Source: Nakamurella lactea DSM 19367 (lineage in GTDB: Bacteria; Actinomycetota; Actinomycetes; Mycobacteriales; Nakamurellaceae). Taken from it: DNA of 64,000 nt. The position numbers and the translations under genes are program-made. Shown here piece after piece: positions 1 to 64,000 of the stretch. Where the stretch lies: the NCBI RefSeq assembly GCF_000426645.1, contig NZ_AUFT01000008.1, positions 186,001 to 250,000 of the forward strand, read 5' to 3'. Every line of letters begins with the position of its first letter. Position 1 is the first letter of the stretch. Below the pieces are notes generated by a model that was given only the letters and a program-made list of their open reading frames with translations, was not told the origin of the DNA and did not search any database.

Positions 1-2
1 CC

Positions 3-1313
3 CTTTCGGACTGGTCGGACGCGGGCGGGCACGACTTCGAGACCCTGTGGGACGTCTGCACCGTCGCGGCCATCGGTGTGCCCTTCGACCGGGCGCAGTA
101 CCGCAGCGTCACCTCGTTGTCCGGCGGCGAACAGAAGCGGCTGGTGCTGCAGGCCCTGCTCCGCGGACCGGACGAGGTGTTGTTACTGGACGAACCGGAC
201 AACTATCTGGACGTGCCGGCGAAGCGGGAGCTGGAGGAGACCCTGCTGGCGTCGCCGAAGACGATCCTGTTCATCAGCCACGACCGGGAACTGCTGGACC
301 GGGTGGCCACCAGGATCGCCACCCTCGAGCCGGGTGCCGCCGGCAGCACCCTGTGGGTGCACGCCGGCCACTTCGCGACCTATCACCAGGCCCGCGCCGA
401 CCGGTTCGCCCGGCTCGAAGAGATGCGTAAACGGTGGGACGAGGAACACGCGAAGCTGCGCGCCCTGGTGCTGATGTACAAGCAGAAAGCCGCCTACAAC
501 TCGGATATGGCCTCTCGTTACCACTCGGCGCAGACCAGGATGGCGCGCTTCGAGGCGGCCGGGCCGCCGGAGGAGCAGCCCTTCCAGCAGCACGTCAAGA
601 TGCGGTTGGTCGGCGGCCGGACGGCGAAGAGAGCCGTTGTCTGCCAACAACTCGAGCTCACCAGCCTGATGCAACCGTTCGATCTGGAGGTGTTCTTCGG
701 CGAGCGGGTGACGGTGCTGGGCAGTAACGGGTCCGGTAAGTCGCACTTCCTGCGATTGCTCGCGGCCGGCGGCACGGACCCGGAGGCGGAACACGAACCG
801 GTGGGCGACATCCGACCGGATCCGGTGGCCTGCACCGGATCTGCCAAGCTCGGGTCCCGGGTGCGGCCCGGCTGGTTCGCCCAGACCCATCAGCATCCGA
901 GCCTGCAGGGCCGGACGTTGCTGGAGATCCTGCACCGCGGTGACGAGCACCGTCGCGGCCGGCCGCGGGAGGAGGCGGCCAGGGCGCTGGACCGCTACGA
1001 GCTGGCCAGGGCGAGCGAGCAGACCTTCGACTCGCTGTCCGGCGGACAGCAGGCCCGCTTCCAGATCCTGCTGCTGGAGCTGTCCGGGGCGACCATGTTG
1101 CTGCTCGACGAGCCGACGGACAACCTCGACCTGCACTCGGCCGAGGCGCTGGAGGCGGCCCTCGACGCGTTCGAGGGCACCGTGCTGGCGGTGACGCACG
1201 ACCGTTGGTTCGCCCGCGGATTCGACCGGCACCTGGTGTTCGGCAGCGACGGTCGGGTGTTCGAGTCCGACGAGCCGGTGTGGGACGAGAAGCGGGTGCG
1301 ACGCGACAGGTGA
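3..1313 (+). CDS. ABC-F family ATPase (5' end outside window)
   Basis: The frame is open from the window edge, so the N-terminal nucleotide-binding site is missing. Seen: the first ABC signature LSGGEQKRL followed by a Walker B LLLDEPDNYLD; a charged helical linker; a second Walker A GSNGSGKS; a second signature LSGGQQARF with Walker B LLLDEPTDNLDL and switch His in VTHDRWF. Two soluble ABC domains with no membrane segments are the hallmark of ABC-F proteins, which act on the ribosome as translation factors or antibiotic-protection proteins. The specific subfamily cannot be read without the N-terminus. It ends 135 bases before sthA on the same strand. Confidence 0.88.
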   Translation, partial: LSDWSDAGGHDFETLWDVCTVAAIGVPFDRAQYRSVTSLSGGEQKRLVLQALLRGPDEVLLLDEPDNYLDVPAKRELEETLLASPKTILFISHDRELLDRVATRIATLEPGAAGSTLWVHAGHFATYHQARADRFARLEEMRKRWDEEHAKLRALVLMYKQKAAYNSDMASRYHSAQTRMARFEAAGPPEEQPFQQHVKMRLVGGRTAKRAVVCQQLELTSLMQPFDLEVFFGERVTVLGSNGSGKSHFLRLLAAGGTDPEAEHEPVGDIRPDPVACTGSAKLGSRVRPGWFAQTHQHPSLQGRTLLEILHRGDEHRRGRPREEAARALDRYELARASEQTFDSLSGGQQARFQILLLELSGATMLLLDEPTDNLDLHSAEALEAALDAFEGTVLAVTHDRWFARGFDRHLVFGSDGRVFESDEPVWDEKRVRRDR

Positions 1314-1448
1314 CGGTCGGCGGTGGTCCGCGAACCGGCACGTCACCCGCGCGGACCCCACCTCCGCAGCGGTCGGGCCTCGGGGCCTCCGCGAATTTCC
1401 CCGGTCGGGGCGTCCCACGGTGGGCGAAGTTCGGCCACACTGGCACCC

Positions 1449-2882
1449 GTGGAGACCTATGACTTGCTGGTGATCGGTTCCGGACCCGCCGGGCAGAAGG
1501 CGGCCATCGCGGCGGCGAAGCTGGGCAAGCGCGCAGCGGTGATCGAACGACGGGACATGATCGGCGGTGTCTGCATCAACACCGGGACCATTCCGTCCAA
1601 GACGATGCGCGAGGCGGTGCTGTACCTGACCGGGATGACGCAGCGCGAGCTGTACGGCCAGTCGTACCGGCTCAAGGACGAAATCACCGTCAGCGATCTG
1701 TCCGCACGGACCAGGCACGTGGTCGACCGGGAGATCGACGTCATCCGGAATCAGTTGTCCCGCAACCGGGTTGCCCTGCTGCCGGGGATCGCCAGGTTCA
1801 TCTCGCCACACGAGCTGCGGATCGACGACGGCACCGGCGACGACCACCAGGTGTCCGCGGAGAAAATCGTCATCGCGGTCGGTACCAAGCCGGCCCGGCC
1901 GGCCAGCGTCGCCTTCGACGGGTCGACCATCGTGGATTCCGACCAGATCCTGGACATGGATCGGGTGCCGAACTCGATGGTGGTGGTCGGCGCCGGGGTG
2001 ATCGGGATCGAATACGCGTCGATGTTCGCCGCGCTGGGCACCAAGGTGACGGTGGTGGAGAAGCGGCCGGCGATGCTGGACTTCTGCGACCGGGAGATCG
2101 TCGAGGCGCTGCAGTACCGGCTGCGCGACCTGGCCGTCACCTTCCGGTTCGGCGAGACCGTCAAGATCGTGGAGAAGCACGAATCCGGGACACTGACGAT
2201 TCTCGAGTCCGGCAAACGGATCCCGGCCGACACGGTGCTGTACTCAGCCGGCCGGCAAGGGGTGACGGACGCGCTCGACATCGAGGCCGCCGGAGTGTCG
2301 GCGAGCGACCGTGGCCGGATCGACGTCGACGAGAGCTTCCGCACCAGCGCCCAGCACATCTATGCCGTCGGCGATGTGATCGGCTTCCCGGCACTGGCCG
2401 CGACCTCGATGGAGCAGGGCCGCCGGGCGGCCTACCACGCGTTCGGGGAGCCGATCGGCACCGCGAACGTCGACGTCCAGCCGATCGGGATCTACACCAT
2501 CCCGGAGATCAGCTACGTCGGACGCAGCGAAGACGACCTGACGTCGGAGAACGTGCCGTTCGAGGTCGGCGTGGCCCGTTATCGCGAACTTGCTCGCGGC
2601 GCCATCCTCGGCGACTCGTACGGCATGCTCAAGCTGCTGGTGCACGCCGAGAACCGGAAACTGTTGGGGGTGCACGTGTTCGGCACCAACGCCACCGAGC
2701 TGGTGCACATCGGGCAGACGGTGATGGGCCTGGACGGCACCGTCGACTACCTGGTCGACGCGGTGTTCAACTATCCGACGCTGGCCGAGTCGTACAAGGT
2801 GGCGGCGCTGGATGCGGCGAACAAGATGCGGGCGATCGCCAGGGTGACCGGCGATGTCGAGGTGACCGAGCTACCGGAGTAG
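1449..2882 (+). CDS. sthA: Si-specific NAD(P)+ transhydrogenase (soluble)
   Basis: 477-residue flavoprotein of the pyridine nucleotide-disulfide oxidoreductase family. Seen: N-terminal FAD motif GSGPAG, the active-site region [13 protein letters not shown], a central NAD(P) motif [17 protein letters not shown], and an FAD motif around YAVGDV. The usual CxxxxC redox pair is reduced to one Cys (the second is Thr), which is the SthA pattern and argues against lipoamide dehydrogenase. Known role: cytosolic hydride transfer between NADPH and NAD. The GTG at 1449 is chosen because [15 protein letters not shown] is the conserved N-terminus; longer readings add non-conserved residues. A CACACT hexamer just upstream suggests a leaderless transcript. 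Confidence 0.92.
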
Positions 2883-2901
2883 CGCGCAACAACTCCGCTC
2901 G

Positions 2902-2919
2902 GCTCCCGACTCCGGGAGC
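2902..2919. terminator. Hairpin between convergent genes
   Basis: A perfect 7-bp stem (GCTCCCG / CGGGAGC) with a 4-base loop lies between the stop of sthA and the stop of the convergent membrane-protein gene. There is no U tract, which is common in high-GC actinobacteria. A bidirectional terminator is an inference. Confidence 0.45.
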
Positions 2920-2938
2920 TGCTCAGGCCGACGGCCCG

Positions 2939-3241
2939 TCAGAGATCCTTGTTGGCCTGACCGAGCTGCTTGACCGAGAACGAGCCGGCCCCGCCGGCCA
3001 GGATGATGCCGATGATGTCGGGCGCGATGCCGCCGAGGGTCAGCAGGAAGCCCAGGGCAGCAATGCCGGTGGCGCCGAGCGCGACCGGCATCCGCTTCTT
3101 GACCCGGACGATGGTGGCGTCGCCGCCCGCCCGTTTCTGCGCGACCCGGTCCAGCTGCCACAGGTAGCCGGTGTAGCCGAGGGTGGCCAGCAGTCCGACC
3201 AAGGTGACGAAAAAGGCGATGATGCCGATAGCGGTTTCCAC
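2939..3241 (-). CDS. Small two-helix membrane protein, unknown function
   Basis: 100 residues. The N-terminal half is one hydrophobic helix (METAIGIIAFFVTLVGLLAT), followed by a basic loop (RVAQKRAGG...RVKKR) and a second hydrophobic stretch rich in Gly, Leu and Ile. The GTG start is preceded by an AACGAGGAGG ribosome-binding site, so the long upstream extension of this frame is rejected. I do not recognise the family. It stands alone, convergent with sthA and divergent from the sugar porter. Confidence 0.7.
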   Translation of the reverse strand: METAIGIIAFFVTLVGLLATLGYTGYLWQLDRVAQKRAGGDATIVRVKKRMPVALGATGIAALGFLLTLGGIAPDIIGIILAGGAGSFSVKQLGQANKDL

Positions 3242-3412
3242 TGCAGGTCCTCCTCGTTGCTGCCGCCGGTTCCGGGGCCGACCACCAGCGTGCCCTAGAA
3301 GAGCGATCGGCGTCGGCAAATAGTTCCGCGCGCGCCGTCGCCCCGAAGGGTGCAGGCTGACGTCGTCCGGCACGTCGGGTCGCCGGGCGCCGGCCGGGAG
3401 GCGGTACGCCAG

Positions 3413-4885
3413 ATGAGCGAGCACGGAACGTTCGACAGTTCGGAGTCGATCTACGGCGACGACCCCGACACGTCCAGTGGCAGCAGCGCGATCCGGATCG
3501 CCTCGGTGGCCGCGTTGGGCGGTTTCCTGTTCGGCTACGACAGCGCGGTGATCAACGGCGCGGTGTCGGCGATCGGCGACCAGTTCCAGGTGACGTCGGG
3601 GGTGCTGGGGTTCGCGGTGGCGTCAGCCCTGTTGGGAGCCGCGGCCGGGGCGCTGACCGCCGGCCGGGTCGCCGACAAGCTCGGCCGGCTTTCGGTGATG
3701 AAGATCGCCGCCGTGCTGTTCGCGATCAGCGCCATCGGTGCCGGGCTGGCGCCGAACCTGTGGCTGCTGATCGTCTTCCGGATCATCGGCGGGCTCGGCG
3801 TCGGCTTCGCCTCGGTGATCGCGCCGGCCTATATCGCCGAGATCGCCCCGGCCAGGATCCGCGGCCGGCTCGGGTCACTGCAGCAGTTGGCCATCGTCAC
3901 CGGCATCTTCGTCTCGCTGCTGGTCGACTTCCTGCTGGCGAAGATCGCCGGCAACTCCCGCGCCGACCTGTGGCTGGGGCTCGAGGCCTGGCGCTGGATG
4001 TTCCTGATGATGCTGATCCCGGCCGTCGTCTACGGGCTGTTCGCCCTGACCATCCCGGAATCGCCGCGCTACCTGGTCGCCACCCACCGCATCCCGGAGG
4101 CCAGGCGGGTGCTGCGCACCCTGCTCGGTGAGGCCAATCTGGACGTCACCCTCGACCGGATCCAGCGCACCCTGGAGAAGGACAAGCCGCCGTCCTGGCG
4201 TGACCTGCGCAAACCCACCGGCGGGCTGTTCCCGATCGTCTGGGTCGGCCTGGCGCTGTCGGTGTTCCAGCAGTTCGTCGGGATCAACGTGATCTTCTAC
4301 TACTCGAACGTGCTGTGGGAGGCCGTCGGCTTCGACGAGTCCGACTCGTTCGTGATCACCGTGATCACCTCGGTGGTGAACATCCTGGTGACGCTGGTGG
4401 CCATCGCCAGCATCGACAGATTCGGCCGGAAACCCCTGCTGGTGATCGGTTCCGTCGGGATGACGGTGACGCTGGCGACGATGGCCATCGTGTTCGGCAC
4501 CGCATCGACCGGGCCGGACGGCACGCCGGTACTGGACGGTGCCGCCGGCCCGATCGCGCTGATCGCGGCCAACCTGTTCGTGGTCGCCTTCGGGATGAGC
4601 TGGGGTCCGGTGGTCTGGGTTCTGCTCGGGGAGAGCTTCCCGAACCGGATCAGGGCCGCGGCCCTGTCGTTCGCGGCCGCCGGCCAGTGGGTGGCGAACT
4701 GGCTGGTGACGGTGAGTTTCCCGGCGCTGAAGGACCTTTCGCTCGGATTCGCCTATGGCATGTATGCGGTCTTCGCGTTCCTGTCGTTCTTCTTCGTCAT
4801 CCGTTGGGTGCGCGAGACCAAGGGCGCCGAGCTCGAGGACATGACCGAGGAGGCCCACCACCGCAAGGCCAAGAAGCAGGTCTGA
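3413..4885 (+). CDS. MFS sugar porter family transporter
   Basis: 490 residues, the usual length for sugar porters (XylE/GlcP/GalP type), about 12 membrane helices. Seen family motifs: a FLFGYDSAVINGA start of TM1, GRVADKLGR after TM2, PESPRYLV at the end of TM6, IDRFGRKP after TM8, and a C-terminal RETKG. Known role: proton-coupled or facilitated uptake of hexoses, pentoses or polyols; the substrate cannot be read from sequence. It converges on ino1, so myo-inositol is one possible substrate, but this rests only on position. The ATG at 3413 places a hydrophilic tail of about 30 residues before TM1. Confidence 0.9.
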   Translation: MSEHGTFDSSESIYGDDPDTSSGSSAIRIASVAALGGFLFGYDSAVINGAVSAIGDQFQVTSGVLGFAVASALLGAAAGALTAGRVADKLGRLSVMKIAAVLFAISAIGAGLAPNLWLLIVFRIIGGLGVGFASVIAPAYIAEIAPARIRGRLGSLQQLAIVTGIFVSLLVDFLLAKIAGNSRADLWLGLEAWRWMFLMMLIPAVVYGLFALTIPESPRYLVATHRIPEARRVLRTLLGEANLDVTLDRIQRTLEKDKPPSWRDLRKPTGGLFPIVWVGLALSVFQQFVGINVIFYYSNVLWEAVGFDESDSFVITVITSVVNILVTLVAIASIDRFGRKPLLVIGSVGMTVTLATMAIVFGTASTGPDGTPVLDGAAGPIALIAANLFVVAFGMSWGPVVWVLLGESFPNRIRAAALSFAAAGQWVANWLVTVSFPALKDLSLGFAYGMYAVFAFLSFFFVIRWVRETKGAELEDMTEEAHHRKAKKQV

Positions 4886-4901
4886 CGGGTCATCCCCGTC
4901 T

Positions 4902-4919
4902 TCGAGGTACGAACCTCGA
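4902..4919. terminator. Hairpin between convergent sugar porter and ino1
   Basis: A perfect 7-bp inverted repeat (TCGAGGT / ACCTCGA, 4-base loop) lies in the 97-base gap between two convergent genes. It probably terminates both transcripts; no U tract is visible. Confidence 0.45.
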
Positions 4920-4982
4920 CTTCTGTGCACCACCAGCGGGTGACGAAGGCGAAATTGGTCCCCCGAGGACGGGCTGGTCGGT

Positions 4983-6059
4983 CTACTCGCCGCGGATGAA
5001 GGCCTCGACGGCGTCGCGGGCGACGTCGTCGCCGTACTGCTCCGGCGGGCTCTTCATGAAGTACGACGACGCCGACAGGATCGGGCCGCCAACGCCGCGG
5101 TCCAACGCGATCTTCGCGGCGCGCACCGCGTCGATGATGACGCCGGCCGAGTTCGGCGAGTCCCAGACCTCGAGCTTGTACTCCATGTTCAGCGGCACGT
5201 CGCCGAAGGCGCGACCCTCGAGCCGGACATAGGCCCACTTGCGGTCGTCCAACCATGACACGTAGTCGCTCGGGCCGATGTGCACGTTGCCGGCGCCGAT
5301 GTCGTGCTGCAGCTGCGAAGTGACCGACTGGGTCTTGGAGATCTTCTTCGACTCCAGCCGGTCCCGCTCCAGCATGTTCATGAAGTCCATGTTGCCGCCG
5401 ACGTTCAGCTGCATGGTGCGGTCCAGGATCACCCCGCGGTCCTCGAACAGCTTGGCCAGCACCCGGTGCGTGATGGTCGCGCCGACCTGGCTCTTGATGT
5501 CGTCACCGATGATCGGAACCCCTGCGGCCCTGAACTTCTCGGCCCACTCCGGGGTGCCGGCAATGAACACCGGCAGCGCGTTGACGAAGGCCACCCCGGC
5601 GTCGATCGCGCACTGCGCGTAGAACTTCGCCGCTGCCTCGCTGCCCACCGGCAGGTAGCAGACCAGCACGTCGGCCTGCGATTCCCTCAGTGCCGCCACG
5701 ACATCGACCGGTTCGGCGTCCGACTCGGTGATGGTCTGCTGGTAGTACTTGCCCAGCCCGTCAAGGGTGGTGCCGCGCTGCACGATGACGCCGGTCGGCG
5801 GCACCTCGGCGATCTTGATGGTGTTGTTCTCGCTGGCGGCGATCGCCTCGGACAGATCGAAACCGACCTTCTTGGCGTCGACGTCGAAGGCGGCGACGAA
5901 CTCCAGGTCGGAGACGTGATAGTCGCCGAACTGGACGTGCATCAGGCCGGGAACCCGGCCGCCCGGCTCTGCGTCGCGGTAGTACTCGACGCCCTGGACC
6001 AGGGATGACGCGCAGTTCCCGACGCCGATGATGGCGACGCGGATCGGATGAGTGCCCAT
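4983..6059 (-). CDS. ino1: Inositol-3-phosphate synthase
   Basis: 358 residues, the length of the actinobacterial enzyme. Seen: N-terminal NAD-binding [14 protein letters not shown], then [20 protein letters not shown] and a C-terminal [10 protein letters not shown] motif typical of mycobacterial Ino1. It converts glucose-6-phosphate to inositol-1-phosphate in the cytosol, the first step toward phosphatidylinositol, PI mannosides and mycothiol. It lies 68 bases downstream of a PadR-type regulator gene on the same strand, as in mycobacteria (Rv0047c-Rv0046c), so co-transcription and repression by that protein are likely. Confidence 0.95.
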
Positions 6060-6127
6060 GGTGAATTCCTGTTCTGCTGATAGCGGTGGGGGATCAGATA
6101 TGTGTCAGGACAACAACGATGACGTGG

Positions 6128-6769
6128 TCAAGAGGGTCTGCGGTCGGCACCTCCCCGGCGGCGGGCCGGCTTCGCGCCGGATGGATCCGGCGCCGTTGCC
6201 GGGCCGGGATCGCCGAGTTGCTGCTCGGTGGCGATCAGTTCGTTGAGCCACCGCACCTCGCGTTCGGTGGCTTCAAGGCCGAGTTGTTGCAGCTGCTCGG
6301 TGTACCCGTCCATCCGGTCGGCGGCCCTGGCGATCGCCGATCGCTGCCCCTCGCGTCGCTCCTCGACCCGGCGCCGGCGGCCCTCCAGGATCCGGATCCG
6401 CGCTTCGGGCTTGGTCCGGCCGAAGAACGCCAGGTGGATGCCGAAGCCGTCGTCGGACCACGACTGCGGTCCGGAATCGGCGAGCAGGTCGGCCAGCCGT
6501 TCCTTGCCCGTCGCGGTGATGGTGTAGACCACCCGGGACCTCTTGGACGACAGCGGCACGGCATCGACATCTTCGGCCGGCGACTCCTCGGCGATGTGAC
6601 CGGCTGCGAGCAGCCGCTTCAACGACGGGTACAGCGAGCCGAACGAGAAAGCACGCAGGGTGCCGAGGCTGCTGGACAGCCGTTTGCGCAGCTCGTAGCC
6701 GTGCATCGACGATTCGGCCAGAGACCCGAGGACAGCCAGCTCCAGCACCGACGATCCGCCGCTGCCCAT
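6128..6769 (-). CDS. PadR family transcriptional regulator
   Basis: 213 residues. The N-terminal winged helix shows the PadR pattern: LELAVLGSLAESSMHGYELRK, then a loop and FSFGSLYPSLKRL, then YTITATGKERL. The C-terminal half is a helical dimerisation region (PadR_C / Vir type) with heptad-like EGRRRRVEERREG. The gene sits directly upstream of ino1 on the same strand, the conserved mycobacterial arrangement, so control of inositol synthesis is the likely role. The start ATG has GGAGG eight bases before it. Confidence 0.9.
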   Translation of the reverse strand: MGSGGSSVLELAVLGSLAESSMHGYELRKRLSSSLGTLRAFSFGSLYPSLKRLLAAGHIAEESPAEDVDAVPLSSKRSRVVYTITATGKERLADLLADSGPQSWSDDGFGIHLAFFGRTKPEARIRILEGRRRRVEERREGQRSAIARAADRMDGYTEQLQQLGLEATEREVRWLNELIATEQQLGDPGPATAPDPSGAKPARRRGGADRRPS

Positions 6770-6922
6770 CCGGCCTCCTGATCGCTACCCGTCCCAGACG
6801 AACGTCGACCGATCGTCGACGAGGTCATCCGCTATATCGGCACGATACATCGACGACGGGTCCAGCGACCGGCGGCCTGAGCAGACCCCCGGTCCTCCGG
6901 CCCGAGTGGCAGGATCGCGCAC

Positions 6923-7807
6923 ATGTGGCCCGGACTGGCCGGCGCGCTGCTGGCAGCGCTCTGTTACGGCGCTGCATCCGTCTTGCAGGCGGTCGGGGTC
7001 CGGCGGTTCGCGGAATCACCCGCCGGGTCACCGTTGCGGGTCCGGCTCCGACGAGCGAACGCCTACGCCGTCGGCCTGGCGCTGGACGGGGTGGGGTTCC
7101 TGGCGTCGTTGTCGGCGCTGCGCACCCTGCCGCTGTTTCTGGTGCAGTCCGCGATTGCCGCCAGTATCGCGGTGACGGCAGTGCTCGCCGTGGTCTTCCT
7201 CGATACCCACCTGCGCCGGTCCGAGGTGCTCGCGCTGGCCGCGGTGGGGGCCGGCCTGGTCGCGCTCGCCGTCAGCGGATCCAGCGGTCCGTCCGTGATC
7301 CTGTCGGACACCGCCTCGCTGATCCTGCTGCTGGCCATCGTGCCGACCGGACTCCTTGCGCTGACGGCTGTTCGCCGTCCGTTCGGCCGCCGGAACGCGG
7401 CCGGTAACGGCCGCCGGGCCGGGCGGCGGCGGGCGGTAGTCCTCGCGATCGCCGCCGGAGTCGGCTTCGGCGGGGTCGGCATCGCCGCCCGGGTGGTGGT
7501 GATCCCCGATCCGTGGTGGCGGCTTCTCGGTGATCCGGTGCCGTGGGCGCTGATCGGCTTCGCCGTGCTCTCGTCGGTGTGTTACGCGTTCGCCCTGGCC
7601 GCCGGGCGGGTCACCACGGTGGCAGCCATTTCGTTGGCGATCGAGACGGTGGTCCCGGCCGCCGTCGGTCTGCGCTGGCTGGGTGACGCGGTGCGCCCCG
7701 GGTTCACCGCGCTGGCGGTACTCGGCTTCCTGGCCACCCTCGGAGGGTGCCTGGCCCTGAGTCGCAGCGGCGAGCTGGTGACGCTCGAATCGTCCGGCGC
7801 CGGGTGA
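6923..7807 (+). CDS. EamA/DMT-like multispanning membrane protein
   Basis: 294 residues with about nine or ten hydrophobic segments and a basic central loop (PFGRRNAAGNGRRAGRRR) separating two repeats. The pattern matches the drug/metabolite transporter superfamily fold of two five-helix halves. The second half contains LAAGRVTTVAAISLAIETVVPA, similar to the EamA repeat. The substrate is unknown. Actinobacterial gene maps often show such a protein near ino1 and DUF5318. It is divergent from the PadR gene. Confidence 0.7.
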   Translation: MWPGLAGALLAALCYGAASVLQAVGVRRFAESPAGSPLRVRLRRANAYAVGLALDGVGFLASLSALRTLPLFLVQSAIAASIAVTAVLAVVFLDTHLRRSEVLALAAVGAGLVALAVSGSSGPSVILSDTASLILLLAIVPTGLLALTAVRRPFGRRNAAGNGRRAGRRRAVVLAIAAGVGFGGVGIAARVVVIPDPWWRLLGDPVPWALIGFAVLSSVCYAFALAAGRVTTVAAISLAIETVVPAAVGLRWLGDAVRPGFTALAVLGFLATLGGCLALSRSGELVTLESSGAG

Positions 7808-7903
7808 CCGCACCGTCGGCCGGGTCCGCCGCGATGGTGGTTGCGGGCGGCGCGGTCCGCGAGGTTTCGCTGCGCCGGGGGGCGCCCGCAACGGCATGAC
7901 GGG

Positions 7904-7909
7904 TAATCT
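7904..7909 (+). promoter_or_regulatory. Likely -10 hexamer of a leaderless promoter
   Basis: TAATCT ends seven bases before the GTG of the DUF5318 gene. In actinobacteria this spacing puts the transcription start at the first base of the start codon, so the mRNA would be leaderless. This is inference from spacing; no Shine-Dalgarno sequence is present. Confidence 0.5.
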
Positions 7910-7916
7910 TTGATGG

Positions 7917-8324
7917 GTGCGAACGCAGAGAGGGCTGGTCGACTACGCCTTGAAGCGCCGCGCCGTGCTCGCCGAGGTAATGGCCGGCCGCGCCGCCGTC
8001 GACGACGTCTGTGATGCCTCCCCGTACCTGGTGCGCGCAGCGAAGTTCCATGGCATCGTCACCGATCTGCCGTGCCCGGTCTGCCGCAAAGAACCGCTCA
8101 CCCACGTCTATTGGGTCTACGGCGACGAGATCAAGCACCTGGCCGGCTCCGCCCGCACGCCCACCGAGCTCGAACAGCTGGCCGGTTCCTATCGGGAATT
8201 CAGTGTGTACCAGGTCGAGGTCTGTCGGACCTGCTCGTGGAACCACCTGGTCGCCGCGTTCGTGATGGGCACCGACGGTGAGCAGCAGGAGCCCCGCCGG
8301 ACCCGTCGCCGCGCGGCGAAGTGA
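7917..8324 (+). CDS. DUF5318 family protein (Rv0049-like)
   Basis: 135 residues. Seen: LVDYALKRRAVLAEV near the N-terminus, DVCDASPYLVRAAKFHG, then a zinc-ribbon-like pair CPVC and CRTC separated by about 55 residues. The family is conserved next to ino1, ponA1 and the rpsF operon in actinobacteria. The biochemical role is not established as far as I know; the two CxxC knuckles suggest one structural zinc. The C-terminus is a basic tail (RRTRRRAAK). Confidence 0.88.
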   Translation: MRTQRGLVDYALKRRAVLAEVMAGRAAVDDVCDASPYLVRAAKFHGIVTDLPCPVCRKEPLTHVYWVYGDEIKHLAGSARTPTELEQLAGSYREFSVYQVEVCRTCSWNHLVAAFVMGTDGEQQEPRRTRRRAAK

Positions 8325-8333
8325 GCCGGCCGG

Positions 8334-9461
8334 CTACCGGGCCAGTATCTTCGCGAACCAGGCGAACCCCGCCCTGCTGTGGACCTTCCAGGCGACGGAC
8401 GAATGCCCGCCGGTCGCGGTGGTCAACACCTCCAGCTGATCCGTGGGCGGCACCTGCTGCTGGAAGCGGGCCAGCTGCTGCAGGTCTTCCCGGTTGTCCC
8501 TGGATGCCGACAGGAAGAATGCCAGCGACGGATGCCGGCGCCTGATCGTCATGATCGGGGCGTTCGCGTCGACCTCGCTCTGGTCGGTGAACAGCGGACC
8601 GGTGGTGTCGTCGACGATGGTGCGGAAGTAGCCGGACAACACCATCGCGCCGCCGTAAACCGTGGGATGACGCAACGCCAGGTTGGCGGCGCAGTACCCG
8701 CCCGTCGAATATCCACCGACGATCAGATCCTGCCTGGTGCGGCCGACCCGCAGGTGAGAACGGATGTACTGCGGCACATCGTGGGACAGGTAGGTGTCGG
8801 CCAGCGATCCCGGATGCACCTTGGGATCGGCGTTCACGCATTCGCTGTCCCGGCCGCGGATCGGGTTCTGCTGTGGCATCACGGCCACCACCGCCGGCAT
8901 CGCGCCGTCCGCGATCATGGTGTCGAGGGCGGACTGCAGGTTCAGGTATGCGGTCCACGACCGCTCGTTCCCCGGATATCCCGGCTGTAACTGCAGCAGC
9001 GGGAAACGCCTGGTGTCGTTCGCCTGATAGCTGCCGGGCAGATACACCTCAGCAGGCAGCGAGTAGCCCGTCGATGCCCCGCGAATCGTCACGGCTTCCA
9101 CCTTCGATCGGTGGGCGTCGGACTCGTCGACGGCCCGTTCCGCCGGGGTGGTCTGCCAGGTGTCGGCGGCCGACCGTACCGGGTCGACGCTGCGCCGGGC
9201 TGCGGTCTGCCGATCGACGATCACCTGCGGGTTCAGCCCGGCCGTCGACCCGACGATGCCGGGCCAGGTGGTGTAGTAGTCGCCGGATCTGTTGATCGCC
9301 ACGACGCCACTGGCGATCAGCAGGACCTGCACCGCCAGCAACGCACCGAACCGACCGATTCGCCGATGCCGGAAGCGGTTCCAGCGGACGATCGACAGCG
9401 CGATCAGCCCAGCCGTGGCGGCCAGTATGACGATCTGCAGGCTCAGTGAATTCGGCGTCAT
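8334..9461 (-). CDS. Membrane-anchored alpha/beta hydrolase (esterase D / mycolyltransferase-like family)
   Basis: 375 residues: two N-terminal hydrophobic helices (one QIVILAATAGLIALSIV), then an extracellular esterase domain of the PF00756 type. The nucleophile elbow is GGYSTGG, preceded by DVPQYIRSHL, and a late GGHSS supplies the likely catalytic His. The ATG at 9461 overlaps the stop of the upstream 78-residue gene by four bases, which fixes the start and indicates coupling. It is divergent from an MprF-like gene. In Corynebacterium an esterase of this kind is paired with an alanyl-diacylglycerol synthase, so hydrolysis or transfer of aminoacyl-lipids is a reasonable inference. Confidence 0.8.
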   Translation of the reverse strand: MTPNSLSLQIVILAATAGLIALSIVRWNRFRHRRIGRFGALLAVQVLLIASGVVAINRSGDYYTTWPGIVGSTAGLNPQVIVDRQTAARRSVDPVRSAADTWQTTPAERAVDESDAHRSKVEAVTIRGASTGYSLPAEVYLPGSYQANDTRRFPLLQLQPGYPGNERSWTAYLNLQSALDTMIADGAMPAVVAVMPQQNPIRGRDSECVNADPKVHPGSLADTYLSHDVPQYIRSHLRVGRTRQDLIVGGYSTGGYCAANLALRHPTVYGGAMVLSGYFRTIVDDTTGPLFTDQSEVDANAPIMTIRRRHPSLAFFLSASRDNREDLQQLARFQQQVPPTDQLEVLTTATGGHSSVAWKVHSRAGFAWFAKILAR

Positions 9462-9694
9462 CGAAGGTAACCCCAGACCTCGGGCCAGGTCTGGAACAGG
9501 CTGGTGATCAGGTTGATCCCGATGAACGCTCCGAGCGTCAAGAGCGCACACGACAGCAGCGGACCGGCGGCGCGCAGCAGCAGCCAGCCACCACGGCGGT
9601 CCCAGGCGAACGCCGTCACGCCGGTCAACGCCACGGCCGCGACGATCGCCACGCACATCAACCCGACGCTGGACGGCTGCAGGAACTGAGTCAC
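9458..9694 (-). CDS. Small membrane protein coupled to the esterase
   Basis: 78 residues with two clear membrane helices (SSVGLMCVAIVAAVALTGV and a second around LLSCALLTLGAFIGINLI), ending PEVWGYLR. Its stop codon overlaps the ATG of the esterase gene by four bases, so translation of the two is coupled. I do not recognise a named family; the N-terminal membrane part of related esterases may be split off here as a partner subunit. Confidence 0.7.
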   Translation of the reverse strand: MTQFLQPSSVGLMCVAIVAAVALTGVTAFAWDRRGGWLLLRAAGPLLSCALLTLGAFIGINLITSLFQTWPEVWGYLR

Positions 9695-9851
9695 GGCGTG
9701 CCCTTCCGTCGCCGTTCACCGGGTCAAATACACCGGCTTTTCACACCGGGCTGACATCGACAATGCCTACTTTCACGGTGAGACCTGTGAACCGCCTGAT
9801 GGTCTGTTGTGAGTCTTATCGGTGCCTCATCGAGTGGGAACGAGGGGTTGA

Positions 9852-11675
9852 GTGGCGATGGACGATCTTCCCCGGCCGGCCGGATCCGCTCGCAGCTGGT
9901 CGGGTGGCTGGTCGGTTGCCTCGTCACGGATGTCACGCCTGATTGCCCTGTGCGCCGGCCTCTACGGCCTGCTGACCATGGCGCGTGGCATCTGGCCGGT
10001 GCATCACCTGCAGCAGGAACTGCTCGGAGTCAGGGTGCACATCGTTCCCGGACCGGTCGGCTCGGCCCTTACCGTGGGGCTGGGCGCCGCGATCGTGCTG
10101 GTCGCACACGGGTTGGCCCGCCGCAAGCGCCGCGCCTGGCAGGTCGCCGCCGGTGTGCTCGGGGTGCTGACCCTGTTGGATGCCTTTCGGCCCAAGGACT
10201 TCGATTCGCTGATCGTCTCGGTGGCGTTGTTGTTGCTGCTGGTTGCCTGCCGCCCGCAGTTCACCGGCCGCACCGACGCCACCCTGCGGGGCAGCGCCGC
10301 CGGCGCGTCCGCGGTGATCCTGGCCATGGGGTTCCTCGTCGGGATGGTCGCCATGGGCGCCGACCGGCAGCATCTGGTCGGCGACACCGGGCTCGGGGCC
10401 AGGGCCGTGACGGTGCTGCGCGGCTTTCTCGGCGTCGGCGGACCGGTGAGGTTCGAGGCCGCGCACCGGCAGGCGCAGTTCGAGCTGACGCTGGTGGCCT
10501 TCACCCTCTTGGTGATCGCCGTTGCCGGCTACCTGTTGTTGCGCGCCGCGGAGCCGGCCCCGTTCCGCACCCCGGCCGAACAGGCGGCGGTGACCGAACT
10601 GCTCGAGCGGCACGGGCCACGCGACTCGTTGGGCTACTTCGCTTTGCGGGCCGACAAGAGCGTCGTGGTGTCACCGACCGGGAAGGCCGCGATCACCTAC
10701 CGGGTGATCACCGGGGTGGCGATGGTCTCGGCCGACCCACTCGGCGAACCGGATGCCTGGCCGCCGGCGATCGCCGCGTATTTGGCCCTGTGTCGACGCA
10801 ACTCCTGGGTTCCGGCCGTCCTCGGCTGCTCCGCCGAGGGCGCGCTGGCGTTCCGGCGGCAGGGCCTGTCGGTCCTCGAGATCGGTGACGAGGCGTTGGT
10901 CGACGCATCCTCGTTCTCGCTCGAGGGCAGGTCGATGCGGAACGTGCGGCAGATGGTGAACCGGGTCCGTCGCAACGGCTATCAGGTCGAAGTGCGTCGC
11001 ATCGAACAGTTGTCCGGCGACGAGCTGGGCGTCCTGGAGGAGTGCGCGGCCCGATGGCGGATCGGCCGCCTCGAACGCGGGTACTCGATGGCGCTCGGCC
11101 GGTTCGGCGGACCGGGCTGCGTGATCGTCATTGCTTCCAGCGCGGAACCGGATGGTTCTCCGCGGCCCAGGGCGTTGCTGCAGTTCGTCCCGTGGGGAAA
11201 CGACGGCTGGTCGCTGGATCTGATGCGACGGGACCCGGCGGCCGATCCGGGGATGAACGACTTCATGATCGTCAGCGCGCTCCAGCAGGCTGGACAGTTC
11301 GGCATCAGCCGGGTGTCGCTGAACTTCGCGATGCTCCGCCAGGCCTTCGCGCAGGGTGAGCGGCTCGGCGCCGGCTGGGCGGCCCGCGGCTGGGCCGGTC
11401 TGCTGCGGCAGCTGTCCCGGTGGTTCCAGCTGGAGTCGCTGTACCGGTTCAATGCCAAGTTCGGGCCGACCTGGGTGCCGCGCTATCTGTGCTTCCGCGG
11501 CATCGCGTCCTTGCCCAGGGTCGGCTACGCGGCGATGGAGGCCGAGGCGTTCGTCCAGCGTCCGGTGGCGCTCAAGCGGCTGAGCGGCAGAACTGTGGTC
11601 TCCGGCGATCAGTTGGTGCCGCTGCCGCGAACGTCGGCGCTGCCGCGGACTTCGACCCGGCGGCTCGCCGACTGA
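9852..11675 (+). CDS. MprF/LysX-like aminoacyl-phospholipid (or diacylglycerol) synthase
   Basis: 607 residues. About six or seven N-terminal membrane helices are followed from about residue 240 by a soluble GNAT-like LPG synthase C-terminal domain (DUF2156). Seen family features: RGDSLGYFALR-type start of the domain (here RDSLGYFALRADKS), ADPLGEPDAW, the NVRQMVNRVRRNGY stretch, LDLMRRDP, NDFMIVSAL and RFNAKFGPTWVPRY. Such enzymes transfer an amino acid from aminoacyl-tRNA to a membrane lipid, reducing surface charge. It lacks the lysyl-tRNA synthetase half found in mycobacterial LysX. The divergent esterase pair supports a lipid aminoacylation/deacylation module. A start at 9858 is also possible. 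Confidence 0.85.
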   Translation: MAMDDLPRPAGSARSWSGGWSVASSRMSRLIALCAGLYGLLTMARGIWPVHHLQQELLGVRVHIVPGPVGSALTVGLGAAIVLVAHGLARRKRRAWQVAAGVLGVLTLLDAFRPKDFDSLIVSVALLLLLVACRPQFTGRTDATLRGSAAGASAVILAMGFLVGMVAMGADRQHLVGDTGLGARAVTVLRGFLGVGGPVRFEAAHRQAQFELTLVAFTLLVIAVAGYLLLRAAEPAPFRTPAEQAAVTELLERHGPRDSLGYFALRADKSVVVSPTGKAAITYRVITGVAMVSADPLGEPDAWPPAIAAYLALCRRNSWVPAVLGCSAEGALAFRRQGLSVLEIGDEALVDASSFSLEGRSMRNVRQMVNRVRRNGYQVEVRRIEQLSGDELGVLEECAARWRIGRLERGYSMALGRFGGPGCVIVIASSAEPDGSPRPRALLQFVPWGNDGWSLDLMRRDPAADPGMNDFMIVSALQQAGQFGISRVSLNFAMLRQAFAQGERLGAGWAARGWAGLLRQLSRWFQLESLYRFNAKFGPTWVPRYLCFRGIASLPRVGYAAMEAEAFVQRPVALKRLSGRTVVSGDQLVPLPRTSALPRTSTRRLAD

Positions 11676-11719
11676 TCCTCGATCGGCGGCGTGGCAGGTC
11701 GCCGCGCCGCCACTGTCAG

Positions 11720-11725
11720 TAGGCT
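11720..11725 (+). promoter_or_regulatory. Likely -10 hexamer for the leader ORF / GT87 transcript
   Basis: TAGGCT ends seven bases before a GTG that opens a 25-codon reading frame. The spacing fits a leaderless transcript beginning at that GTG. Inference from sequence only. Confidence 0.45.
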
Positions 11726-11732
11726 CTGCCGG

Positions 11733-11810
11733 GTGAGCGAGCGCCAGCGAGCGAAGATTGATACAGATCGGGGTACCTGCGCGGGGAACGAGCGGCAGGG
11801 ACCCCGGTGA
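11733..11810 (+). CDS. Leaderless upstream ORF, 25-residue leader peptide
   Basis: GTG-initiated frame reading MSERQRAKIDTDRGTCAGNE and ending in RQGPR. Its TGA (11808-11810) overlaps the GTG of the GT87 gene (11807-11809), so ribosomes ending here can reinitiate on the main gene. A TAGGCT hexamer upstream suggests that its first base is the transcription start. Peptides starting MSERSER-like are, from memory, common in front of actinobacterial genes and may come from a dispersed repeat. No function beyond coupling can be claimed. Confidence 0.45.
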   Translation: MSERQRAKIDTDRGTCAGNERQGPR

Positions 11811-13780
11811 GCGGTCCGACCCCCGGCGACGAGACGTCGCAGCCTGCCCTGCCGCCGGATCATCCGGACCGGGCGTTCTCGCCGGAGGCGACAGCAGCTT
11901 CGGCCCCGGCCGGCAGCGACCGGGCCGACAGCGCCCCGGCCGACGGCGACCCGGCTGGGCCCGACGACGCCGACGTCACCGTGCTTGCCGACCCGGCCGA
12001 CCTGCCCCCCTCGTCATCCCTGTCGCCGGCGGATCGCGTCATCCCGTCCTGGACCGACCCGACCGTCCGCCGCGCCTCGGACCTGGTCGGAGGCCCTCTG
12101 GGCCGGCACGCCCAGGTCGGCCGGAACCGGCTGATCACCCCGCTGCGGGTCTGCCTGATGTTCGGCATCGTGGTGCTCGCGCTGGGCTGGATGTTCAAGT
12201 CGCCATGCATCCAGCAGGGCGGCGACAGCGCGCAGCCGACGCTTGACCAGTCCGGGCAGCGGCCGTGGCTCACCGGTTGCTACAACGACGTGGTCCCGCT
12301 GTACGGCAGCCGCGGCTTCGACCGGCCGCAGGACTTCCCGTACGCGAACTCGTTCATCGAGCTCAAGGACGGCGGCGAGCGGCGGATCTATCCGGCCGAC
12401 ATCGTGACCCCCTCCGGTGACGGATTCCAGGCCGCCACCCCCAAAGGCCCGGTCCAGCTGTCGGACAAGGACATCGTCGGTGACGCCGACTCCGGCTACC
12501 GGGAGGTGCAGGGCAACCAGCTGGTCCCGGTCGGCAACATCGACGACCTCGGGCAGGTGCGTTACCTGGAGTACCCGGTGCTGACCGGGCTGTTCCAGTG
12601 GGGCGTCAGCTGGACCACCGAGGGTTACCTGAACCTGGCCCGCAGCAGCGGGATCCTGCCGGTGCCGCTGGATGTCGCCGCGTACTTCACCATCGGCGCG
12701 ATCTTCCTGGCGCTGTTCTACCTGTGGGCGATCGCCTGCACCGCGCGGATGTCCCGCAAGCGCATCTGGGACACCGCGATCATGTGCCTGTCGCCGCTGC
12801 TGGTCGTGCACGCCTTCACCAACTGGGACCTGCTCGCGGTCGGGCTGTGCGCCGGCGGCATGTGGGCCTGGTCGCGGAACAGACCCGTGCTGTCCGGCGT
12901 CCTGCTGGGACTGGGAATGGCCGCCAAGCTGTACCCGATCCTGCTGCTCGGACCGCTGCTGGTGTTGTGCCTGCGGGCCGGAAAGATGGGCGCCTGGGTC
13001 CGGGCGATGCTCGGCGCCGCGGTTGCGGTGGTGGCCGTCAACCTCCCGGTACTGCTGGCCTACCCGCACGCCTGGTACGAGTTCATCCGGCTCAACTCGG
13101 AACGACCGCCGGAGTGGGACTCCTGGTACTTCCTGTTCGCGCACATCACTGGCTCGAAGATCTGGGACAACGACGCCAACGCGGATACCCCTACCTTCCT
13201 CAACAACCTGTCGCTGTTGCTGTTCCTGCTCGCCTGCGCGGCGATCGGCTGGTTCGCGCTGTCCGTGCGGCGCCGCCCGCGGTTCGCCCAGCTCGCCTTC
13301 CTGGTGGTCGCCGCCTTCCTGCTGACGAACAAGGTGTGGTCGCCGCAGTACTCGATCTGGCTGCTCCCGCTGGTGGCGTTGGCGCTGCCCCGCTGGCGCC
13401 CGGTGATGATCTGGCAGATCTCCGAGGTGGTGGTCTGGATGCTGCTGATGTTCCAGTTCGCCGGGGTGGACAACAAGGGACTGTCGGTGGAGCCGTTCGT
13501 CGGCGCCGCGATCATCCGCGGCGCCCTGGTGATCATGCTCATCGTGATGGTGATCAGGGACGCCCTTCGGCCCGAGCGTGACCTGGTCCGGCAGACCGGC
13601 GACGACGACCCGACCGGCGGCGTCCTCGAAAACCAGCCGGACCGGTTCACCCTGCCGTCCCTGCCCACCCTGGTCCGGCGGCTGCACGACGGCGGCCGGC
13701 GCACCGACGAGCCACTGGAGACGGTGACTGCCCGGCCCGTGCTGACCGCGGTACCCGGCGAGCCGGAACCGCGGGTCTGA
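11807..13780 (+). CDS. Polyprenyl-phosphate-dependent glycosyltransferase, GT87 family (Rv0051-like)
   Basis: 657 residues. A Pro/Ala/Asp-rich cytosolic N-terminus of about 110 residues is followed by a membrane helix (ITPLRVCLMFGIVVLALGWM), an extracytoplasmic loop with CIQQGGDS and CYNDVVPLYGSRGFDR, then about ten more helices. The GT-C fold pattern and the loop match DUF2029/GT87 proteins, which use lipid-linked sugars to build cell-envelope glycans such as arabinomannan or PI mannosides. In mycobacteria the orthologue precedes rpsF, as here. The start GTG overlaps a leader ORF stop. The acceptor is unknown. Confidence 0.85.
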   Translation: MSGPTPGDETSQPALPPDHPDRAFSPEATAASAPAGSDRADSAPADGDPAGPDDADVTVLADPADLPPSSSLSPADRVIPSWTDPTVRRASDLVGGPLGRHAQVGRNRLITPLRVCLMFGIVVLALGWMFKSPCIQQGGDSAQPTLDQSGQRPWLTGCYNDVVPLYGSRGFDRPQDFPYANSFIELKDGGERRIYPADIVTPSGDGFQAATPKGPVQLSDKDIVGDADSGYREVQGNQLVPVGNIDDLGQVRYLEYPVLTGLFQWGVSWTTEGYLNLARSSGILPVPLDVAAYFTIGAIFLALFYLWAIACTARMSRKRIWDTAIMCLSPLLVVHAFTNWDLLAVGLCAGGMWAWSRNRPVLSGVLLGLGMAAKLYPILLLGPLLVLCLRAGKMGAWVRAMLGAAVAVVAVNLPVLLAYPHAWYEFIRLNSERPPEWDSWYFLFAHITGSKIWDNDANADTPTFLNNLSLLLFLLACAAIGWFALSVRRRPRFAQLAFLVVAAFLLTNKVWSPQYSIWLLPLVALALPRWRPVMIWQISEVVVWMLLMFQFAGVDNKGLSVEPFVGAAIIRGALVIMLIVMVIRDALRPERDLVRQTGDDDPTGGVLENQPDRFTLPSLPTLVRRLHDGGRRTDEPLETVTARPVLTAVPGEPEPRV

Positions 13781-13787
13781 CGCCGAC

Positions 13788-13869
13788 CCCGAACCGATCG
13801 GGCCTCAACTTTCGCAAAGCCCCAGCACGACCAGGCCTTTTGCCGAAGTTGAGGCCCGATCGGTTCGGG
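13788..13869. repeat. Perfect 24-bp inverted repeat, 34-base loop
   Basis: Arms 13788-13811 and 13846-13869 are exact reverse complements (GAACCGATCGGGCCTCAACTT on the left). The loop is itself nearly self-complementary at its ends: GCAAAGCC against GGCCTTTTGC. The element fills almost the whole 117-base gap between GT87 and the next gene and leaves only the next promoter outside. It could be a very stable terminator or a copy of an intergenic palindromic repeat family. Confidence 0.85.
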
Positions 13870-13897
13870 TAGCGCGGATCACTGAATAATCGCGCCC

Positions 13898-14899
13898 ATG
13901 AGATTCGTGGTGGTCGGGGCCGGTGCGGTCGGTGGCGTGGTCGGCGGTCTGCTGGACGTCGCCGGATTCAACGTGACCCTGGTGGCCCGCGGCGAGCATC
14001 TGACGAAGATCCAGCAGGCGGGGCTGCGACTGCGCACGATCGACGGCGAGCAGTTGTTGCCCATCCGGGCCGTCGGATCCGTCGCCGAGGTCGACTGGTG
14101 CGCGACGGGCGACCCAGCCGACCCGGCCGGGGAGACGGTCGTCCTGCTGGCGGTGAAGAGCGACGCCACCGCCGGTCTGCTCGCCGAACTGGCCGCGGTC
14201 GCGCCGCCCACGATCGCCCTGGCCTGCCTGCAGAACGGCGTCGCCAACGAGCCCCTCGCACTGCGCTGGTTCGAGCGGGTCTACGGAATCTGCGTGATGG
14301 CCCCGACCTCGCACACCGAGCCCGGTCTGGTGGCCGCGGACTGCGGCCCGGTCGCGGCGGTGCTGGACATCGGGAGGTATCCGGCGACCGAGGATGTCGA
14401 CCCGGCTGCCGCGACGATCGCCGCCGCCCTCGAACGGGCCGGCATGTTGTCGCAGCCGCGGGCCGACGTCATGCCGGCGAAGTACCGCAAATTGCTGAGC
14501 AATCTCGGCAACGCGGTGGATGCCGCCTGTGCCCGCGGCGAGGCCGCGACCGAACTGATGCGCCTCGCCAGGGCCGAGGGCGAGGCGGTGCTGACCGCCG
14601 CCGGCATCGCGGTGACCAGCGCCGACGACGACACCGACCGCCGCGGCGATCTGCTCCGTGCGTACGGACCGCCCGGCTCCAGGGGCGGCGGCTCCACCTG
14701 GCAGAGCCTGGCGCGCGGGACCGGAGCGGTGGAGACCGACTACCTGAACGGCGAGATCGTCGCGGTCGCCCGCCGGAGCCGGCAAACCGCCCCGGTGAAC
14801 GAGTTGCTGCAACGCACCGTCGCCGCCTTGGCCACCGAGCGCGGTCGGCCCCGCAGTCTCGACGCCGCCGCCCTGCTGACGAAGCTGGACCGGGGCTGA
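13898..14899 (+). CDS. Ketopantoate reductase family protein (ApbA/PanE-like)
   Basis: 333 residues. N-terminal Rossmann motif VVGAGAVGGVVGG binds NADP; LLAVKSDAT and CLQNGVANE match the ApbA/PanE N-domain; the C-domain carries KYRKLLSNLGNAVDA, where Lys and Asn correspond to the catalytic and substrate residues of 2-dehydropantoate 2-reductase. Known reaction: NADPH reduction of ketopantoate to pantoate in coenzyme A synthesis. Many paralogues have other 2-keto substrates, and the solitary position here does not decide. TAATCG six bases before the ATG suggests a leaderless transcript. Confidence 0.8.
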   Translation: MRFVVVGAGAVGGVVGGLLDVAGFNVTLVARGEHLTKIQQAGLRLRTIDGEQLLPIRAVGSVAEVDWCATGDPADPAGETVVLLAVKSDATAGLLAELAAVAPPTIALACLQNGVANEPLALRWFERVYGICVMAPTSHTEPGLVAADCGPVAAVLDIGRYPATEDVDPAAATIAAALERAGMLSQPRADVMPAKYRKLLSNLGNAVDAACARGEAATELMRLARAEGEAVLTAAGIAVTSADDDTDRRGDLLRAYGPPGSRGGGSTWQSLARGTGAVETDYLNGEIVAVARRSRQTAPVNELLQRTVAALATERGRPRSLDAAALLTKLDRG

Positions 14900-14925
14900 C
14901 GGCCAACCAGCGACGCCGGGTCGGG

Positions 14926-14964
14926 CGGGACAACCGCGCTACGCCGGGACAACCGCGCTACGCC
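14926..14964. repeat. Two tandem copies of a 20-bp motif
   Basis: CGGGACAACCGCGCTACGCC occurs at 14926-14945 and 14945-14964 (period 19, sharing one base). Nearly the same motif, with CCC for CGC in the middle, occurs twice inside the GH3 gene near 28.7 kb. It lies in the 356-base gap before rpsF. Confidence 0.85.
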
Positions 14965-15038
14965 CCATCGTTTGCCGGCACAGCAACGCGAGGACACGAG
15001 CCCGGCGACGCAGGAGCCGGTCTCGTGGCCGCAAGCGA

Positions 15039-15118
15039 GCGCGGCCGGCGAACCAAGACAACACAGCGCGGCCGGCGAACCAAGACAACACAGCGCGGCC
15101 GGCGAACCGGACAACGCT
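15039..15118. repeat. Three tandem 27-bp units before rpsF
   Basis: Two identical 27-base units (15039-15065, 15066-15092) beginning GCGCGGCCGGCGAACCAAGA are followed by a third that diverges after GCGAACC. No spacers separate the copies, so this is not a CRISPR array. The rest of the 14900-15255 gap holds a hairpin-rich leader (a TGCCCGCC...GGTGGGCA pairing near 15135-15160) before rpsF; no further gene is seen. Confidence 0.85.
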
Positions 15119-15255
15119 GATAGACTGCTTGCTGCCCGCCTCGCCGTGAGGTGGGCAGCATGCTGTTGGGGTCAGTCCCGGTTGTTGCCGGAGCCGCCCA
15201 GCATCACCCTCCTGCCGCGGAAAGACCGCGGCCGACGAGTCCACAGGAGGTGAAC

Positions 15256-15564
15256 GTGAGCGTTTCCATTGCGCCGCGTCACTACGAACTACTGCTCATC
15301 CTCGACCCGAACCTCGACGAGCGCACCGTCGCTCCGTCGATCGACACGTTCCTCAACGTGATCCGCCAGGGCGAGGGCACCGTCGAGAAGGTCGACATCT
15401 GGGGTAAGCGCCGTCTCGCCTACGAGATCCGCAAGCAGCCCGAAGGCATCTACGCCGTCATCGACGTCACCTGCACCTCCGCGGTGGTCTCCGAGCTCGA
15501 CCGTCAGCTCAACCTGAACGAGTCGGTGCTGCGGACCAAGATCACCCGGCCGGACGCCAAGTAA
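15256..15564 (+). CDS. rpsF: 30S ribosomal protein S6
   Basis: 102 residues with the S6 signature [15 protein letters not shown], the [14 protein letters not shown] strand and [16 protein letters not shown]6 binds S18 on the platform of the 30S subunit. Start chosen at GTG 15256, five bases after CAGGAGG; a GTG at 15250 lies inside the ribosome-binding site. First gene of rpsF-ssb-rpsR-rplI. Confidence 0.97.
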
Positions 15565-15594
15565 CCCCGACCGCGTTCCGAACAGGAGAAAGTC

Positions 15595-16137
15595 ATGGCA
15601 GGCGACACCATCATCACTGTGGTCGGCAACCTGACCGCCGATCCTGAGCTGCGCTTCACCGCTTCCGGCGCTGCCGTCGCGAACTTCACCGTCGCGTCGA
15701 CCCCGCGCATCTTCGACCGGAACTCCGGCGAATGGAAGGACCAGGAAGCGCTGTTCATGCGCTGCAACATCTGGCGCCAGGCCGCCGAGAACGTCGCCGA
15801 GTCGCTGACCCGCGGCGCGCGCGTGGTGGTCACCGGTCGGCTCAAGCAGCGCAGCTACGAGACCAAGGAAGGCGAGAAGCGCACCGTCATCGAACTGGAG
15901 GTCGACGAGATCGGCCCGTCGCTGAAGTACGCGACGGCGAAGGTCAACAAGGTCGCCAGGTCCGACGGCGGCGGTGGCGGCTACGGCGCCTCCGGCGGCT
16001 CCGGTTCCGGCGGCTACAGCGGCGGTTCCGGCGGCGGCGGTGGCAACCGCGGTGGCGGCGCACCGGTCGACGATCCGTGGGCCTCGGCGCCCCCGGCCGG
16101 CGGCGGTGGCGGCTACTCCGACGAGCCGCCGTTCTAA
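15595..16137 (+). CDS. ssb: Single-stranded DNA-binding protein
   Basis: 180 residues. OB-fold at 1-115 ([29 protein letters not shown], then [24 protein letters not shown]), a long Gly-rich linker, and the acidic tip DEPPF that docks replication and repair proteins. It protects ssDNA as a tetramer. It sits between rpsF and rpsR, the classic bacterial arrangement, 30 bases after rpsF with its own AGGAGA site. Confidence 0.97.
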
Positions 16138-16254
16138 AGCCCTTCCGGCGCCGCAGTTCCGGACGCCACTTCACAACTCTCGACACCCCTTCGACAGCCC
16201 GGTGCTGGATCTCCCGCGCCGGCCGTCATTCCAGATTTCAGGAGAATTCCCACC

Positions 16255-16491
16255 ATGCCCAAGCCCCCCGTCCGCAAGCCGAAGAAGAAGGTCTGCGCCT
16301 TCTGCAAGGAATCGGCGCCGGCCATCGACTACAAGGACACCACCCTGCTGCGCCGGTTCATCTCCGACCGCGGCAAGATCCGCGCGCGTCGGGTCACCGG
16401 CAACTGCACCCAGCACCAGCGCGACATCGCCACGGCCGTGAAGAACGCCCGTGAGGTCGCCCTGCTGCCGTACACCTCGACCGCTCGCTGA
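16255..16491 (+). CDS. rpsR: 30S ribosomal protein S18 (zinc-binding type)
   Basis: 78 residues. The CAFC pair near residue 14, together with a later Cys in [11 protein letters not shown], marks the Cys-containing (C+) form of S18; many actinobacteria also encode a C- copy expressed under zinc starvation elsewhere. The core [18 protein letters not shown] is typical. It is 117 bases after ssb and has AGGAGAA before the ATG. Partner of S6 in the 30S platform. Confidence 0.96.
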
Positions 16492-16508
16492 TCAGGAAGG
16501 AATCGAAC

Positions 16509-16961
16509 ATGAAACTCATCCTGACCACTGACGTCGAGAACCTCGGCGGCCCCGGCGACATCGTCGAGGTGAAGGACGGCTACGGCCGCAACTTCCTGCT
16601 CCCGCAGGGCAAGGCCATCGTCGCCACCAAGGGCGCCGAGAAGCAGGTCCAGACCATCAAGCGGGCCCAGCTGGCGCGGGAGATCCGCGGCTCAGAGCAC
16701 GCCAACGAGGTCAAGCAGTCGCTGGAGAAGCTCGCGGTCACCATCACCGCCCGCACCACCGGCGACGGCAGCAAGCTGTTCGGCTCGATCACCAACGCCG
16801 ACGTGGCCGACGCGGTCAAGAAGGCCGGCGGACCGACGCTGGACAAGCGCACCATCGCCACCGACGGGCACATCAAGACCGTCGGCAAGCACCCGGTCGC
16901 GGTCAAACTGCACCCCGAGGTGACTGCCAACGTCACCGTCGTGGTTGTCGCCGAGAAGTAA
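16509..16961 (+). CDS. rplI: 50S ribosomal protein L9
   Basis: 150 residues. N-terminal domain MKLILTTDVENLGGPGDIVEV and GYGRNFLLPQGKA are the L9 signature, followed by the connecting helix and C-domain (GSKLFGSITNADVADAVKKAG, LHPEVTANVTVVV). Last gene of the S6-SSB-S18-L9 operon, 17 bases after rpsR, followed by a strong hairpin terminator. Confidence 0.97.
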   Translation: MKLILTTDVENLGGPGDIVEVKDGYGRNFLLPQGKAIVATKGAEKQVQTIKRAQLAREIRGSEHANEVKQSLEKLAVTITARTTGDGSKLFGSITNADVADAVKKAGGPTLDKRTIATDGHIKTVGKHPVAVKLHPEVTANVTVVVVAEK

Positions 16962-16997
16962 CGGCAACAACGCCGCGTCTGCATCCAGGGCACCAGC

Positions 16998-17040
16998 GAT
17001 GGGCCGCGATCCCCGCTCCGGCGAGGGGTCGCGGCCCATC
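16998..17040 (+). terminator. Strong terminator of the rpsF operon
   Basis: Outer arms GATGGGCCGCGA and TCGCGGCCCATC are perfect reverse complements over 12 bases. They enclose a further CCCC/GGGG pairing with one bulged T. It starts 37 bases after the rplI stop. It also faces the convergent minus-strand gene that ends at 17094, so it may act on both strands. Confidence 0.8.
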
Positions 17041-17093
17041 TCCGTTCCGCCGGACTCATCTCATTGCTGCCTGGGGCGGTAGTTCAGGCAGCG

Positions 17094-19184
17094 TTACCGC
17101 TGGCCTACCGTCACGGCCGGGGTTCGCGTCGTGCGTCCGGATGGACCCGGCCTACCGAACGCGAGCAACAGCACCGCCGCGACGACCGGGACGCCCGCAC
17201 CCAAAGGCTGAAACGCTGCCAGGACAGGATGACCGGTGACCTGCGCCGCCGCGGCACTATTCCTGACCAGGACTGCAACGCAAAGACCTCCGGCAACGCA
17301 TACCGGGATTCTGGGTAGTCGGTAGCCGCTCAGAACTCCCGGGACCGTGGCCAGGAATGCCGCAACCGCCAGCAGCAGTAGATGGTTCGACGGCATGAGC
17401 AGACGCGATTCCGGAGCGAACGACACCAGTGCCGTGCTGCCCAGCCAACCCAATCCGGCGAAACTGGCGGCCGTGGCCAGCAGAACGACGTTCCGGATGC
17501 GTTCAGGACCGGCTTGATAGGGGATCAGACCAAGCGCGCGACCGGTGAGCAGTTCACGCACCGATCGACGTCCCGCTCGCTGCGCAGCGAGAACTCCCAG
17601 GCCGCCAGCGCCGATCAACATCGTGACCGAGATCAACCACGGCCAGATGGACCACACCAAACCGGCGCCGAGGACCAATGGTGCGCCGACTCCGATCAAG
17701 AGCGGAAGTACGAAGAGCCAGCCTCGAAGAATCACGCGACGATCCGATGAGCGGCGCGCCAGATCTTCGATCGCCGTCAGCCGGCTGCCCCATCGGCGCG
17801 CACAGTCGGTGAGACCGCCGGCTCGCAAGCAGAGCCAGGCGAGCCGAAAGCGAAAGAGCATATGGGGCGCCAGGTATGCGCCCAACCGGTGATCCCAGAT
17901 GGGGTGGGAACCGGCAACCGCTGCTTGCGAAACTCCGTCCGGAAGTTCCGGATAGCTGGGCCGGCCGACGATGTCCTGTGCGGTTGCGTATTCACGCCAC
18001 TCGACTCCGGAACGAGGTGAGTCGATTTCGGTGTCCAGGGCCCGCAGACCCCACCAGCGCGCCGACAACGCGATCAGGACACCCAAGACCGTGAGAGTCC
18101 AGTCGACCACTGTCACCGCAGTCAGGCTTCGCGCGAGACTCGTGAAGCCCCCGAACCAATCCAGGGACGGTATGGAAGGAGGAAGGAGGGCAAGAGGACT
18201 GGTGGCAGAGACCGCCACGAAGCCCAACATTCCCTCGAACATCTCCCGGTCGGCCTGCGCATATGCGGTCATGAACGGATGAAAGGACCAAGCAGCTAAC
18301 CCGGCACCGATGAGCACGAGGAACCCCGACACCGCAGCTTTCGGGGTACTCAATGCCCTCAGGAAGGTAATGGGGCGGAGGCCGGAGGCAATCCCGATCA
18401 ACGAGCGGACAGCGGTATTCCGCCGGCGGCTCAGTAGGAGATGGGAAAGATAGCCGCCTTGGGAGTGCGCCACGATTGTTGCACTGTCGCAGCGGGATTC
18501 GAGCCATCGCAGGTCAGCGTCAATCTTGTCCACGATCGCATTCGTGCGGTCGGGATCGGCGGCGGCAACCTTCACATGCTGGGCGAGATTGAACCTGCTC
18601 GAGAGAAACCACAGAGCACCGGTGGTCAGGACCGCCAGCACCGGCCAGGTCGCTGGGCCACTGATGAGGCTGACGGCCCACGCGCCGACGACGACGAAAG
18701 CAATGAAGGTCAGGATCCGCCACATCACCCTTGCCATGCCCGGGTCCGGTAGCGCCACCCGCGGGGACCACCACGGGCCGCGACGCGGTTGGGCGTTCTC
18801 GTGCGGGGTCGGCGAGAGCATCCAGAGGATCGCCTGACCGAGGTTCAGCCACCACCACGGCCGATGACGCCACCACGATGGCCGGTTCTCATGGAATGTC
18901 TCCGACCAGAGTGATTCAGCGAGAATCAGGCTGAACGAATGCCCGTTGGCGTCGGTGATGGCAGCACGCAGGTTGGCAGGTTCGGTGTGGTCCTGCTGGG
19001 TGCCATCGACCTTGCGGACCCGGCAACCCATGGCGGTCAAGGCGTCGAGAATCGGCTCGCCCAGTTCGGAGAGCATCGAACCTCGGCGCTGGTTGCCGAC
19101 GCCGTGAACCAACAGCCACCCCACTGTGCGGTCACCGCCCGCTCCGCCAGGCGACTTCGACTTACGTTGCCTGCGACTGCTCAA
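17094..19184 (-). CDS. Large membrane protein with alpha/beta-hydrolase motifs, function unknown
   Basis: 696 residues, TTG start. Near the N-terminus is GWLLVHGVGNQ (residues 22-32), the HG-type oxyanion motif, and at about 238-244 VAHSQGG, a GxSxG-like nucleophile elbow. Between and after them are about ten to twelve hydrophobic helices, with the last 200 residues almost all membrane. This fits a lipase/hydrolase domain inserted in a membrane scaffold. The start must lie upstream of VHGVGNQ; a GTG seven residues before the motif is an alternative. It interrupts the usual rplI-dnaB neighbourhood. Substrate unknown; phospholipase or envelope hydrolase is a guess. Confidence 0.7.
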   Translation of the reverse strand: MSSRRQRKSKSPGGAGGDRTVGWLLVHGVGNQRRGSMLSELGEPILDALTAMGCRVRKVDGTQQDHTEPANLRAAITDANGHSFSLILAESLWSETFHENRPSWWRHRPWWWLNLGQAILWMLSPTPHENAQPRRGPWWSPRVALPDPGMARVMWRILTFIAFVVVGAWAVSLISGPATWPVLAVLTTGALWFLSSRFNLAQHVKVAAADPDRTNAIVDKIDADLRWLESRCDSATIVAHSQGGYLSHLLLSRRRNTAVRSLIGIASGLRPITFLRALSTPKAAVSGFLVLIGAGLAAWSFHPFMTAYAQADREMFEGMLGFVAVSATSPLALLPPSIPSLDWFGGFTSLARSLTAVTVVDWTLTVLGVLIALSARWWGLRALDTEIDSPRSGVEWREYATAQDIVGRPSYPELPDGVSQAAVAGSHPIWDHRLGAYLAPHMLFRFRLAWLCLRAGGLTDCARRWGSRLTAIEDLARRSSDRRVILRGWLFVLPLLIGVGAPLVLGAGLVWSIWPWLISVTMLIGAGGLGVLAAQRAGRRSVRELLTGRALGLIPYQAGPERIRNVVLLATAASFAGLGWLGSTALVSFAPESRLLMPSNHLLLLAVAAFLATVPGVLSGYRLPRIPVCVAGGLCVAVLVRNSAAAAQVTGHPVLAAFQPLGAGVPVVAAVLLLAFGRPGPSGRTTRTPAVTVGQR

Positions 19185-19273
19185 GAGAACCCCCAGGTGC
19201 TTCCTCGGTCAGGTCATGACGCGAGGATCGCAGGGGGTACCGACAGCCGGTCATGGTCGGCGACCGGCAGTAC

Positions 19274-19308
19274 GCCGGCCCCTGACGCTCGGTGCGTCCG
19301 GGGCCGGC
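19274..19308 (-). terminator. Terminator after the lipoprotein gene
   Basis: A 9-bp perfect stem (GCCGGCCCC / GGGGCCGGC) encloses a second 5-bp stem (GACGC / GCGTC) separated by one mismatch. It lies 21 bases downstream of the minus-strand lipoprotein gene. The remaining bases up to 19184 show nothing else. Confidence 0.7.
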
Positions 19309-19328
19309 TCCGTTGTCGCGGGGAATCG

Positions 19329-20132
19329 TCAGGTGAGGTAGCCCTTGATGTCGTCGGCGGAGGTCGCCGGCGAGCCGGCGGTCACGCATTTCGAATCGGG
19401 CAATTCCGGCTTGGCGCTCGCCTTCGCGTAATGGGTGTCGATGTCCAGCGAACCCTCGTCACCAGCCTGGATGGTCATCGTCAGCGAGGCCATCGCCCCG
19501 TCGTCGTCCAACTGCGCCACAGCGGTGACGTCGATGTCGTCGGGATCGGCGCCGGCCGGAATGCTGGTGTTGCCGAGCTTCATCATCGCCGCGGTGTCGA
19601 CGGCGACGGTGATGGTGTGCTCGTCGCCGCTGATCTTCGTGGCGGCCTTCATCAGATCCGCCATCTTGGTCTGGCTCGTCTGCTCGCCCATGAACTCCTC
19701 GGCGAGGTCGGCGCTGACGGCATGGCTGGTGATGCGGACGTCGCACCCCTTCGGACCGTCGGCGGAGTAGTCCGTCGGGTCGGTGACGTAGAGCGTGCCG
19801 TCGGCGTAGTCGATCGTCACCGTCTCGTCCGGGCTGCCCGAACAGCCGGAGGAGGAATCCGGCGAGGTGACGTAGTCCATGGTGAAGGTCTCGGCGGGCT
19901 CGGTCGATGAGGTCATCGCGATGCACGGCAGGGTTCGGCCGGACAGGGCGCCGTGGCCGGAGAATGTCATCGACATCTCGACGCCCCCCCAGCCCTGCAT
20001 CTTCTTCTCGGCATCGACCAGTTTGACGGCGAGCGGATCGCCGGCAACCGAGCCCGGGGCGTTGCCGCAGCCCGTCAACAGAATCGCTCCGAGCGCGGCG
20101 GTGGTCAGCAGGATGATCGATGATCTACGCAT
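19329..20132 (-). CDS. LppX/LprG-like or DUF-type secreted lipoprotein
   Basis: 267 residues. Signal peptide MRRSSIILLTTAALGAILL with lipobox LLTGC; the mature part begins at Cys about residue 22. It has several Cys residues (CIAM, SGCSGS, KGCDVR, SKCVTAG), which suggests disulfides. The pattern 'MKLVDAEKKMQGWGGVEMSMTFSG' style start and repeated beta strands resemble actinobacterial lipoproteins that fold as open beta barrels; the family assignment is weak. The ATG sits one base after AGGAGG, unusually close, but no other start keeps the signal peptide. It is divergent from dnaB. Confidence 0.7.
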   Translation of the reverse strand: MRRSSIILLTTAALGAILLTGCGNAPGSVAGDPLAVKLVDAEKKMQGWGGVEMSMTFSGHGALSGRTLPCIAMTSSTEPAETFTMDYVTSPDSSSGCSGSPDETVTIDYADGTLYVTDPTDYSADGPKGCDVRITSHAVSADLAEEFMGEQTSQTKMADLMKAATKISGDEHTITVAVDTAAMMKLGNTSIPAGADPDDIDVTAVAQLDDDGAMASLTMTIQAGDEGSLDIDTHYAKASAKPELPDSKCVTAGSPATSADDIKGYLT

Positions 20133-20481
20133 GCCTCCTGCGACGTCCCGGGGTGGGCGATCGGTTCCCCGGTCGGGGATCCAGTGCCCGAACCGACACG
20201 CCGGAGGACGCCACGCCGTCAGCCCCGAATTGATAGTTGTCCACAGCGTGCGGCGGGGCAACCAGTGCTGTGACCTGCACAAAGTGGAATTTGCGTGGAA
20301 GATTTCCCCACAACTGTCCACACGCTGAGCACCGGTCGACCTGCGCCGATCCGGATCCGTCAACACGGCGTCAACAGCGGTGTGCACAGCTGCTTTTGGT
20401 GCCCGGGCGCTGTCGTCATACGGTCGGATCTTCCGGTTGTAGATCTCTGGCTGTCGGTGTCCGTCGACATCATCTGTTGGT
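20133..20481. promoter_or_regulatory. dnaB upstream region with DnaA-box-like sites
   Basis: The 349-base gap between the divergent lipoprotein and dnaB genes has no ORF. TTGTCCACA at 20237-20245 is an exact match to the actinobacterial DnaA box, and CTGTCCACA at 20314-20322 differs by one base; a third weaker GTGTGCACA lies at 20380-20388. They could let DnaA regulate dnaB; there is no AT-rich unwinding region, so an origin is unlikely. Confidence 0.45.
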
Positions 20482-22002
20482 ATGTCGTCACCGAATTCCG
20501 GAACCGCCGTCCGGGGCCGGGCGCGCCGCCGGACCGGTGGCAACCAGGCAGTCCAGAATCAGGCAGTACAAGGTCCGCACGCGGACGAGGAGGTCGGGGC
20601 ACCGATGACGGCTGGGGCGGCGCTGCAGGAACAGCAGTACGAGTCCGAGCCGCGGGCGTCCCGCTTCGATCGTCAGCCGCCGCAGGATCTGGCCGCCGAG
20701 CAGTCGGTGATCGGTGGCATGTTGCTGAGCAAGGACGCCATCGCCGATGTCGTCGAGACGCTGCGCACCGGCGACTTCTACAAGCCGGCGCACGCGTTGA
20801 TCTTCGACGCGATCCTGGACCTGTACGCCAAGGGTGAGCCGGCCGATCCGATCACGGTGTCGGCGGAGTTGGACCGGGTCGGCAGCATCGGCCGGGTGGG
20901 TGGCGCGACCTATCTGCACCACCTGACCTCGACGGTGCCGACGGCGGCGAACGCCGGCTACTACGCGCGGATCGTGGCCGAGAAGGCGATCCTGCGGCGG
21001 CTGGTGGAGGCCGGAACCACGATTGTGCAGTTGGGCTACGGCGGCGCCGAGGGTGAGGTCGGCGGTGGTGAGGTCGACCAGATCGTCGACCGGGCGCAGG
21101 CCGAGATCTATGAGGTGACGGAGCGGCGGACGGCCGAGGATTACGTGATCCTGGACGATCTGCTGCAGCCGACGCTGGACGAGATCGACGCGATCGCCAA
21201 CAACGGCGGAATGTCGTCGGGGATCCCGACCGGTTATGCCGACCTGGATGCGCTGACGAACGGGCTGCATCCGGGTCAGATGGTGATCATCGCGGGCCGG
21301 CCGGGTATGGGTAAGTCCACGGTGGCGATGGACATGGCCCGCAACGCCGCGATCAAGCACAAGATGTCGACCGTGGTGTTCTCGCTGGAAATGAGCAAGA
21401 CCGACCTGACGATGCGGTTGTTGTCGGCGGAGGCGGAGATCAAGCTCAGCCAGATGCGCGGCGGGTCGATGACGGACCGGGACTGGCAGAAGATCGTCCG
21501 GCGGATGGGCGAGATCTCCGATGCGCCTTTGTACATCGACGATTCGCCGAACATGACGATCATGGAAATCAGGGCGAAGGCGCGGCGGCTCAAGCAGCGC
21601 ACCGACCTGAAGCTGATCGTGGTCGACTACCTGCAGCTGATGACCTCGGGCAAGAAGGTCGAGTCCCGGCAGCAGGAGGTCTCCGAGTTCTCCCGGCAGA
21701 TGAAGCTGCTGGCCAAGGAACTCGAGGTTCCCGTGGTCGCGCTGTCGCAGCTGAACCGTGGACCTGAGCAGCGCACCGACAAGCGGCCGATGCTGTCCGA
21801 TCTTCGTGAGTCCGGTTCGCTGGAGCAGGACGCCGACCTGGTGATCCTGGTGCACCGGCCCGATGCCTGGGACGCCGAGGATCCCCGCGCCGGCGAGGCC
21901 GACCTGATCGTGGCCAAGCACCGGAACGGCGAGACCCGCACCATCCCGGTCGCCCACCAGCTGCACTATTCCCGCTTCACCGACCTCGCGGCGGGCATGT
22001 AG
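20482..22002 (+). CDS. dnaB: Replicative DNA helicase
   Basis: Up to 506 residues. N-domain QPPQDLAAEQSVIGGMLLS; RecA-like C-domain with Walker A GRPGMGKST, EMSKTDLTMR, Walker B LIVVDYLQLM, and the QLNRGPEQR arginine-finger region with LRESGSLEQDADLV. No intein is inserted at the usual P-loop site. It unwinds DNA at the fork as a hexamer. An alternative ATG at 20605 has GAGGAGG upstream and gives a length closer to mycobacterial DnaB. The last 77 codons reappear, diverged, at 24981-25211. Confidence 0.96.
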   Translation: MSSPNSGTAVRGRARRRTGGNQAVQNQAVQGPHADEEVGAPMTAGAALQEQQYESEPRASRFDRQPPQDLAAEQSVIGGMLLSKDAIADVVETLRTGDFYKPAHALIFDAILDLYAKGEPADPITVSAELDRVGSIGRVGGATYLHHLTSTVPTAANAGYYARIVAEKAILRRLVEAGTTIVQLGYGGAEGEVGGGEVDQIVDRAQAEIYEVTERRTAEDYVILDDLLQPTLDEIDAIANNGGMSSGIPTGYADLDALTNGLHPGQMVIIAGRPGMGKSTVAMDMARNAAIKHKMSTVVFSLEMSKTDLTMRLLSAEAEIKLSQMRGGSMTDRDWQKIVRRMGEISDAPLYIDDSPNMTIMEIRAKARRLKQRTDLKLIVVDYLQLMTSGKKVESRQQEVSEFSRQMKLLAKELEVPVVALSQLNRGPEQRTDKRPMLSDLRESGSLEQDADLVILVHRPDAWDAEDPRAGEADLIVAKHRNGETRTIPVAHQLHYSRFTDLAAGM

Positions 22003-22103
22003 GACCCGGGTTCGGCTCCCCACTGGTGCAGGTCGATTCACCTGTGGAGACGGGAATCGATGCTAGTCATTGACTTCGACAGGCCGACCTGGAGGATTCA
22101 AGC

Positions 22104-23732
22104 ATGATGCCGAGGCTGCCGAGCGTTCCCACCAGTCAGACCGACGCAACTGGCTCATCCGGAGCCAGGCTGGTCCAAGGTCTCCTTCAAGGGTTGCGCC
22201 AAGGCGTGAACCTAGCCACGGACAACGATGTCGGCACAGACTTTCACATGGAGCTGCGGATCCCTTCGACGGGCGAAGGGATCGGCCTGACTGTTGGCGG
22301 CCAGATCAAATCGGGGCTCAGCTTCTTCGAGTGGAGTGGCTCGACCGATGAAGATGGCTCAGGGTGGTGGTTCTACGAAAAGGAAGGGGACGCCCACTTC
22401 GGACTTTGGTCCTTGAGTTCGATCCCATACATATTAGTGCTCTACAATCCCCAAACTACGGATGCTCATTGGGTGCATGTCTCAGAGACGAGAATCGTCA
22501 ACACCAACAGCGTTCAGGGCAAGAAGATCTTTGTACCGGGCAAGAATCTTTTGAATGCCGACGCCATTGATCAAATCATCGAGATTGCGAAGGCCTCGTA
22601 TCTTCGGAACCCCTACCAAGGCACGATTTGGAGAACATCAGACCTTACTGTGCAGGAGTCGATACGCTATCGAGTTGCCCTGATCGCACCAAGACTGATC
22701 GCCCCGCATCCGAACCAAGGGCGTTTAAAGCCCCAGGATCCCTGCGCCGCCATTGGCATAGTCCTGACTGGATTCAGCCATTATCTTCAGGGTGAGCAAC
22801 CGGATGACGACTTGCCGCACGGAACGGGGTGGGGGTGGATGTTCTATGACGCGTTCGCTGCCTGGATGGCAGGTGAGGGTGTCCGTGGGATTAAGGCAGC
22901 CCTGTTCGCGTCCGAAATGCCGAGTCAGCGAGCAGCAGCCGCAGTCTTGCTAGTTGCAGCACTTGTTGATGACGATCGGCCGAACGACGCGCTCGATGCC
23001 CTTCGAAGTGTAGATCTCTTAGGCATGACCGAGACCGATATCTGTTGGCTTAGAGCTCACGAGACTCAGTTACTGTATGACTTGGGTTGCGAGCGTGACG
23101 CTAAGGACCTAGCCGTAGTGTGGCTCAATCGGGCACGACGGATCGCTGGCGATATCACACTTGAGCCAATCATCGCATCACTCACGTCTACAGTGTTCCG
23201 CCTCAGCGACTGGGAGGGCCAAGACGTAAAGACGCTCATTCAGAGCCGAGATAATCTCTCGGCATGGTGGCGAGCGTTCTCGATGGAGTCCGTACCCTCG
23301 AGGGAGGTGGACTTTTCCTTCTCTCGGACAGGAGTGAACCTTTCGAAGGTTGCTGACGCTGACGTGGAGAGCCACAATCGGTTGACGGCTGCCGCGGTGA
23401 CCTGTCTGATGTCGGCCAATTACGAAAGTTGGCGGGCATACAGCAATCAGCTGGCGAAGCTCGACTACGCTCGACTGCGCGGCAATCGGTCTGATGGGGC
23501 GGGAATATTGAATGTCATAAATACGCTTCGAATGTGCAACTCTCCCAAAGAGGTCGGTGCCATCGCCTATCAAATCTGGATGACCGGCCCAGTCGACGAT
23601 CTCTCGAAGGCTACAATTGCAGCAGGTAGTGCGAGGGTCACGCGGCACTCCCTGGACTCGTGTGCCAGGCTGTTCCAGCATGCCGGCGACCTGTTGCCGA
23701 CGGATATGCGCTCTCGGCTCGTGTCTCAGTAG
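22104..23732 (+). CDS. DUF4365-like nuclease-fold protein, N-terminal part, ends at an in-frame amber codon
   Basis: 542 residues before TAG. The first about 150 residues resemble DUF4365 (a PD-(D/E)XK-like fold): NDVGTDFHMELRIP provides the Asp, then GLTVGGQIKSG gives the Q-x-K element; later GKKIFVPGKNLL. The rest is helical and TPR/HEAT-like (AAAVLLVAALVDDDRPNDALDALRSV). Codon use is unlike neighbours, with many AGA, ATA and AAT codons and clearly lower GC, so horizontal transfer is likely. Start ATG 22104 has GGAGG eight bases upstream. The frame continues after the TAG without a stop for another 393 codons, so this is probably one gene split by a nonsense mutation. Confidence 0.7.
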   Translation: MMPRLPSVPTSQTDATGSSGARLVQGLLQGLRQGVNLATDNDVGTDFHMELRIPSTGEGIGLTVGGQIKSGLSFFEWSGSTDEDGSGWWFYEKEGDAHFGLWSLSSIPYILVLYNPQTTDAHWVHVSETRIVNTNSVQGKKIFVPGKNLLNADAIDQIIEIAKASYLRNPYQGTIWRTSDLTVQESIRYRVALIAPRLIAPHPNQGRLKPQDPCAAIGIVLTGFSHYLQGEQPDDDLPHGTGWGWMFYDAFAAWMAGEGVRGIKAALFASEMPSQRAAAAVLLVAALVDDDRPNDALDALRSVDLLGMTETDICWLRAHETQLLYDLGCERDAKDLAVVWLNRARRIAGDITLEPIIASLTSTVFRLSDWEGQDVKTLIQSRDNLSAWWRAFSMESVPSREVDFSFSRTGVNLSKVADADVESHNRLTAAAVTCLMSANYESWRAYSNQLAKLDYARLRGNRSDGAGILNVINTLRMCNSPKEVGAIAYQIWMTGPVDDLSKATIAAGSARVTRHSLDSCARLFQHAGDLLPTDMRSRLVSQ

Positions 23733-24914
23733 GTTCAGCTCCTGACCGAGAATGCTTCCCCACTTCGCAATCTTGTTACACAATCCCTAAGCCTTCAACA
23801 GGAAATAATCAGAGCTATAAGTACGCTAGTTGTCGGCTGTGGCATTGAAACACACAGCGAGGCGCTTGCCGGGATGCTCAGATCATCTAGCGCTTCGAAT
23901 GAGCTCGTCAACCAGGAGTGGACCCGGCTCATTGACCATGTTGGTGATAACTTCTTGCGGAGCCGATTGCCAGATATTGAAGTTTGGGTTGAACAGCACC
24001 CGACAAGCAGTGTAGCAATCGCTTTGAGCACGAAGCTCGTGGACTATTCCGAGATTTGCCGAGCGGTGATTATGCGTGTCGCCTCTTCGAATGGCTATCT
24101 CGCGGTGAATGCGCTGGATTCGCAGCAATTCCCAATCGAAATTCTAATTGAGTACGTCACGCACTGGCGAGATGCACCGAAATCCCGAATCGTGGATTGC
24201 GAAACACCTGGCCTTGGTATGGGCGGGGCGGAGCCCTGCGAGATATTGACCCTAGCATCGATCAAGCGCCCAGAACTAGCTGAATGGGCGAGCGTAATAG
24301 AGTTCCTGGAGAGCGGTTCCGTCTACGGCTTTTTGAAGAGGAGGCCTCTAAGTCTGATCGCAGCGAATGCCAGTTCGATTCCAGTCGAGATTTCGGCACA
24401 GGTATGCGCCGCCTTGGACCGGGGATTGCCGCGACGAGATTTCGTTCATGAATTTCGGTCGTCGGATACACTTGGTGGAATGCCTGAGGTTTGTCGAGCT
24501 ATGCTCGGGTCGGTTGGCAAATCGAACGTGCGAAAGCAGGTCGAGCGACTTGCTCTGGGCACTAAGCGAGAACGATCCGACTGCGTCGATCTCGTCTCGG
24601 CTGCGGGTCTCGACTCGTCATCGTTCGTGCTCAAATATCTATCTCGGGATCCTGTCTCGTCAGTTCGCTACAATGCTCAGCAAGCCCTCTTGTACGGCGT
24701 TATCACGCGCGGCAACAAGAACGAATTTCAAATTGCCCTGAGTGAGCTCGCGGACGAGCGCCATGGCATTTCTCAGTCGATGCGATTGGTCCGACACCTG
24801 GTCGACACGAATGGGCGCAATGTATCCGCGAACCGGCTCGCGGAACTGAAGAGAGTTCTGTCAGTTTCGCGCTCGGCCCGGGTGCGATCGGCGTTGGCCG
24901 ATCTACGGCTCTGA
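23733..24914 (+). pseudogene. Same-frame continuation of the DUF4365-like gene after the amber codon
   Basis: The frame of the preceding gene stays open from 23733 to the TGA at 24912-24914 (393 codons). An internal ATG at 23874 would give a 346-residue product but lacks a ribosome-binding site, and the 47 codons between stop and ATG read as ordinary protein (QLLTENASPLRNLVTQSLSL). The segment is helical with repeated EWASVIEFLES and ALLYGVITRGNKNEF-like helices, possibly HEAT-type repeats. GC is as low as in the first part. I see no domain I can name. Confidence 0.7.
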
Positions 24915-24980
24915 TCCCGGCCGCGGGGGCGAGGTCTACTCGATCACAGTGCCCTGCCAGCTGACCGTGGACCCGAGCAT

Positions 24981-25211
24981 CGGACCGACAAGCGGCCGAC
25001 GCTGTCCGACCTTCGTGAGTCCGGTTCGCTGGAGCAGGACGCCGACCTGGTGGCCCTGGTGCACCGGCCCGGCGCCTGGGATGCCGAGGATCCCCGCGCC
25101 GGTGAGGCCGACCTGATCGTGGCCAAGCATCGGAACGGCGCGACCCGCACCATCCCGGTCGCCTATCAGCTGCATTACTTCCGCTTCACCGACCTCGCGG
25201 CGCGCATGTAG
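24981..25211 (+). pseudogene. Duplicated 3' end of dnaB (77 codons)
   Basis: The 231 bases align without gaps to 21772-22002 of dnaB, both ending at TAG. The encoded 76 residues differ from the DnaB C-terminus at 7 positions by my count (for example TLSDLRES for MLSDLRES). Weaker similarity extends upstream to about 24947 with small indels. The copy has no start or promoter of its own. It marks the right edge of the low-GC insert that begins after dnaB. Confidence 0.9.
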
Positions 25212-25280
25212 GTCGAAAGCGACCCGGCTCCTGTATGCACGGCCATGCGGCGGATTGCTAGACTGTGCACGGAGGTGTTG

Positions 25281-25859
25281 ATGATGAGCACACTCGCCGA
25301 AGTGCTCGGGACCTACGCGCCCGAGATCAGCGAGACCGACTTCGCCGAGGACTTGCGATTGAAGTTTGAGCAAGTCCACGGCACCGACGACCCGTCGCTG
25401 ACCGCCGGCGAGCTGGCGTTCCTGAGCGAACACGGCGGCGAAGCAGCACGGAACGCCGTCGCTCAGTGGGATCCGGAGGCAGAACGCGACCGCCGCAGCC
25501 GCATCGTCGCCGCAAGCGCGCAGCATGTCTTCGCCCAGACCCTCTCGGCCGCCCAGGTAGCTGAACTGACCGGCAAAAGCCGATCCCAGATCACCCGCGA
25601 CCTCAACGCCAAGAGGTTGTATGGGCTCAGCGTCGGTCGTCACTGGCGAATCCCGCGCTGGCAGTTCACCGAACACGCTGTCCTGCCCGGCCTGGTTGAG
25701 GTGGTGCCTACTATTCCGGAGCACCTGCACCCGAGCGTCGTCGAAGGGTTCATGACCACCGACCAGGACGAACTCGGAGCGCGGACTCCGATCGACTACC
25801 TGTCAACAGGTGGCAACCCGGCACTGGTTGCCGAAATGGTCGCCGAGCTCGCCCGCTAG
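25281..25859 (+). CDS. Xre/MbcA/ParS-type antitoxin
   Basis: 192 residues. Central helix-turn-helix AAQVAELTGKSRSQITRDLNAKRLYGLSVGRHWRIPRWQ is a DNA-binding excisionase/Xre-like module; the C-terminus TPIDYLSTGGNPALVAEMVAEL is the DUF2384-type toxin-binding tail. It directly precedes a RES-domain toxin with a one-base overlap, the standard antitoxin-toxin order. GGAGG at 25271-25275 supports ATG 25281 (or 25284). The antitoxin is expected to cap the toxin active site and repress the operon. Confidence 0.85.
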   Translation: MMSTLAEVLGTYAPEISETDFAEDLRLKFEQVHGTDDPSLTAGELAFLSEHGGEAARNAVAQWDPEAERDRRSRIVAASAQHVFAQTLSAAQVAELTGKSRSQITRDLNAKRLYGLSVGRHWRIPRWQFTEHAVLPGLVEVVPTIPEHLHPSVVEGFMTTDQDELGARTPIDYLSTGGNPALVAEMVAELAR

Positions 25860-26482
25860 TGACCCGCATCGCGAAGGTCCCTTCGAATCCTCCAGCTGAG
25901 TTGGTTCGCGAGCCCCGTGACGTCGTCGTCCGTCGCCTGCCGCTGTGGCGCATCCACACAGCCAGGGGTCCGTACCCGAGCCGCTGGAACGCCCTTCGGA
26001 CCTTCGGTCCGCTGAAGACCGCACGGTTCGACCCGCATCCGCCCCCGCTAGGCGACCATCCGGGATACGGCGTCGCCTACACCGCGTTCGACATCGCAAC
26101 GTGCGCGGCCGAGGTGTTTCAGGCATCCCGGACGATCGCACTCACCGACGAGCACGACGTCACTGGCTGGCCGCCGACACGAGATCTGCAGCTCCTCGAC
26201 CTCACTGACACCTGGGCGCTACGCAACGGCGCTTCCAACTCGCTGGCCTCATGGAAGCGGTCGACGTGCAGGGCCTGGTCCGCCGCAATTCGGGACAGCT
26301 GGCCAGACCTGGACGGTCTGGTCAGTCGCTCGACCATGACCGGCCGAGAGATGGTTACCCTCTTCGATCCGTCGTTGACTGCATTTCCGGCGGCCCCCTC
26401 GTTCCGCCGGCCACTCGACCATCCAGCGATCCAGGCGACCATGGTGCGCGCGGCCGCCGAGTGCGGGTATCGAATCGCCTGA
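25859..26482 (+). CDS. RES-domain toxin (NAD+-degrading, MbcT-like)
   Basis: 207 residues. RES family features: LWRIHTARGPYPSRWNA with the conserved Arg residues, then GVAYTAFDIATCAAEVF with the conserved Tyr and Glu, and a C-terminal Ser-rich region. Characterised relatives (MbcT, Res) break down NAD+ by hydrolysis or phosphorolysis. GTG start overlaps the last base of the antitoxin stop, so translation is coupled. Length and spacing indicate an intact pair. Confidence 0.85.
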   Translation: MTRIAKVPSNPPAELVREPRDVVVRRLPLWRIHTARGPYPSRWNALRTFGPLKTARFDPHPPPLGDHPGYGVAYTAFDIATCAAEVFQASRTIALTDEHDVTGWPPTRDLQLLDLTDTWALRNGASNSLASWKRSTCRAWSAAIRDSWPDLDGLVSRSTMTGREMVTLFDPSLTAFPAAPSFRRPLDHPAIQATMVRAAAECGYRIA

Positions 26483-26574
26483 CCGCCATTGCCGAGCTCG
26501 AGGTACCCGTACTGGCAGTGTCCTGGTCCGGCGGCTGTGGACCTCGTGCGGCGACCGGCCCTAGGGTGACGTCC

Positions 26575-27354
26575 GTGACCGGGAGTCCTCAAAGCTGGCA
26601 GGAGCGCTTCTCGAGTACCTTCGCTCGCCCGGAGTCTGCTGTGGAGCAGCGGATTTGGGCAGAGGTCTACGGCGAGGAGTTCCCGGCCGCGGCAAATCCG
26701 CACAGCTACGTCTCGGTCAGCGAGCTGGAGCGCTTCGACACAGAGTTGCAGGTCGGGTCCGGGGACGTACTGGCCGACCTGGGATGCGGACGGGGCGGGC
26801 CAGGTCTGTGGGTCGCCGGCCGTCGACGGGCCCGTTTGGTGGGGATCGACATCGCCGCCACAGCGCTGGACGCGGCCCGCGCTCGAGCTGAGGCGTTGGG
26901 GATGGCCGACTCCGCCGACTTCCGGCTCGGATCTTTCGCCGACACTGGTTTGGCCACTGGAACGGTCCAGGCCGTGATGAGCGCGGACGCCTTGTTGTTT
27001 GCACCGGACAAGTCCGCCGCGATCGCGGAACTGGCAAGGATCCTGATGCCCTCCGGTCGCGCGGTCCTGACCAGCTGGGACTATTCCCGACAGCCCGTCG
27101 GCCGGCCGCCGCAGCTGGCGGACCACCGTCCGTTGCTGCAGGACGCTGGATTCGACGTGATCGCCTATCAGGAGACCGAACACTGGCGGGACCGGCAGAC
27201 CCGAACCACGGACCTCATGCTGCGGGCCGTTGACGAATTGGCGGCGGAGAGCGGCCGTGACCCTGCCAAGATCCGCGTCTCTCTCGAGGAGATGCAGGCC
27301 ACCATCGAGTGCATGAGCCGCCGGGTTTTCATCGTTGCCGGGCGGCGCGGGTAG
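26575..27354 (+). CDS. Class I SAM-dependent methyltransferase
   Basis: 259 residues. Motif I VLADLGCGRGGPGLWVA, then GIDIAATALDAARARAE (acidic end of strand 2), SADALLFAPDK (motif II region) and ILMPSGRAVLTSWD form the Rossmann-type methyltransferase core of the Methyltransf_11/25 kind. The substrate is not evident. The GTG at 26575 starts just before the first conserved helices; the upstream frame runs through the toxin gene and is rejected. It is convergent with the GH3 gene, 15 bases apart. Confidence 0.82.
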   Translation: MTGSPQSWQERFSSTFARPESAVEQRIWAEVYGEEFPAAANPHSYVSVSELERFDTELQVGSGDVLADLGCGRGGPGLWVAGRRRARLVGIDIAATALDAARARAEALGMADSADFRLGSFADTGLATGTVQAVMSADALLFAPDKSAAIAELARILMPSGRAVLTSWDYSRQPVGRPPQLADHRPLLQDAGFDVIAYQETEHWRDRQTRTTDLMLRAVDELAAESGRDPAKIRVSLEEMQATIECMSRRVFIVAGRRG

Positions 27355-27369
27355 GCCGCCTCGGCCGGA

Positions 27370-29790
27370 CTACCGGGGTCTCGGCGACCGTTCGACGAGC
27401 GGGAGGTATGCGTCGGCGACCACGGGCGGCAGCTGCGGATCGTCGGGCAGCTCGATGACGGCACGCAGGCGCACGTCACGCGACGACGAACCGATCTCGA
27501 TGACGAACTCGCCGCCCTCCCGCCGCCATGCACCGTGTCGGCCGTCGTCGCGGTCGACGGCCACGTCCCAGTAGGCGAAGTCGCGGCTGGTCAATGCGAA
27601 TGCAACCTCGGCGCTCTCGCCGGCGGCCAGCGCAACCTTGTCGAATCCGCGGAGTTCGCGCTCCGGACGCCGGACGGCTGCGTCCGGGTCGCCGACGTAG
27701 AGCTGGACGATCTCCTGGCCCGCGCGGGGCCCGGTGTTGGTCACCGTGCAGATCGCCTGCACCGCACCGGCTTTCGCATCGGTGATCTCGACCCTCAGGT
27801 CGGAGTAGCCGAACGCCGTGTACGACAGGCCGTGGCCGAAGGGGTAGCGGACATCGCGGCGCAGGGCGTCGTACCAGCGGTAGCCGATGAACACGCCTTC
27901 GCCGTAGACGACGGTGCCGCGCTCGCCGGTCCAGGTCAGGTAGCTTGGCGTGTCCTCCAGTGTCAGCGGGAACGTCTCGGCGACCTTCCCGGACGGATTG
28001 ACCCGCCCGAGCAACACGTCGACCACCGCGATGCCGCCGGCCTGGCCGGGGAGCCAGGCCTCGACGATCGCGTCGACCCGGTCGTGCCACGGGTCCATGG
28101 TCACGGCGGCGCCGTTGGCGAGCACGACCACCAGCGCCGCCTCCGTCCGTTCGCGCAGATCGGCGAGCCGGCCGAGCAGCGCCACCTGGTCGCCGGGCAG
28201 AGCGAGCGTCGTGCGGTCGTCGGCCTCCTGCTCGAAGGCCAGTGGGAGACCGACGAAAGCCAGGATGACGTCGGCGTTCTCGGCGACCGCGACGGCCTCG
28301 TCGGCCAGCCGAATGGCCGTCGCGGACAGTGGTCCGGCGGCGACCCGTTCCGCGGCGTCCGCCAGTCGGAGCGCCTCGGCCAGCGCCGCCGACCGGCGAG
28401 CCGGCCCTACGCCGTCGTCGACGAACTGCGCGTTGTGCGAGTCGAGGTAGGCGCGAAGGTCGTCCTGGTACGGGTTCTTGGGCGCGTGGAAGTACCCGGG
28501 CGCGTAGTCGATCCGATCACCGACGGCCTCCCGTAATGCGTCCAGGGCGCTGTCGACGCGTGTCGGGTCGACCCCGGATGACCCGCCGCCCTGGATGCGC
28601 GGGTGTTCGGCGAAGGCGCCGATGACGGCTACCCGCCCTGGCTGGGCGAGATCGATCGGCAGCACCGCAGTGCCGCCCGCGCTGCCCGCGTCAGCCGGGA
28701 CAACCCCGCTACGCCCAACCGGGACAACCCCGCTGCGGTCACCGGGTGCTCGGCGGGACTCGTTGCGCAGCAGGGTGACGCATGCGGCGGCCGCCTCGCG
28801 GGCGAGGGCATGATGCTCGTCGGCGCGCAGTAGGGCCAGCTGCTCATCGCTCAGTCGGTCGCCGGGTGCGACTCCCAGATCCATCACCGGGCCGTTCACC
28901 AGGTCGGGCCCGGGATAGGCACGGGCGACCAGCTGCAGCACCCGACGGGCGGCGGCATCGACCAGCTTCTCGTTCAACTCGCCGGACCGCACGGCCGCGA
29001 CGATTTCCGCATCCGTCACCCCGGCCGTCCCCGGCATCTCAAGATCGAGTCCGGCGCGCAGGGCCGGCACGCGATGGTGAACGGCGTTCCAGTCGGACAT
29101 CACAACGCCGCCGTATCCCCACTCGTCACGCAGCACATCGGTGAGCAACCACCGGTTCTCCGACGCATGCACGCCTTGCAGGCGGTTGTAGGAGCACATC
29201 ACGCTCCACGGATCGGCCTTCGCGATGACCCGTTCGAACGCCGCGAAGTAGATCTCGCGCAGCGTCCGCTCGTCGGCCTCGACGGAGATCCGGGTCCGTT
29301 CGATCTCCTGGTTGTTGGCCGCGAAATGCTTGAGCGAGGTGCCGACGCCGACCGACTGGACGCCGTCGACGTACGCGGCGCCAAGTTCCCCGGACAGCGT
29401 CGGATCTTCCGAGAAGTACTCGAAGTTGCGTCCGCACAACGGCGAACGCTTCATGTTGACGCCGGGGCCCAGGACCACCTGTACGCCGAGCGCGCTGGCC
29501 TCTTCGCCGATCGCGCGACCGACCCGGCGGGTCAGCTCCCGATCCCAGGACGCGCCCATCGCCGAGGCCGTCGGAAACCCGGTCGCCGGGATCCAGACCA
29601 TGTCGACCCCCGTCTCCTTGCGCAGCCCGTGCGGGCCGTCCCCGACCTCCACTGCGGGCACCCGCACGCCGTCTGCCGGCCGGTCGATCGTCTCCGTGTA
29701 CCAGTCGTCGTGCCCGGAGAGCAGAGATGCCTTCTCCGGCAGGGTGAGTGCGGTCAGCACGGCCTCGACATCGAACGGAACGGAGGGCAT
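27370..29790 (-). CDS. GH3 family beta-glycosidase (intracellular)
   Basis: 806 residues, no signal peptide. Seen: GVQVVLGPGVNMKRSPLCGRNFEYFSEDP, the KHFAANNQE substrate pocket, and VVMSDWNA whose Asp is the GH3 nucleophile; the C-terminal FnIII-like domain has FGHGLSYT. Known members release glucose, xylose or GlcNAc from non-reducing ends. It is the last gene of the GntR-controlled sugar operon, so it probably cleaves imported oligomers. The segment near residues 350-370 contains a duplicated SGVVP(V/A) stretch encoded by a repeat also found before rpsF. Start ATG has AAGGA five bases upstream. Confidence 0.9.
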   Translation of the reverse strand: MPSVPFDVEAVLTALTLPEKASLLSGHDDWYTETIDRPADGVRVPAVEVGDGPHGLRKETGVDMVWIPATGFPTASAMGASWDRELTRRVGRAIGEEASALGVQVVLGPGVNMKRSPLCGRNFEYFSEDPTLSGELGAAYVDGVQSVGVGTSLKHFAANNQEIERTRISVEADERTLREIYFAAFERVIAKADPWSVMCSYNRLQGVHASENRWLLTDVLRDEWGYGGVVMSDWNAVHHRVPALRAGLDLEMPGTAGVTDAEIVAAVRSGELNEKLVDAAARRVLQLVARAYPGPDLVNGPVMDLGVAPGDRLSDEQLALLRADEHHALAREAAAACVTLLRNESRRAPGDRSGVVPVGRSGVVPADAGSAGGTAVLPIDLAQPGRVAVIGAFAEHPRIQGGGSSGVDPTRVDSALDALREAVGDRIDYAPGYFHAPKNPYQDDLRAYLDSHNAQFVDDGVGPARRSAALAEALRLADAAERVAAGPLSATAIRLADEAVAVAENADVILAFVGLPLAFEQEADDRTTLALPGDQVALLGRLADLRERTEAALVVVLANGAAVTMDPWHDRVDAIVEAWLPGQAGGIAVVDVLLGRVNPSGKVAETFPLTLEDTPSYLTWTGERGTVVYGEGVFIGYRWYDALRRDVRYPFGHGLSYTAFGYSDLRVEITDAKAGAVQAICTVTNTGPRAGQEIVQLYVGDPDAAVRRPERELRGFDKVALAAGESAEVAFALTSRDFAYWDVAVDRDDGRHGAWRREGGEFVIEIGSSSRDVRLRAVIELPDDPQLPPVVADAYLPLVERSPRPR
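28695..28737. repeat. Two repeat copies inserted in frame in the GH3 gene
   Basis: CCGGGACAACCCCGCTACGCC (28695-28715) and a second copy from 28719 have a 24-base period and match the motif found twice at 14926-14964. On the coding strand they give GVVPVGRSGVVP, a low-complexity loop absent from typical GH3 proteins. Confidence 0.75.
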
Positions 29791-29834
29791 GACAATCCTT
29801 CTTGACTGGGAACGAACAACGGACGGTACGGCGC

Positions 29835-30836
29835 TCAGGTCATCAGGAAGTCCTGCGGGTGGTCGTCCCGCACTCGGGCGAGTAGCTCGGGCCCGACCGT
29901 CACGCCGCCCTCGGCCAGCGCGTCGAGCACGACGCCGGACAGCGGCGAGGCGGCGGCCACCACGACCCGCGCCGCCGGTGCGACCCGACCGAGCTCCGTG
30001 ACCAGGGCATCCCGCATCGCAGGGTGTTCGGACGTCGCGACCGAACCGTTCAGTAGCACCGGCAGCTCCCCGGACGCCAGCTCGACGCCGACCCGACGCG
30101 CGCACCAGTGCGCGTACCGGACGAACGCCGCCGCCTGGTCCGCGACGATGCCGCGGGCGACATCGTCGCCGGCGTCGGCCGCGGCGAGCACGATCCGGGA
30201 CGCCCGCCACAGGTCCGATCCGGGCCGGGCACCGAACCGGCGGGTGAAGGTGTGCCGCAGCTCCCAGGCGTCGACGACGCCGTAGAGCTCGCAGAGTGCC
30301 GGGGTCAGTGCGGTTTCCGGCGCGATCCCCATCCAGGCGCGCACCACGGCCCGCAGCGCGGCGTCGCCGAGCGCGGCGCCGCCCAGGGCGTCGAAGACGA
30401 ACATGCCGGAGCACTCCTCGCGGCCGTCGGCGGACCGGGCGCCGATGGCCGGCCCGGTGCCGACCGCGATCGAGACGCCGACGCCGGATCCGTCGATCAG
30501 CCGCAGCGAGGCGAACCCGTCGTTCTTGATGCTGCGCGACCCGAGAGCCGGCAATCGCCGGTCGAGGTGTTCGGCCCAGAACTGCTCATCCTCCGGGTAG
30601 TCGACGCCGGCCAGTCTGAACGCCGCAGAGGTGATCTCGGCGTCCGTCACCCCGGCGTCGGCGAAGGCGACCGAGACGGCACCGAAAACGGCGTTCAGGG
30701 CCTCCGGAATGCTGGCGGCCCCGTAGATGTCGCCCCGCCCGCCGCGGCCGCGGCCCAGCACGGTGCCGTCGCCGTCGACGACCAGTGCGACCGTCTTGGA
30801 GTTGCCGGCGTCGACCGCCAGATGTCGGGTGCTCAC
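29835..30836 (-). CDS. BadF/BadG/BcrA-type sugar kinase (N-acetylglucosamine kinase-like)
   Basis: 333 residues. ASKHA fold: N-terminal phosphate-1 loop LAVDAGNSKTVALV, VAVGTGPAIG (phosphate-2 region), DALGGAALGDAAL, and LNGSVATS near the C-terminus (adenosine loop). Relatives phosphorylate N-acetylglucosamine or glucosamine with ATP. The GTG overlaps the stop of the GH4 gene by four bases, so expression is coupled. In this operon it would provide the phosphorylated sugar for the GH4 and NagB-like enzymes. Confidence 0.82.
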   Translation of the reverse strand: MSTRHLAVDAGNSKTVALVVDGDGTVLGRGRGGRGDIYGAASIPEALNAVFGAVSVAFADAGVTDAEITSAAFRLAGVDYPEDEQFWAEHLDRRLPALGSRSIKNDGFASLRLIDGSGVGVSIAVGTGPAIGARSADGREECSGMFVFDALGGAALGDAALRAVVRAWMGIAPETALTPALCELYGVVDAWELRHTFTRRFGARPGSDLWRASRIVLAAADAGDDVARGIVADQAAAFVRYAHWCARRVGVELASGELPVLLNGSVATSEHPAMRDALVTELGRVAPAARVVVAAASPLSGVVLDALAEGGVTVGPELLARVRDDHPQDFLMT

Positions 30837-32134
30837 GTCAGCAGACGCTCCGGCAGGTACTCGCGGTGCGCGTACGCCATCTCGTCGTACAACTCTTCGG
30901 CGACTCGCAGGGTCGGCACCATCGGGTTCGCCGCCAGTGCCCTGATGCCGTCGGCGCGGGTACCCCTCCAGGCCGCCTCGGCCGCCAGGTACTGGTACTC
31001 GGCCAACTCCTGGACCAGGCCGCGCACCGCGTGCGGCAACGGCTGTTGCGGCAGCGGATGCACGCCCTGGGCATCGACCGTCGACCACACCTCGACCACG
31101 ACGTCCTCGTCGAACCCGGGCAGCGCCGTTCCGGTGTTCTGCAGGTTGACCGGCAGCCGGGCGCCGGTGTCGTTGTAGTAGGCGCTCATCACGTCGATCG
31201 CCAGCTCGAGCTCGTGGATGCCCCCGCGCGAGCGCTTCGGGTCCAGCTCCGGGATCTCGGCGTTCGCCTGCTCCTCGTAATGCTGCCAGTAGCCGGGGAC
31301 GGCGGCCAGCAGGTCCTCGGCCCTGGTGGTGCGGGCGCCCTGCAGTTCGCGCAGCACCTCCTCACGGAAGTAGTAGTACTGGAAGTAGTCGCTGGGCACC
31401 GACCTCATCGTCGTCGCGAGTTGCAGCATCCGCTTCGAGTGGGTGTCGAGCGTCGGATCGTCGCGGCGCTCCTCCCAGGCGGCGTCCAGCAGCGGCATCA
31501 GGTCCTGGCCGTCGTAGGTGTGCTGGTACGACCAGCAGTTGTGGTTGACGCCGGCCATCACGATGTCGGCCTTGGCCGGATCGAGGCGGGCCGCGCGCAG
31601 CACCGTGTTCGGGAAGGTGATCGGCCCCTCGCACATCGACCACATGGTCCGGTCGGTGAACCGGGTGACGGCCTGCGAGACGATGTTCACCGGGTTCGTG
31701 TAGTTGAAGATGATCGCGTTCGGGGCGACGGCGTCCAGGTCGCGGACGATGTCCTCGTAGATGTGGATCGAGCGCAGCGACATGAAGAACCCGCCGGGCC
31801 CTTGGGTCTCCTGGCCGATCACCCCGTGCTTGAGCGGGATCCGCTCGTCCAGGGCGCGGGCGGCGAAGTCGCCGGGCCGGAAGCTCGACAGCACGGCGTC
31901 GGCATCGGTGAGCGCGGCCCGGCGATCCGTCGTCGAGCTGATCGTGATGTCGACACCCTGGGCCTTGGCGATCTTGGTGGCGATCGTCTCGACGGCCTGC
32001 AGCCGGTCGGGGTTGACGTCCTGGATGACGACCTCGGAGCCGTCGAACTCCTTGCCGTGGGCCAGGAACGACGCCATGGTCCCGGCGCCACGGGAGGATC
32101 CGCCGCCGATGTAGACGAGTTTGATGGCTGCCAT
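30833..32134 (-). CDS. GH4 family 6-phospho-beta-glycosidase
   Basis: 433 residues. NAD-binding start LVYIGGGSSRGAGTMASFL; QETQGPGGFFMSLRS; FNYTNPVNIV; MCEGP and GVNHNCW, where Cys and His hold the catalytic metal. GH4 enzymes hydrolyse phosphorylated disaccharides by an NAD- and Mn-dependent redox-elimination path. No phosphotransferase genes are nearby, so the phosphate probably comes from the adjacent BadF-type kinase. It is followed by that kinase with a four-base overlap. Confidence 0.9.
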   Translation of the reverse strand: MAAIKLVYIGGGSSRGAGTMASFLAHGKEFDGSEVVIQDVNPDRLQAVETIATKIAKAQGVDITISSTTDRRAALTDADAVLSSFRPGDFAARALDERIPLKHGVIGQETQGPGGFFMSLRSIHIYEDIVRDLDAVAPNAIIFNYTNPVNIVSQAVTRFTDRTMWSMCEGPITFPNTVLRAARLDPAKADIVMAGVNHNCWSYQHTYDGQDLMPLLDAAWEERRDDPTLDTHSKRMLQLATTMRSVPSDYFQYYYFREEVLRELQGARTTRAEDLLAAVPGYWQHYEEQANAEIPELDPKRSRGGIHELELAIDVMSAYYNDTGARLPVNLQNTGTALPGFDEDVVVEVWSTVDAQGVHPLPQQPLPHAVRGLVQELAEYQYLAAEAAWRGTRADGIRALAANPMVPTLRVAEELYDEMAYAHREYLPERLLT

Positions 32135-32206
32135 CTGATCAGTTTCCTTCGATAGTTGAGTGGTGGAAAGGCGTGCGGGGGCCGGTGCTGCCGACCCGGG
32201 CCGCGG

Positions 32207-32989
32207 CTAGTGGCCGGCGGCGGCGCGGTCGGCGATCAGGGACGGGTTCTTGCACTCGACGGTGATGGTCGCCGGCCAGTCCGGCTCGTACCGTTCTGCC
32301 TCGGCGATCCGGGCGTAGGCGTCGCGCTTGTGCTCGCCGCAGACGATCATGATCACCTCGCGGGAGGTGGCGGCGATGGTGTCGATGCCGACCGTCACCC
32401 CGTGCGTCGGGACCAGGTCCAGGGTGGTGAATTCGGGGAAGGTGCCCATGTTGTCGCGGCGGGTCGCCGCGCCGAGTTCGGTGACGTGCGATCGGGAGTC
32501 GCGGGCGGTGCCGGGCTGGTTGAACGCGATGTGGCCGTCGGAGGCGCCGGTGGCCAGTAGGAACAGGTCGATCCCACCGGCCGCCTCGATCCGCTCGTCG
32601 TAGCCGGCAGGATCGGCCGGGTCCGGCAGCCAGACCTGGGTCGGGGCAACGGTTCCGGCCGCTGCGCAGCCGGCCGCGATCGGCCCGAGGATCTGCCGGC
32701 GGGCGAACCCGAGGCACGAGTAGGACCGCTCCGGGTCGACGCAGCGCAGCGCACCGTCGGCGCCCGGGACCACGTACTCGTCCATCATCACGATCACCAG
32801 CCGGGACAGGTCGGCGCCCCGACCGGCCAGCCGGGCCAGGGCCCGGTAGCTGGGCGCGCCGGTCCGTCCCCCGGGACAGCCGAGCAGGAAGTGCTGCCCC
32901 TTGGTGGCGGCCAGGCGGTCCAGGATCATCGCCGCGACCGCCTCGCCGACCGTGTCGGGATCGGGCAGGACCATCGGTGGCAGAGTCAC
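32207..32989 (-). CDS. NagB/6-phosphogluconolactonase-like isomerase or deaminase
   Basis: 260 residues. NagB fold: LLGCPGGRTGAPSYRAL (phosphate loop), LVIVMMDEYVV with the catalytic Asp, and LLATGASDGHIAFNQPG, matching GxGxDGHIAFNEPG of glucosamine-6-phosphate deaminase (Glu replaced by Gln). The final REVIMIVCGEHK matches the sugar-phosphate-binding C-term of NagB. Likely reaction: glucosamine-6-phosphate to fructose-6-phosphate and ammonia, or a related sugar phosphate. Start GTG has GGGGGAGA upstream. Confidence 0.8.
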   Translation of the reverse strand: MTLPPMVLPDPDTVGEAVAAMILDRLAATKGQHFLLGCPGGRTGAPSYRALARLAGRGADLSRLVIVMMDEYVVPGADGALRCVDPERSYSCLGFARRQILGPIAAGCAAAGTVAPTQVWLPDPADPAGYDERIEAAGGIDLFLLATGASDGHIAFNQPGTARDSRSHVTELGAATRRDNMGTFPEFTTLDLVPTHGVTVGIDTIAATSREVIMIVCGEHKRDAYARIAEAERYEPDWPATITVECKNPSLIADRAAAGH

Positions 32990-33053
32990 ATCTCCCCCTG
33001 GGAGTGATAGCGGGTGCGGCGGATGCTGGTGGGCCGGCGAGAACGGGCTGAAG

Positions 33054-33875
33054 TCATTCCTTGATCGCGCCCGCGAGCATCCCGGAGATGAACTTGCGCT
33101 GGAAGATCACGTAGAGGATCAGCACAGGGGCCGCGACAATCAGGCCGCCGGCCGCCATCAGGTTGATCTGGGTGACGTACTTGCCCTGGAAGACGCCGAG
33201 GGCGACGGTGGCCGTCTGGTTGCTGCCGTGCAGGAACACCAGCGAGAGGAAGTAATCGTTCCAGGTCCACATGAAGCTCAGTAGGATCAGCGTGTAGATC
33301 GCCGGCCGGACCATCGGCGTGGCGAGGTGGCGCAGCATCTGCACCGGGCCGGCTCCGTCGATCTCGGCCGACTCGAAGGTGGCCCGCGGCAGTGCGCGGA
33401 ACGCCGCGCGCATCCAGAAGATGCCGAATGGCACGCCCATGCCCAGGTTGATCAGGATGATCCCGGGCAGCGAGTTCGTCATCCCGAAGGTCCGGAACTG
33501 GTAGTACAGCGGGACAATGATCGCCTCGGTGGAGATCATCATGCCGAGCAGGACGATCGGGAACAGCACCCTCTCCCCGGCGACCCCGAGGACGCCGAAG
33601 GCGTACCCGCCGAGCAAGGCCAACACCACCTGACCGATGACGACGCAGACCGCGATGGTCAGCGAGACCGTCAGCGCCCGCCCGAATCCGGCCTGTTGCC
33701 AGGCGGTGGCGAAGTTGCCCCACTCGAACTTCGACGGCGAGACCGGCCCGCCGGAACGGTCGGGGCTCAGCGCCGCCAACACGAACGTCACGATCGGGAA
33801 CAGCACGACGACGGCCATCACGGTCAGCACGACGTAGTTCACCGTGCGTTCGGTCCTGGAGATCATGTCAGTCAC
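33054..33875 (-). CDS. Sugar ABC transporter permease (MalG type)
   Basis: 273 residues, six membrane helices, with the cytoplasmic EAA loop ESAEIDGAGPVQMLRHLATP that contacts the ATPase. CUT1-family permease. The start overlaps the upstream permease stop by eight bases. No ATP-binding subunit is encoded in the operon; CUT1 systems of this group usually borrow a shared MsiK-type ATPase. Confidence 0.93.
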   Translation of the reverse strand: MTDMISRTERTVNYVVLTVMAVVVLFPIVTFVLAALSPDRSGGPVSPSKFEWGNFATAWQQAGFGRALTVSLTIAVCVVIGQVVLALLGGYAFGVLGVAGERVLFPIVLLGMMISTEAIIVPLYYQFRTFGMTNSLPGIILINLGMGVPFGIFWMRAAFRALPRATFESAEIDGAGPVQMLRHLATPMVRPAIYTLILLSFMWTWNDYFLSLVFLHGSNQTATVALGVFQGKYVTQINLMAAGGLIVAAPVLILYVIFQRKFISGMLAGAIKE

Positions 33876-34833
33876 GCTCCGAAACGCGGGTGATGACCAG
33901 GGCGACCACCAGGCACAGCACCGCCATCACCACGCCGATCGCGGCGGCCAACCCGACCTGCGGGTTCTGGAACGCGGCCTTGTAGAGCGCGACGGCCGGG
34001 GTGAGGGTCGAGGTGCCGGGGCCGCCGTGGGTGGTGATCCAGACCAGATCGAAGGTCCGCAGCGCGGCGGTCATGGTCAGCGTCAGCGCAACGGCGAGCT
34101 GCCCGCGCAGACCCGGCAGGGTGACGGCGAAGAACTCCCGGAACGGGCCGGCGCCGTCCATCCGCGCCGCCTCGTACAGTTCCGGCGCGATCGCCGAGGT
34201 GCCGGAGATGAACAGCACCATGCAGAAGCCGAAGGTGACCCAGGTGCCGATCAGGCCAAGGGCCGGTAGCGCCCAGGTGAAATCGCCCAGCCAGGTGCGG
34301 GCCAGCGAGTCCAGCCCGATCGCCCGCAGCGCCTGGTTGAGCGGGCCGTCGGGGGCGTAGATCCGTTTGAAGACCAGGGCGATGACGACGGTCGTCATCA
34401 CCTGCGGGAGGAAGAAGATCCACCGGTAGACGGCCATCCCCGGCTGCTTGGCCCTGGTCAGCAGGGCCGCGGAGAACAGGCCGAGGACGATCGGCAGCAG
34501 CGCGAAGAAGCAGATCAGCACCAGCACGTGCCCGAAGGTGGAACGCAGGATCGGGTCGGTGACGAAGGTGACGTAGTTGTCGAAGCCGACCCAGGTCGCC
34601 GCGCTGACCCCGTCCCACTTGAAGAACGAGTACTGGATCGATTGGACCAGCGGCGCCAGCACCACCACCGCGTAGACGGCGAGCGGCAGGGCCGCGAAGG
34701 CCAGGCCGGTCCACCGCCGCCGACGCCGCGCGGAGCGGCGCCGGGGTGGAGCCGACGCCGTCTCGCGCGGCTCCGCCGCGGCGGACCCGGCGGCCGCCGT
34801 CCAGACGCCGGTAGAGCGGGCGGGTGCGGACAC
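33868..34833 (-). CDS. Sugar ABC transporter permease (MalF type)
   Basis: 321 residues. A basic N-terminus (RRRSARRRRRW) precedes six helices; the EAA loop is LYEAARMDGAGPFREFFAVTLP. GTG 34833 is two bases after the stop of the binding-protein gene, which fixes the start against the long upstream frame. It forms the translocation channel with the MalG-type partner. Confidence 0.92.
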   Translation of the reverse strand: MSAPARSTGVWTAAAGSAAAEPRETASAPPRRRSARRRRRWTGLAFAALPLAVYAVVVLAPLVQSIQYSFFKWDGVSAATWVGFDNYVTFVTDPILRSTFGHVLVLICFFALLPIVLGLFSAALLTRAKQPGMAVYRWIFFLPQVMTTVVIALVFKRIYAPDGPLNQALRAIGLDSLARTWLGDFTWALPALGLIGTWVTFGFCMVLFISGTSAIAPELYEAARMDGAGPFREFFAVTLPGLRGQLAVALTLTMTAALRTFDLVWITTHGGPGTSTLTPAVALYKAAFQNPQVGLAAAIGVVMAVLCLVVALVITRVSERD

Positions 34834-34835
34834 CG

Positions 34836-36191
34836 TCAGGCCTGTCCGGCCAGGAATGCGTCCCGGTCGGCGTCGACGGCGGCGGTGAACTTGCCGGAGT
34901 CCATCTTCCCTGCGAAGACCAGTTGCAGGTTCTGGCCGAGTGTGTCGAGCATCGTCGGGCTGGACCAGTCGAAGTACGGGACGTAGCCGTCGTCGCTGTC
35001 CAGGGTCTTCGCGGCCGCCGACTCGCCGGTCAGGCTGAGCGAGGTCTCCGGCACCTTCACGTCCGGCGAGAGTGCCGGCACCAGGCCGAGATCGACCGCG
35101 GTCTGGCCGGCTGCAGGCGACATCAGGTAGTCCAGGAAGGCGGCGGCCACCTCGGGATGCTTCGACTTGGCGGAGATCACCATCGCGCCCGGTGCGGCAC
35201 CGACGCCGACGGTCTTGCCGCCCGACTGCGGCAGCTGGACGTAGCCGAAGTGCTTCTGCTGTTCGGTGCTCAGGCCCAGCGAACCGGTGTACTCCCACCG
35301 GAAAACGCCCTGGCCCTTGACGAAGTTGGCGACCGCGGTCTGGTAGTCGATACCGGCGAAGTCCTTCGGGAAGTAGCCGGCGTCAGCCCATTTCTTGACC
35401 GTCTCGACGGCTTCCTTCATGCCGACGTCGGATGCCTTCACCGTCGGCACGTCGTAGACGTAGTCGTTGAGCTTGTTCTTGTCGGCCAGCACGGCCTGAA
35501 CGCCGAGCAGCGCGGACGTCGAGCCGTCGAGACTGCCGTACTGGAACGGGATCTCGCCGGCCGTCTTGGCCTTGGCGGCGTCGACCTCGAGTTCGTCGAG
35601 GGTTTTGGGCGGTTCGATGCCGAGCTTCTTCAGCTTGTCGGCGTTGTAGTACAGGCCGATCAGCGAGGTCCGCGCCATCGGGGTGGCGAACCAGGAGCCG
35701 GAGCCCATCGTCTTCAAGTCGGTGGTGAACTTGTTCTGCCTGATGATCGTGGTCGGGACCTTCGAATCCCAGCCGTAGGCCTTGGCGTAGCTGTCGAGGT
35801 TGACCACCAGCCCACCCTTGGCGAGGGTGCCCAGCGACTGCCAGCCATTGTTCGCGCTGGCGATGTCCGGTCCGGCGTCGTCCTGCAGCTGCAGGTTGAG
35901 CGTCGAGTTGAGCTGGCCCCAGTCCTCCGAGGTGCGGTCGATGGTGACGTTCGGGTACTTCTTCTGGAAGTCGGCGATCGCCTGGTCGATCCATTTGCCC
36001 TCGGCCGAACCCCAGAAATCGGTCATCTTCAGGGTCACGGTGCCGGCCGAGGCGATGTCGGTCGAGATGCTGCTCGGCTGGGCGCTGCTCTCGCTGCCAC
36101 CACCCCCGCCGGGTGCGCAGGCGGACATGGTCAGAGCGAGGCCGGCGACGACCGCGACGGTGGTCGCCATCCGTGCTCGAAGAACTCTCAT
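34836..36191 (-). CDS. Sugar ABC transporter substrate-binding lipoprotein
   Basis: 451 residues. Signal peptide with lipobox LTMSAC; the mature protein begins with a Gly/Ser linker, then the family 1 solute-binding fold (DFWGSAEGKWIDQAIADFQK, PDIASANNGWQSLG, TSLIGLYYNADKLKKLGI, MGSGSWFATP). It delivers an oligosaccharide or glycoside to the two permeases. First gene of the operon, preceded by GGAGTGA. The promoter region is shared with the divergent GntR regulator. Confidence 0.92.
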   Translation of the reverse strand: MRVLRARMATTVAVVAGLALTMSACAPGGGGGSESSAQPSSISTDIASAGTVTLKMTDFWGSAEGKWIDQAIADFQKKYPNVTIDRTSEDWGQLNSTLNLQLQDDAGPDIASANNGWQSLGTLAKGGLVVNLDSYAKAYGWDSKVPTTIIRQNKFTTDLKTMGSGSWFATPMARTSLIGLYYNADKLKKLGIEPPKTLDELEVDAAKAKTAGEIPFQYGSLDGSTSALLGVQAVLADKNKLNDYVYDVPTVKASDVGMKEAVETVKKWADAGYFPKDFAGIDYQTAVANFVKGQGVFRWEYTGSLGLSTEQQKHFGYVQLPQSGGKTVGVGAAPGAMVISAKSKHPEVAAAFLDYLMSPAAGQTAVDLGLVPALSPDVKVPETSLSLTGESAAAKTLDSDDGYVPYFDWSSPTMLDTLGQNLQLVFAGKMDSGKFTAAVDADRDAFLAGQA

Positions 36192-36302
36192 CTTCACTCC
36201 GTTGTGATCTGGGGCCCGCATCCGGGAGAGCCGGGCTGACGCTCGCACTGCGGGACCGACTTTCCCGACAGTAGACAAAGTGACCCAGTTAGTCCAGATC
36301 GA

Positions 36303-36321
36303 ACCAGTTGGCCCAACTGGT
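36303..36321. promoter_or_regulatory. Palindromic operator, probable GntR binding site
   Basis: ACCAGTTGGCCCAACTGGT is a perfect 19-bp palindrome with one central base, in the 164-base region between the divergent sugar operon and the GntR gene. Related half sites (CCCAGTTAGTCCAG at 36284-36297, CACTGGT at 36338-36344) lie on either side. It sits about 35-53 bases upstream of the GntR start codon. Confidence 0.7.
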
Positions 36322-36355
36322 CGAACCAATCGGTCGACACTGGTATGTTGCGTTC

Positions 36356-37075
36356 GTGACGTCACCGAGTGCCGCGACCCAGACGTACGACCGGCTCGTC
36401 CACGACCTGACGGTGGGCCGGTACGCGGTCGGCAGCCGGCTGCCGGGGGAGCGAGATCTCGCGGTCGAGCTCGGGGTGAGCCGGGCGACGCTGCGGGTCG
36501 CACTAGGTCGGCTGGAATCCGAAGGTGTGGTGCAACGCTCGGCGCAGCGCGGCTGGTTCGTCCCGCGGCAACTGATCGGGGAGCCGCCCAGCACCCTGCA
36601 GTCGTTCACCGAGATGGCGCGGGCCAGGGGACTGCGGCCGACTGCGCGGGTGCTGCGGCACGAGATCCGGCCTGCCACCATGGACGAGGCCGGCAAGCTG
36701 CGGATTGCGCCGGCCGCCCCTGTGATCGAGATCGACCGGCTGCGCGGGATGGACGGCACCCCGGTCTGCTTCGACGTCGTGGTGGTCGCGGAGAATCGCG
36801 CGCCGGCGCTGGCCACCGCCGACCTGACCGACGCCTCGCTGTACGAGGTGCTGCGGACCCAGTGCGGCATCGAGATCTACCGCAGCGCCTACACCCTGAT
36901 GGCCGCGGTCGCCGACGGTGACCTGGCGAAATTGCTCGGCACCGGCGTCGGCGCGCCCGTGCTGGTTGGCGACGAGGTGGCCTATACCTCCGACGGCACA
37001 CCGGTTCTGGTCGGCACCAACACCTACCGCGGTGACGCCTACCGGTTCGAGGCGGACCTGTTCCGCCGGGCGTAG
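36356..37075 (+). CDS. GntR family regulator (HutC/UTRA subfamily)
   Basis: 239 residues. Winged helix: YDRLVHDLTVGRYAVGSRLPGERDLA and VSRATLRVALGRLESEGVV; then a UTRA ligand domain (RGLRPTARVLRHEIRPA ... VIEIDRLRGMDGTPVCFDVVVV ... DASLYEVLRTQCGIEIYR). HutC-type members such as DasR/NagR sense sugar phosphates. It is divergent from the sugar operon and the palindrome between them, so it probably represses both. TATGTT seven bases before GTG 36356 suggests a leaderless transcript. Confidence 0.9.
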   Translation: MTSPSAATQTYDRLVHDLTVGRYAVGSRLPGERDLAVELGVSRATLRVALGRLESEGVVQRSAQRGWFVPRQLIGEPPSTLQSFTEMARARGLRPTARVLRHEIRPATMDEAGKLRIAPAAPVIEIDRLRGMDGTPVCFDVVVVAENRAPALATADLTDASLYEVLRTQCGIEIYRSAYTLMAAVADGDLAKLLGTGVGAPVLVGDEVAYTSDGTPVLVGTNTYRGDAYRFEADLFRRA

Positions 37076-37089
37076 GTATTCCCCGGCGG

Positions 37090-37191
37090 TCAGCCGCGCA
37101 GCCGCTGGAATCCATCCAGGATCAGATCGAGTACCAGCGCGAACTCGGCCGTGTCGTCGTACTGGTTGCACAGCGACATCGCCTCCATCCA
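37090..37191 (-). pseudogene. C-terminal fragment of a TetR family regulator
   Basis: On the minus strand the last 32 codons read MEAMSLCNQYDDTAEFALVL then DLILDGFQRLRG, a typical C-terminal helix of TetR proteins (FxxGLDLILDGL). The N-terminal helix-turn-helix is missing; the sequence runs directly into an oppositely oriented oxidoreductase fragment. It is a remnant, not a gene. Confidence 0.6.
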
Positions 37192-37193
37192 CA

Positions 37194-37476
37194 GTCCTGA
37201 TCAACGGTGCATCGGGCGGTGTCGGCAGCCTCGCCGTGCAGATCGCGAAGGCGCTCGGCGCAGGGTGAGTCGTCAGCGGCTGACGCCGATGCTCGCCTCC
37301 CGCCGGCAGGCGGACGTCGTCGCCCTCGCCGGCCTGATTGAACGACGGCGTCGTTCGTACAGTTCTCGACCGCTGTTACCCACTCCACGAGATTGACGAG
37401 ATTGCCAGGGCGATCGACTACTCGGAGACACGTTCATGCCAAAGGAAAGGTAGTCATCACGATCCCTGACGCCGTG
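37194..37476 (+). pseudogene. Decayed quinone-oxidoreductase (medium-chain dehydrogenase) gene
   Basis: Plus-strand fragments in order: VLINGASGGVGSLAVQIAKA (nucleotide-binding motif), then after a large deletion SRRQADVVALAGLIE, then in a second frame DGVVRTVLDRCYPLHEIDEI followed by ARAIDYSET, then a third frame AKGKVVITIPDA. The order matches the C-terminal half of zinc-free NADPH:quinone oxidoreductases. At least one deletion and two frameshifts are needed. Together with the TetR piece it is the remains of a divergent regulator-oxidoreductase pair. Confidence 0.75.
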
Positions 37477-37552
37477 TCCCGCTGGATCCCGTCGCACCAC
37501 AGATATGCCGCGCTATTGCATTGCGCAAACGTTCGCTCTAGTCTTCGACGTC

Positions 37553-37566
37553 TACGATAGTTCGTA
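37553..37566. promoter_or_regulatory. Palindrome TACG-N6-CGTA upstream of the Tat-protein gene
   Basis: TACGATAGTTCGTA lies 50 bases before the GTG at 37616 in an unusually AT-rich stretch with further TCGTA half sites (TCTCGTATTTCGTAGAG at 37573-37589). Palindromes with the same CG-N6-CG or similar spacing lie before the genes at 46496 and 60076. Candidate operator. Confidence 0.4.
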
Positions 37567-37615
37567 TCTATTTCTCGTATTTCGTAGAGCGTTCAACAGG
37601 CACAGGAGCTGCATC

Positions 37616-40090
37616 GTGAGAGTCTCTCGTCGAAGTTTGTTGATTGGCAGCGCAGCCGCCCTGGGCACGATGCCATTGATGGGCCCTTCACCGGCGAGTG
37701 CCGCGCCCGCGCGCCAGGCGGCGGCGCCGCCCGCGTCGGCAGACCCGGTCGTTGACGAGCCGTCGGTAGCCCGGGCTCTCACGTGGTGGCCGCCGCAGCG
37801 GCAGGTGTGGACTCCGGTCGGCTGGAAGGGCCACCTGTTCCGGTACGACAACTTCTACACGGGCGCCATCGTCTGTCAGCCGGCCGTCGCCCTCCCGACT
37901 GGTGCGCCGTCGATCAAGCCCTACCTGAGGCAGTACGCCGGTCGGGACTTTCAGCTGACGCCGATCATGCCGCAGCGGGGACAGATACCTGACCTGGCGA
38001 CGGAACCGTATTACTTGCACCGCCACGACTTTGGCGTCGGGGTCCAGGGTTGGGACATGGACCGACAGACACCGGTCCTGTGGACAGACTTCCGTCGCCA
38101 GGAGGGACTCGTCCTGCGCCAAGAGGTCTTCGCGCATCTCCCGGGCGGCATGGCCGTCCAGACCGCCGACGAGCCGCTGTACGCGTGGGTGCGGTACCGG
38201 ATCACGGAGAAGGACGCGGATTCCCCCGCAGTGTTCCAGTTCGCTCTGCGATGCACCCGCGCCATGTACAAGCACTACATCGACCCTCCCGAGCAGCAGG
38301 AGGCCTTCGTGACCATGCAGGTCACCCCGGATGCTGCGACGATGACGGATCCTCTACGGATCGACCGCATCTGGAACCCCGGCGGTGACCCCATGACGGT
38401 GCCGGTGTTCGACGACAGCTCCGGTGATGTCCGGTTGATGCTCGGTCTGCCCGCCGGAGCTGGAATCTCGCTGACCGAGCTCGACAGCCATCCCGGGGTC
38501 TACGACCTGACGGTCAAGCTCCCTGTGGAGGTTGGTAACACGGTCGATGTATTGCTGCCCTATCTCCCGCAGCCGCGGGTCGAGGTGGACAAGGTCTGGC
38601 AGCTCGGCCACGACGGCGCGCTCGCCGAAACCGAGGGCTTCTGGTCTGCCAGATCATCGACCTCGGCAAGGATCTCGACCCCAGAGACTCTGGTGAATCG
38701 CTACTTCCACCGCAGCGTGCAGCTCTCCGAGGTGATCGCGGAGAAGAGCCCGGACACCGGGCTGTACACCTTCCTGACCGGGTCATACGGCTACGACCTG
38801 CTGTGGAGCACCCCCACCTCGATGATCAGCCACATGTTCCTGGACCAGCTCGGTGAACACGAGATCGTCCAGACCCACCTCGAGCCGTATTTCCTGTTTC
38901 AAGGCACCCGCAACCCGCCCGGAACGGCCTACCAGAAGGTAGGCAAGGAGGGCTTCTTCGCGACCCCGGCCTCACTGCAGTCCTTCGATTGGCTCGGTGA
39001 CCACGGTGCCATCCTCGAGTCCGTCGCGCGGCACATGCTGCTATCCGGTGACGAGGCGTTCATCGGCCGCTGGACTCCTGCCGTCGTCGCCGCGATGGAC
39101 TTCATCAAGCGGGCCTGCGCTGTCACCGATCACGACGGTGTCGCCGGGCTGATGCCACCTGCGGCGTCGAACGACACCGGTGTCGAACAGCAGTCGGTGT
39201 GGATCCAAGTCTGGACCTATAAGGGCCTGCGGTCCGGCGCGGAGGCCCTCGCGGAACAGCGCCACCCCAGGGCCAAGGAGTTTGCAAGCCTGGCGGACAA
39301 GTTCCGGGCCACCTTCGCCGCCGCTCTGCGTGACTCGGCGGCATCGGCGCCGACCTGGACGGACAGCAACGGGCACGAATACCCGATCGTGCCGAGCAAG
39401 TTCAGCGGCCCGGCCAGCGGGTGGCCCTATTTGGAGGCATTCGACTCCGGTGCTTTGGCCGCGGTGTGGGCCGGGCTGCTGCCGGCGAGCGACCCACTGA
39501 TGACCTCGTTCCTGGAGTACTTCCGGTCCGGCCCTAACACCCGGCTGTTCGATCCATGGCACCACACCGCACTCGACCGGGTCGTTCTCGATCACGAGCA
39601 GAGTAGCGGCGAACCCTGCTACAGCTGGAACCTGTTCCACAGCTGGCAGTCCGGGGACCGCAAACGCTTTCTCGAAGCCATGTACGGCCTGATGGTGGGC
39701 GCATGTTCGCCGGACACTTTCATCGCCGGCGAACACCGGCACGGCATGTACGGGACGTTGTTCGTCCAACCGATGGTGACCTGGGCGGTCAAGCACGCGG
39801 TGGTCGACGACTCGCTAGCCGCGAACGAACTACATCTGCTGCGCCTGTGCCCGGCCGCCTGGCTGGATTCGTCGGCACCGCTGGAGATGACCCGAATGGC
39901 CACTCGGTACGGGCCGGTGTCGGTGAAGGTGACGGTGTCTTCCGACCGGGGTGAGGTCGATGTCCAGCTCAGTGCCAGCTGGCGCCACAAGCCATCCCGG
40001 ATCTACCTGTATCGCCAGCCGGGTCACGTCCGGATGCGGGTCAATGGCAGAGCGATTCCGCCCCGCGACCGGATTCTCGTCACGTTCTGA
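37616..40090 (+). CDS. Tat-exported protein of unknown family, probable carbohydrate-active enzyme (left copy)
   Basis: 824 residues. Twin-arginine signal SRRSLLIGSAAALG at the N-terminus, cleaved near ASAAPA. After about 180 residues of beta-rich sequence (VWTPVGWKGHLFRYDNFYTG) comes a long helical region with paired Trp/Asp/Glu motifs, like an (alpha/alpha)6 barrel: EKSPDTGLYTFLTGSYGYD, LWSTPTSMISHMFLD, SFDWLGDHGAILES, SSGEPCYSW, CSPDTFIAGEHRH. A short beta domain ends it. Full-length homologue at 57614-60076. No CAZy family comes to mind; glycosidase or lyase is inferred from fold and neighbours. GTG 37616 has CAGGAG upstream and keeps the Tat motif. Confidence 0.75.
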   Translation: MRVSRRSLLIGSAAALGTMPLMGPSPASAAPARQAAAPPASADPVVDEPSVARALTWWPPQRQVWTPVGWKGHLFRYDNFYTGAIVCQPAVALPTGAPSIKPYLRQYAGRDFQLTPIMPQRGQIPDLATEPYYLHRHDFGVGVQGWDMDRQTPVLWTDFRRQEGLVLRQEVFAHLPGGMAVQTADEPLYAWVRYRITEKDADSPAVFQFALRCTRAMYKHYIDPPEQQEAFVTMQVTPDAATMTDPLRIDRIWNPGGDPMTVPVFDDSSGDVRLMLGLPAGAGISLTELDSHPGVYDLTVKLPVEVGNTVDVLLPYLPQPRVEVDKVWQLGHDGALAETEGFWSARSSTSARISTPETLVNRYFHRSVQLSEVIAEKSPDTGLYTFLTGSYGYDLLWSTPTSMISHMFLDQLGEHEIVQTHLEPYFLFQGTRNPPGTAYQKVGKEGFFATPASLQSFDWLGDHGAILESVARHMLLSGDEAFIGRWTPAVVAAMDFIKRACAVTDHDGVAGLMPPAASNDTGVEQQSVWIQVWTYKGLRSGAEALAEQRHPRAKEFASLADKFRATFAAALRDSAASAPTWTDSNGHEYPIVPSKFSGPASGWPYLEAFDSGALAAVWAGLLPASDPLMTSFLEYFRSGPNTRLFDPWHHTALDRVVLDHEQSSGEPCYSWNLFHSWQSGDRKRFLEAMYGLMVGACSPDTFIAGEHRHGMYGTLFVQPMVTWAVKHAVVDDSLAANELHLLRLCPAAWLDSSAPLEMTRMATRYGPVSVKVTVSSDRGEVDVQLSASWRHKPSRIYLYRQPGHVRMRVNGRAIPPRDRILVTF

Positions 40091-40151
40091 ACGTTCCTGT
40101 AATGCGCCTTGCCTGCTGTCCGCCATACCGAACCCTTCCCTCAGGAGAGCC

Positions 40152-41933
40152 ATGAAAGCCCGTCGATCACTGCTGGTCGCGTCGGTGTTCGTCGTCGCCA
40201 CAACATGCGCTCCCCTGATCGTCGCTGTTCACGCGGCGGCGGCGCCGGCCTCGCCCGGTCGCAGCTGGCATCCCGAAGCGATGCAGACTCGATCGAAGGA
40301 GCGCGTTGCCGACGGTCCGAACGCTGTCCTTCGGTCGAACAGTGCCCCCCGTTCGAAGGCCGCGATCACGGGCCCATCACAGGCGAAGCCGGGGTTGTCG
40401 GCCGCGCAGACCATTCCGCCCGACCTTTTGGTGCGAGATGGAGGCACGAACGCTGGAGCGCTCGGGGTGGCCACTACCACCGGCCCGGCCGACCCATGGC
40501 AGATCACGACTGACGTTGCGGGGCAATGGGATTGGGCTGACCAGCTGCTGTCGGCAGACGTCACCGGCGACGGCCGCACGGATCTCATCGCTAGGTCGGG
40601 AAGCCGACTCTACGTCTACCCTGGGACAGCAGACCCGGCCAACCCTTGGCCGACCCGCTTCGTCGCCGGGACCAACTGGGGCCGCTTCGACACGATCGTG
40701 ATCGCGGATGTGACCGGTGATGGCAGGCCCGATCTGTTGGCCCGTGAACCAGGCGCCGCGAGCGGCACCCTGAAGATCTTCCCCCACAATGGCGCCTCCA
40801 GCGGAAACGTCTGGACGGGGACAGGTCGCTGGGCGGGCACCGGCTGGAACCTGGCCACCACGATCATGCTGGCCGACGTCACCGGTGATCACCTCGCCGA
40901 CATGGTCATTCGGGACGGCAACGGTGACTTGTGGATCTATCCGCACAACGGCATCACCAACGGAAACCCGTACACCTCCCGCGGATTCGCCGGAAGTGGC
41001 TGGGGCACCGCCGATCTGATGACGCTGATCGACCCCGGAACAGGCTTCCCTGACCTGGTGATCCGTGACCGCTCGGGGGCGCTCTGGCGCTATCCGCACA
41101 ACGGCGCCAGCACCGGCAATCCCTGGGGACCAAGAGTGTCCGGGGGCGCCGGCTGGTCGGACACGAGCGCTCTGCTCGCGGCCGACGTTGATTCCGACGG
41201 CCGCCAGGACCTGCTGGCCGTGCACCGCAGTGCCACCCTCTGGCGCTATGAGACCGCCACCGGTGCAGACCTCTGGCCGATCAGGTCGTCCGCAGGTACC
41301 GGGTGGAACTTCGACGACGCGATGGTGACTGCCGATGTCGACGGCGACGGACTTGGCGACATCGTCGTCCGTGAGCCAGGCCGGTCCGATGGCTCGCTGT
41401 GGCTCTACCCGGGAACACAGCCCGGTGCCGTGCCTGCTCCACCTGTACTACTCGGCACGGGATGGAACCTTGCCCGGCGGTTGGCAGTCGGTGATGTGAC
41501 CGGCGACGGCTTCCCCGATCTCGTCGTTATCGACCGGGCGGGCGACATGTGGGTCTACCCGAACAATGGATCCGGCGACCGCACGCCATTCGACCAGGGA
41601 CGCAGCTGGATCGGCACCGGCTGGGGAACGACAGCGAAGTTGCTGATGCTCGATGCCGACCACGACGGCGAAGCAGATCTGGTCGACGTCGAGACCGACG
41701 GCACCGCGTGGCTCTACCGCGCCGGACAGGCGCCCTACCGGATCCCGGGCGAGTTCGGAGCCGCCCGATCACTCGCCGGCGGCGACATCGACACTTCCGG
41801 AACCCCGAGCCTGGTCGTCCTCTGGAGCGACGGGCGGTTGAGTGTCCGCGAGTTCGGATCGCAGTCGACCCCATGGACCGATGATCGGTTCCTGGCCGGC
41901 GACTGGGATTTCGCCTCCCACGTGTTGTTGTGA
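40152..41933 (+). CDS. Secreted FG-GAP/VCBS beta-propeller protein (left copy)
   Basis: 593 residues. Signal peptide MKARRSLLVASVFVVATTCA and an Ala-rich cleavage zone, a low-complexity linker, then about nine repeats of the type DVTGDGRPDLLAR, each followed by a LWIYPHNG strand. The Asp-rich loops bind calcium in FG-GAP/VCBS blades, giving a seven- to nine-bladed propeller. No catalytic residues are evident; carbohydrate binding or partner recognition is likely. It lies 61 bases after the Tat-protein gene with AGGAGAG before its ATG. Paralogue at 55764-57617 next to the second Tat-protein gene. Confidence 0.85.
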   Translation: MKARRSLLVASVFVVATTCAPLIVAVHAAAAPASPGRSWHPEAMQTRSKERVADGPNAVLRSNSAPRSKAAITGPSQAKPGLSAAQTIPPDLLVRDGGTNAGALGVATTTGPADPWQITTDVAGQWDWADQLLSADVTGDGRTDLIARSGSRLYVYPGTADPANPWPTRFVAGTNWGRFDTIVIADVTGDGRPDLLAREPGAASGTLKIFPHNGASSGNVWTGTGRWAGTGWNLATTIMLADVTGDHLADMVIRDGNGDLWIYPHNGITNGNPYTSRGFAGSGWGTADLMTLIDPGTGFPDLVIRDRSGALWRYPHNGASTGNPWGPRVSGGAGWSDTSALLAADVDSDGRQDLLAVHRSATLWRYETATGADLWPIRSSAGTGWNFDDAMVTADVDGDGLGDIVVREPGRSDGSLWLYPGTQPGAVPAPPVLLGTGWNLARRLAVGDVTGDGFPDLVVIDRAGDMWVYPNNGSGDRTPFDQGRSWIGTGWGTTAKLLMLDADHDGEADLVDVETDGTAWLYRAGQAPYRIPGEFGAARSLAGGDIDTSGTPSLVVLWSDGRLSVREFGSQSTPWTDDRFLAGDWDFASHVLL

Positions 41934-41959
41934 TTGACCGAATGCAATCGGAGGAAGAC

Positions 41960-43699
41960 ATGGGACGCGCACGCGTCGGACGGCTGGTGGCCGCGGTACT
42001 GCTGGCACTGTCCGCCACCGTCTTTGCCTCGGGGATAGCCCAGGCGATTGAGATACCGAAGGACCTGATCGCTCAGAACTTCCCCGATCCGGACGTCGTC
42101 CCGGTCAACGGCACCTGGTACGCCTACTCCACCAACACCTGGGCCTACCTGCCGGTCGCGTCGGCACCGACGGTCGACGGACCATGGTCCTTGCAGGGTG
42201 ACGCGATGCCCGGCGGGCCGTCGACGAGCTGGGCAACCGCCGGCCGGACTTGGGCTCCCGATGTGGCGGTCAACAGCGACGGCACGTTGACCGTGACCTA
42301 CACCGCATGGCACACCGCATCAGGTCGGCAGTGCATCGGAGTCGCGAAGGCCACCAGTCCGCTGGGGCCGTTCACTCCCGTCGGAACCGGCCCTCTGCTC
42401 TGCCCGCTGGCGCAAGGGGGCGCCATTGACGCGAGCACCTTCGTTGAACCCGGAGGATCGCGCTATCTGCTGTGGAAGAACGACGGCAATGCCGTCGGCG
42501 TCTCGAGCTCGATCTACCTGGCCCCGGTCAACTCCGACGGCACCGCGCTCACCGGATCACCGACGGCATTGATCACCGGACCAGCCGGTTCGATCATCGA
42601 AGCACCCGTCGTCGTCCGGCGGCCGACGGGCTACGCGATGTTCGTCTCGACCGGGGGCTACGGCGGATGTGACTACCAGACGGCCTATGCCACTTCGACC
42701 AGTCTCAACGGACCGTGGACCGGCCCAACCACCTTCATGACGACGGGGAACACCGGTGTGTGCGGACCTGGCGGTGCAGACGTCAAGACCGCCACGAACG
42801 GGCTGACCGGCGGGGACAAGGTGATCTTCCACGGTTGGGTGAACGGCGCCCGCCACCTATTCTCCATCGACCTGAGCTGGAACGGCCTGCAGCCGGTTCA
42901 AGGCGGTAGCAGGGCAAGCTCGTTGGACGGTGACGGCCGCGCCGAAATCGCTGCCGTCCGGCGCGACGGGGAAGTGCAGGCCTGGCACAACGATCTGGGC
43001 TTTGCCGTCAGTCCCTACGGTGACTCGCTGTTCATCACCACCGGATTCGACGACCCGGCGCGGACCCGGTTCGCCGATCTCGATGACGACGGCCGCGCAG
43101 AGGCGATCTACATCACGACCAACGGTGAGATCTGGGCCTGGCACAACGACGCCGGGTTCGCCTCCAACCCCTTCGGGACCTCCCGATTGATCGCCACCGG
43201 GTTCACCGATCCCGCCAGGGTGCGGTTCGCCGATCTCGACGATGACGGCCGTGCCGAATTGATCAACATCGCCGCGAACGGCGACGTGACCGCCTGGCAC
43301 AACGATGCGGCATTTGCGACCGCACCGTACGGGGCATTCAAGGTGGTCGCGACTGGGTTCTCCGCGGATCGCACCCTGTTTGGCGACCTGGACGGCGACG
43401 GTCGGGCGGAGATCATGGATATTCGCCCGAACGGTGAGATCTGGGCATGGCACAACGACGCCGGATTCGCAACGACGCCGTACGGCAACTCGGCGCTGAT
43501 CGCCGACGGATTCATCGACCCCGAACGCGTGAGGGTCGCCGACCTCGACCAGGACGGTCGTGTCGAGATGATCTCGATCCAGCCTGACGGGCAGGTGCGG
43601 GCCTGGCACAACGACACCGGCTTCACCGACAGGCCCTACGGCGACTCCGTGATCATCGCCGATGGATTCACCGAGCCGGACCGGGTCATCTTCATCTGA
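41960..43699 (+). CDS. Secreted GH43-like glycosidase with C-terminal VCBS repeats
   Basis: 579 residues. Signal peptide up to about residue 29 (SGIAQA). The GH43 five-bladed fold shows NFPDPDVVPVNGTWYAYST (catalytic base Asp43), TWAPDVAV, then IDASTFVEPGGSRYLLWK (pKa-modulating Asp) and IIEAPVVV (general acid Glu). GH43 covers arabinanases, arabinofuranosidases, xylosidases and galactosidases. From about residue 325 five VCBS repeats (DLDDDGRAELINI) each carry an AWHNDAGFA strand. GGAGGAA supports ATG 41960; an earlier in-frame GTG overlaps the previous stop. Confidence 0.85.
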   Translation: MGRARVGRLVAAVLLALSATVFASGIAQAIEIPKDLIAQNFPDPDVVPVNGTWYAYSTNTWAYLPVASAPTVDGPWSLQGDAMPGGPSTSWATAGRTWAPDVAVNSDGTLTVTYTAWHTASGRQCIGVAKATSPLGPFTPVGTGPLLCPLAQGGAIDASTFVEPGGSRYLLWKNDGNAVGVSSSIYLAPVNSDGTALTGSPTALITGPAGSIIEAPVVVRRPTGYAMFVSTGGYGGCDYQTAYATSTSLNGPWTGPTTFMTTGNTGVCGPGGADVKTATNGLTGGDKVIFHGWVNGARHLFSIDLSWNGLQPVQGGSRASSLDGDGRAEIAAVRRDGEVQAWHNDLGFAVSPYGDSLFITTGFDDPARTRFADLDDDGRAEAIYITTNGEIWAWHNDAGFASNPFGTSRLIATGFTDPARVRFADLDDDGRAELINIAANGDVTAWHNDAAFATAPYGAFKVVATGFSADRTLFGDLDGDGRAEIMDIRPNGEIWAWHNDAGFATTPYGNSALIADGFIDPERVRVADLDQDGRVEMISIQPDGQVRAWHNDTGFTDRPYGDSVIIADGFTEPDRVIFI

Positions 43700-43819
43700 C
43701 TCACCCCGGGTCCGGTGCATCCGCGGCTAGGAAGGTGGCTCCGAGCGTGCGCCAACATGTCATGATCCGGGGTGCCTTTCCTCGGCCCGGTCGTTGCACC
43801 AATCTGTGGAGGACCACGA

Positions 43820-44953
43820 ATGCCAATACCGTCGCTCGACCGCGTCACCGTCACCGCCGTCCGGACGCTGGCAGTGAGCCCGCAGGTCCGACCGGAGCTG
43901 CTGGTGAGCGGTGCACGAGGAACCCACGATCGGTCAGACTTCCTGTTGGTCCGGGTCGAGACCTCCGCCGGTGTCGACGGTTTCGGAGAGGTGAGCGCAA
44001 CACTGCTGTGGAGTGGTGAGGACGCCGTGACCGCGGAGCATGCGATCTCGGCGGTGCTCGCATCGGCGATCGTCGGCCGACCGATTGTTCCGGTGGCCGA
44101 TCTCGAGGCGCGGATGGACGCAGTACTGGCCGGTAGCGCGTTCACCAAAGCCGGTGTGGCCACTGCCTTGTGGGATGCCTACGCGCGGCTGCTCGATGTG
44201 CCGCTGGCGACCGCCCTGGGCGGACCCAGACGCACGCAGGTTCCGATCAAGTGTTCACTGAGCGGCAACGGGCAGCGACTGGCGGACACTCACCGGGCCG
44301 CGGCAGTAGCCGGCTTCGGGGCGTTCAAGATCAAGGTCGGCATCGAGCTGGCATCGGACATCGAACGGGTAGCCCAGGCGCGAGACCTGGTCGGGCCGGA
44401 TACGTTCCTGGGCCTGGATGCCAACGGAGGTTACAGTCTGGCGGAAGCACGACGAGCGGTGAAGGCGTTGGGGGAGTTCGCGCCTGCTTTCCTGGAACAA
44501 CCGGTACCGGCGGCCGACCTGGCGGGAATGAGTGAGCTTCGTTCGCTGGGTCTGCCGATCATTGCGGACGAGAGCGTGTTCGGGATGGCCGATCTGATCG
44601 CTGTGCTGCGGGCGCGGGCGGCAGACGCTGTCAGCCTGTACGTCGGCAAAAGTGGGGGGCCGGGACGGGCGGTGGCGATGGCCACTGTCGCCGCGGCGCA
44701 CGGTCTCGGTGTGTTGCTGGGCTCCAATGGCGAACTCGGCCTCGGCGCGGCGGCGCAACTGCACGTGGCCTGTGCGGCACCCGAACTGCTGTCGGACTTT
44801 CCGTCCGACATCATCGGCGCCTTCTACTACGATGACGATGTGTTGGCATCGCCATTGGACAGCGACGGCCGCCGGGCGGTGCTGCCCGATGGGCCGGGTC
44901 TCGGGGTTGAGCTGAAGCCGGAACTGCTGGCACGCCTGGGCATCTCGAACTGA
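43820..44953 (+). CDS. Enolase superfamily enzyme (muconate-lactonizing subgroup)
   Basis: 377 residues. C-terminal barrel residues: KIKVG (the KxK pair), LDANGG, FLEQPV and ADES as the three metal ligands, and YVGKSGG with the opposite catalytic Lys. Lys on both faces marks the MLE subgroup (cycloisomerases, dipeptide or N-acylamino-acid epimerases), not the His-Asp dyad of acid-sugar dehydratases. Neighbouring lactonase-like amidohydrolases make an aldarolactone-cycloisomerase-type role worth considering. GTGGAGGA precedes the ATG. It is convergent with the RidA gene, five bases apart. Confidence 0.85.
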   Translation: MPIPSLDRVTVTAVRTLAVSPQVRPELLVSGARGTHDRSDFLLVRVETSAGVDGFGEVSATLLWSGEDAVTAEHAISAVLASAIVGRPIVPVADLEARMDAVLAGSAFTKAGVATALWDAYARLLDVPLATALGGPRRTQVPIKCSLSGNGQRLADTHRAAAVAGFGAFKIKVGIELASDIERVAQARDLVGPDTFLGLDANGGYSLAEARRAVKALGEFAPAFLEQPVPAADLAGMSELRSLGLPIIADESVFGMADLIAVLRARAADAVSLYVGKSGGPGRAVAMATVAAAHGLGVLLGSNGELGLGAAAQLHVACAAPELLSDFPSDIIGAFYYDDDVLASPLDSDGRRAVLPDGPGLGVELKPELLARLGISN

Positions 44954-44958
44954 TCGGA

Positions 44959-45453
44959 TCAGGATCCGGTGGCCGGTCGGATCCGCATCACCGCTTCGAT
45001 CTCGACCGGGCTGCCAGTCGGAAGCTCGGCAACCCCCAGCGCAGCGCGAGTATGGCGGCCGATGTCCGCTCCGAAGACAGAGTGAAAATACTGGGTCGCC
45101 GCGTCGGCGACCAGGTGTTGTTCGACGAATCCCGGGGCGCTCGCGACGTACACCGTCACCCGCACCACCTGCTCCACCTGGTCCAAAGAACCCAACTCGG
45201 CGCGCGCCGCCGCGACGACGTTCGCCGCGCACTGCCAGGCGCACCGTCGCCCGTCAGGGACATCGACCGACTCCCCGAGTCGGCCGACGGCCACCAGCGC
45301 ACCGTCGGGCTGTACGGCCGTCTGTCCCGAGGTCATCAACAGATCGCCGTACCGGACCGCGCCGGCGACTTCCGGCCGGGTTGCGCCCGGAGTCGGCGGT
45401 TCCGCAGGAACCGCCACGAGCCCTTCCTCGGGCGTGGTTGCTGCACCTGTCAT
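44959..45453 (-). CDS. RidA/YjgF family protein
   Basis: 164 residues. RidA fold features: GDLLMTSGQTAVQPDGALV, the AWQCAANVVAAARAELGSLD helix, VVRVTVYVAS, FGADIGRHTRAALGVAELPTGSPVEIEAV; the conserved Arg before AALGV is present. Relatives hydrolyse enamine/imine intermediates; others act in catabolic clusters. ATG 45453 has GAAGGA upstream. It is divergent from the IclR regulator gene, which probably controls it. Confidence 0.88.
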   Translation of the reverse strand: MTGAATTPEEGLVAVPAEPPTPGATRPEVAGAVRYGDLLMTSGQTAVQPDGALVAVGRLGESVDVPDGRRCAWQCAANVVAAARAELGSLDQVEQVVRVTVYVASAPGFVEQHLVADAATQYFHSVFGADIGRHTRAALGVAELPTGSPVEIEAVMRIRPATGS

Positions 45454-45581
45454 CAAGGCTTCCTTCGGGCTCTTCGGGACTCCGGCATTCGGAAGGCGTT
45501 TACTGATTCTGGAATATAGCGTGTCGAGTAGTCGCGGTCGCCGCAGGGCGAAGGATCGTCACTCTGACGTACGCTCCGTCC

Positions 45582-46391
45582 ATGACGGCCTCACCTTCCC
45601 GCTCTGCCGCCCCGGCTCACGAGCCGTCGCCGGCGGTCGGTCGCGCGTTGACGGTGCTGGAAACTCTGGTTGCGAGTCAGGAGGGCCTCACCCTCACGGC
45701 GCTCGCCAAGAAGGCGGGCATCCCGTTGGCCACCTGCGCCAGCATCGTGTACACGCTGGAACAGCGCGGTTACGCGGCGCGGAAGATCGTCGGGCGAAGC
45801 CACTTCTGGCGTCCCACGTTGGGCTTGTACGGGTTGGCTGTTCAGTTGGTGCGCAAGGTCGACTTGACGTCCATTGCCCAAACGGAGATGCAACAGCTTG
45901 CTCTCGAGCTGGGCATGCCCGTGCACATCGGTGTCCTCAATGGGACGTCCGTCGTCTATGTCGCCAAGGCAACCCATGAGGGCTTCATCCAGTTCAACAC
46001 CTACCTGGGCAAGATCGCCCCGTTCAACCTCACCGCCTTGGGCAGAGCGATCACCGCCCACCTGTCGGACGAAGAGTTGCAGCCGTTGCTGGGCAAGCTC
46101 AGTGCGGGCGCCGGTCCCAAGGCACGTGCCTCCGATCCAGAGTCCTTCCTGGCACTGCTGGACGAGGTGCGACGTCGTGGCTACGCGGTGGAGATCGAGG
46201 AGGAGCAGAGCGACATCGGGTGCGCCGCTGCCCCGTTCTTCGACGCCGACGGGCGCGCGGCCGGCGCCGTAGGGATCACCGGCTTCGCCAAGGACTTCAA
46301 AGGTGCTTCCCTCAAGCGGGCGGTGGCCGGAGTCACTGCGATCAGTCGGGAAGTGTCGGCCCGCCTCGGGTTTCATCCCGATCACGGATAA
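45582..46391 (+). CDS. IclR family transcriptional regulator
   Basis: 269 residues. N-terminal winged helix (AVGRALTVLETLVASQEGLTLTALAKKAGIP, then TCASIVYTLEQRGYA) and a C-terminal GAF-like effector domain (GMPVHIGVLNGTSVVYVAKA, FNLTALGRAITAHLS, AVEIEEEQSDIGCAAAPFFD). IclR proteins usually control aromatic or sugar-acid catabolism. The gene is between RidA and the 46.5-55.7 kb operon. TACGCT six bases before ATG 45582 suggests a leaderless transcript. Confidence 0.9.
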   Translation: MTASPSRSAAPAHEPSPAVGRALTVLETLVASQEGLTLTALAKKAGIPLATCASIVYTLEQRGYAARKIVGRSHFWRPTLGLYGLAVQLVRKVDLTSIAQTEMQQLALELGMPVHIGVLNGTSVVYVAKATHEGFIQFNTYLGKIAPFNLTALGRAITAHLSDEELQPLLGKLSAGAGPKARASDPESFLALLDEVRRRGYAVEIEEEQSDIGCAAAPFFDADGRAAGAVGITGFAKDFKGASLKRAVAGVTAISREVSARLGFHPDHG

Positions 46392-46444
46392 CGCCGCACA
46401 ACCCTTGCGGCTTGAGCCGGACACCTTCTACTATCTCTGAGTGG

Positions 46445-46469
46445 ACGAAGGTATCTTCGTTATTACGAA
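46445..46469. promoter_or_regulatory. Overlapping palindromes upstream of the catabolic operon
   Basis: ACGAAG-GTAT-CTTCGT (46445-46460) overlaps TTCGT-TATT-ACGAA (46456-46469), so three inverted half sites lie in a row in an AT-rich patch 27-51 bases before the start of the dehydrogenase gene. This fits an IclR-type or other dimer operator near the promoter. Confidence 0.55.
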
Positions 46470-46495
46470 ATATTGAGAATGCGAGAGTGGTGGAC

Positions 46496-47473
46496 ATGCA
46501 GGTCGATCTGGCGCTGGTGGGACTGGGCGAGATCGGCATCGGCGCCCACCTTCCCGCGCTGTTGCGTCATCCCGAGGTGCGCGTGGTCGCCCTGGTCGAT
46601 CCCGTGCAGAGTCGCCGGGATGCCGCCCGGGCGATCGCGCCGGACGTCCCGGCGTTCGGGGATCTGACCGAGCTGCCGGTGGGAATGGACGGTGTCGTGC
46701 TGGCGACGCCGCCGTGGATTACCACCGGACTGGCCGCCCGGCTCGCCCACGAGGGTGTTCGTGTCCTGGCAGAGAAGCCGATTGCCGTCTCGACCGAGGC
46801 CGCGGCACCGTTGGCGGGTCTGCCGGCCGAGGCGGCAGCCAGGGTCCAGATCGGACTGACCTATCGACACGATCCGGCGATGGACGCGTTGAAGGCGCTG
46901 GTCGACTCGGGACGGCTTGGAAGCCCGCTGCTGGTGCGTGCGCACATCTACGACGAACGTCTGGATGCGGCTGACGTCGCACACAGCGAGCGAATTCAGT
47001 CCGCGTTGGCGCACGGAGTCCCGGTCATTCACGAGGGTGCGCACGTGTTCGACTGGCTCTCCCACCTGTTCGGTGGCGCCGGGGAGGTGCTGGACTGCTG
47101 GTCGATGCGTACCGACCCGGCCAATCTGGCCGACAACCTGACCGGTGGTCGGCTGCGGTATCCGGACGGCTCGACCGCGCTGGTCGAATTCGGCTGGTAC
47201 ACAGCGGCATTGCCAGTGTGCGAACTGAGCCTGCTTGGTTCCAACGGGCTGGTCGTGATGGATGCCCGGACCTTCGAGATGACTGTTCAACTCGATGGTC
47301 GCACCGAGATGATCAGCACGCCTGGTGACCGAACGCTCCGCTCATTCGACCGGCAGTTGCAGCGATTCGTGGAGCTGATCACCGGCCGGCGATCCGCACC
47401 CTCCCCGAGCATCGCCGACGGGCTGGACGCCTTATGGACTGCCGAAAGGATTGCCGCGGTGGCGGAGCGATGA
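46496..47473 (+). CDS. Gfo/Idh/MocA family NAD(P)-dependent dehydrogenase
   Basis: 325 residues. Rossmann domain LALVGLGEIGIGAHLPAL, ATPPWITTGLAARLAHEGV and VLAEKPIAV (the EKP Lys), then IGLTYRHDPAMDALKALVDSGRLG and IHEGAHVFDWLSHLFG with a catalytic-type His. The family oxidises or epimerises sugars and inositols at one carbon. Likely first oxidation in the cluster. ATG 46496 is preferred; GTG codons at 46487 and 46490 are also possible. First gene of a run of overlapping genes to 50574. Confidence 0.87.
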   Translation: MQVDLALVGLGEIGIGAHLPALLRHPEVRVVALVDPVQSRRDAARAIAPDVPAFGDLTELPVGMDGVVLATPPWITTGLAARLAHEGVRVLAEKPIAVSTEAAAPLAGLPAEAAARVQIGLTYRHDPAMDALKALVDSGRLGSPLLVRAHIYDERLDAADVAHSERIQSALAHGVPVIHEGAHVFDWLSHLFGGAGEVLDCWSMRTDPANLADNLTGGRLRYPDGSTALVEFGWYTAALPVCELSLLGSNGLVVMDARTFEMTVQLDGRTEMISTPGDRTLRSFDRQLQRFVELITGRRSAPSPSIADGLDALWTAERIAAVAER

Positions 47474-48201
47474 CAGTGCTGCACTGGGCTGAGACCGACC
47501 GGCAGACCCTGTCCGAGGTGCTGACTGAGGCGCTGGTCCTGCTCCCGATGGGCGCCACCGAGCAGCACGGCCGGCACCTACCGGCCGGCACCGATGCGAT
47601 CATCGCGACCGCCGTCACCGAGCAGGCTGCCGCGCGGAGCGCGGCTGCGCAGGACCGACAATTGGTGATCGCGCCGACTCTGACCATTGGCGCGTCGGAT
47701 CATCACCTGCCTTTCGGCGGGACGCTGTCGCTGTCGCCGGCAACGCTGCTGGCGGTGCTGTCCGACATCGTCGACTCGTTGGCAACCACGGGATGTCACC
47801 GGCTGGTGCTGGTCAACGGTCACGGCGGCAACGCCGGCATCTGTCAGGCCGCGGCTGGCGCCGCGGCGGCCCGCCATTCGATGCGGGTGGCGCACCTGGA
47901 CTACTGGAATGTGCTCGCCCCCGGATCCGCACATCCGGTGCCCGGCCACGCTGGTGCGTTCGAGACGTCACTGATGATCGCGACCCGTCCCGACCTCGTT
48001 CGGCCGACGACCGGGCGCGGATCGCGGCCGCCGTACCCGGCGGTACAGGACGTCGGCCTGCACAGCGCGGCCGGTTGGCACCAGATCGACGGGTATACCG
48101 ACGAACCGGAGTTGGCGACCGCTGAAATCGGCGCTCGCTGGCTCGAAGAAATCGTTGCCGGCATGTCCGGACGCATCGATGAACTGGCGAGGATGCTGTG
48201 A
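47470..48201 (+). CDS. Creatininase family amidohydrolase
   Basis: 243 residues. Motifs: LPMGATEQHGRHLPAGTDA (metal Glu, His, Asp), DHHLPFGGT, VNGHGGN and GAFETS with the last metal Glu. Creatinine amidohydrolase, MftE and FAPy deformylase belong here; they hydrolyse cyclic or linear amides. Sugar-cluster members may open lactone or lactam rings, which would fit here, but the substrate is unknown. ATG overlaps the previous stop by four bases. Confidence 0.85.
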   Translation: MTVLHWAETDRQTLSEVLTEALVLLPMGATEQHGRHLPAGTDAIIATAVTEQAAARSAAAQDRQLVIAPTLTIGASDHHLPFGGTLSLSPATLLAVLSDIVDSLATTGCHRLVLVNGHGGNAGICQAAAGAAAARHSMRVAHLDYWNVLAPGSAHPVPGHAGAFETSLMIATRPDLVRPTTGRGSRPPYPAVQDVGLHSAAGWHQIDGYTDEPELATAEIGARWLEEIVAGMSGRIDELARML

Positions 48202-48956
48202 TCGACTTCCACACCCACACACCCGCATGGCGCAGCGCGAGTTGGCTGGCCGGGGCGGCTTTCGACGCGGATGAGTTCATCAGTTTCATGGACGACAGCG
48301 GAGTGGACCGGGCTGTGGTGCTGAGCCACGACGGCTTGTTCGATCCGAGTTCGCAGGCCAATGACGAGCTCGCCGCCTTTGTGGCGCGGCATCCGCAACG
48401 GATGATCGGGTTTGGCTCGGTCAGCCCGCGGCGGCCCGATGCGGTCGTCGAGACCGAGCGGATGATGTCGGTACTCGGACTTCGCGGGATCAAACTCCAC
48501 CCTTGGCTGCAGGGGTTCAGCCTGCATGAGGCAGCGCTCGACCCGATCTGCGAAACGGTGCAGGCCGCAGGCGGAATCGTGGTCTCGCACGACGGCACCC
48601 CGCCGTATTCGACGCCGGCTCAGATCGCCGCGCTGGCTCGTCGGCATCCCGAACTTCCAGTTGTGCTGGGTCACGGAGGGCTGCACGATTGCTGGCGAGA
48701 GGCCCTCGCTGCCGTTGCCCAGACACCCAATCTCTACCTGTGCATCTGCGGTACTCCTCCCTACGCCGCCCGGTACATTCTCGAACACGCACCACAGCAC
48801 CGGGTGCTGTTCGGCACCGACGCGGGGCTTTCCGACAAACCCAGCCAGGACTACGCCGCGGCCCGGGTCAGGGAAATTGCCGGCTGGGGCATCACCGCCG
48901 ACCAGCGCCAGGCGATGCTGGTGGACAATCCGCAACGACTGCTCGGGGGCCGATGA
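48198..48956 (+). CDS. TIM-barrel amidohydrolase, copy 1 (COG2159-like)
   Basis: 252 residues. IDFHTHT gives the HxH metal pair; GIKLHPW, VVSHDGTP, VVLGHGG and FGTDAG supply the remaining His and Asp residues. Family members include lactonases and decarboxylases. GTG overlaps the creatininase-gene stop by four bases. All expected metal ligands are present, so it should be active. Confidence 0.85.
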   Translation: MIDFHTHTPAWRSASWLAGAAFDADEFISFMDDSGVDRAVVLSHDGLFDPSSQANDELAAFVARHPQRMIGFGSVSPRRPDAVVETERMMSVLGLRGIKLHPWLQGFSLHEAALDPICETVQAAGGIVVSHDGTPPYSTPAQIAALARRHPELPVVLGHGGLHDCWREALAAVAQTPNLYLCICGTPPYAARYILEHAPQHRVLFGTDAGLSDKPSQDYAAARVREIAGWGITADQRQAMLVDNPQRLLGGR

Positions 48957-49837
48957 TGATCGTCGACGTACACACGCACACTCCGACTCATCGGGACATG
49001 GTCCCGGAGTCGGAGCGCACAGAATTTGCGGCGTGGCGGACCGATCGACCGGTCGTGACCACGAACTCCTGGGCCGAATACGACACGACCATGGCCGATG
49101 CCGACGTCACGATTGCCTTCAACATCGACGTCGAAGACCCGGCCGGGTCGACCGGAATCCCGAGCTCGCCCGATCGGATCAACGAAGCGACCGCCGAGTT
49201 CGTCGCGGCCGATCCGACGCGTCGGCTCGGGTTCCTGTCGGTGAACCCGACCCGGCCGGACGCGATCGAGGAGGCGGAACGGTGGCGGCAGGCCGGCCTG
49301 GTTGGTGTCAAGCTCGGAGCCAACTACCAGGTGTTCGACCCGTTGTCCGACAAAGCGTTCGAGTTCTATTCCTACTGCGAGCGCAACGGCCTGCCCATCC
49401 TGTTCCATCAGGGCGCGTCGCCGATCAGGCATGCACCCCTGCGCTACACCTACCCGCTGGTCACCGACGAAGTGGCACTTGCCTTTCCGGAATTGCGGAT
49501 CGTGATGGCGCATATGGGCCATCCATGGGGCCGCGAAACCGTGGTGACCATGCGCAAACATCCACACGTCTATGCCGACGTCTCCTCGATCTACCTGCGG
49601 CCGTGGGTCTGTTACGAATCGCTGCTGTCCGCGGTCGAATGGGGAGCCACCAGCAAACTGCTTCTAGGGTCGGACTTCCCGATCGCCACCACAGGGGAGG
49701 CCATCGCCGGCTTGCGGCGGGTCAATGAGATCCTGCAGGGCACTGCGCTGCCGAGGATCCCGACGGAACTGATCGAGCAGATCATCCACGCCGATGCGCT
49801 CGGCATGCTCGGCCTGACCTTGCCTGGTGCATCGTGA
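48953..49837 (+). CDS. TIM-barrel amidohydrolase, copy 2
   Basis: 294 residues. VDVHTHT, GVKLGANYQVF, PILFHQGAS, MAHMGHPWG and LGSDFPI are the metal and catalytic segments. It is longer than copies 1 and 3 in the N-terminal loop (VVTTNSWAEYDTTMADADVT). ATGA overlap with copy 1. Likely paralogous to its neighbours, with a different substrate or step. Confidence 0.85.
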   Translation: MMIVDVHTHTPTHRDMVPESERTEFAAWRTDRPVVTTNSWAEYDTTMADADVTIAFNIDVEDPAGSTGIPSSPDRINEATAEFVAADPTRRLGFLSVNPTRPDAIEEAERWRQAGLVGVKLGANYQVFDPLSDKAFEFYSYCERNGLPILFHQGASPIRHAPLRYTYPLVTDEVALAFPELRIVMAHMGHPWGRETVVTMRKHPHVYADVSSIYLRPWVCYESLLSAVEWGATSKLLLGSDFPIATTGEAIAGLRRVNEILQGTALPRIPTELIEQIIHADALGMLGLTLPGAS

Positions 49838-50574
49838 TTATTGACGGTCACGTGCGGATCGGCCAGGGCCGCGAGGTCGAACTCACGGCCGATACCCTGT
49901 TGGACACGATGGACCGGCTCGGCATCGACCGGGCACTGGTCGCACCCGACGAAGCAGCGATCGCTTACCACAACCGCCGCGGAAACGACGCTGTCACCGC
50001 GGCAGCAGCATCTTCCGGCGGGCGACTACTGGCCTACGCGGTCGCCAACCCGTGGCGCGGCCGGGACGCACTGGACGAGTTGGACCGGGCCGCCGACCGC
50101 GGGGCCGTCGCCCTCGCGGTCGATCCGGTGTTGCAGGGCTTTGACCTGCTCGATGGCCTGTTGGTCCCGTTGCTGGAGTTCGCCGCCGCCAGGCACTGGC
50201 CGGTCTATGTGCGGACCGGGACGCCGCCGACCGCGCTGCCGATGCCGCTGGCACTGCTGGCAGGGCAGCATCCGGAGGTTCGATTCGTCATGGGCCGCAG
50301 TGGGGCGACGGACTTCTGGATCGATGCCGGACCGGCGCTGCGGCAGGCGCCGAATCTGGTCGGGGATACGTGTTACGCGCCTTGGGATACGGTGCTCGCC
50401 GCGCTGGCGGCAGACCCGGAGATCGGCGCCAATAGGCTGATGTTCTCCACTGACGCGCCCTACACGGTGTCCGCGACCGAACTCGAGCGGGTCACCGACT
50501 GGCCGTTGACCCAGGCCGAGCGGTTGGCGGTCCTCGGTGGCACCGTGGCCGCACTGCTCGGCCTGCAGATCTGA
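49834..50574 (+). CDS. Amidohydrolase-fold protein, copy 3, with missing metal ligands
   Basis: 246 residues. The barrel is recognisable (RALVAPDEAAIAYHNRRGND, RLMFSTDAPYT), but HxH is HVR in IDGHVRIG, the His of the middle strand is absent (VYVRTGTPP), and GHxG is GRSG. Only the first His and the late Asp remain. It may be a non-catalytic partner of copies 1 and 2 or use another mechanism. GTG overlaps the stop of copy 2. Confidence 0.8.
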   Translation: MIIDGHVRIGQGREVELTADTLLDTMDRLGIDRALVAPDEAAIAYHNRRGNDAVTAAAASSGGRLLAYAVANPWRGRDALDELDRAADRGAVALAVDPVLQGFDLLDGLLVPLLEFAAARHWPVYVRTGTPPTALPMPLALLAGQHPEVRFVMGRSGATDFWIDAGPALRQAPNLVGDTCYAPWDTVLAALAADPEIGANRLMFSTDAPYTVSATELERVTDWPLTQAERLAVLGGTVAALLGLQI

Positions 50575-50603
50575 CGGTAATGACTTCAGCTGAAGGGGAT
50601 CCT

Positions 50604-51605
50604 GTGACCATAGAATCGAAGATGACTTCCGAATCCCGTACGACCGGATCGGAGCTGCAAGCCTCAGCTGCCGGGCCGAACCCGTCTGCTTCAGACCTCG
50701 TCCGCGGTATTTCGCCGGTGCTCGAAGTGCCGTTCACCGATGGCGGGGACGTCGATCTCGACGGCTTCGAACGGGTGGTCCAGTACGTGCTGGCCACCGG
50801 CGTGAGCAGCGTGATGTTCCCCGGGTTCGCTTCGGAATTTCACAAACTGTCTGAGCTCGAGCGGGACACGCTCACCGAGATTCTGCTGCGGCACACCAGG
50901 GATCGGCCCGACGTCTGTGCGATCGTCGCGGTCCAGGACCACGCCACCACGCTGGCAGTGGCGCGTGCCCGTAGTGTCATCGCTGCGGGCGCCGACATGA
51001 TCAACCTGCTGCCGCCACACTTCCTGTCGCCGTCAAGGCGGGCGCTGATCGAACACGTCAGCGCAGTCCTCGAGGCGGTCGCACCGGCCGGGGTGATCAT
51101 GCAGTACGCGCCGAAAGAGACCGGGACCAGTCTCGACGCCGCTACTCTGCGGATGATCGCCGCTGAGTCGACCAACCTGCGGATGGTGAAGGTCGAGTCC
51201 AGCCCACCGGGCAGTCTGATCCATGAGCTGGCCGCCGGGACTCCTAGCCTGCTGGCGGTGGAAGGCTATGCGGGGGTGCAACTCCCCGATGCCTTCCGCA
51301 GAGGGGCGGTCGGCAGCCAGCCGGGCTGCTCGTTCATCGAGATCTACCAGGAGATCTGGCGACGGTTCGCCGATGGCGACCTGGCCGGCGGCGATGCGCT
51401 GCACCGACGGCTACTGCCCTACATCTCCTACTGGATGCTCGACACCGAGTTGATCATTGCAGCCGAAAAGGAAATCTCGCGACGCCGCGGTCTGTTCGCG
51501 AGCGCCCGTTGTCGTGAGCCTGCCCATCGCCTGGACGCCGAGGAGCTCAGCATGATCGACCGCTTCATGGCTGAGTTCACAGACTTCATTTCGATCGGAG
51601 TCTGA
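50604..51605 (+). CDS. Dihydrodipicolinate synthase/N-acetylneuraminate lyase family protein
   Basis: 333 residues. (beta/alpha)8 fold: ISPVLEVPFTDGGDVDLDGFERVV, VMFPGFASEFHKLS, IMQYAPKETG (catalytic Tyr) and MVKVESSP, where Lys forms the Schiff base. Family members are aldolases or dehydratases of 2-keto acids, including KDG-type aldolases. Two starts are possible: ATG 50580, or GTG 50604 with AAGGGGAT before it, which I prefer. It closes the enzyme block before the transporter genes. Confidence 0.85.
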   Translation: MTIESKMTSESRTTGSELQASAAGPNPSASDLVRGISPVLEVPFTDGGDVDLDGFERVVQYVLATGVSSVMFPGFASEFHKLSELERDTLTEILLRHTRDRPDVCAIVAVQDHATTLAVARARSVIAAGADMINLLPPHFLSPSRRALIEHVSAVLEAVAPAGVIMQYAPKETGTSLDAATLRMIAAESTNLRMVKVESSPPGSLIHELAAGTPSLLAVEGYAGVQLPDAFRRGAVGSQPGCSFIEIYQEIWRRFADGDLAGGDALHRRLLPYISYWMLDTELIIAAEKEISRRRGLFASARCREPAHRLDAEELSMIDRFMAEFTDFISIGV

Positions 51606-51687
51606 TCCATCGAGGCCGGTGACATCGGAAATCGGCTGAGCACCCGCACTTTCATCCGGCCCCACGGCCACAGCACAGGAGGAAGAC

Positions 51688-53058
51688 ATGCGAATCAAGA
51701 GACTTGCCGGGACCGCGGTGATTGCCGTTGTCGCGTTGATCGTCACCGGTTGCGGAAGTGATGACGAGGGCGCGGTGAGCCCGCCGGCTGCAGCCGCGGA
51801 TGCTTCGGCGGATGCTTCGGCCGAGGCACCCGCCGCGGTGACCGGCGGCCCACTGGAGGTCGGGGTACTGACCGCCAAGGACACTCCCGGCATGAAGTTC
51901 TGGGAGGCGACCGGGGACGAACTGGAGCAGAGCTATCCGGGGACGAAGATGACCTTCACTTTCGCCAACACGGACGCCCGTCCGGCGATGGAGCAGCGAT
52001 GGCGCTCCGGGAAGGGCCCGGACGTCGATTACGGCATGTTCGACGGCACCAATGCCGCCTTGATGGACTGGGCGAGCGAAGGTGATCTGCTCGACCTGAC
52101 TCCCTACCTGCAGCAGAAGGATCCGGACTCCGGCAAGACCTGGCTGGACACCTTCAACCCCGCAGTGCGGAAGTTCATGCAGATGCCTGATGAGGGCAAG
52201 TACTACGGCGTGCCGACCGAGCTGTCCGCCGAGGTGCTGTTCTACAACGCGAAGATCTTCAAGGACAACAACATCGCACCGCCGGCCACCTGGGACGAGC
52301 TCCTGACCGCCGTCGACGCACTCAAGTCCGCCGGAGTGGATCCGATCGCGGTGTCGGGAATGATCGAGCCCTACATGGGGATGTGGAGCGACTATCTGTG
52401 GGCACGAGAGGTCGGATACGCCAAAACGCACGAGGTGCTCACCGAAGGTAAGGGGAGCATCTCCGACGACCCCGGGTTCCTTGCGGGGCTGACGAAGATC
52501 CAGGAGTTGCGCGACAAGGACGCCTTTCTGAGGGGTTTCGAGGGCACCGACTTCACCGCTGTCCAGACCCAGTTCTTCCAGGGGAAAGCCGGCATGATCC
52601 TGATGGGATCGTGGCTGGTGAGCGAGATGAAGGCGGTGATCCCGAAGGACTTCGACCTCGGCGTGGTCGCGTTCCCGACCATCGACGGTGCGAACGGTGA
52701 TCAAGAGGCCATGCTCGGCACGATGCAGAACATCTCGATCAACGCGAACAGCGCGAACGTGCCGCTGGCCGTCGAATGGGCCAAGCTGGTCACCAGCGAG
52801 AAGGTCCAAACCGACCGCGCTAAGGCGACCGGCGAGGTGTCGGCAGTGCTGGGTGTGCCGAGCCCGGAAGGTATGCCCGGCATCGACAAGTTAGTGGCCG
52901 GAGCCGGATCGTTGAATCCGAGCTACTACGGGCTGCTGCAGTCGAAGGCGAACGACGTCGTCTATCCGGAGATTGCCAAACTGTTCTTCGGTAAGCAGGA
53001 CGCCGACGCCACGCTGGCGGCCATCGACACCGGGCTGAAGCGGGTCTACGGGAACTGA
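51688..53058 (+). CDS. Sugar ABC transporter substrate-binding lipoprotein
   Basis: 456 residues. Signal MRIKRLAGTAVIAVVALIVT with lipobox VTGC; an acidic Ala/Asp linker; then the CUT1 binding fold (GPDVDYGMFDGTNAALMDW, AEVLFYNAKIFKDNNI, KAGMILMGSWLVSEMK). It presents a saccharide or sugar acid to the following permeases. AGGAGGAA precedes the ATG. Followed by a hairpin before the permease genes. Confidence 0.93.
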   Translation: MRIKRLAGTAVIAVVALIVTGCGSDDEGAVSPPAAAADASADASAEAPAAVTGGPLEVGVLTAKDTPGMKFWEATGDELEQSYPGTKMTFTFANTDARPAMEQRWRSGKGPDVDYGMFDGTNAALMDWASEGDLLDLTPYLQQKDPDSGKTWLDTFNPAVRKFMQMPDEGKYYGVPTELSAEVLFYNAKIFKDNNIAPPATWDELLTAVDALKSAGVDPIAVSGMIEPYMGMWSDYLWAREVGYAKTHEVLTEGKGSISDDPGFLAGLTKIQELRDKDAFLRGFEGTDFTAVQTQFFQGKAGMILMGSWLVSEMKAVIPKDFDLGVVAFPTIDGANGDQEAMLGTMQNISINANSANVPLAVEWAKLVTSEKVQTDRAKATGEVSAVLGVPSPEGMPGIDKLVAGAGSLNPSYYGLLQSKANDVVYPEIAKLFFGKQDADATLAAIDTGLKRVYGN

Positions 53059-53070
53059 CCGACGCGAGAA

Positions 53071-53104
53071 GACGCCGGGCGGCGCGACAACGTCGCCCGG
53101 CGTC
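53071..53104 (+). terminator. Hairpin between binding protein and permease genes
   Basis: GACGCCGGGCG and CGCCCGGCGTC form a perfect 11-bp stem around a 12-base loop. Its place, after the binding-protein gene and before the permeases, fits an attenuator or mRNA-stabilising hairpin that gives excess binding protein. Confidence 0.7.
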
Positions 53105-53119
53105 GCCATTGGAGACCGA

Positions 53120-53998
53120 ATGCTCAGGCACGCTCAACGACGCATCATCCTCCCCTTCGTACTGCCGGCCGCCGCCCTGCTGGGGTTGTTCTTCGTCTAT
53201 CCGCTGGTACGGACGGTAGTTGTTTCGCTGAGCGAGTACTCACGAACCGGGCGATCACATTTCGTTGGTCTGGACAAGTACCAAGAACTACTGCATGATC
53301 CGGCCTACGTCTCGACACTGAAGAACAGCTTCGTTTTTGCCCTGATCGGCGGCGTGCTGCTGTTCCCACTGTCCATCGCGATCGCCTGGGCGTTGAAGCA
53401 GCGACTGCGCGGCGAATCGTTCTTCCGGTTCTGCATCTTCGCCCCGGTGGTGTTGTCGGCAGCAGTTGTGTCGTTGATGTGGAAGTTTCTGTACAACCCC
53501 ACACTGGGCCTGATCAATCCGGCCCTGGAAGGGATCGGGCTCGGTGGGCTGACCCGCGCGTGGCTCGGTGACCCGGCCACCGCTTTGCCGGCGATCGCCC
53601 TGACTGTCGTCTGGCAGGGGGTGGGGATCTGGGTGATCCTGATCTCCGCCGGATTCGAACGACTGCCCACCGAAGTCCTGGAGGCCGGACGGATCGATGG
53701 TGCCAGCGAGTGGCGGCTGTTCCGCAGCGTCATGCTGCCGATGATGCGTGACCTGTTCCGGGTGTTGGTGGTGCTGTGGATCGTCCAGGCCATGCAGGCA
53801 TTCGCGTTCGTCCACATCATGACCGACGGTGGACCATTCGGGTCCAGCGACATTGTGGCCAACCTAATGTACCGAACGGCTTTCGACCAGGGCGATTTCG
53901 GTCTGGCCGCGGCTATGGGAATAGTGCTGGTGGTCGTCATGCTGGCGGTCGCGCTGCTGGTGAACAAGGTGATGAAGAGCCATGACATCGAATACTGA
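53120..53998 (+). CDS. Sugar ABC transporter permease (MalF type)
   Basis: 292 residues, six helices; the EAA loop is VLEAGRIDGASEWRLFRSVMLP. Ends 17 bases inside the next gene. It is CUT1-type; as in the other sugar operon, no ATPase gene is nearby. A GGAGA site precedes the ATG. Confidence 0.93.
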   Translation: MLRHAQRRIILPFVLPAAALLGLFFVYPLVRTVVVSLSEYSRTGRSHFVGLDKYQELLHDPAYVSTLKNSFVFALIGGVLLFPLSIAIAWALKQRLRGESFFRFCIFAPVVLSAAVVSLMWKFLYNPTLGLINPALEGIGLGGLTRAWLGDPATALPAIALTVVWQGVGIWVILISAGFERLPTEVLEAGRIDGASEWRLFRSVMLPMMRDLFRVLVVLWIVQAMQAFAFVHIMTDGGPFGSSDIVANLMYRTAFDQGDFGLAAAMGIVLVVVMLAVALLVNKVMKSHDIEY

Positions 53999-54914
53999 GC
54001 TTCGTCCCGCCGACCCGGGTGCGCCACCCGTCGGACCGGAGAAGACCGGTCGGCGGCGGCGGGAACCGCCGCCCGAGCGGGCCAGGTTCCGGCTGTTCCA
54101 CCTGGTGCTCTACCTGTTCCTCGGCGGCTTGTCGGTTGCCGCCATCCTGGCGTTTCTCTGGGTGCTGAATGTTTCGTTCAAGACGGACCAGGAGTTCATC
54201 GGCACCCCGCCGTGGAGCCTGGCCGATTCGATCCGGTTGACCAGCTTCCGCGACGCCTGGGTCTCCGCGGACGTCGGACGCTACTTCTGGAACAGCGTCG
54301 TGGTGTCGGTGTCGGCCACCGCGCTGGGAATCGTGTTGGCCGTATTCGCCGCCTACCCGATCGCCCGGATCCCCTTCAAGTTCAGCGGGCTGGTGCTCGG
54401 GATGTTCGTCACCGGTCTGATGGTGCCGTGGATGGTCACGTTCATTCCGCTGTCGATGATCATCGACGACCTCGGGCTCTCGGACACCCACTTGGGGCTG
54501 ATCCTCGTCTACGCGACCTACAACCTGCCTTTCAACATCTTCGTTCTGGTCGGATTCATGAAGACCCTGCCCAAGGAACTGGAAGAAGCTGCGGCGGTGG
54601 ACGGTGCCGGGCCGACCCGTACCTTCGCGAGCATCATCATGCCGTTGCTCGGCCCCGGTCTGTCGTCGGTGGCCATCATCAGCTTCCTGAACAACTGGAA
54701 CGAGTTCTTCTACGCCCTGGTGCTGATCCACAGCGAGGAGAAGGCGACCCTGCCCCTCGGGCTGTTCCAGCTGAGCCAGGCCGCGGAGTACGGCAGCCAA
54801 TGGCCGAAGCTGTTCGCGGGCATGATCATCACCGCGGTACCGGTACTGCTGGTCTACGGTCTGCTGCAACGACGAGTCACCGCGGGGCTCACGGTGGGCG
54901 CAGTCAAGGGCTGA
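53982..54914 (+). CDS. Sugar ABC transporter permease (MalG type)
   Basis: 310 residues. Hydrophilic N-terminus (RPADPGAPPVGPEKTGRRRR), six helices, EAA loop LEEAAAVDGAGPTRTFASIIMP. The 17-base overlap with the preceding permease shows tight coupling, and its stop overlaps the epimerase start by one base. Confidence 0.92.
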   Translation: MTSNTELRPADPGAPPVGPEKTGRRRREPPPERARFRLFHLVLYLFLGGLSVAAILAFLWVLNVSFKTDQEFIGTPPWSLADSIRLTSFRDAWVSADVGRYFWNSVVVSVSATALGIVLAVFAAYPIARIPFKFSGLVLGMFVTGLMVPWMVTFIPLSMIIDDLGLSDTHLGLILVYATYNLPFNIFVLVGFMKTLPKELEEAAAVDGAGPTRTFASIIMPLLGPGLSSVAIISFLNNWNEFFYALVLIHSEEKATLPLGLFQLSQAAEYGSQWPKLFAGMIITAVPVLLVYGLLQRRVTAGLTVGAVKG

Positions 54915-55702
54915 TGCGCTCCCAGAACCGCGCTGAGCCCGGTGACCGTGTATCAGTGGATGCGATCGACGGCGCCCGCATCACCGAACTGGTACTGGGC
55001 CATCACTCAATGTTGGTGCCGCATGACTCTCACGACGCCCTGGGATGGGGGGCCTTCGTGATGGCGCCGTGGACCGGGTTGCTGCGGGACCGCACATTGA
55101 CGGTAGCTGGGCAGCCTTACCCGCTGTCGGGCAGCTTTCCGGACTCCGCAGGGCACCTCGCCCATCACGGAGTGGCCCGAGGGTCGGCCTGGCAGCGGAT
55201 CGGCGATGGTGCCTGGCGATGCGAAATGGCACCGCCGTGGCCGCTCGGGGGTTCGGTGGAACAGCGATTGTGGCTCGGAGCCGGGCACCTACGCATCGAG
55301 CTGTGTCTGATTGCGGGTGACGGTCCGATGGTGGCCGCGCTCGGTTGGCACCCATGGTTCCGGCGCCGCCTGGATGTCGGTGACGAGGTGCAGGTCGAGG
55401 TCGATCCGGCCGCGCAGCAACAACAGCGGGACTCTCGCGGTGTCCCTACCGGCAGTTGGGAACGCTTGTCGGCGCCCCCCTGGGACGAATATCTGCGAAC
55501 CGGTGCACCCGTGACTCTCCGCTGGCCGGGTGCGGGAGCGTTGCAGATCTGTTCCACGACCGAGTACCTGATCGCATACACGGCGCACCCGGACGGAGTG
55601 TGCGCCGAACCGGTCACCGGACCAGCAGAACAGCTTGCCGAGATGGCCGCGGGCGAGCAACTGACGTTGATCATCGATCTGCGATGGAAGCCCGAAACGT
55701 AA
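54914..55702 (+). CDS. Aldose 1-epimerase family protein
   Basis: 262 residues, galactose-mutarotase fold. Seen: MVAPW-like GAFVMAPWTGLLRD, HHGVARG with a catalytic His, LGWHPWFRR with a second His, and a late EPVTGP with the catalytic Glu. It would equilibrate anomers of the imported sugar before oxidation. Start overlaps the permease stop by one base; last gene of the plus-strand operon. Confidence 0.87.
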   Translation: MRSQNRAEPGDRVSVDAIDGARITELVLGHHSMLVPHDSHDALGWGAFVMAPWTGLLRDRTLTVAGQPYPLSGSFPDSAGHLAHHGVARGSAWQRIGDGAWRCEMAPPWPLGGSVEQRLWLGAGHLRIELCLIAGDGPMVAALGWHPWFRRRLDVGDEVQVEVDPAAQQQQRDSRGVPTGSWERLSAPPWDEYLRTGAPVTLRWPGAGALQICSTTEYLIAYTAHPDGVCAEPVTGPAEQLAEMAAGEQLTLIIDLRWKPET

Positions 55703-55703
55703 A

Positions 55704-55732
55704 GGCCCCGAGGACCTCGCGTCCTCGGGGCC
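55704..55732. terminator. Strong bidirectional terminator
   Basis: GGCCCCGAGGAC and GTCCTCGGGGCC are perfect 12-bp arms with a 5-base loop (CTCGC). It begins two bases after the epimerase stop and precedes the convergent FG-GAP gene, so it can end transcripts from both sides. Confidence 0.85.
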
Positions 55733-55763
55733 CTCGCGTTCCGAACCGGTGGCCAGGGGTCGG

Positions 55764-57617
55764 TTACGTCACCGCCAAATTCAGCGCGCCGTCCCAACCT
55801 GAGCCGGCCGGTCTGCGAGGAGTGGACCACGGATTGCCGCCTTCCGGCCCGGTGTTGGGATAGATCCAGAGATCTGAGCCCTCCTTGATCACCAGATCTG
55901 GCCGGCCGCTTGCGGTGGTATCGCCGAGGTCGATCGCGGTGGCGCCGGACCAATCACCTGGGATGTTCACCGGTACGGTCGAGACGCCTGTGGGATACAG
56001 CCACAGCGAGCCGTCTTTCTCCAGGTCGATCAGATCGTCGATGTGGTCGCCGTCGACGTCTGCCAGGGCCAGCAGCCGGGCGGTGTTCCAGCCGCTGCCC
56101 GCCCACATCCGGGAATTCCATGGAAAGCTCTGGCTGCTGCCGTTACCCGGGTAGACCCAGAGGTTGCCCTGAGCGTCCCGGCCCAGGACATCGGCCTTGC
56201 CGTCGCCGGTGAGTTCACCCAACAGGATGGACGTCATGGTGTTCCAGCCGAAGCCGGCGCGATACCGCGAGTCCCACGGGGACCCGGAGGTGGATCCGTT
56301 GTGCGGGTAGACCCACAGGGTGCCGTTGTCGGTGCTCGGGTCCCTGGTGACCAGATCCGGTCGACCATCGCCGGTGACGTCTGCTGTTCGAACCAGGTCG
56401 ATGCCGACCCATTCGGTCCCCGCGGCCACCCTGTCGGTCCAGGGCGGCCCGCCGGTCGAATGGTTGTTGGGATAGATCCACAGGTCCGAGCCGCTGGGGA
56501 CCCGGCCCACGATGTCTGGCTTCCCATCGCCGTTGACGTCGCCGATCTGCAGCGTGTCCGTATAGCCCCACCCGTTCCCAGCAGCCAGCCTGGGCGCGGT
56601 GAACGGCTGGCCCAAGCCGTTGTTCGGATATATCCACAGGGCGCCGGTGGGGTCCAGGGCGATCAGGTCGGGTTGCTGATCGCCGGTCACGTCGGTCAGT
56701 GCCAGAGTGTCTGCCCAGTTCCAGTCCGCTTCGCTGATTCGATCCGGCGCGGTCGTCCACGGGTTGCCGGTGGTGGACCCGTTGTTGGGATAGACCGCGA
56801 GATGGTCGTTGCTGTCCCGGATCATGATATCCGGGTGACCATCGCCGGTGAAGTCTGCCAACCGAATGTCCTTGGCCAGGTTCCAGCCGGTGCCCGCGGC
56901 GAAGACGGACGTGTACGGGTTGCTGGTAGTCGATCCGTTGTGCGGATACACATTCAACAACCCCGAGTCGCGAGCAGGATTCCGGGCCACGATGTCCGGT
57001 CGGCCGTCATCGGTGACGTCGGCGAGCTGGATGGTGTTGACCGTGTTCCAGCCGTTGCCGGCGGCATAGCGGTTCGTCCACGGATCGGCGCTGCCGGAGC
57101 CATCGTTCGGGTAGATCCACAGCGTTCCGTTGTCCAGACCGGGCTCGCGGGCCAAAATGTCAGCCAGGCCGTCGCCGGTGATGTCGGCCAGCAATAGGAT
57201 GTCGGCGAAGTCCCAGGCGGCAGCGGTGTTCAGCGGAGCTTCGGTCCACGGGTCGGATGTGGTTGAGCCGTTTCCGTAGTGGGTGCGGAGCTGGCCCGCA
57301 CCCGGCCCCGACTGCCTGACCACCAGGTCGGACCAGTGGCCCGTACCGGCGCTGGTCTCGGCTCCATCGGTGGTCCGGCCGGCCTTCGGCGTCGTACCCG
57401 CGCGGTCATGTCGGGCAACCGGTGCCTTATGTCTCGACGGCAGCTTGAGGGCGTGTGCCGGGGGATCGGCGTCGATCGTCGGACCGGCCGTGTCCGGACC
57501 GGCGCCAGCCAGTGGCGCGGTCACGATGCCGCCGAGCATAAGCGCCACACTTATGACGATTGCGGTGGCCGGCCGGGGGAGTCGCCGGGACAGCCGATGA
57601 GTCCGGTCGGTGTTCAC
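55764..57617 (-). CDS. Secreted FG-GAP/VCBS beta-propeller protein (right copy)
   Basis: 617 residues. Signal sequence RPATAIVISVALMLGGIVTA with Ala cleavage zone, a basic low-complexity linker, then nine FG-GAP/VCBS repeats (DITGDGLADILAR, DVTGDGRPDLVTR, ELTGDGKADVLGR and others), each followed by LWIYPNDG or similar. Homologous over its whole length to the protein at 40152-41933. ATG overlaps the Tat-protein gene stop by four bases, so the two are translated together. No catalytic motif is visible. Confidence 0.85.
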   Translation of the reverse strand: MNTDRTHRLSRRLPRPATAIVISVALMLGGIVTAPLAGAGPDTAGPTIDADPPAHALKLPSRHKAPVARHDRAGTTPKAGRTTDGAETSAGTGHWSDLVVRQSGPGAGQLRTHYGNGSTTSDPWTEAPLNTAAAWDFADILLLADITGDGLADILAREPGLDNGTLWIYPNDGSGSADPWTNRYAAGNGWNTVNTIQLADVTDDGRPDIVARNPARDSGLLNVYPHNGSTTSNPYTSVFAAGTGWNLAKDIRLADFTGDGHPDIMIRDSNDHLAVYPNNGSTTGNPWTTAPDRISEADWNWADTLALTDVTGDQQPDLIALDPTGALWIYPNNGLGQPFTAPRLAAGNGWGYTDTLQIGDVNGDGKPDIVGRVPSGSDLWIYPNNHSTGGPPWTDRVAAGTEWVGIDLVRTADVTGDGRPDLVTRDPSTDNGTLWVYPHNGSTSGSPWDSRYRAGFGWNTMTSILLGELTGDGKADVLGRDAQGNLWVYPGNGSSQSFPWNSRMWAGSGWNTARLLALADVDGDHIDDLIDLEKDGSLWLYPTGVSTVPVNIPGDWSGATAIDLGDTTASGRPDLVIKEGSDLWIYPNTGPEGGNPWSTPRRPAGSGWDGALNLAVT

Positions 57618-60076
57618 AGGTCGATCGTCTCCTTATGACCGAGGGGATGCGTTTTGCCGTTGACCCGCAGCCGTCTTGCGCCGGCCAGCGCTGCGGTGTG
57701 CACGGTGATACCCGCCGGCCGGTGATGCCAGCTGCCGTGCACCGTCAGGTCGACAGTGCGACCGTCGGCGGACCTTTGGATGCGGAGGTCGATCGGCCCG
57801 AACCGGGTCGGCATCCGATCGAACCGAGTCTGGCTGTCGGTGACCCAACCTTGTGGGCACATCCGCAGCAGGTGCAGCCGGTCCGGGTCGATGTCGTCGT
57901 CGACCACCGCATGCCGGAGCGACCACACGATCAATGGGTGGGCAAAAAGGTTGCCGTAGATCGCATTGCGGTGTTCGCAGGAGATGAAGGTGTCCTGCGA
58001 GAGAGCCCCGGTGACCAGTCCGTACATCCCTTCCAGATAGCGAACTCGGTCGCCGAGCTGCCAGTTGTGCATCATGCTCCAGCTGTAGCAGGGCTCACCC
58101 GACCCGACTTCGTGTTGCAAGATCACTCGATCGAGAGCGTTGTGGTGCGCCTCGTCGAACAATGCGACGTCCGGGCCGGATCGGAAGAAGTCCAGGAACG
58201 AAACCATCAATGGGTCAGACGCGGGCATCAGGCCGGCCCAGACCGACATCAGCGGGCCGGTATCGTACCGGGTCATTCCCTCCCACGGAGTCGCCTCGTC
58301 GGTGAAACTCGGCTGCAGGACCGGCTGCTTAAGGCCCGTTGCATCCGTCCAGGTCCTGGCGCCCTGAGCCATATCGCGCAGTGCCTGCTGATAGACCGAG
58401 CGGAATCGGGCGGCGAAGGCCGCGAATTCGTGAGCCCGTGGATGGCGGACTCGGCGCAGCAGCGCGATCGCCGAAGTGAGCCCTTTGTAGGTGAAGCACT
58501 GGATGTTGACACCCTGGGTGTCGATCGTTTCGTCGGTGGCGAACCCTGGCGGCATCAGTCCTTTCACGCCATTGTGATTGGTCATCGCGCAGGCCTGGAC
58601 GATGAAATCGCAGGCCTTGACGATCGGATCCAGCCAGCGGTCGATGAATGCCTTCCGGTTCGTCAACAGTGCGTGCACGGAAATGGTCTCCAGGATGGCG
58701 CCGTGGTCGCTGAGCCAATCAATGGCCTGCAACTGTTTCGGTGTCGAGAGGAAACCCGGATAGTTGCCGCCGGCGAAAATGGTGCCCGGCGGCACCCGGC
58801 TGCCTTGCGACTCGTGGTAGATCTCGATGTGCTGCTCGACCACGTCGTGGTAGCCGAGCAGATCCAGGAACATGTGGCTGACCATCGAAGTGGGCGTACT
58901 CCACAGCACGTCGTAGGCGTACGAGCCGGACAAGAAGGTGTACAGGCCGGTATCGGTGCTTTTCTCCGCGACCACTTGCGCCAATTGCGGACCCCGCCGC
59001 AGTAGCTGGTTCAGGTGATCCTCCGGGGTTTGGACGTCGGCGACGGTTGCCGCCTTGGGAGCCCAAAAGCTCTCGCATTCAGCAAGTGCGGCGGCTCGGC
59101 CTAGGGCGAACTCCGCCCTCGCCTCGTCCGCCGGGGCAACCATCATCGGGACCATGATGTCGACTGCGGTGCCGACCTCGGCCGGCAGTCCCAGCCGAAG
59201 GTCGTAGATCCCTTCGTTAGTGTTGGGTGTCAGCGCGATCGAGCCGCCCTGCGGGGTACCGACCATCAATCGGATGTTGTCGTCGGAATCGAAGACCGGT
59301 ACCGACATTGGCTTGCCGGTCGGGTTGTAGATTCGGTCGGTCCGCAGCGGTCCGGCCATCGGCGCCAGCTCGGGCATCAGATAGACCTCGACGCCGTGCT
59401 GTTGGTCGAACGGTCCGTTGAATTTGGCGAATGCCTTGGACAGCCACAACCCGACGGTGAATTCCTTCGGTGCCTTCACCTCGTCGACGTGAACTATTTC
59501 GAATCGCATCCAGGCATAGAGCGGTTCGACCGCGGTGTCCACGTCCTGTCCGCCTGGTAGGTGGGCAAACACCGATTGGCGCAGCACCACCCCTTCCTGG
59601 CGGCGGTACTCGGTCCACAGCACTGGAGTCTGTTGGTCGGTAGCCCAGCCCTGTTTGCGATAGCCGAGATCCTCGTCCCACATGGCCTGGTCGTGGGTGG
59701 GGAACGGATTCCAGGAGCCGTCGCGTCGCGGCATGGTGACCGTGAGCTGGAAGTTCTTGCCAGCGTATGGCTGAACGTTCGGCTTCGCCGCCATGACGGT
59801 GCTCGGTTCACAGACCATCGTGCCGTTGTAGAAGCAGTTGAAACGGAACATGTGTCCTTTCCAACCTATCGGCGTCCACACCTGGCGAGCCGGATGCCAC
59901 CAGTGTTTGGCGGCGTCGACATTCGGTTCGGGCGCTCCTGGCCGCAACGGTGTGTCCAGGATGGTGTCGGCGGCAGCCGCGCTCACCCCCCACGGCGAGG
60001 TGGCGGCCAACGCGCCTGTCGCCATTGCTCCGCCCGTTAATTGCAGTGCTCTTCGTCGGGAGATGCTTTCTGCCAT
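57614..60076 (-). CDS. Tat-exported protein of unknown family, probable carbohydrate-active enzyme (right copy)
   Basis: 820 residues. Twin-arginine signal ISRRRALQLTGGAMATG; the mature part begins after AAAADT. Motifs shared with the left copy: VWTPIGWKGHMFRFNCFYNG, EKSTDTGLYTFLSGSYAYD, LWSTPTSMVSHMFLD, DWLSDHGAILET, GSGEPCYSW, LSQDTFISCEHRN. The conserved acidic residues in EKSxDTG, DHGAILE and EHR are candidate catalytic groups. ATG 60076 has GAGGA before it; the longer upstream frame would bury the Tat motif. First of two coupled genes with the FG-GAP protein. Confidence 0.75.
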   Translation of the reverse strand: MAESISRRRALQLTGGAMATGALAATSPWGVSAAAADTILDTPLRPGAPEPNVDAAKHWWHPARQVWTPIGWKGHMFRFNCFYNGTMVCEPSTVMAAKPNVQPYAGKNFQLTVTMPRRDGSWNPFPTHDQAMWDEDLGYRKQGWATDQQTPVLWTEYRRQEGVVLRQSVFAHLPGGQDVDTAVEPLYAWMRFEIVHVDEVKAPKEFTVGLWLSKAFAKFNGPFDQQHGVEVYLMPELAPMAGPLRTDRIYNPTGKPMSVPVFDSDDNIRLMVGTPQGGSIALTPNTNEGIYDLRLGLPAEVGTAVDIMVPMMVAPADEARAEFALGRAAALAECESFWAPKAATVADVQTPEDHLNQLLRRGPQLAQVVAEKSTDTGLYTFLSGSYAYDVLWSTPTSMVSHMFLDLLGYHDVVEQHIEIYHESQGSRVPPGTIFAGGNYPGFLSTPKQLQAIDWLSDHGAILETISVHALLTNRKAFIDRWLDPIVKACDFIVQACAMTNHNGVKGLMPPGFATDETIDTQGVNIQCFTYKGLTSAIALLRRVRHPRAHEFAAFAARFRSVYQQALRDMAQGARTWTDATGLKQPVLQPSFTDEATPWEGMTRYDTGPLMSVWAGLMPASDPLMVSFLDFFRSGPDVALFDEAHHNALDRVILQHEVGSGEPCYSWSMMHNWQLGDRVRYLEGMYGLVTGALSQDTFISCEHRNAIYGNLFAHPLIVWSLRHAVVDDDIDPDRLHLLRMCPQGWVTDSQTRFDRMPTRFGPIDLRIQRSADGRTVDLTVHGSWHHRPAGITVHTAALAGARRLRVNGKTHPLGHKETIDL

Positions 60077-60108
60077 GTGGTCCTCCTGAGGGATGTGCCT
60101 GCCAGAAC

Positions 60109-60126
60109 GTTTCGATATACGGAAAC
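60109..60126. promoter_or_regulatory. Near-palindrome upstream of the right Tat-protein gene
   Basis: GTTTCGATATACGGAAAC is an imperfect 18-bp palindrome (TTCG-N6-GGAA core) 33-50 bases before the minus-strand start at 60076. It has spacing similar to the palindromes at 37553 and 46456, so one regulator may control all three promoters. Confidence 0.4.
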
Positions 60127-60308
60127 TATGTCTCTTATGTCGGACATGATTGTGGCAGGGTGTGGAGCGCTTGGCAATGGTTCGAACCAAAGTTGCCGTG
60201 ACCCGGACGAACGGCATTGCGGTGATTCAGGATCGCTTCAGGCTTGGCCCAATCGTGTCGGTTCCGCATCCGCGCGGGCCGAGGACTACGCCGATGCGAA
60301 TCCCAGCG

Positions 60309-60640
60309 TCATCGCCCGCGCACCTCCAGAAAGGTGAGGATCGCGCGCACTCGCCGGGTTCGCATCGGACGATTCGGGGACGACGAGCTTGGCGAAAGTG
60401 CTGCCGATGTGTGTCTCGACCGTGCGCGCCGACAAGAACAACCGGGTGCCGATCGCCGGGTTCGACCAGCCCTCTGCCCTCAGGGCGAGTACATCGACCT
60501 CGCTCGGGGTCAGCGCCCCCAGCGCCGTCTGGGCCGCTCGCGACTGACCCGAGCAGACGCTGCTGTCGCCAACGCCGAGCTCCAGGAGCGGAACGCCTCA
60601 ACTGCGTCGGCCTGGTCGCCGCCCGGTATGACGCCCTGAC
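60309..60640 (-). pseudogene. C-terminal fragment of a LuxR family regulator
   Basis: Minus-strand translation gives a LuxR helix-turn-helix: LTPSEVDVLALRAEGWSNPA, continuing IGTRLFLSARTVETHIGSTF and ending LEVRGR with TGA at 60309-60311. Upstream in this frame a TGA occurs near 60598, and the preceding LuxR-like helix (EAFRSWSSALATAASA) is in another frame. The rest of the protein is absent. The neighbouring sequence to 60780 shows no other gene. Confidence 0.65.
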
Positions 60641-60780
60641 CGGCGAAGATTCATCCGGACTGCGACCAGTCCGGCATATCTGTCATCAAAAGCCGGTTTC
60701 GCGCTACTGGTCTCAGCTGGGCTGAATCGGTCGGGCGCGGGGAGCGCCAACGCCGGGGGCGAAGCCTCAATCGATGGTCG

Positions 60781-60902
60781 TATGATTCGACGCAGTGCCC
60801 GGGCGGATCTGGTCCGGGCCAGGAAGGCCCTCCCTTTGCGTGCCGTCCGCCCTGCCCGCCTCTTGTGCGGGTCCGGCAGTGCACTGTCCCGGAGGTCTCC
60901 GC
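60781..60902 (+). promoter_or_regulatory. Promoter and structured leader of the F420-0-type ABC operon
   Basis: TATGAT at 60781-60786 is a near-consensus -10, giving a leader of about 110 bases. GCCCGG (60797-60802) pairs with CCGGGC (60814-60819), but GGGCC (60816-60820) can instead pair with GGCCC (60826-60830), so two helices compete. A CCCGC/GCGGG hairpin (60855-60871) and the palindrome CAGTGCACTG (60877-60886) follow, then GGAGG. I see no match to the cobalamin riboswitch. Confidence 0.4.
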
Positions 60903-62012
60903 ATGCCCCCCGTTGTTCCTCGCTCGCCCGCCGGTCGCGCCCACCGTCGGCGGGTTCTCGTCATTCCGTTGATCGTCATCGCCCTGCTGAGCGCGGCCTG
61001 TGCCTCACCGGCGTCGAATGCCGCCGGAACGGCCGTCCCGACCGCGCCGCCGACCGGCGCATCATCGTCCGGCACCGCGCCGACCGGCGCGTCACCGTCC
61101 GGCACCGCGGGGCCGCCCGCGGCCCAAGCCGGCTTCCCGGTCACCATCGACAACTGCGGCACCCAGGTCACCGTCGACGCGCCGCCACAACGGATCCTGG
61201 CCATCAAGTCCACCTCGCTGGAGCTGCTGCTCGCCCTCGGGGTGGGTGACCGGGTGGTCGGCCAGGCGTTCGTCGACAGCCCGGTTCCGGCGCAGTGGAC
61301 CGCGGCCGCCGGCAAGATCCCGGTGATCTCCGACCAGGCGCCGGCGCAGGAACCGGTGCTCGAGCTGGAACCCGACCTCATCGTCGCCGGCTGGGAGTCC
61401 AACCTGGCGGCCGACACGGCCGGCAAGCGCGACACGTTGGCCGCCAAGGGAATCGCCAGCTACGTGTCCCCGGCGGCCTGCAAGGAGAAGCAGTACCAGC
61501 CGGCGAAGCTGACCTACCAGCTGCTCTTCGACGAGTTCGCCGAGCTCGGCCGGTTGCTGGGTGTCTCCGACAAGGCCGCGGCGTTGATCGCGCAACAGCA
61601 ACAGCTGCTCACCACGGTGCAGAAGGCGAAGGCCGGCACCACCGCACTGTGGTGGTCGTCCGGGACCGACACCCCGTACGTCGGTGCCGGTATCGGCGCC
61701 CCACAGATGGTGATGGACGCCGCAGGGCTGACGAACATCGCGGCCGACGTCAAGGACACCTGGACGTCGCTCGGCTGGGAGCCGATCATCGCGGCGAACC
61801 CGGACGTGATCGTGCTGGTCGACGCGTCCTGGAACCCGGCGACGAAGAAGATCGCGGACCTGCAGAACAATCCGGCGACCGCCCGGCTGGACGCGGTCGT
61901 CCACCATCGGTACATCGTCGTCCCGTTCGCGGCCGCCGAGGCCGGCGTCCGGTCGGTCCAGGCGGCCGTCGACGTCGGCGCGAAGGCGCGACAGCTGGGG
62001 TTCGGCGACTGA
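60903..62012 (+). CDS. Substrate-binding lipoprotein, proposed F420-0 ABC importer
   Basis: 369 residues. Lipobox LLSAAC after a basic signal peptide, a Ser/Thr/Pro-rich linker, then a cobalamin/siderophore-type binding fold: FPVTIDNCGTQVTVDAPPQR, AIKSTSLELLLALGVGDRVVG, LELEPDLIVAGWESNLAAD, YVSPAACKEKQYQP. This resembles the binding protein of the three-gene cassette assigned as an F420-0 transporter in F420-producing actinobacteria; siderophore or corrinoid uptake is the alternative. GGAGG eight bases before ATG 60903. Followed by the permease with a one-base overlap. Confidence 0.8.
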   Translation: MPPVVPRSPAGRAHRRRVLVIPLIVIALLSAACASPASNAAGTAVPTAPPTGASSSGTAPTGASPSGTAGPPAAQAGFPVTIDNCGTQVTVDAPPQRILAIKSTSLELLLALGVGDRVVGQAFVDSPVPAQWTAAAGKIPVISDQAPAQEPVLELEPDLIVAGWESNLAADTAGKRDTLAAKGIASYVSPAACKEKQYQPAKLTYQLLFDEFAELGRLLGVSDKAAALIAQQQQLLTTVQKAKAGTTALWWSSGTDTPYVGAGIGAPQMVMDAAGLTNIAADVKDTWTSLGWEPIIAANPDVIVLVDASWNPATKKIADLQNNPATARLDAVVHHRYIVVPFAAAEAGVRSVQAAVDVGAKARQLGFGD

Positions 62013-63067
62013 TGGTCACCACCGCATCCAGGACCAGCCGGCCCACCGCCACCAGGCGGCGCCGGGCCGGCGTGTGGGGCTGGGCGATCGTGCTGGCGGC
62101 CGCGCTGCTGCTGACCCTGACCTTCGCGGTCACCGTCGGCTCGGCCGGCATCGGCATGGTGGACGTTTGGCGCACCGTGGCCGCGCACCTGCATCTCGGC
62201 ACCAGCCCGCTGAGCCCGATCCGGGACGGCATCGTCTGGGATCTGCGGCTCACCAGGGTGCTGACGGCGGCCGCGGTCGGCGGCGCGCTCGCCATGTCCG
62301 GCGCGGTGATGCAGGCGATCACCCGCAACCAGCTCGCCGATCCGTACCTGCTCGGGCTGTCGTCCGGGGCCTCGCTCGGCGCGGTCGCGGTACTGATGCT
62401 CGGCGTCGGCCTGCTGCTGCCGGTCGCGGCATTCCTGGGCGCCCTGCTGGCGCTGGTCACCACCCTGCTGCTGGCGCGCAGCCTCGGGCCGATCTCGCCG
62501 TCGCGGACGATCCTGGCCGGGATGACGGTCTCCGCGCTGGCCTCCGCGATCGCCTCGATGTTGATCTTCTGGAACGTCACCGGCGATTCCTACCGGGAGA
62601 TCCTCAACTGGCTGCTCGGCTCGTTGGCCGGATCGGACTGGACCACCACCTGGACGGTGTGGCTCGCGCTGCTCGTGGTCGGGGTACCGCTGGCGGCCAG
62701 CGGCCGGCTGTTGGACGCCTTCGTCTTCGGCGACACCGCCGCCGCATCACTGGGCATCAACGTGTCCGGAGCCAGGTGGCTGCTGCTCGGCTCCACCGCG
62801 CTGCTGACCGGCGTGGCCGTCTCGGTGTCCGGGTCGATCGGATTCGTCGGGCTGGTGCTGCCGAATGCGGTGCGGCTGGTGGTCGGCTTCCGGCATCGGG
62901 TACTGCTGCCGGTCAGCGCCGTGGTCGGCGCGATCTTCATGGTCTGGGTGGACACCGGCGCCCGCACCCTGTTCGAGCCGCGGGAACTGCCGGTGGGCAT
63001 CATCACGGTGCTGGTCGGTGCGCCATTGTTCGCGATCGTGTTGTGGCGCAACAGGAGCCGATCATGA
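62012..63067 (+). CDS. FecCD-type permease, proposed F420-0 ABC importer
   Basis: 351 residues, about ten membrane helices. Family motifs: RLTRVLTAAAVGGALAMSGAVMQAITRNQLADPYLLGLSSGASLGA and SGSIGFVGLVLPNAVRLVVG. This is the BtuC/FecD permease fold used by metal-chelate and corrinoid importers. ATG overlaps the preceding stop by one base, and its stop overlaps the ATPase start by four. Confidence 0.87.
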   Translation: MVTTASRTSRPTATRRRRAGVWGWAIVLAAALLLTLTFAVTVGSAGIGMVDVWRTVAAHLHLGTSPLSPIRDGIVWDLRLTRVLTAAAVGGALAMSGAVMQAITRNQLADPYLLGLSSGASLGAVAVLMLGVGLLLPVAAFLGALLALVTTLLLARSLGPISPSRTILAGMTVSALASAIASMLIFWNVTGDSYREILNWLLGSLAGSDWTTTWTVWLALLVVGVPLAASGRLLDAFVFGDTAAASLGINVSGARWLLLGSTALLTGVAVSVSGSIGFVGLVLPNAVRLVVGFRHRVLLPVSAVVGAIFMVWVDTGARTLFEPRELPVGIITVLVGAPLFAIVLWRNRSRS

Positions 63068-63894
63068 CCGAGTCGAACATGACGGGGTCGGACATGACGG
63101 GATCGAACAGGGTCCTGTCGGTCGCCGGGCTGACGTTCTCCGTTGGCCGCAAGACCCTGGTCGACCACGCGGCGTTCTCGGCGCCGGCCGGCCGGATCAT
63201 CGCCCTGGTCGGGCCGAACGGTGCCGGCAAGTCGACCCTGATGCGGATGATCAGCGGCGCGCTGCCGGCCGAGCGGCCGGAGCTGGCCGAGGTGAGCCTG
63301 GGCGGCGAGAACCTACTGCGGCTGTCCAGGCGGGAGCGGGCCCGCCGGGTCGCCCTGGTCGAGCAGCAGGCCAGCACCGAGTTCGCCGTGACGGTCGAGC
63401 AGGTGGTCGCCCTGGGGCGGACCCCGCACCGCGGCTGGTGGGCGGCAGAGTCCGACGGCGATGTCGTCGAGGCTGCCATGCAGCGGGCCGGCGTGACGCA
63501 GTGGGCACGGCGGCTGCTCGGCACCCTGTCCGGCGGCGAGCAGCAACGGGTCCAGCTCGCCAGGGCGCTGGCTCAGCAGCCCCGGCTGATGCTGCTCGAC
63601 GAACCCACGAACCATCTGGACGTCGCTGCGCAGCTCGACATGTTCGGCCTGCTCCGCGAGCTCGCCGATGTCGAGGGGATGACCATTCTCGTTGCGTTGC
63701 ATGATCTTTCCGCCGCAGCGGCGCATTGTGACGAGGCAGTGGTGCTCGACGCCGGCCGGGTGGTCGCCGCCGGCCCGGTCACCGAGGCACTCGACCCGCT
63801 GGTCCTTGAGCAGATCTACGGCGTGCGGGTCGACGTGCTGCTGCATCCGCGGACCCAGCGACCGGTGATCGTCTTCAGCCGGGGCGCCGGCTAG
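63064..63894 (+). CDS. ATP-binding protein, proposed F420-0 ABC importer
   Basis: 276 residues. Walker A LVGPNGAGKST, Q-loop region RVALVEQQAS, signature LSGGEQQRVQLARAL, Walker B LMLLDEPTNHLD, and switch His in VALHDLS. FecE/BtuD type. The N-terminus repeats MTGSDMTGSN-like units, unusual for the family. Third gene of the cassette, coupled to the permease by an ATGA overlap. Confidence 0.9.
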   Translation: MTESNMTGSDMTGSNRVLSVAGLTFSVGRKTLVDHAAFSAPAGRIIALVGPNGAGKSTLMRMISGALPAERPELAEVSLGGENLLRLSRRERARRVALVEQQASTEFAVTVEQVVALGRTPHRGWWAAESDGDVVEAAMQRAGVTQWARRLLGTLSGGEQQRVQLARALAQQPRLMLLDEPTNHLDVAAQLDMFGLLRELADVEGMTILVALHDLSAAAAHCDEAVVLDAGRVVAAGPVTEALDPLVLEQIYGVRVDVLLHPRTQRPVIVFSRGAG

Positions 63895-63915
63895 CCGGTG
63901 CCCTATCCTGACCCG

Positions 63916-64000
63916 GTGCCGTCGCGAGTGGGTTGGGTCTTGCCGATCGATCGGGTGCCGCCGCGTGACGCGGTGACCCTGGCCGAACAGGCCGACGCCG
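63916..64000 (+). CDS. Start of an unidentified protein (3' end outside window)
   Basis: GTG 63916 opens a frame reading MPSRVGWVLPIDRVPPRDAV then TLAEQADA to the edge. TATCCT seven bases upstream suggests a leaderless transcript. The VGWVLPIDRVP...AVTLAEQADA pattern recalls the N-terminus of luciferase-like F420-dependent oxidoreductases, which would suit the F420-0 transporter, but 28 residues are too few to be sure. Confidence 0.45.
   Translation, partial: MPSRVGWVLPIDRVPPRDAVTLAEQADA

Follow-up and report, generated by a model that had tools for sequence, protein, structure and literature searches.

Insertion with long target duplication leaves a gene between two long direct copies of its target and requires no mobility gene; the genes inserted in this way are mostly those of restriction-modification systems. 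The accounts in PMC3031569 and PMC1643837 describe the process in these terms and credit it to Nobusato et al. 2000. Prophage e14 of Escherichia coli K-12, as presented in PMC4759930, carried an end of the icd gene of its own and was inserted by an integrase. The alleles differ by 12 SNPs, 10 of which are synonymous and 2 are not, and the insertion leaves icdA and icdC with 11-bp direct repeats. The locus described here lies in a window of 64,000 nucleotides taken from a 454,695-base contig of a 5.8-Mb draft genome of Nakamurella lactea DSM 19367. It resembles long target duplication in that direct copies of 249 nt, 92% identical, flank an insert without any mobility gene. It differs in that one copy is a decayed gene end, no empty site is available, and the cargo is a nuclease-solenoid gene rather than a restriction-modification pair. 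The likeness to e14 and icd is that the target gene is whole and a second 3' end (icdC there, tail 2 here) lies beyond the insert. Unlike e14, this locus has no integrase or phage gene and no identical core at the crossover end, and the differences between its two tails are one-sided and half nonsynonymous. The best account is that a defence-type gene inserted behind dnaB with long target duplication, at a probability of about 0.5, and this is favoured over tail replacement of the e14 type. An event of this type is already known, and it is the cargo family that could add interest. The features of the locus are as follows.

20482-22002, + strand: dnaB, intact, 506 aa, without an intein (DnaB_C and DnaB N-terminal domains)
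21755-22003, + strand: tail 1, the duplicated dnaB 3' end that is part of the working gene (repeat, polarised substitutions, tree)
22004-24956, no strand: insert, 56.0% GC (composition, repeat limits)
22104-24914, + strand: cargo gene, one frame of 936 codons including a stop at codon 543, with a DUF4365 nuclease-type domain and a predicted alpha-solenoid
22203-22586, + strand: DUF4365 (PF14280) part, cargo residues 34-161, with D46, Q67 and K69 present (profile match)
23730-23732, + strand: single in-frame TAG that splits the cargo gene into two ORFs
24957-25212, + strand: tail 2, a truncated and apparently decaying second dnaB 3' end that lacks one base near its start (repeat, substitutions, tree)

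The two copies of the dnaB end form an ungapped direct repeat (21755-22003 and 24964-25212) with a spacing of 3,209 nt, and the alignment extends back to about 24957 if one base is taken as deleted in the second copy. The repeat starts inside dnaB, near codon 423, and ends one base past the dnaB stop codon. Beyond it, on both sides, no extension of homology was better than in shuffled sequences. The initial annotation had described an insert behind dnaB with a dnaB tail on either side and seven amino-acid differences within 24981-25211, and the repeat and the codon comparison bear this out (M-T, I-A, D-G, E-A, H-Y, S-F and G-R). A search of the whole window gave three families of direct repeats of at least 60 nt, one of which is the dnaB-tail repeat. 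The other two are internal repeats within a single ORF of 589 aa (41930-43699), whose 3' part contains, at 42900-43684, imperfect copies of a repeat of about 156 nt. A scan of 21900-25400 gave no forward promoter-like and no terminator-like sites, and such a scan is weak for genomes of this kind. Directly past tail 2, an HTH/Xre-MbcA-like gene and a RES-domain gene occupy 25245-26482 and are a probable toxin-antitoxin pair.

The history of the two tails was read from trees, from polarised substitutions and from identity to relatives. In a FastTree tree of the tail region only, tail 1 and tail 2 are sisters with a support of 0.937 and branches of 0.007 and 0.090, respectively. In a FastTree tree with more of dnaB, they are again sisters (0.952), with branches of 0.013 for tail 1 and 0.074 for tail 2. 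The tails differ by 19 substitutions, after an apparent one at 21754 was dropped as an artefact of the placement of the deletion. Sixteen of these could be polarised, 13 being derived in tail 2 and 3 in tail 1 (P = 0.011, or P = 0.004 with two ambiguous sites assigned to tail 2), and two of the three ambiguous substitutions are nonsynonymous. All three changes derived in tail 1 are synonymous. Among the 13 derived in tail 2, seven are nonsynonymous, and four of these seven fall at bases that are identical in all 15 relatives. Identity to the relative G016 is 88.8% for the body of dnaB, 86.5% for tail 1 and 81.2% for tail 2. Tail 1 is thus about as similar to the relatives as the remaining dnaB, and it is not chimeric. 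Because the divergence is one-sided, the tails are sisters and tail 1 resembles relatives as the dnaB body does, tail 2 looks like a redundant, decaying spare copy of the dnaB end.

The initial annotation had read the divergence as a sign that one tail came from another species. The 8% divergence and the stop of homology at the stop codon would fit such an acquisition, but identity between the tails (92%) exceeds that of either tail to any of 15 relatives (at most 88% for tail 1 and 83% for tail 2), and the divergence falls on one side. A tail from another species is therefore very unlikely; the tree, the polarity of the substitutions and the identity values speak against it, and the data do not require such a donor. 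Nonsynonymous changes make up 7 of 13 in tail 2, against 70% expected in the absence of constraint, a shortfall that is not significant (P = 0.17). This counts against the favoured account, in that some of the changes may have arisen before the insertion. The tail donor may have been of the same or a very close species, given that the insertion may be younger than some of the synonymous changes.

A dnaB match is present in 16 of 17 genomes of the genus, and the 17th genome is an assembly that is 88% complete. A second dnaB tail is found only in the genome of the window, and the other 15 of these 16 genomes lack it. Some genomes of the genus also gave weak matches of 31-80 nt, which were not counted as dnaB tails. 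In a sample of the order, the dnaB tail matched in 388 of 397 genomes. Among the matches listed, a copy of the tail in a short frame (98 aa) occurs only in the genome of the window, and the next shortest frame has 348 aa. Clustering of ORFs gave no common gene order downstream of dnaB in the 15 relatives, and none of these relatives (0/15) has the antitoxin, RES and methyltransferase genes of the window near dnaB. Where the right-flank DNA has matches within the genus, these are distant from dnaB or on a different contig. As no relative has the same flanks beside dnaB, an empty site cannot be drawn; the 15 relatives are single-copy but without these flanks, which counts against the favoured insertion with target duplication. 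A role of the dnaB 3' flank as a defence hotspot was considered and rejected. Among 20 genes downstream of dnaB in the 15 relatives, 12 have a Pfam match, and these comprise six enzymes or regulators, four members of uncharacterised families, one transposase-like gene (G009) and one DUF1016 gene (G011). The dnaB genes of five relatives (G007, G009, G014, G012 and G006; L031, L033, L037, L038 and L039) carry an in-frame insertion near residue 280 and have ORFs of 838-974 aa. This insertion is probably an intein at the Walker A region, and it is absent from the dnaB of the window.

The insert contains no integrase and no transposase, in agreement with the statement of the initial annotation that no integrase is present. 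The nearest tyrosine-integrase match (PF00589, six in the genome) is on the same contig at a distance of about 198 kb. The genome gave no match to the large serine recombinases (PF07508), and the sole resolvase (PF00239) is on another contig. These results bear on an unlikely alternative, in which the locus is the remnant of a tail-replacing integrative element of the e14 and icd type. Such an element would have carried its own dnaB 3' end, been inserted by an integrase and later lost all but one cargo gene, so that tail 1 would be that of the element and tail 2 the displaced native end. The geometry of an intact gene, an insert and a truncated tail is the same in both cases, and one cargo homologue (L117) adjoins a tyrosine integrase gene. 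The best point of this alternative is that the repeat stops at the stop codon, as if the element had brought a coding tail only; an end within one base of the stop codon is rare for a random duplication and counts against long target duplication. Against it, no integrase is present within about 198 kb, and a repeat of the dnaB tail is found in no other genome of the genus. The crossover end of the repeat, which is its start, is its most decayed part and has no long identical core; identical runs are longest away from the start, the longest being 42 nt at 21802. The differences between the tails are one-sided and half nonsynonymous, as opposed to 10 synonymous and 2 nonsynonymous in e14 and icd, and this comparison is suggestive only (Fisher P = 0.10, or 0.047 with two ambiguous sites).

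The present arrangement would follow from long target duplication if dnaB recombined, by a single crossover, with a DNA molecule on which the cargo gene lay beside a dnaB 3' fragment. After this crossover, dnaB would have kept a working end (tail 1), and the truncated tail 2, being useless, would have begun to decay. For such a crossover, a dnaB-bearing plasmid would be an obvious carrier, and a lead in this direction comes from the dnaB of Pseudonocardia plasmids, at an identity of at most 84.3%. The dnaB tail matched 196 plasmid records, the best at 84.3% and none at 90% or more. Three Pseudonocardia plasmids (NZ_CP012183.1, NZ_CP010990.1 and NZ_CP011869.1) have dnaB-like sequence that is 82-84% identical to the dnaB end of the window. 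On phages, 24 records matched the dnaB tail and none reached 90%, while in viral contigs the protein identity was at most 86% among the 80 matches listed. No case of integration at dnaB appeared among the papers listed in a literature search.

The insert (22004-24956) has a GC content of 56.0% against 66.8% for the window, and the cargo gene has a GC3 of 0.62 against 0.89 for dnaB. The initial annotation had described a low-GC DUF4365-like gene. The domain and the composition were confirmed, the profile match to DUF4365 (PF14280) having E = 4.4e-14 and 53.2 bits against a curated cut-off of 24.3, but the gene is larger than was described, as its frame of 936 codons spans the next ORF. The ORFs 22104-23732, which holds DUF4365, and 23874-24914 share one open frame, in which the TAG is the sole break. 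The first ORF matches PF14280 only, the second has a sub-threshold HEAT match, and the insert holds no gene besides these two ORFs. The model of the read-through protein, built on an alignment of nine sequences, has a mean pLDDT of 76 and a pTM of 0.71. It predicts an N-terminal alpha/beta domain followed by a continuous helical solenoid, and the TAG would fall within a helix at 533-548. Profile positions of about 780-925 have HEAT-type repeat matches, mostly to designed ones.

The N-terminal part of the cargo protein is similar to nuclease parts of SPARDA by profile (9qbq, E = 3.5e-9; 9jsb, E = 3.8e-5). In Foldseek, this part matched 9qcc and 9qbp, which are also SPARDA nuclease parts, and the remaining top matches were eukaryotic solenoid proteins. 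The likeness to SPARDA and the DUF4365-APAZ nucleases (PMC10810196; PDB 9qbq, 9jsb), so far as these sources describe them, consists of the DUF4365 nuclease-type domain and a QxK pair. Unlike SPARDA, the cargo protein has no APAZ match and the insert has no Argonaute gene, and a long solenoid is present instead. D46, Q67 and K69 are invariant in the nine sequences. In TmuRE, Q62 and K64 are given as potential active-site residues and were altered in an inactive mutant (PMC10810196), and the QxK pair of the cargo (Q67/K69) would correspond to them by its sequence. Matches of PADLOC models are chiefly to the nuclease part of the cargo. The cargo is probably a DNA-cutting defence protein. DSR2 is a single-gene phage sensor with a SIR2 effector domain followed by a long alpha-helical sensor. 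The cargo resembles DSR2 (8zc9) in plan only, since the Foldseek match (rank 39, TM 0.29, E = 3.8e-3) is too weak for homology, and it differs in having a PF14280 nuclease-type domain and no SIR2. By analogy with DSR2, the solenoid of an intact relative of the cargo may sense an invader, upon which the nuclease would be released.

If tail 2 has changed neutrally since the insertion, its decay gives a rate against which the state of the cargo can be set, namely 13 to 15 changes in about 250 nt, or 0.052-0.060, and simulations were run at 0.055 and 0.065. At 5.5-6.5% neutral change, 5.5-6.5 stops are expected in an unconstrained cargo gene, and one is observed. One stop or none occurred in about 2% of the simulations at 5.5-6.5%, in 9% at 0.04 and in 41% at 0.02. 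Tail 2 has a one-base deletion in about 256 nt, and the cargo keeps one frame over 2,811 nt. The single stop and the otherwise preserved frame suggest that selection probably acted on the cargo over much of the time since the insertion, or that the cargo is younger than the duplication. If part of the change in tail 2 is older than the insertion, this argument for selection is weaker. The useless dnaB tail may serve as a rough neutral clock, against which the frame of the cargo suggests selection and late breakage.

The second of these readings agrees with an alternative in which a local duplication of the dnaB tail came first and the cargo arrived later and independently between the copies. 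The tails are sisters within this lineage, as such a duplication would leave them, and a cargo younger than tail 2 would also account for the single stop. This sequence of events is nevertheless quite improbable, being less likely than replacement by an integrative element. Two events would have had to hit the same spot, the genus showed no case of tandem dnaB tails that lack cargo, and between the tails neither a transposase nor any other sign of an independent insertion was found. Under the favoured insertion with target duplication, the cargo would have stayed in frame for most of the time since the insertion and then been broken or split by one TAG. As it was apparently in frame for most of that time, it was probably useful. 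The TAG may mean that the gene was lost late or is split, or it may be a sequencing error, and these cases look alike in the data.

Homologues of 928-1,118 aa continue through the point of the TAG, and the gene of G012 is one frame of 934 aa. The cargo gene is patchy, occurring in 2 of 17 genomes of the genus and in 21 of 397 genomes of the order, partial matches included. In the species collection, matches were found at 29 loci, many of them to the nuclease domain only. Eight plasmid records matched, all below 60% identity, and no phage record did. No dnaB was found near other cargo homologues at E 1e-5 (0 of 36 loci, with flanks of at most about 9 kb and three loci that are apparently duplicates). 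Selected neighbour genes were surveyed at 12 homologue loci, and clear restriction or defence neighbours occur at three of them. In G012 (L115), HsdM and HsdR are followed by the cargo homologue as the last gene of the run. In Prescottella subtropica (L118), HsdS, GmrSD and HsdR precede the cargo homologue. In Jidongwangia harbinensis (L125), the adjoining gene has XhoI and Shedu C-terminal matches, and an AAA/MTES_1575 gene is also present. Clear defence neighbours at only 3 of the 12 scanned loci count against the insertion of a defence-type gene. In Blastococcus (L111), a neighbour has a sub-threshold match to a pPIWI-associated nuclease. Mobility-type neighbours occur at four of the 12 loci, comprising transposase or integrase-core genes (L112 and L113), a tyrosine integrase (L117) and a conjugation coupling-protein-like ATPase (L114). 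The genes scanned at L116, L121, L123 and L124 include no defence or mobility neighbour.

The locus shows, in readable form, a defence-type gene that came to lie next to the essential replication gene dnaB with no mobility gene in sight. It further draws attention to a protein family that is uncharacterised, has about 930 residues with a nuclease-type domain and a solenoid, and recurs beside restriction genes. A speculative and rather unlikely extension, drawn by analogy, is that this family, with its DUF4365 nuclease-type domain and a solenoid of about 750 residues but neither APAZ nor Argonaute, represents a single-gene anti-phage system that is missing from the libraries used. It would be DSR2-like, with a nuclease in place of SIR2, and would move on its own, without an integrase, by insertions that duplicate the end of an essential gene. 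If this is true, the host could lose the cargo through recombination between the repeats and come to no harm, because the insertion has duplicated the essential gene tail.

The RES toxin was considered as a part of the element and rejected. In G012, less than 1 kb separates a RES gene from the cargo homologue; this may be chance, as RES matches are present in 11 of 17 genomes of the genus. In Blastococcus sp. TF02-09, the homologue (L113, 159-1637, the same place as L122) ends at 492 aa and adjoins a transposase-type gene, and it is possibly another broken copy.
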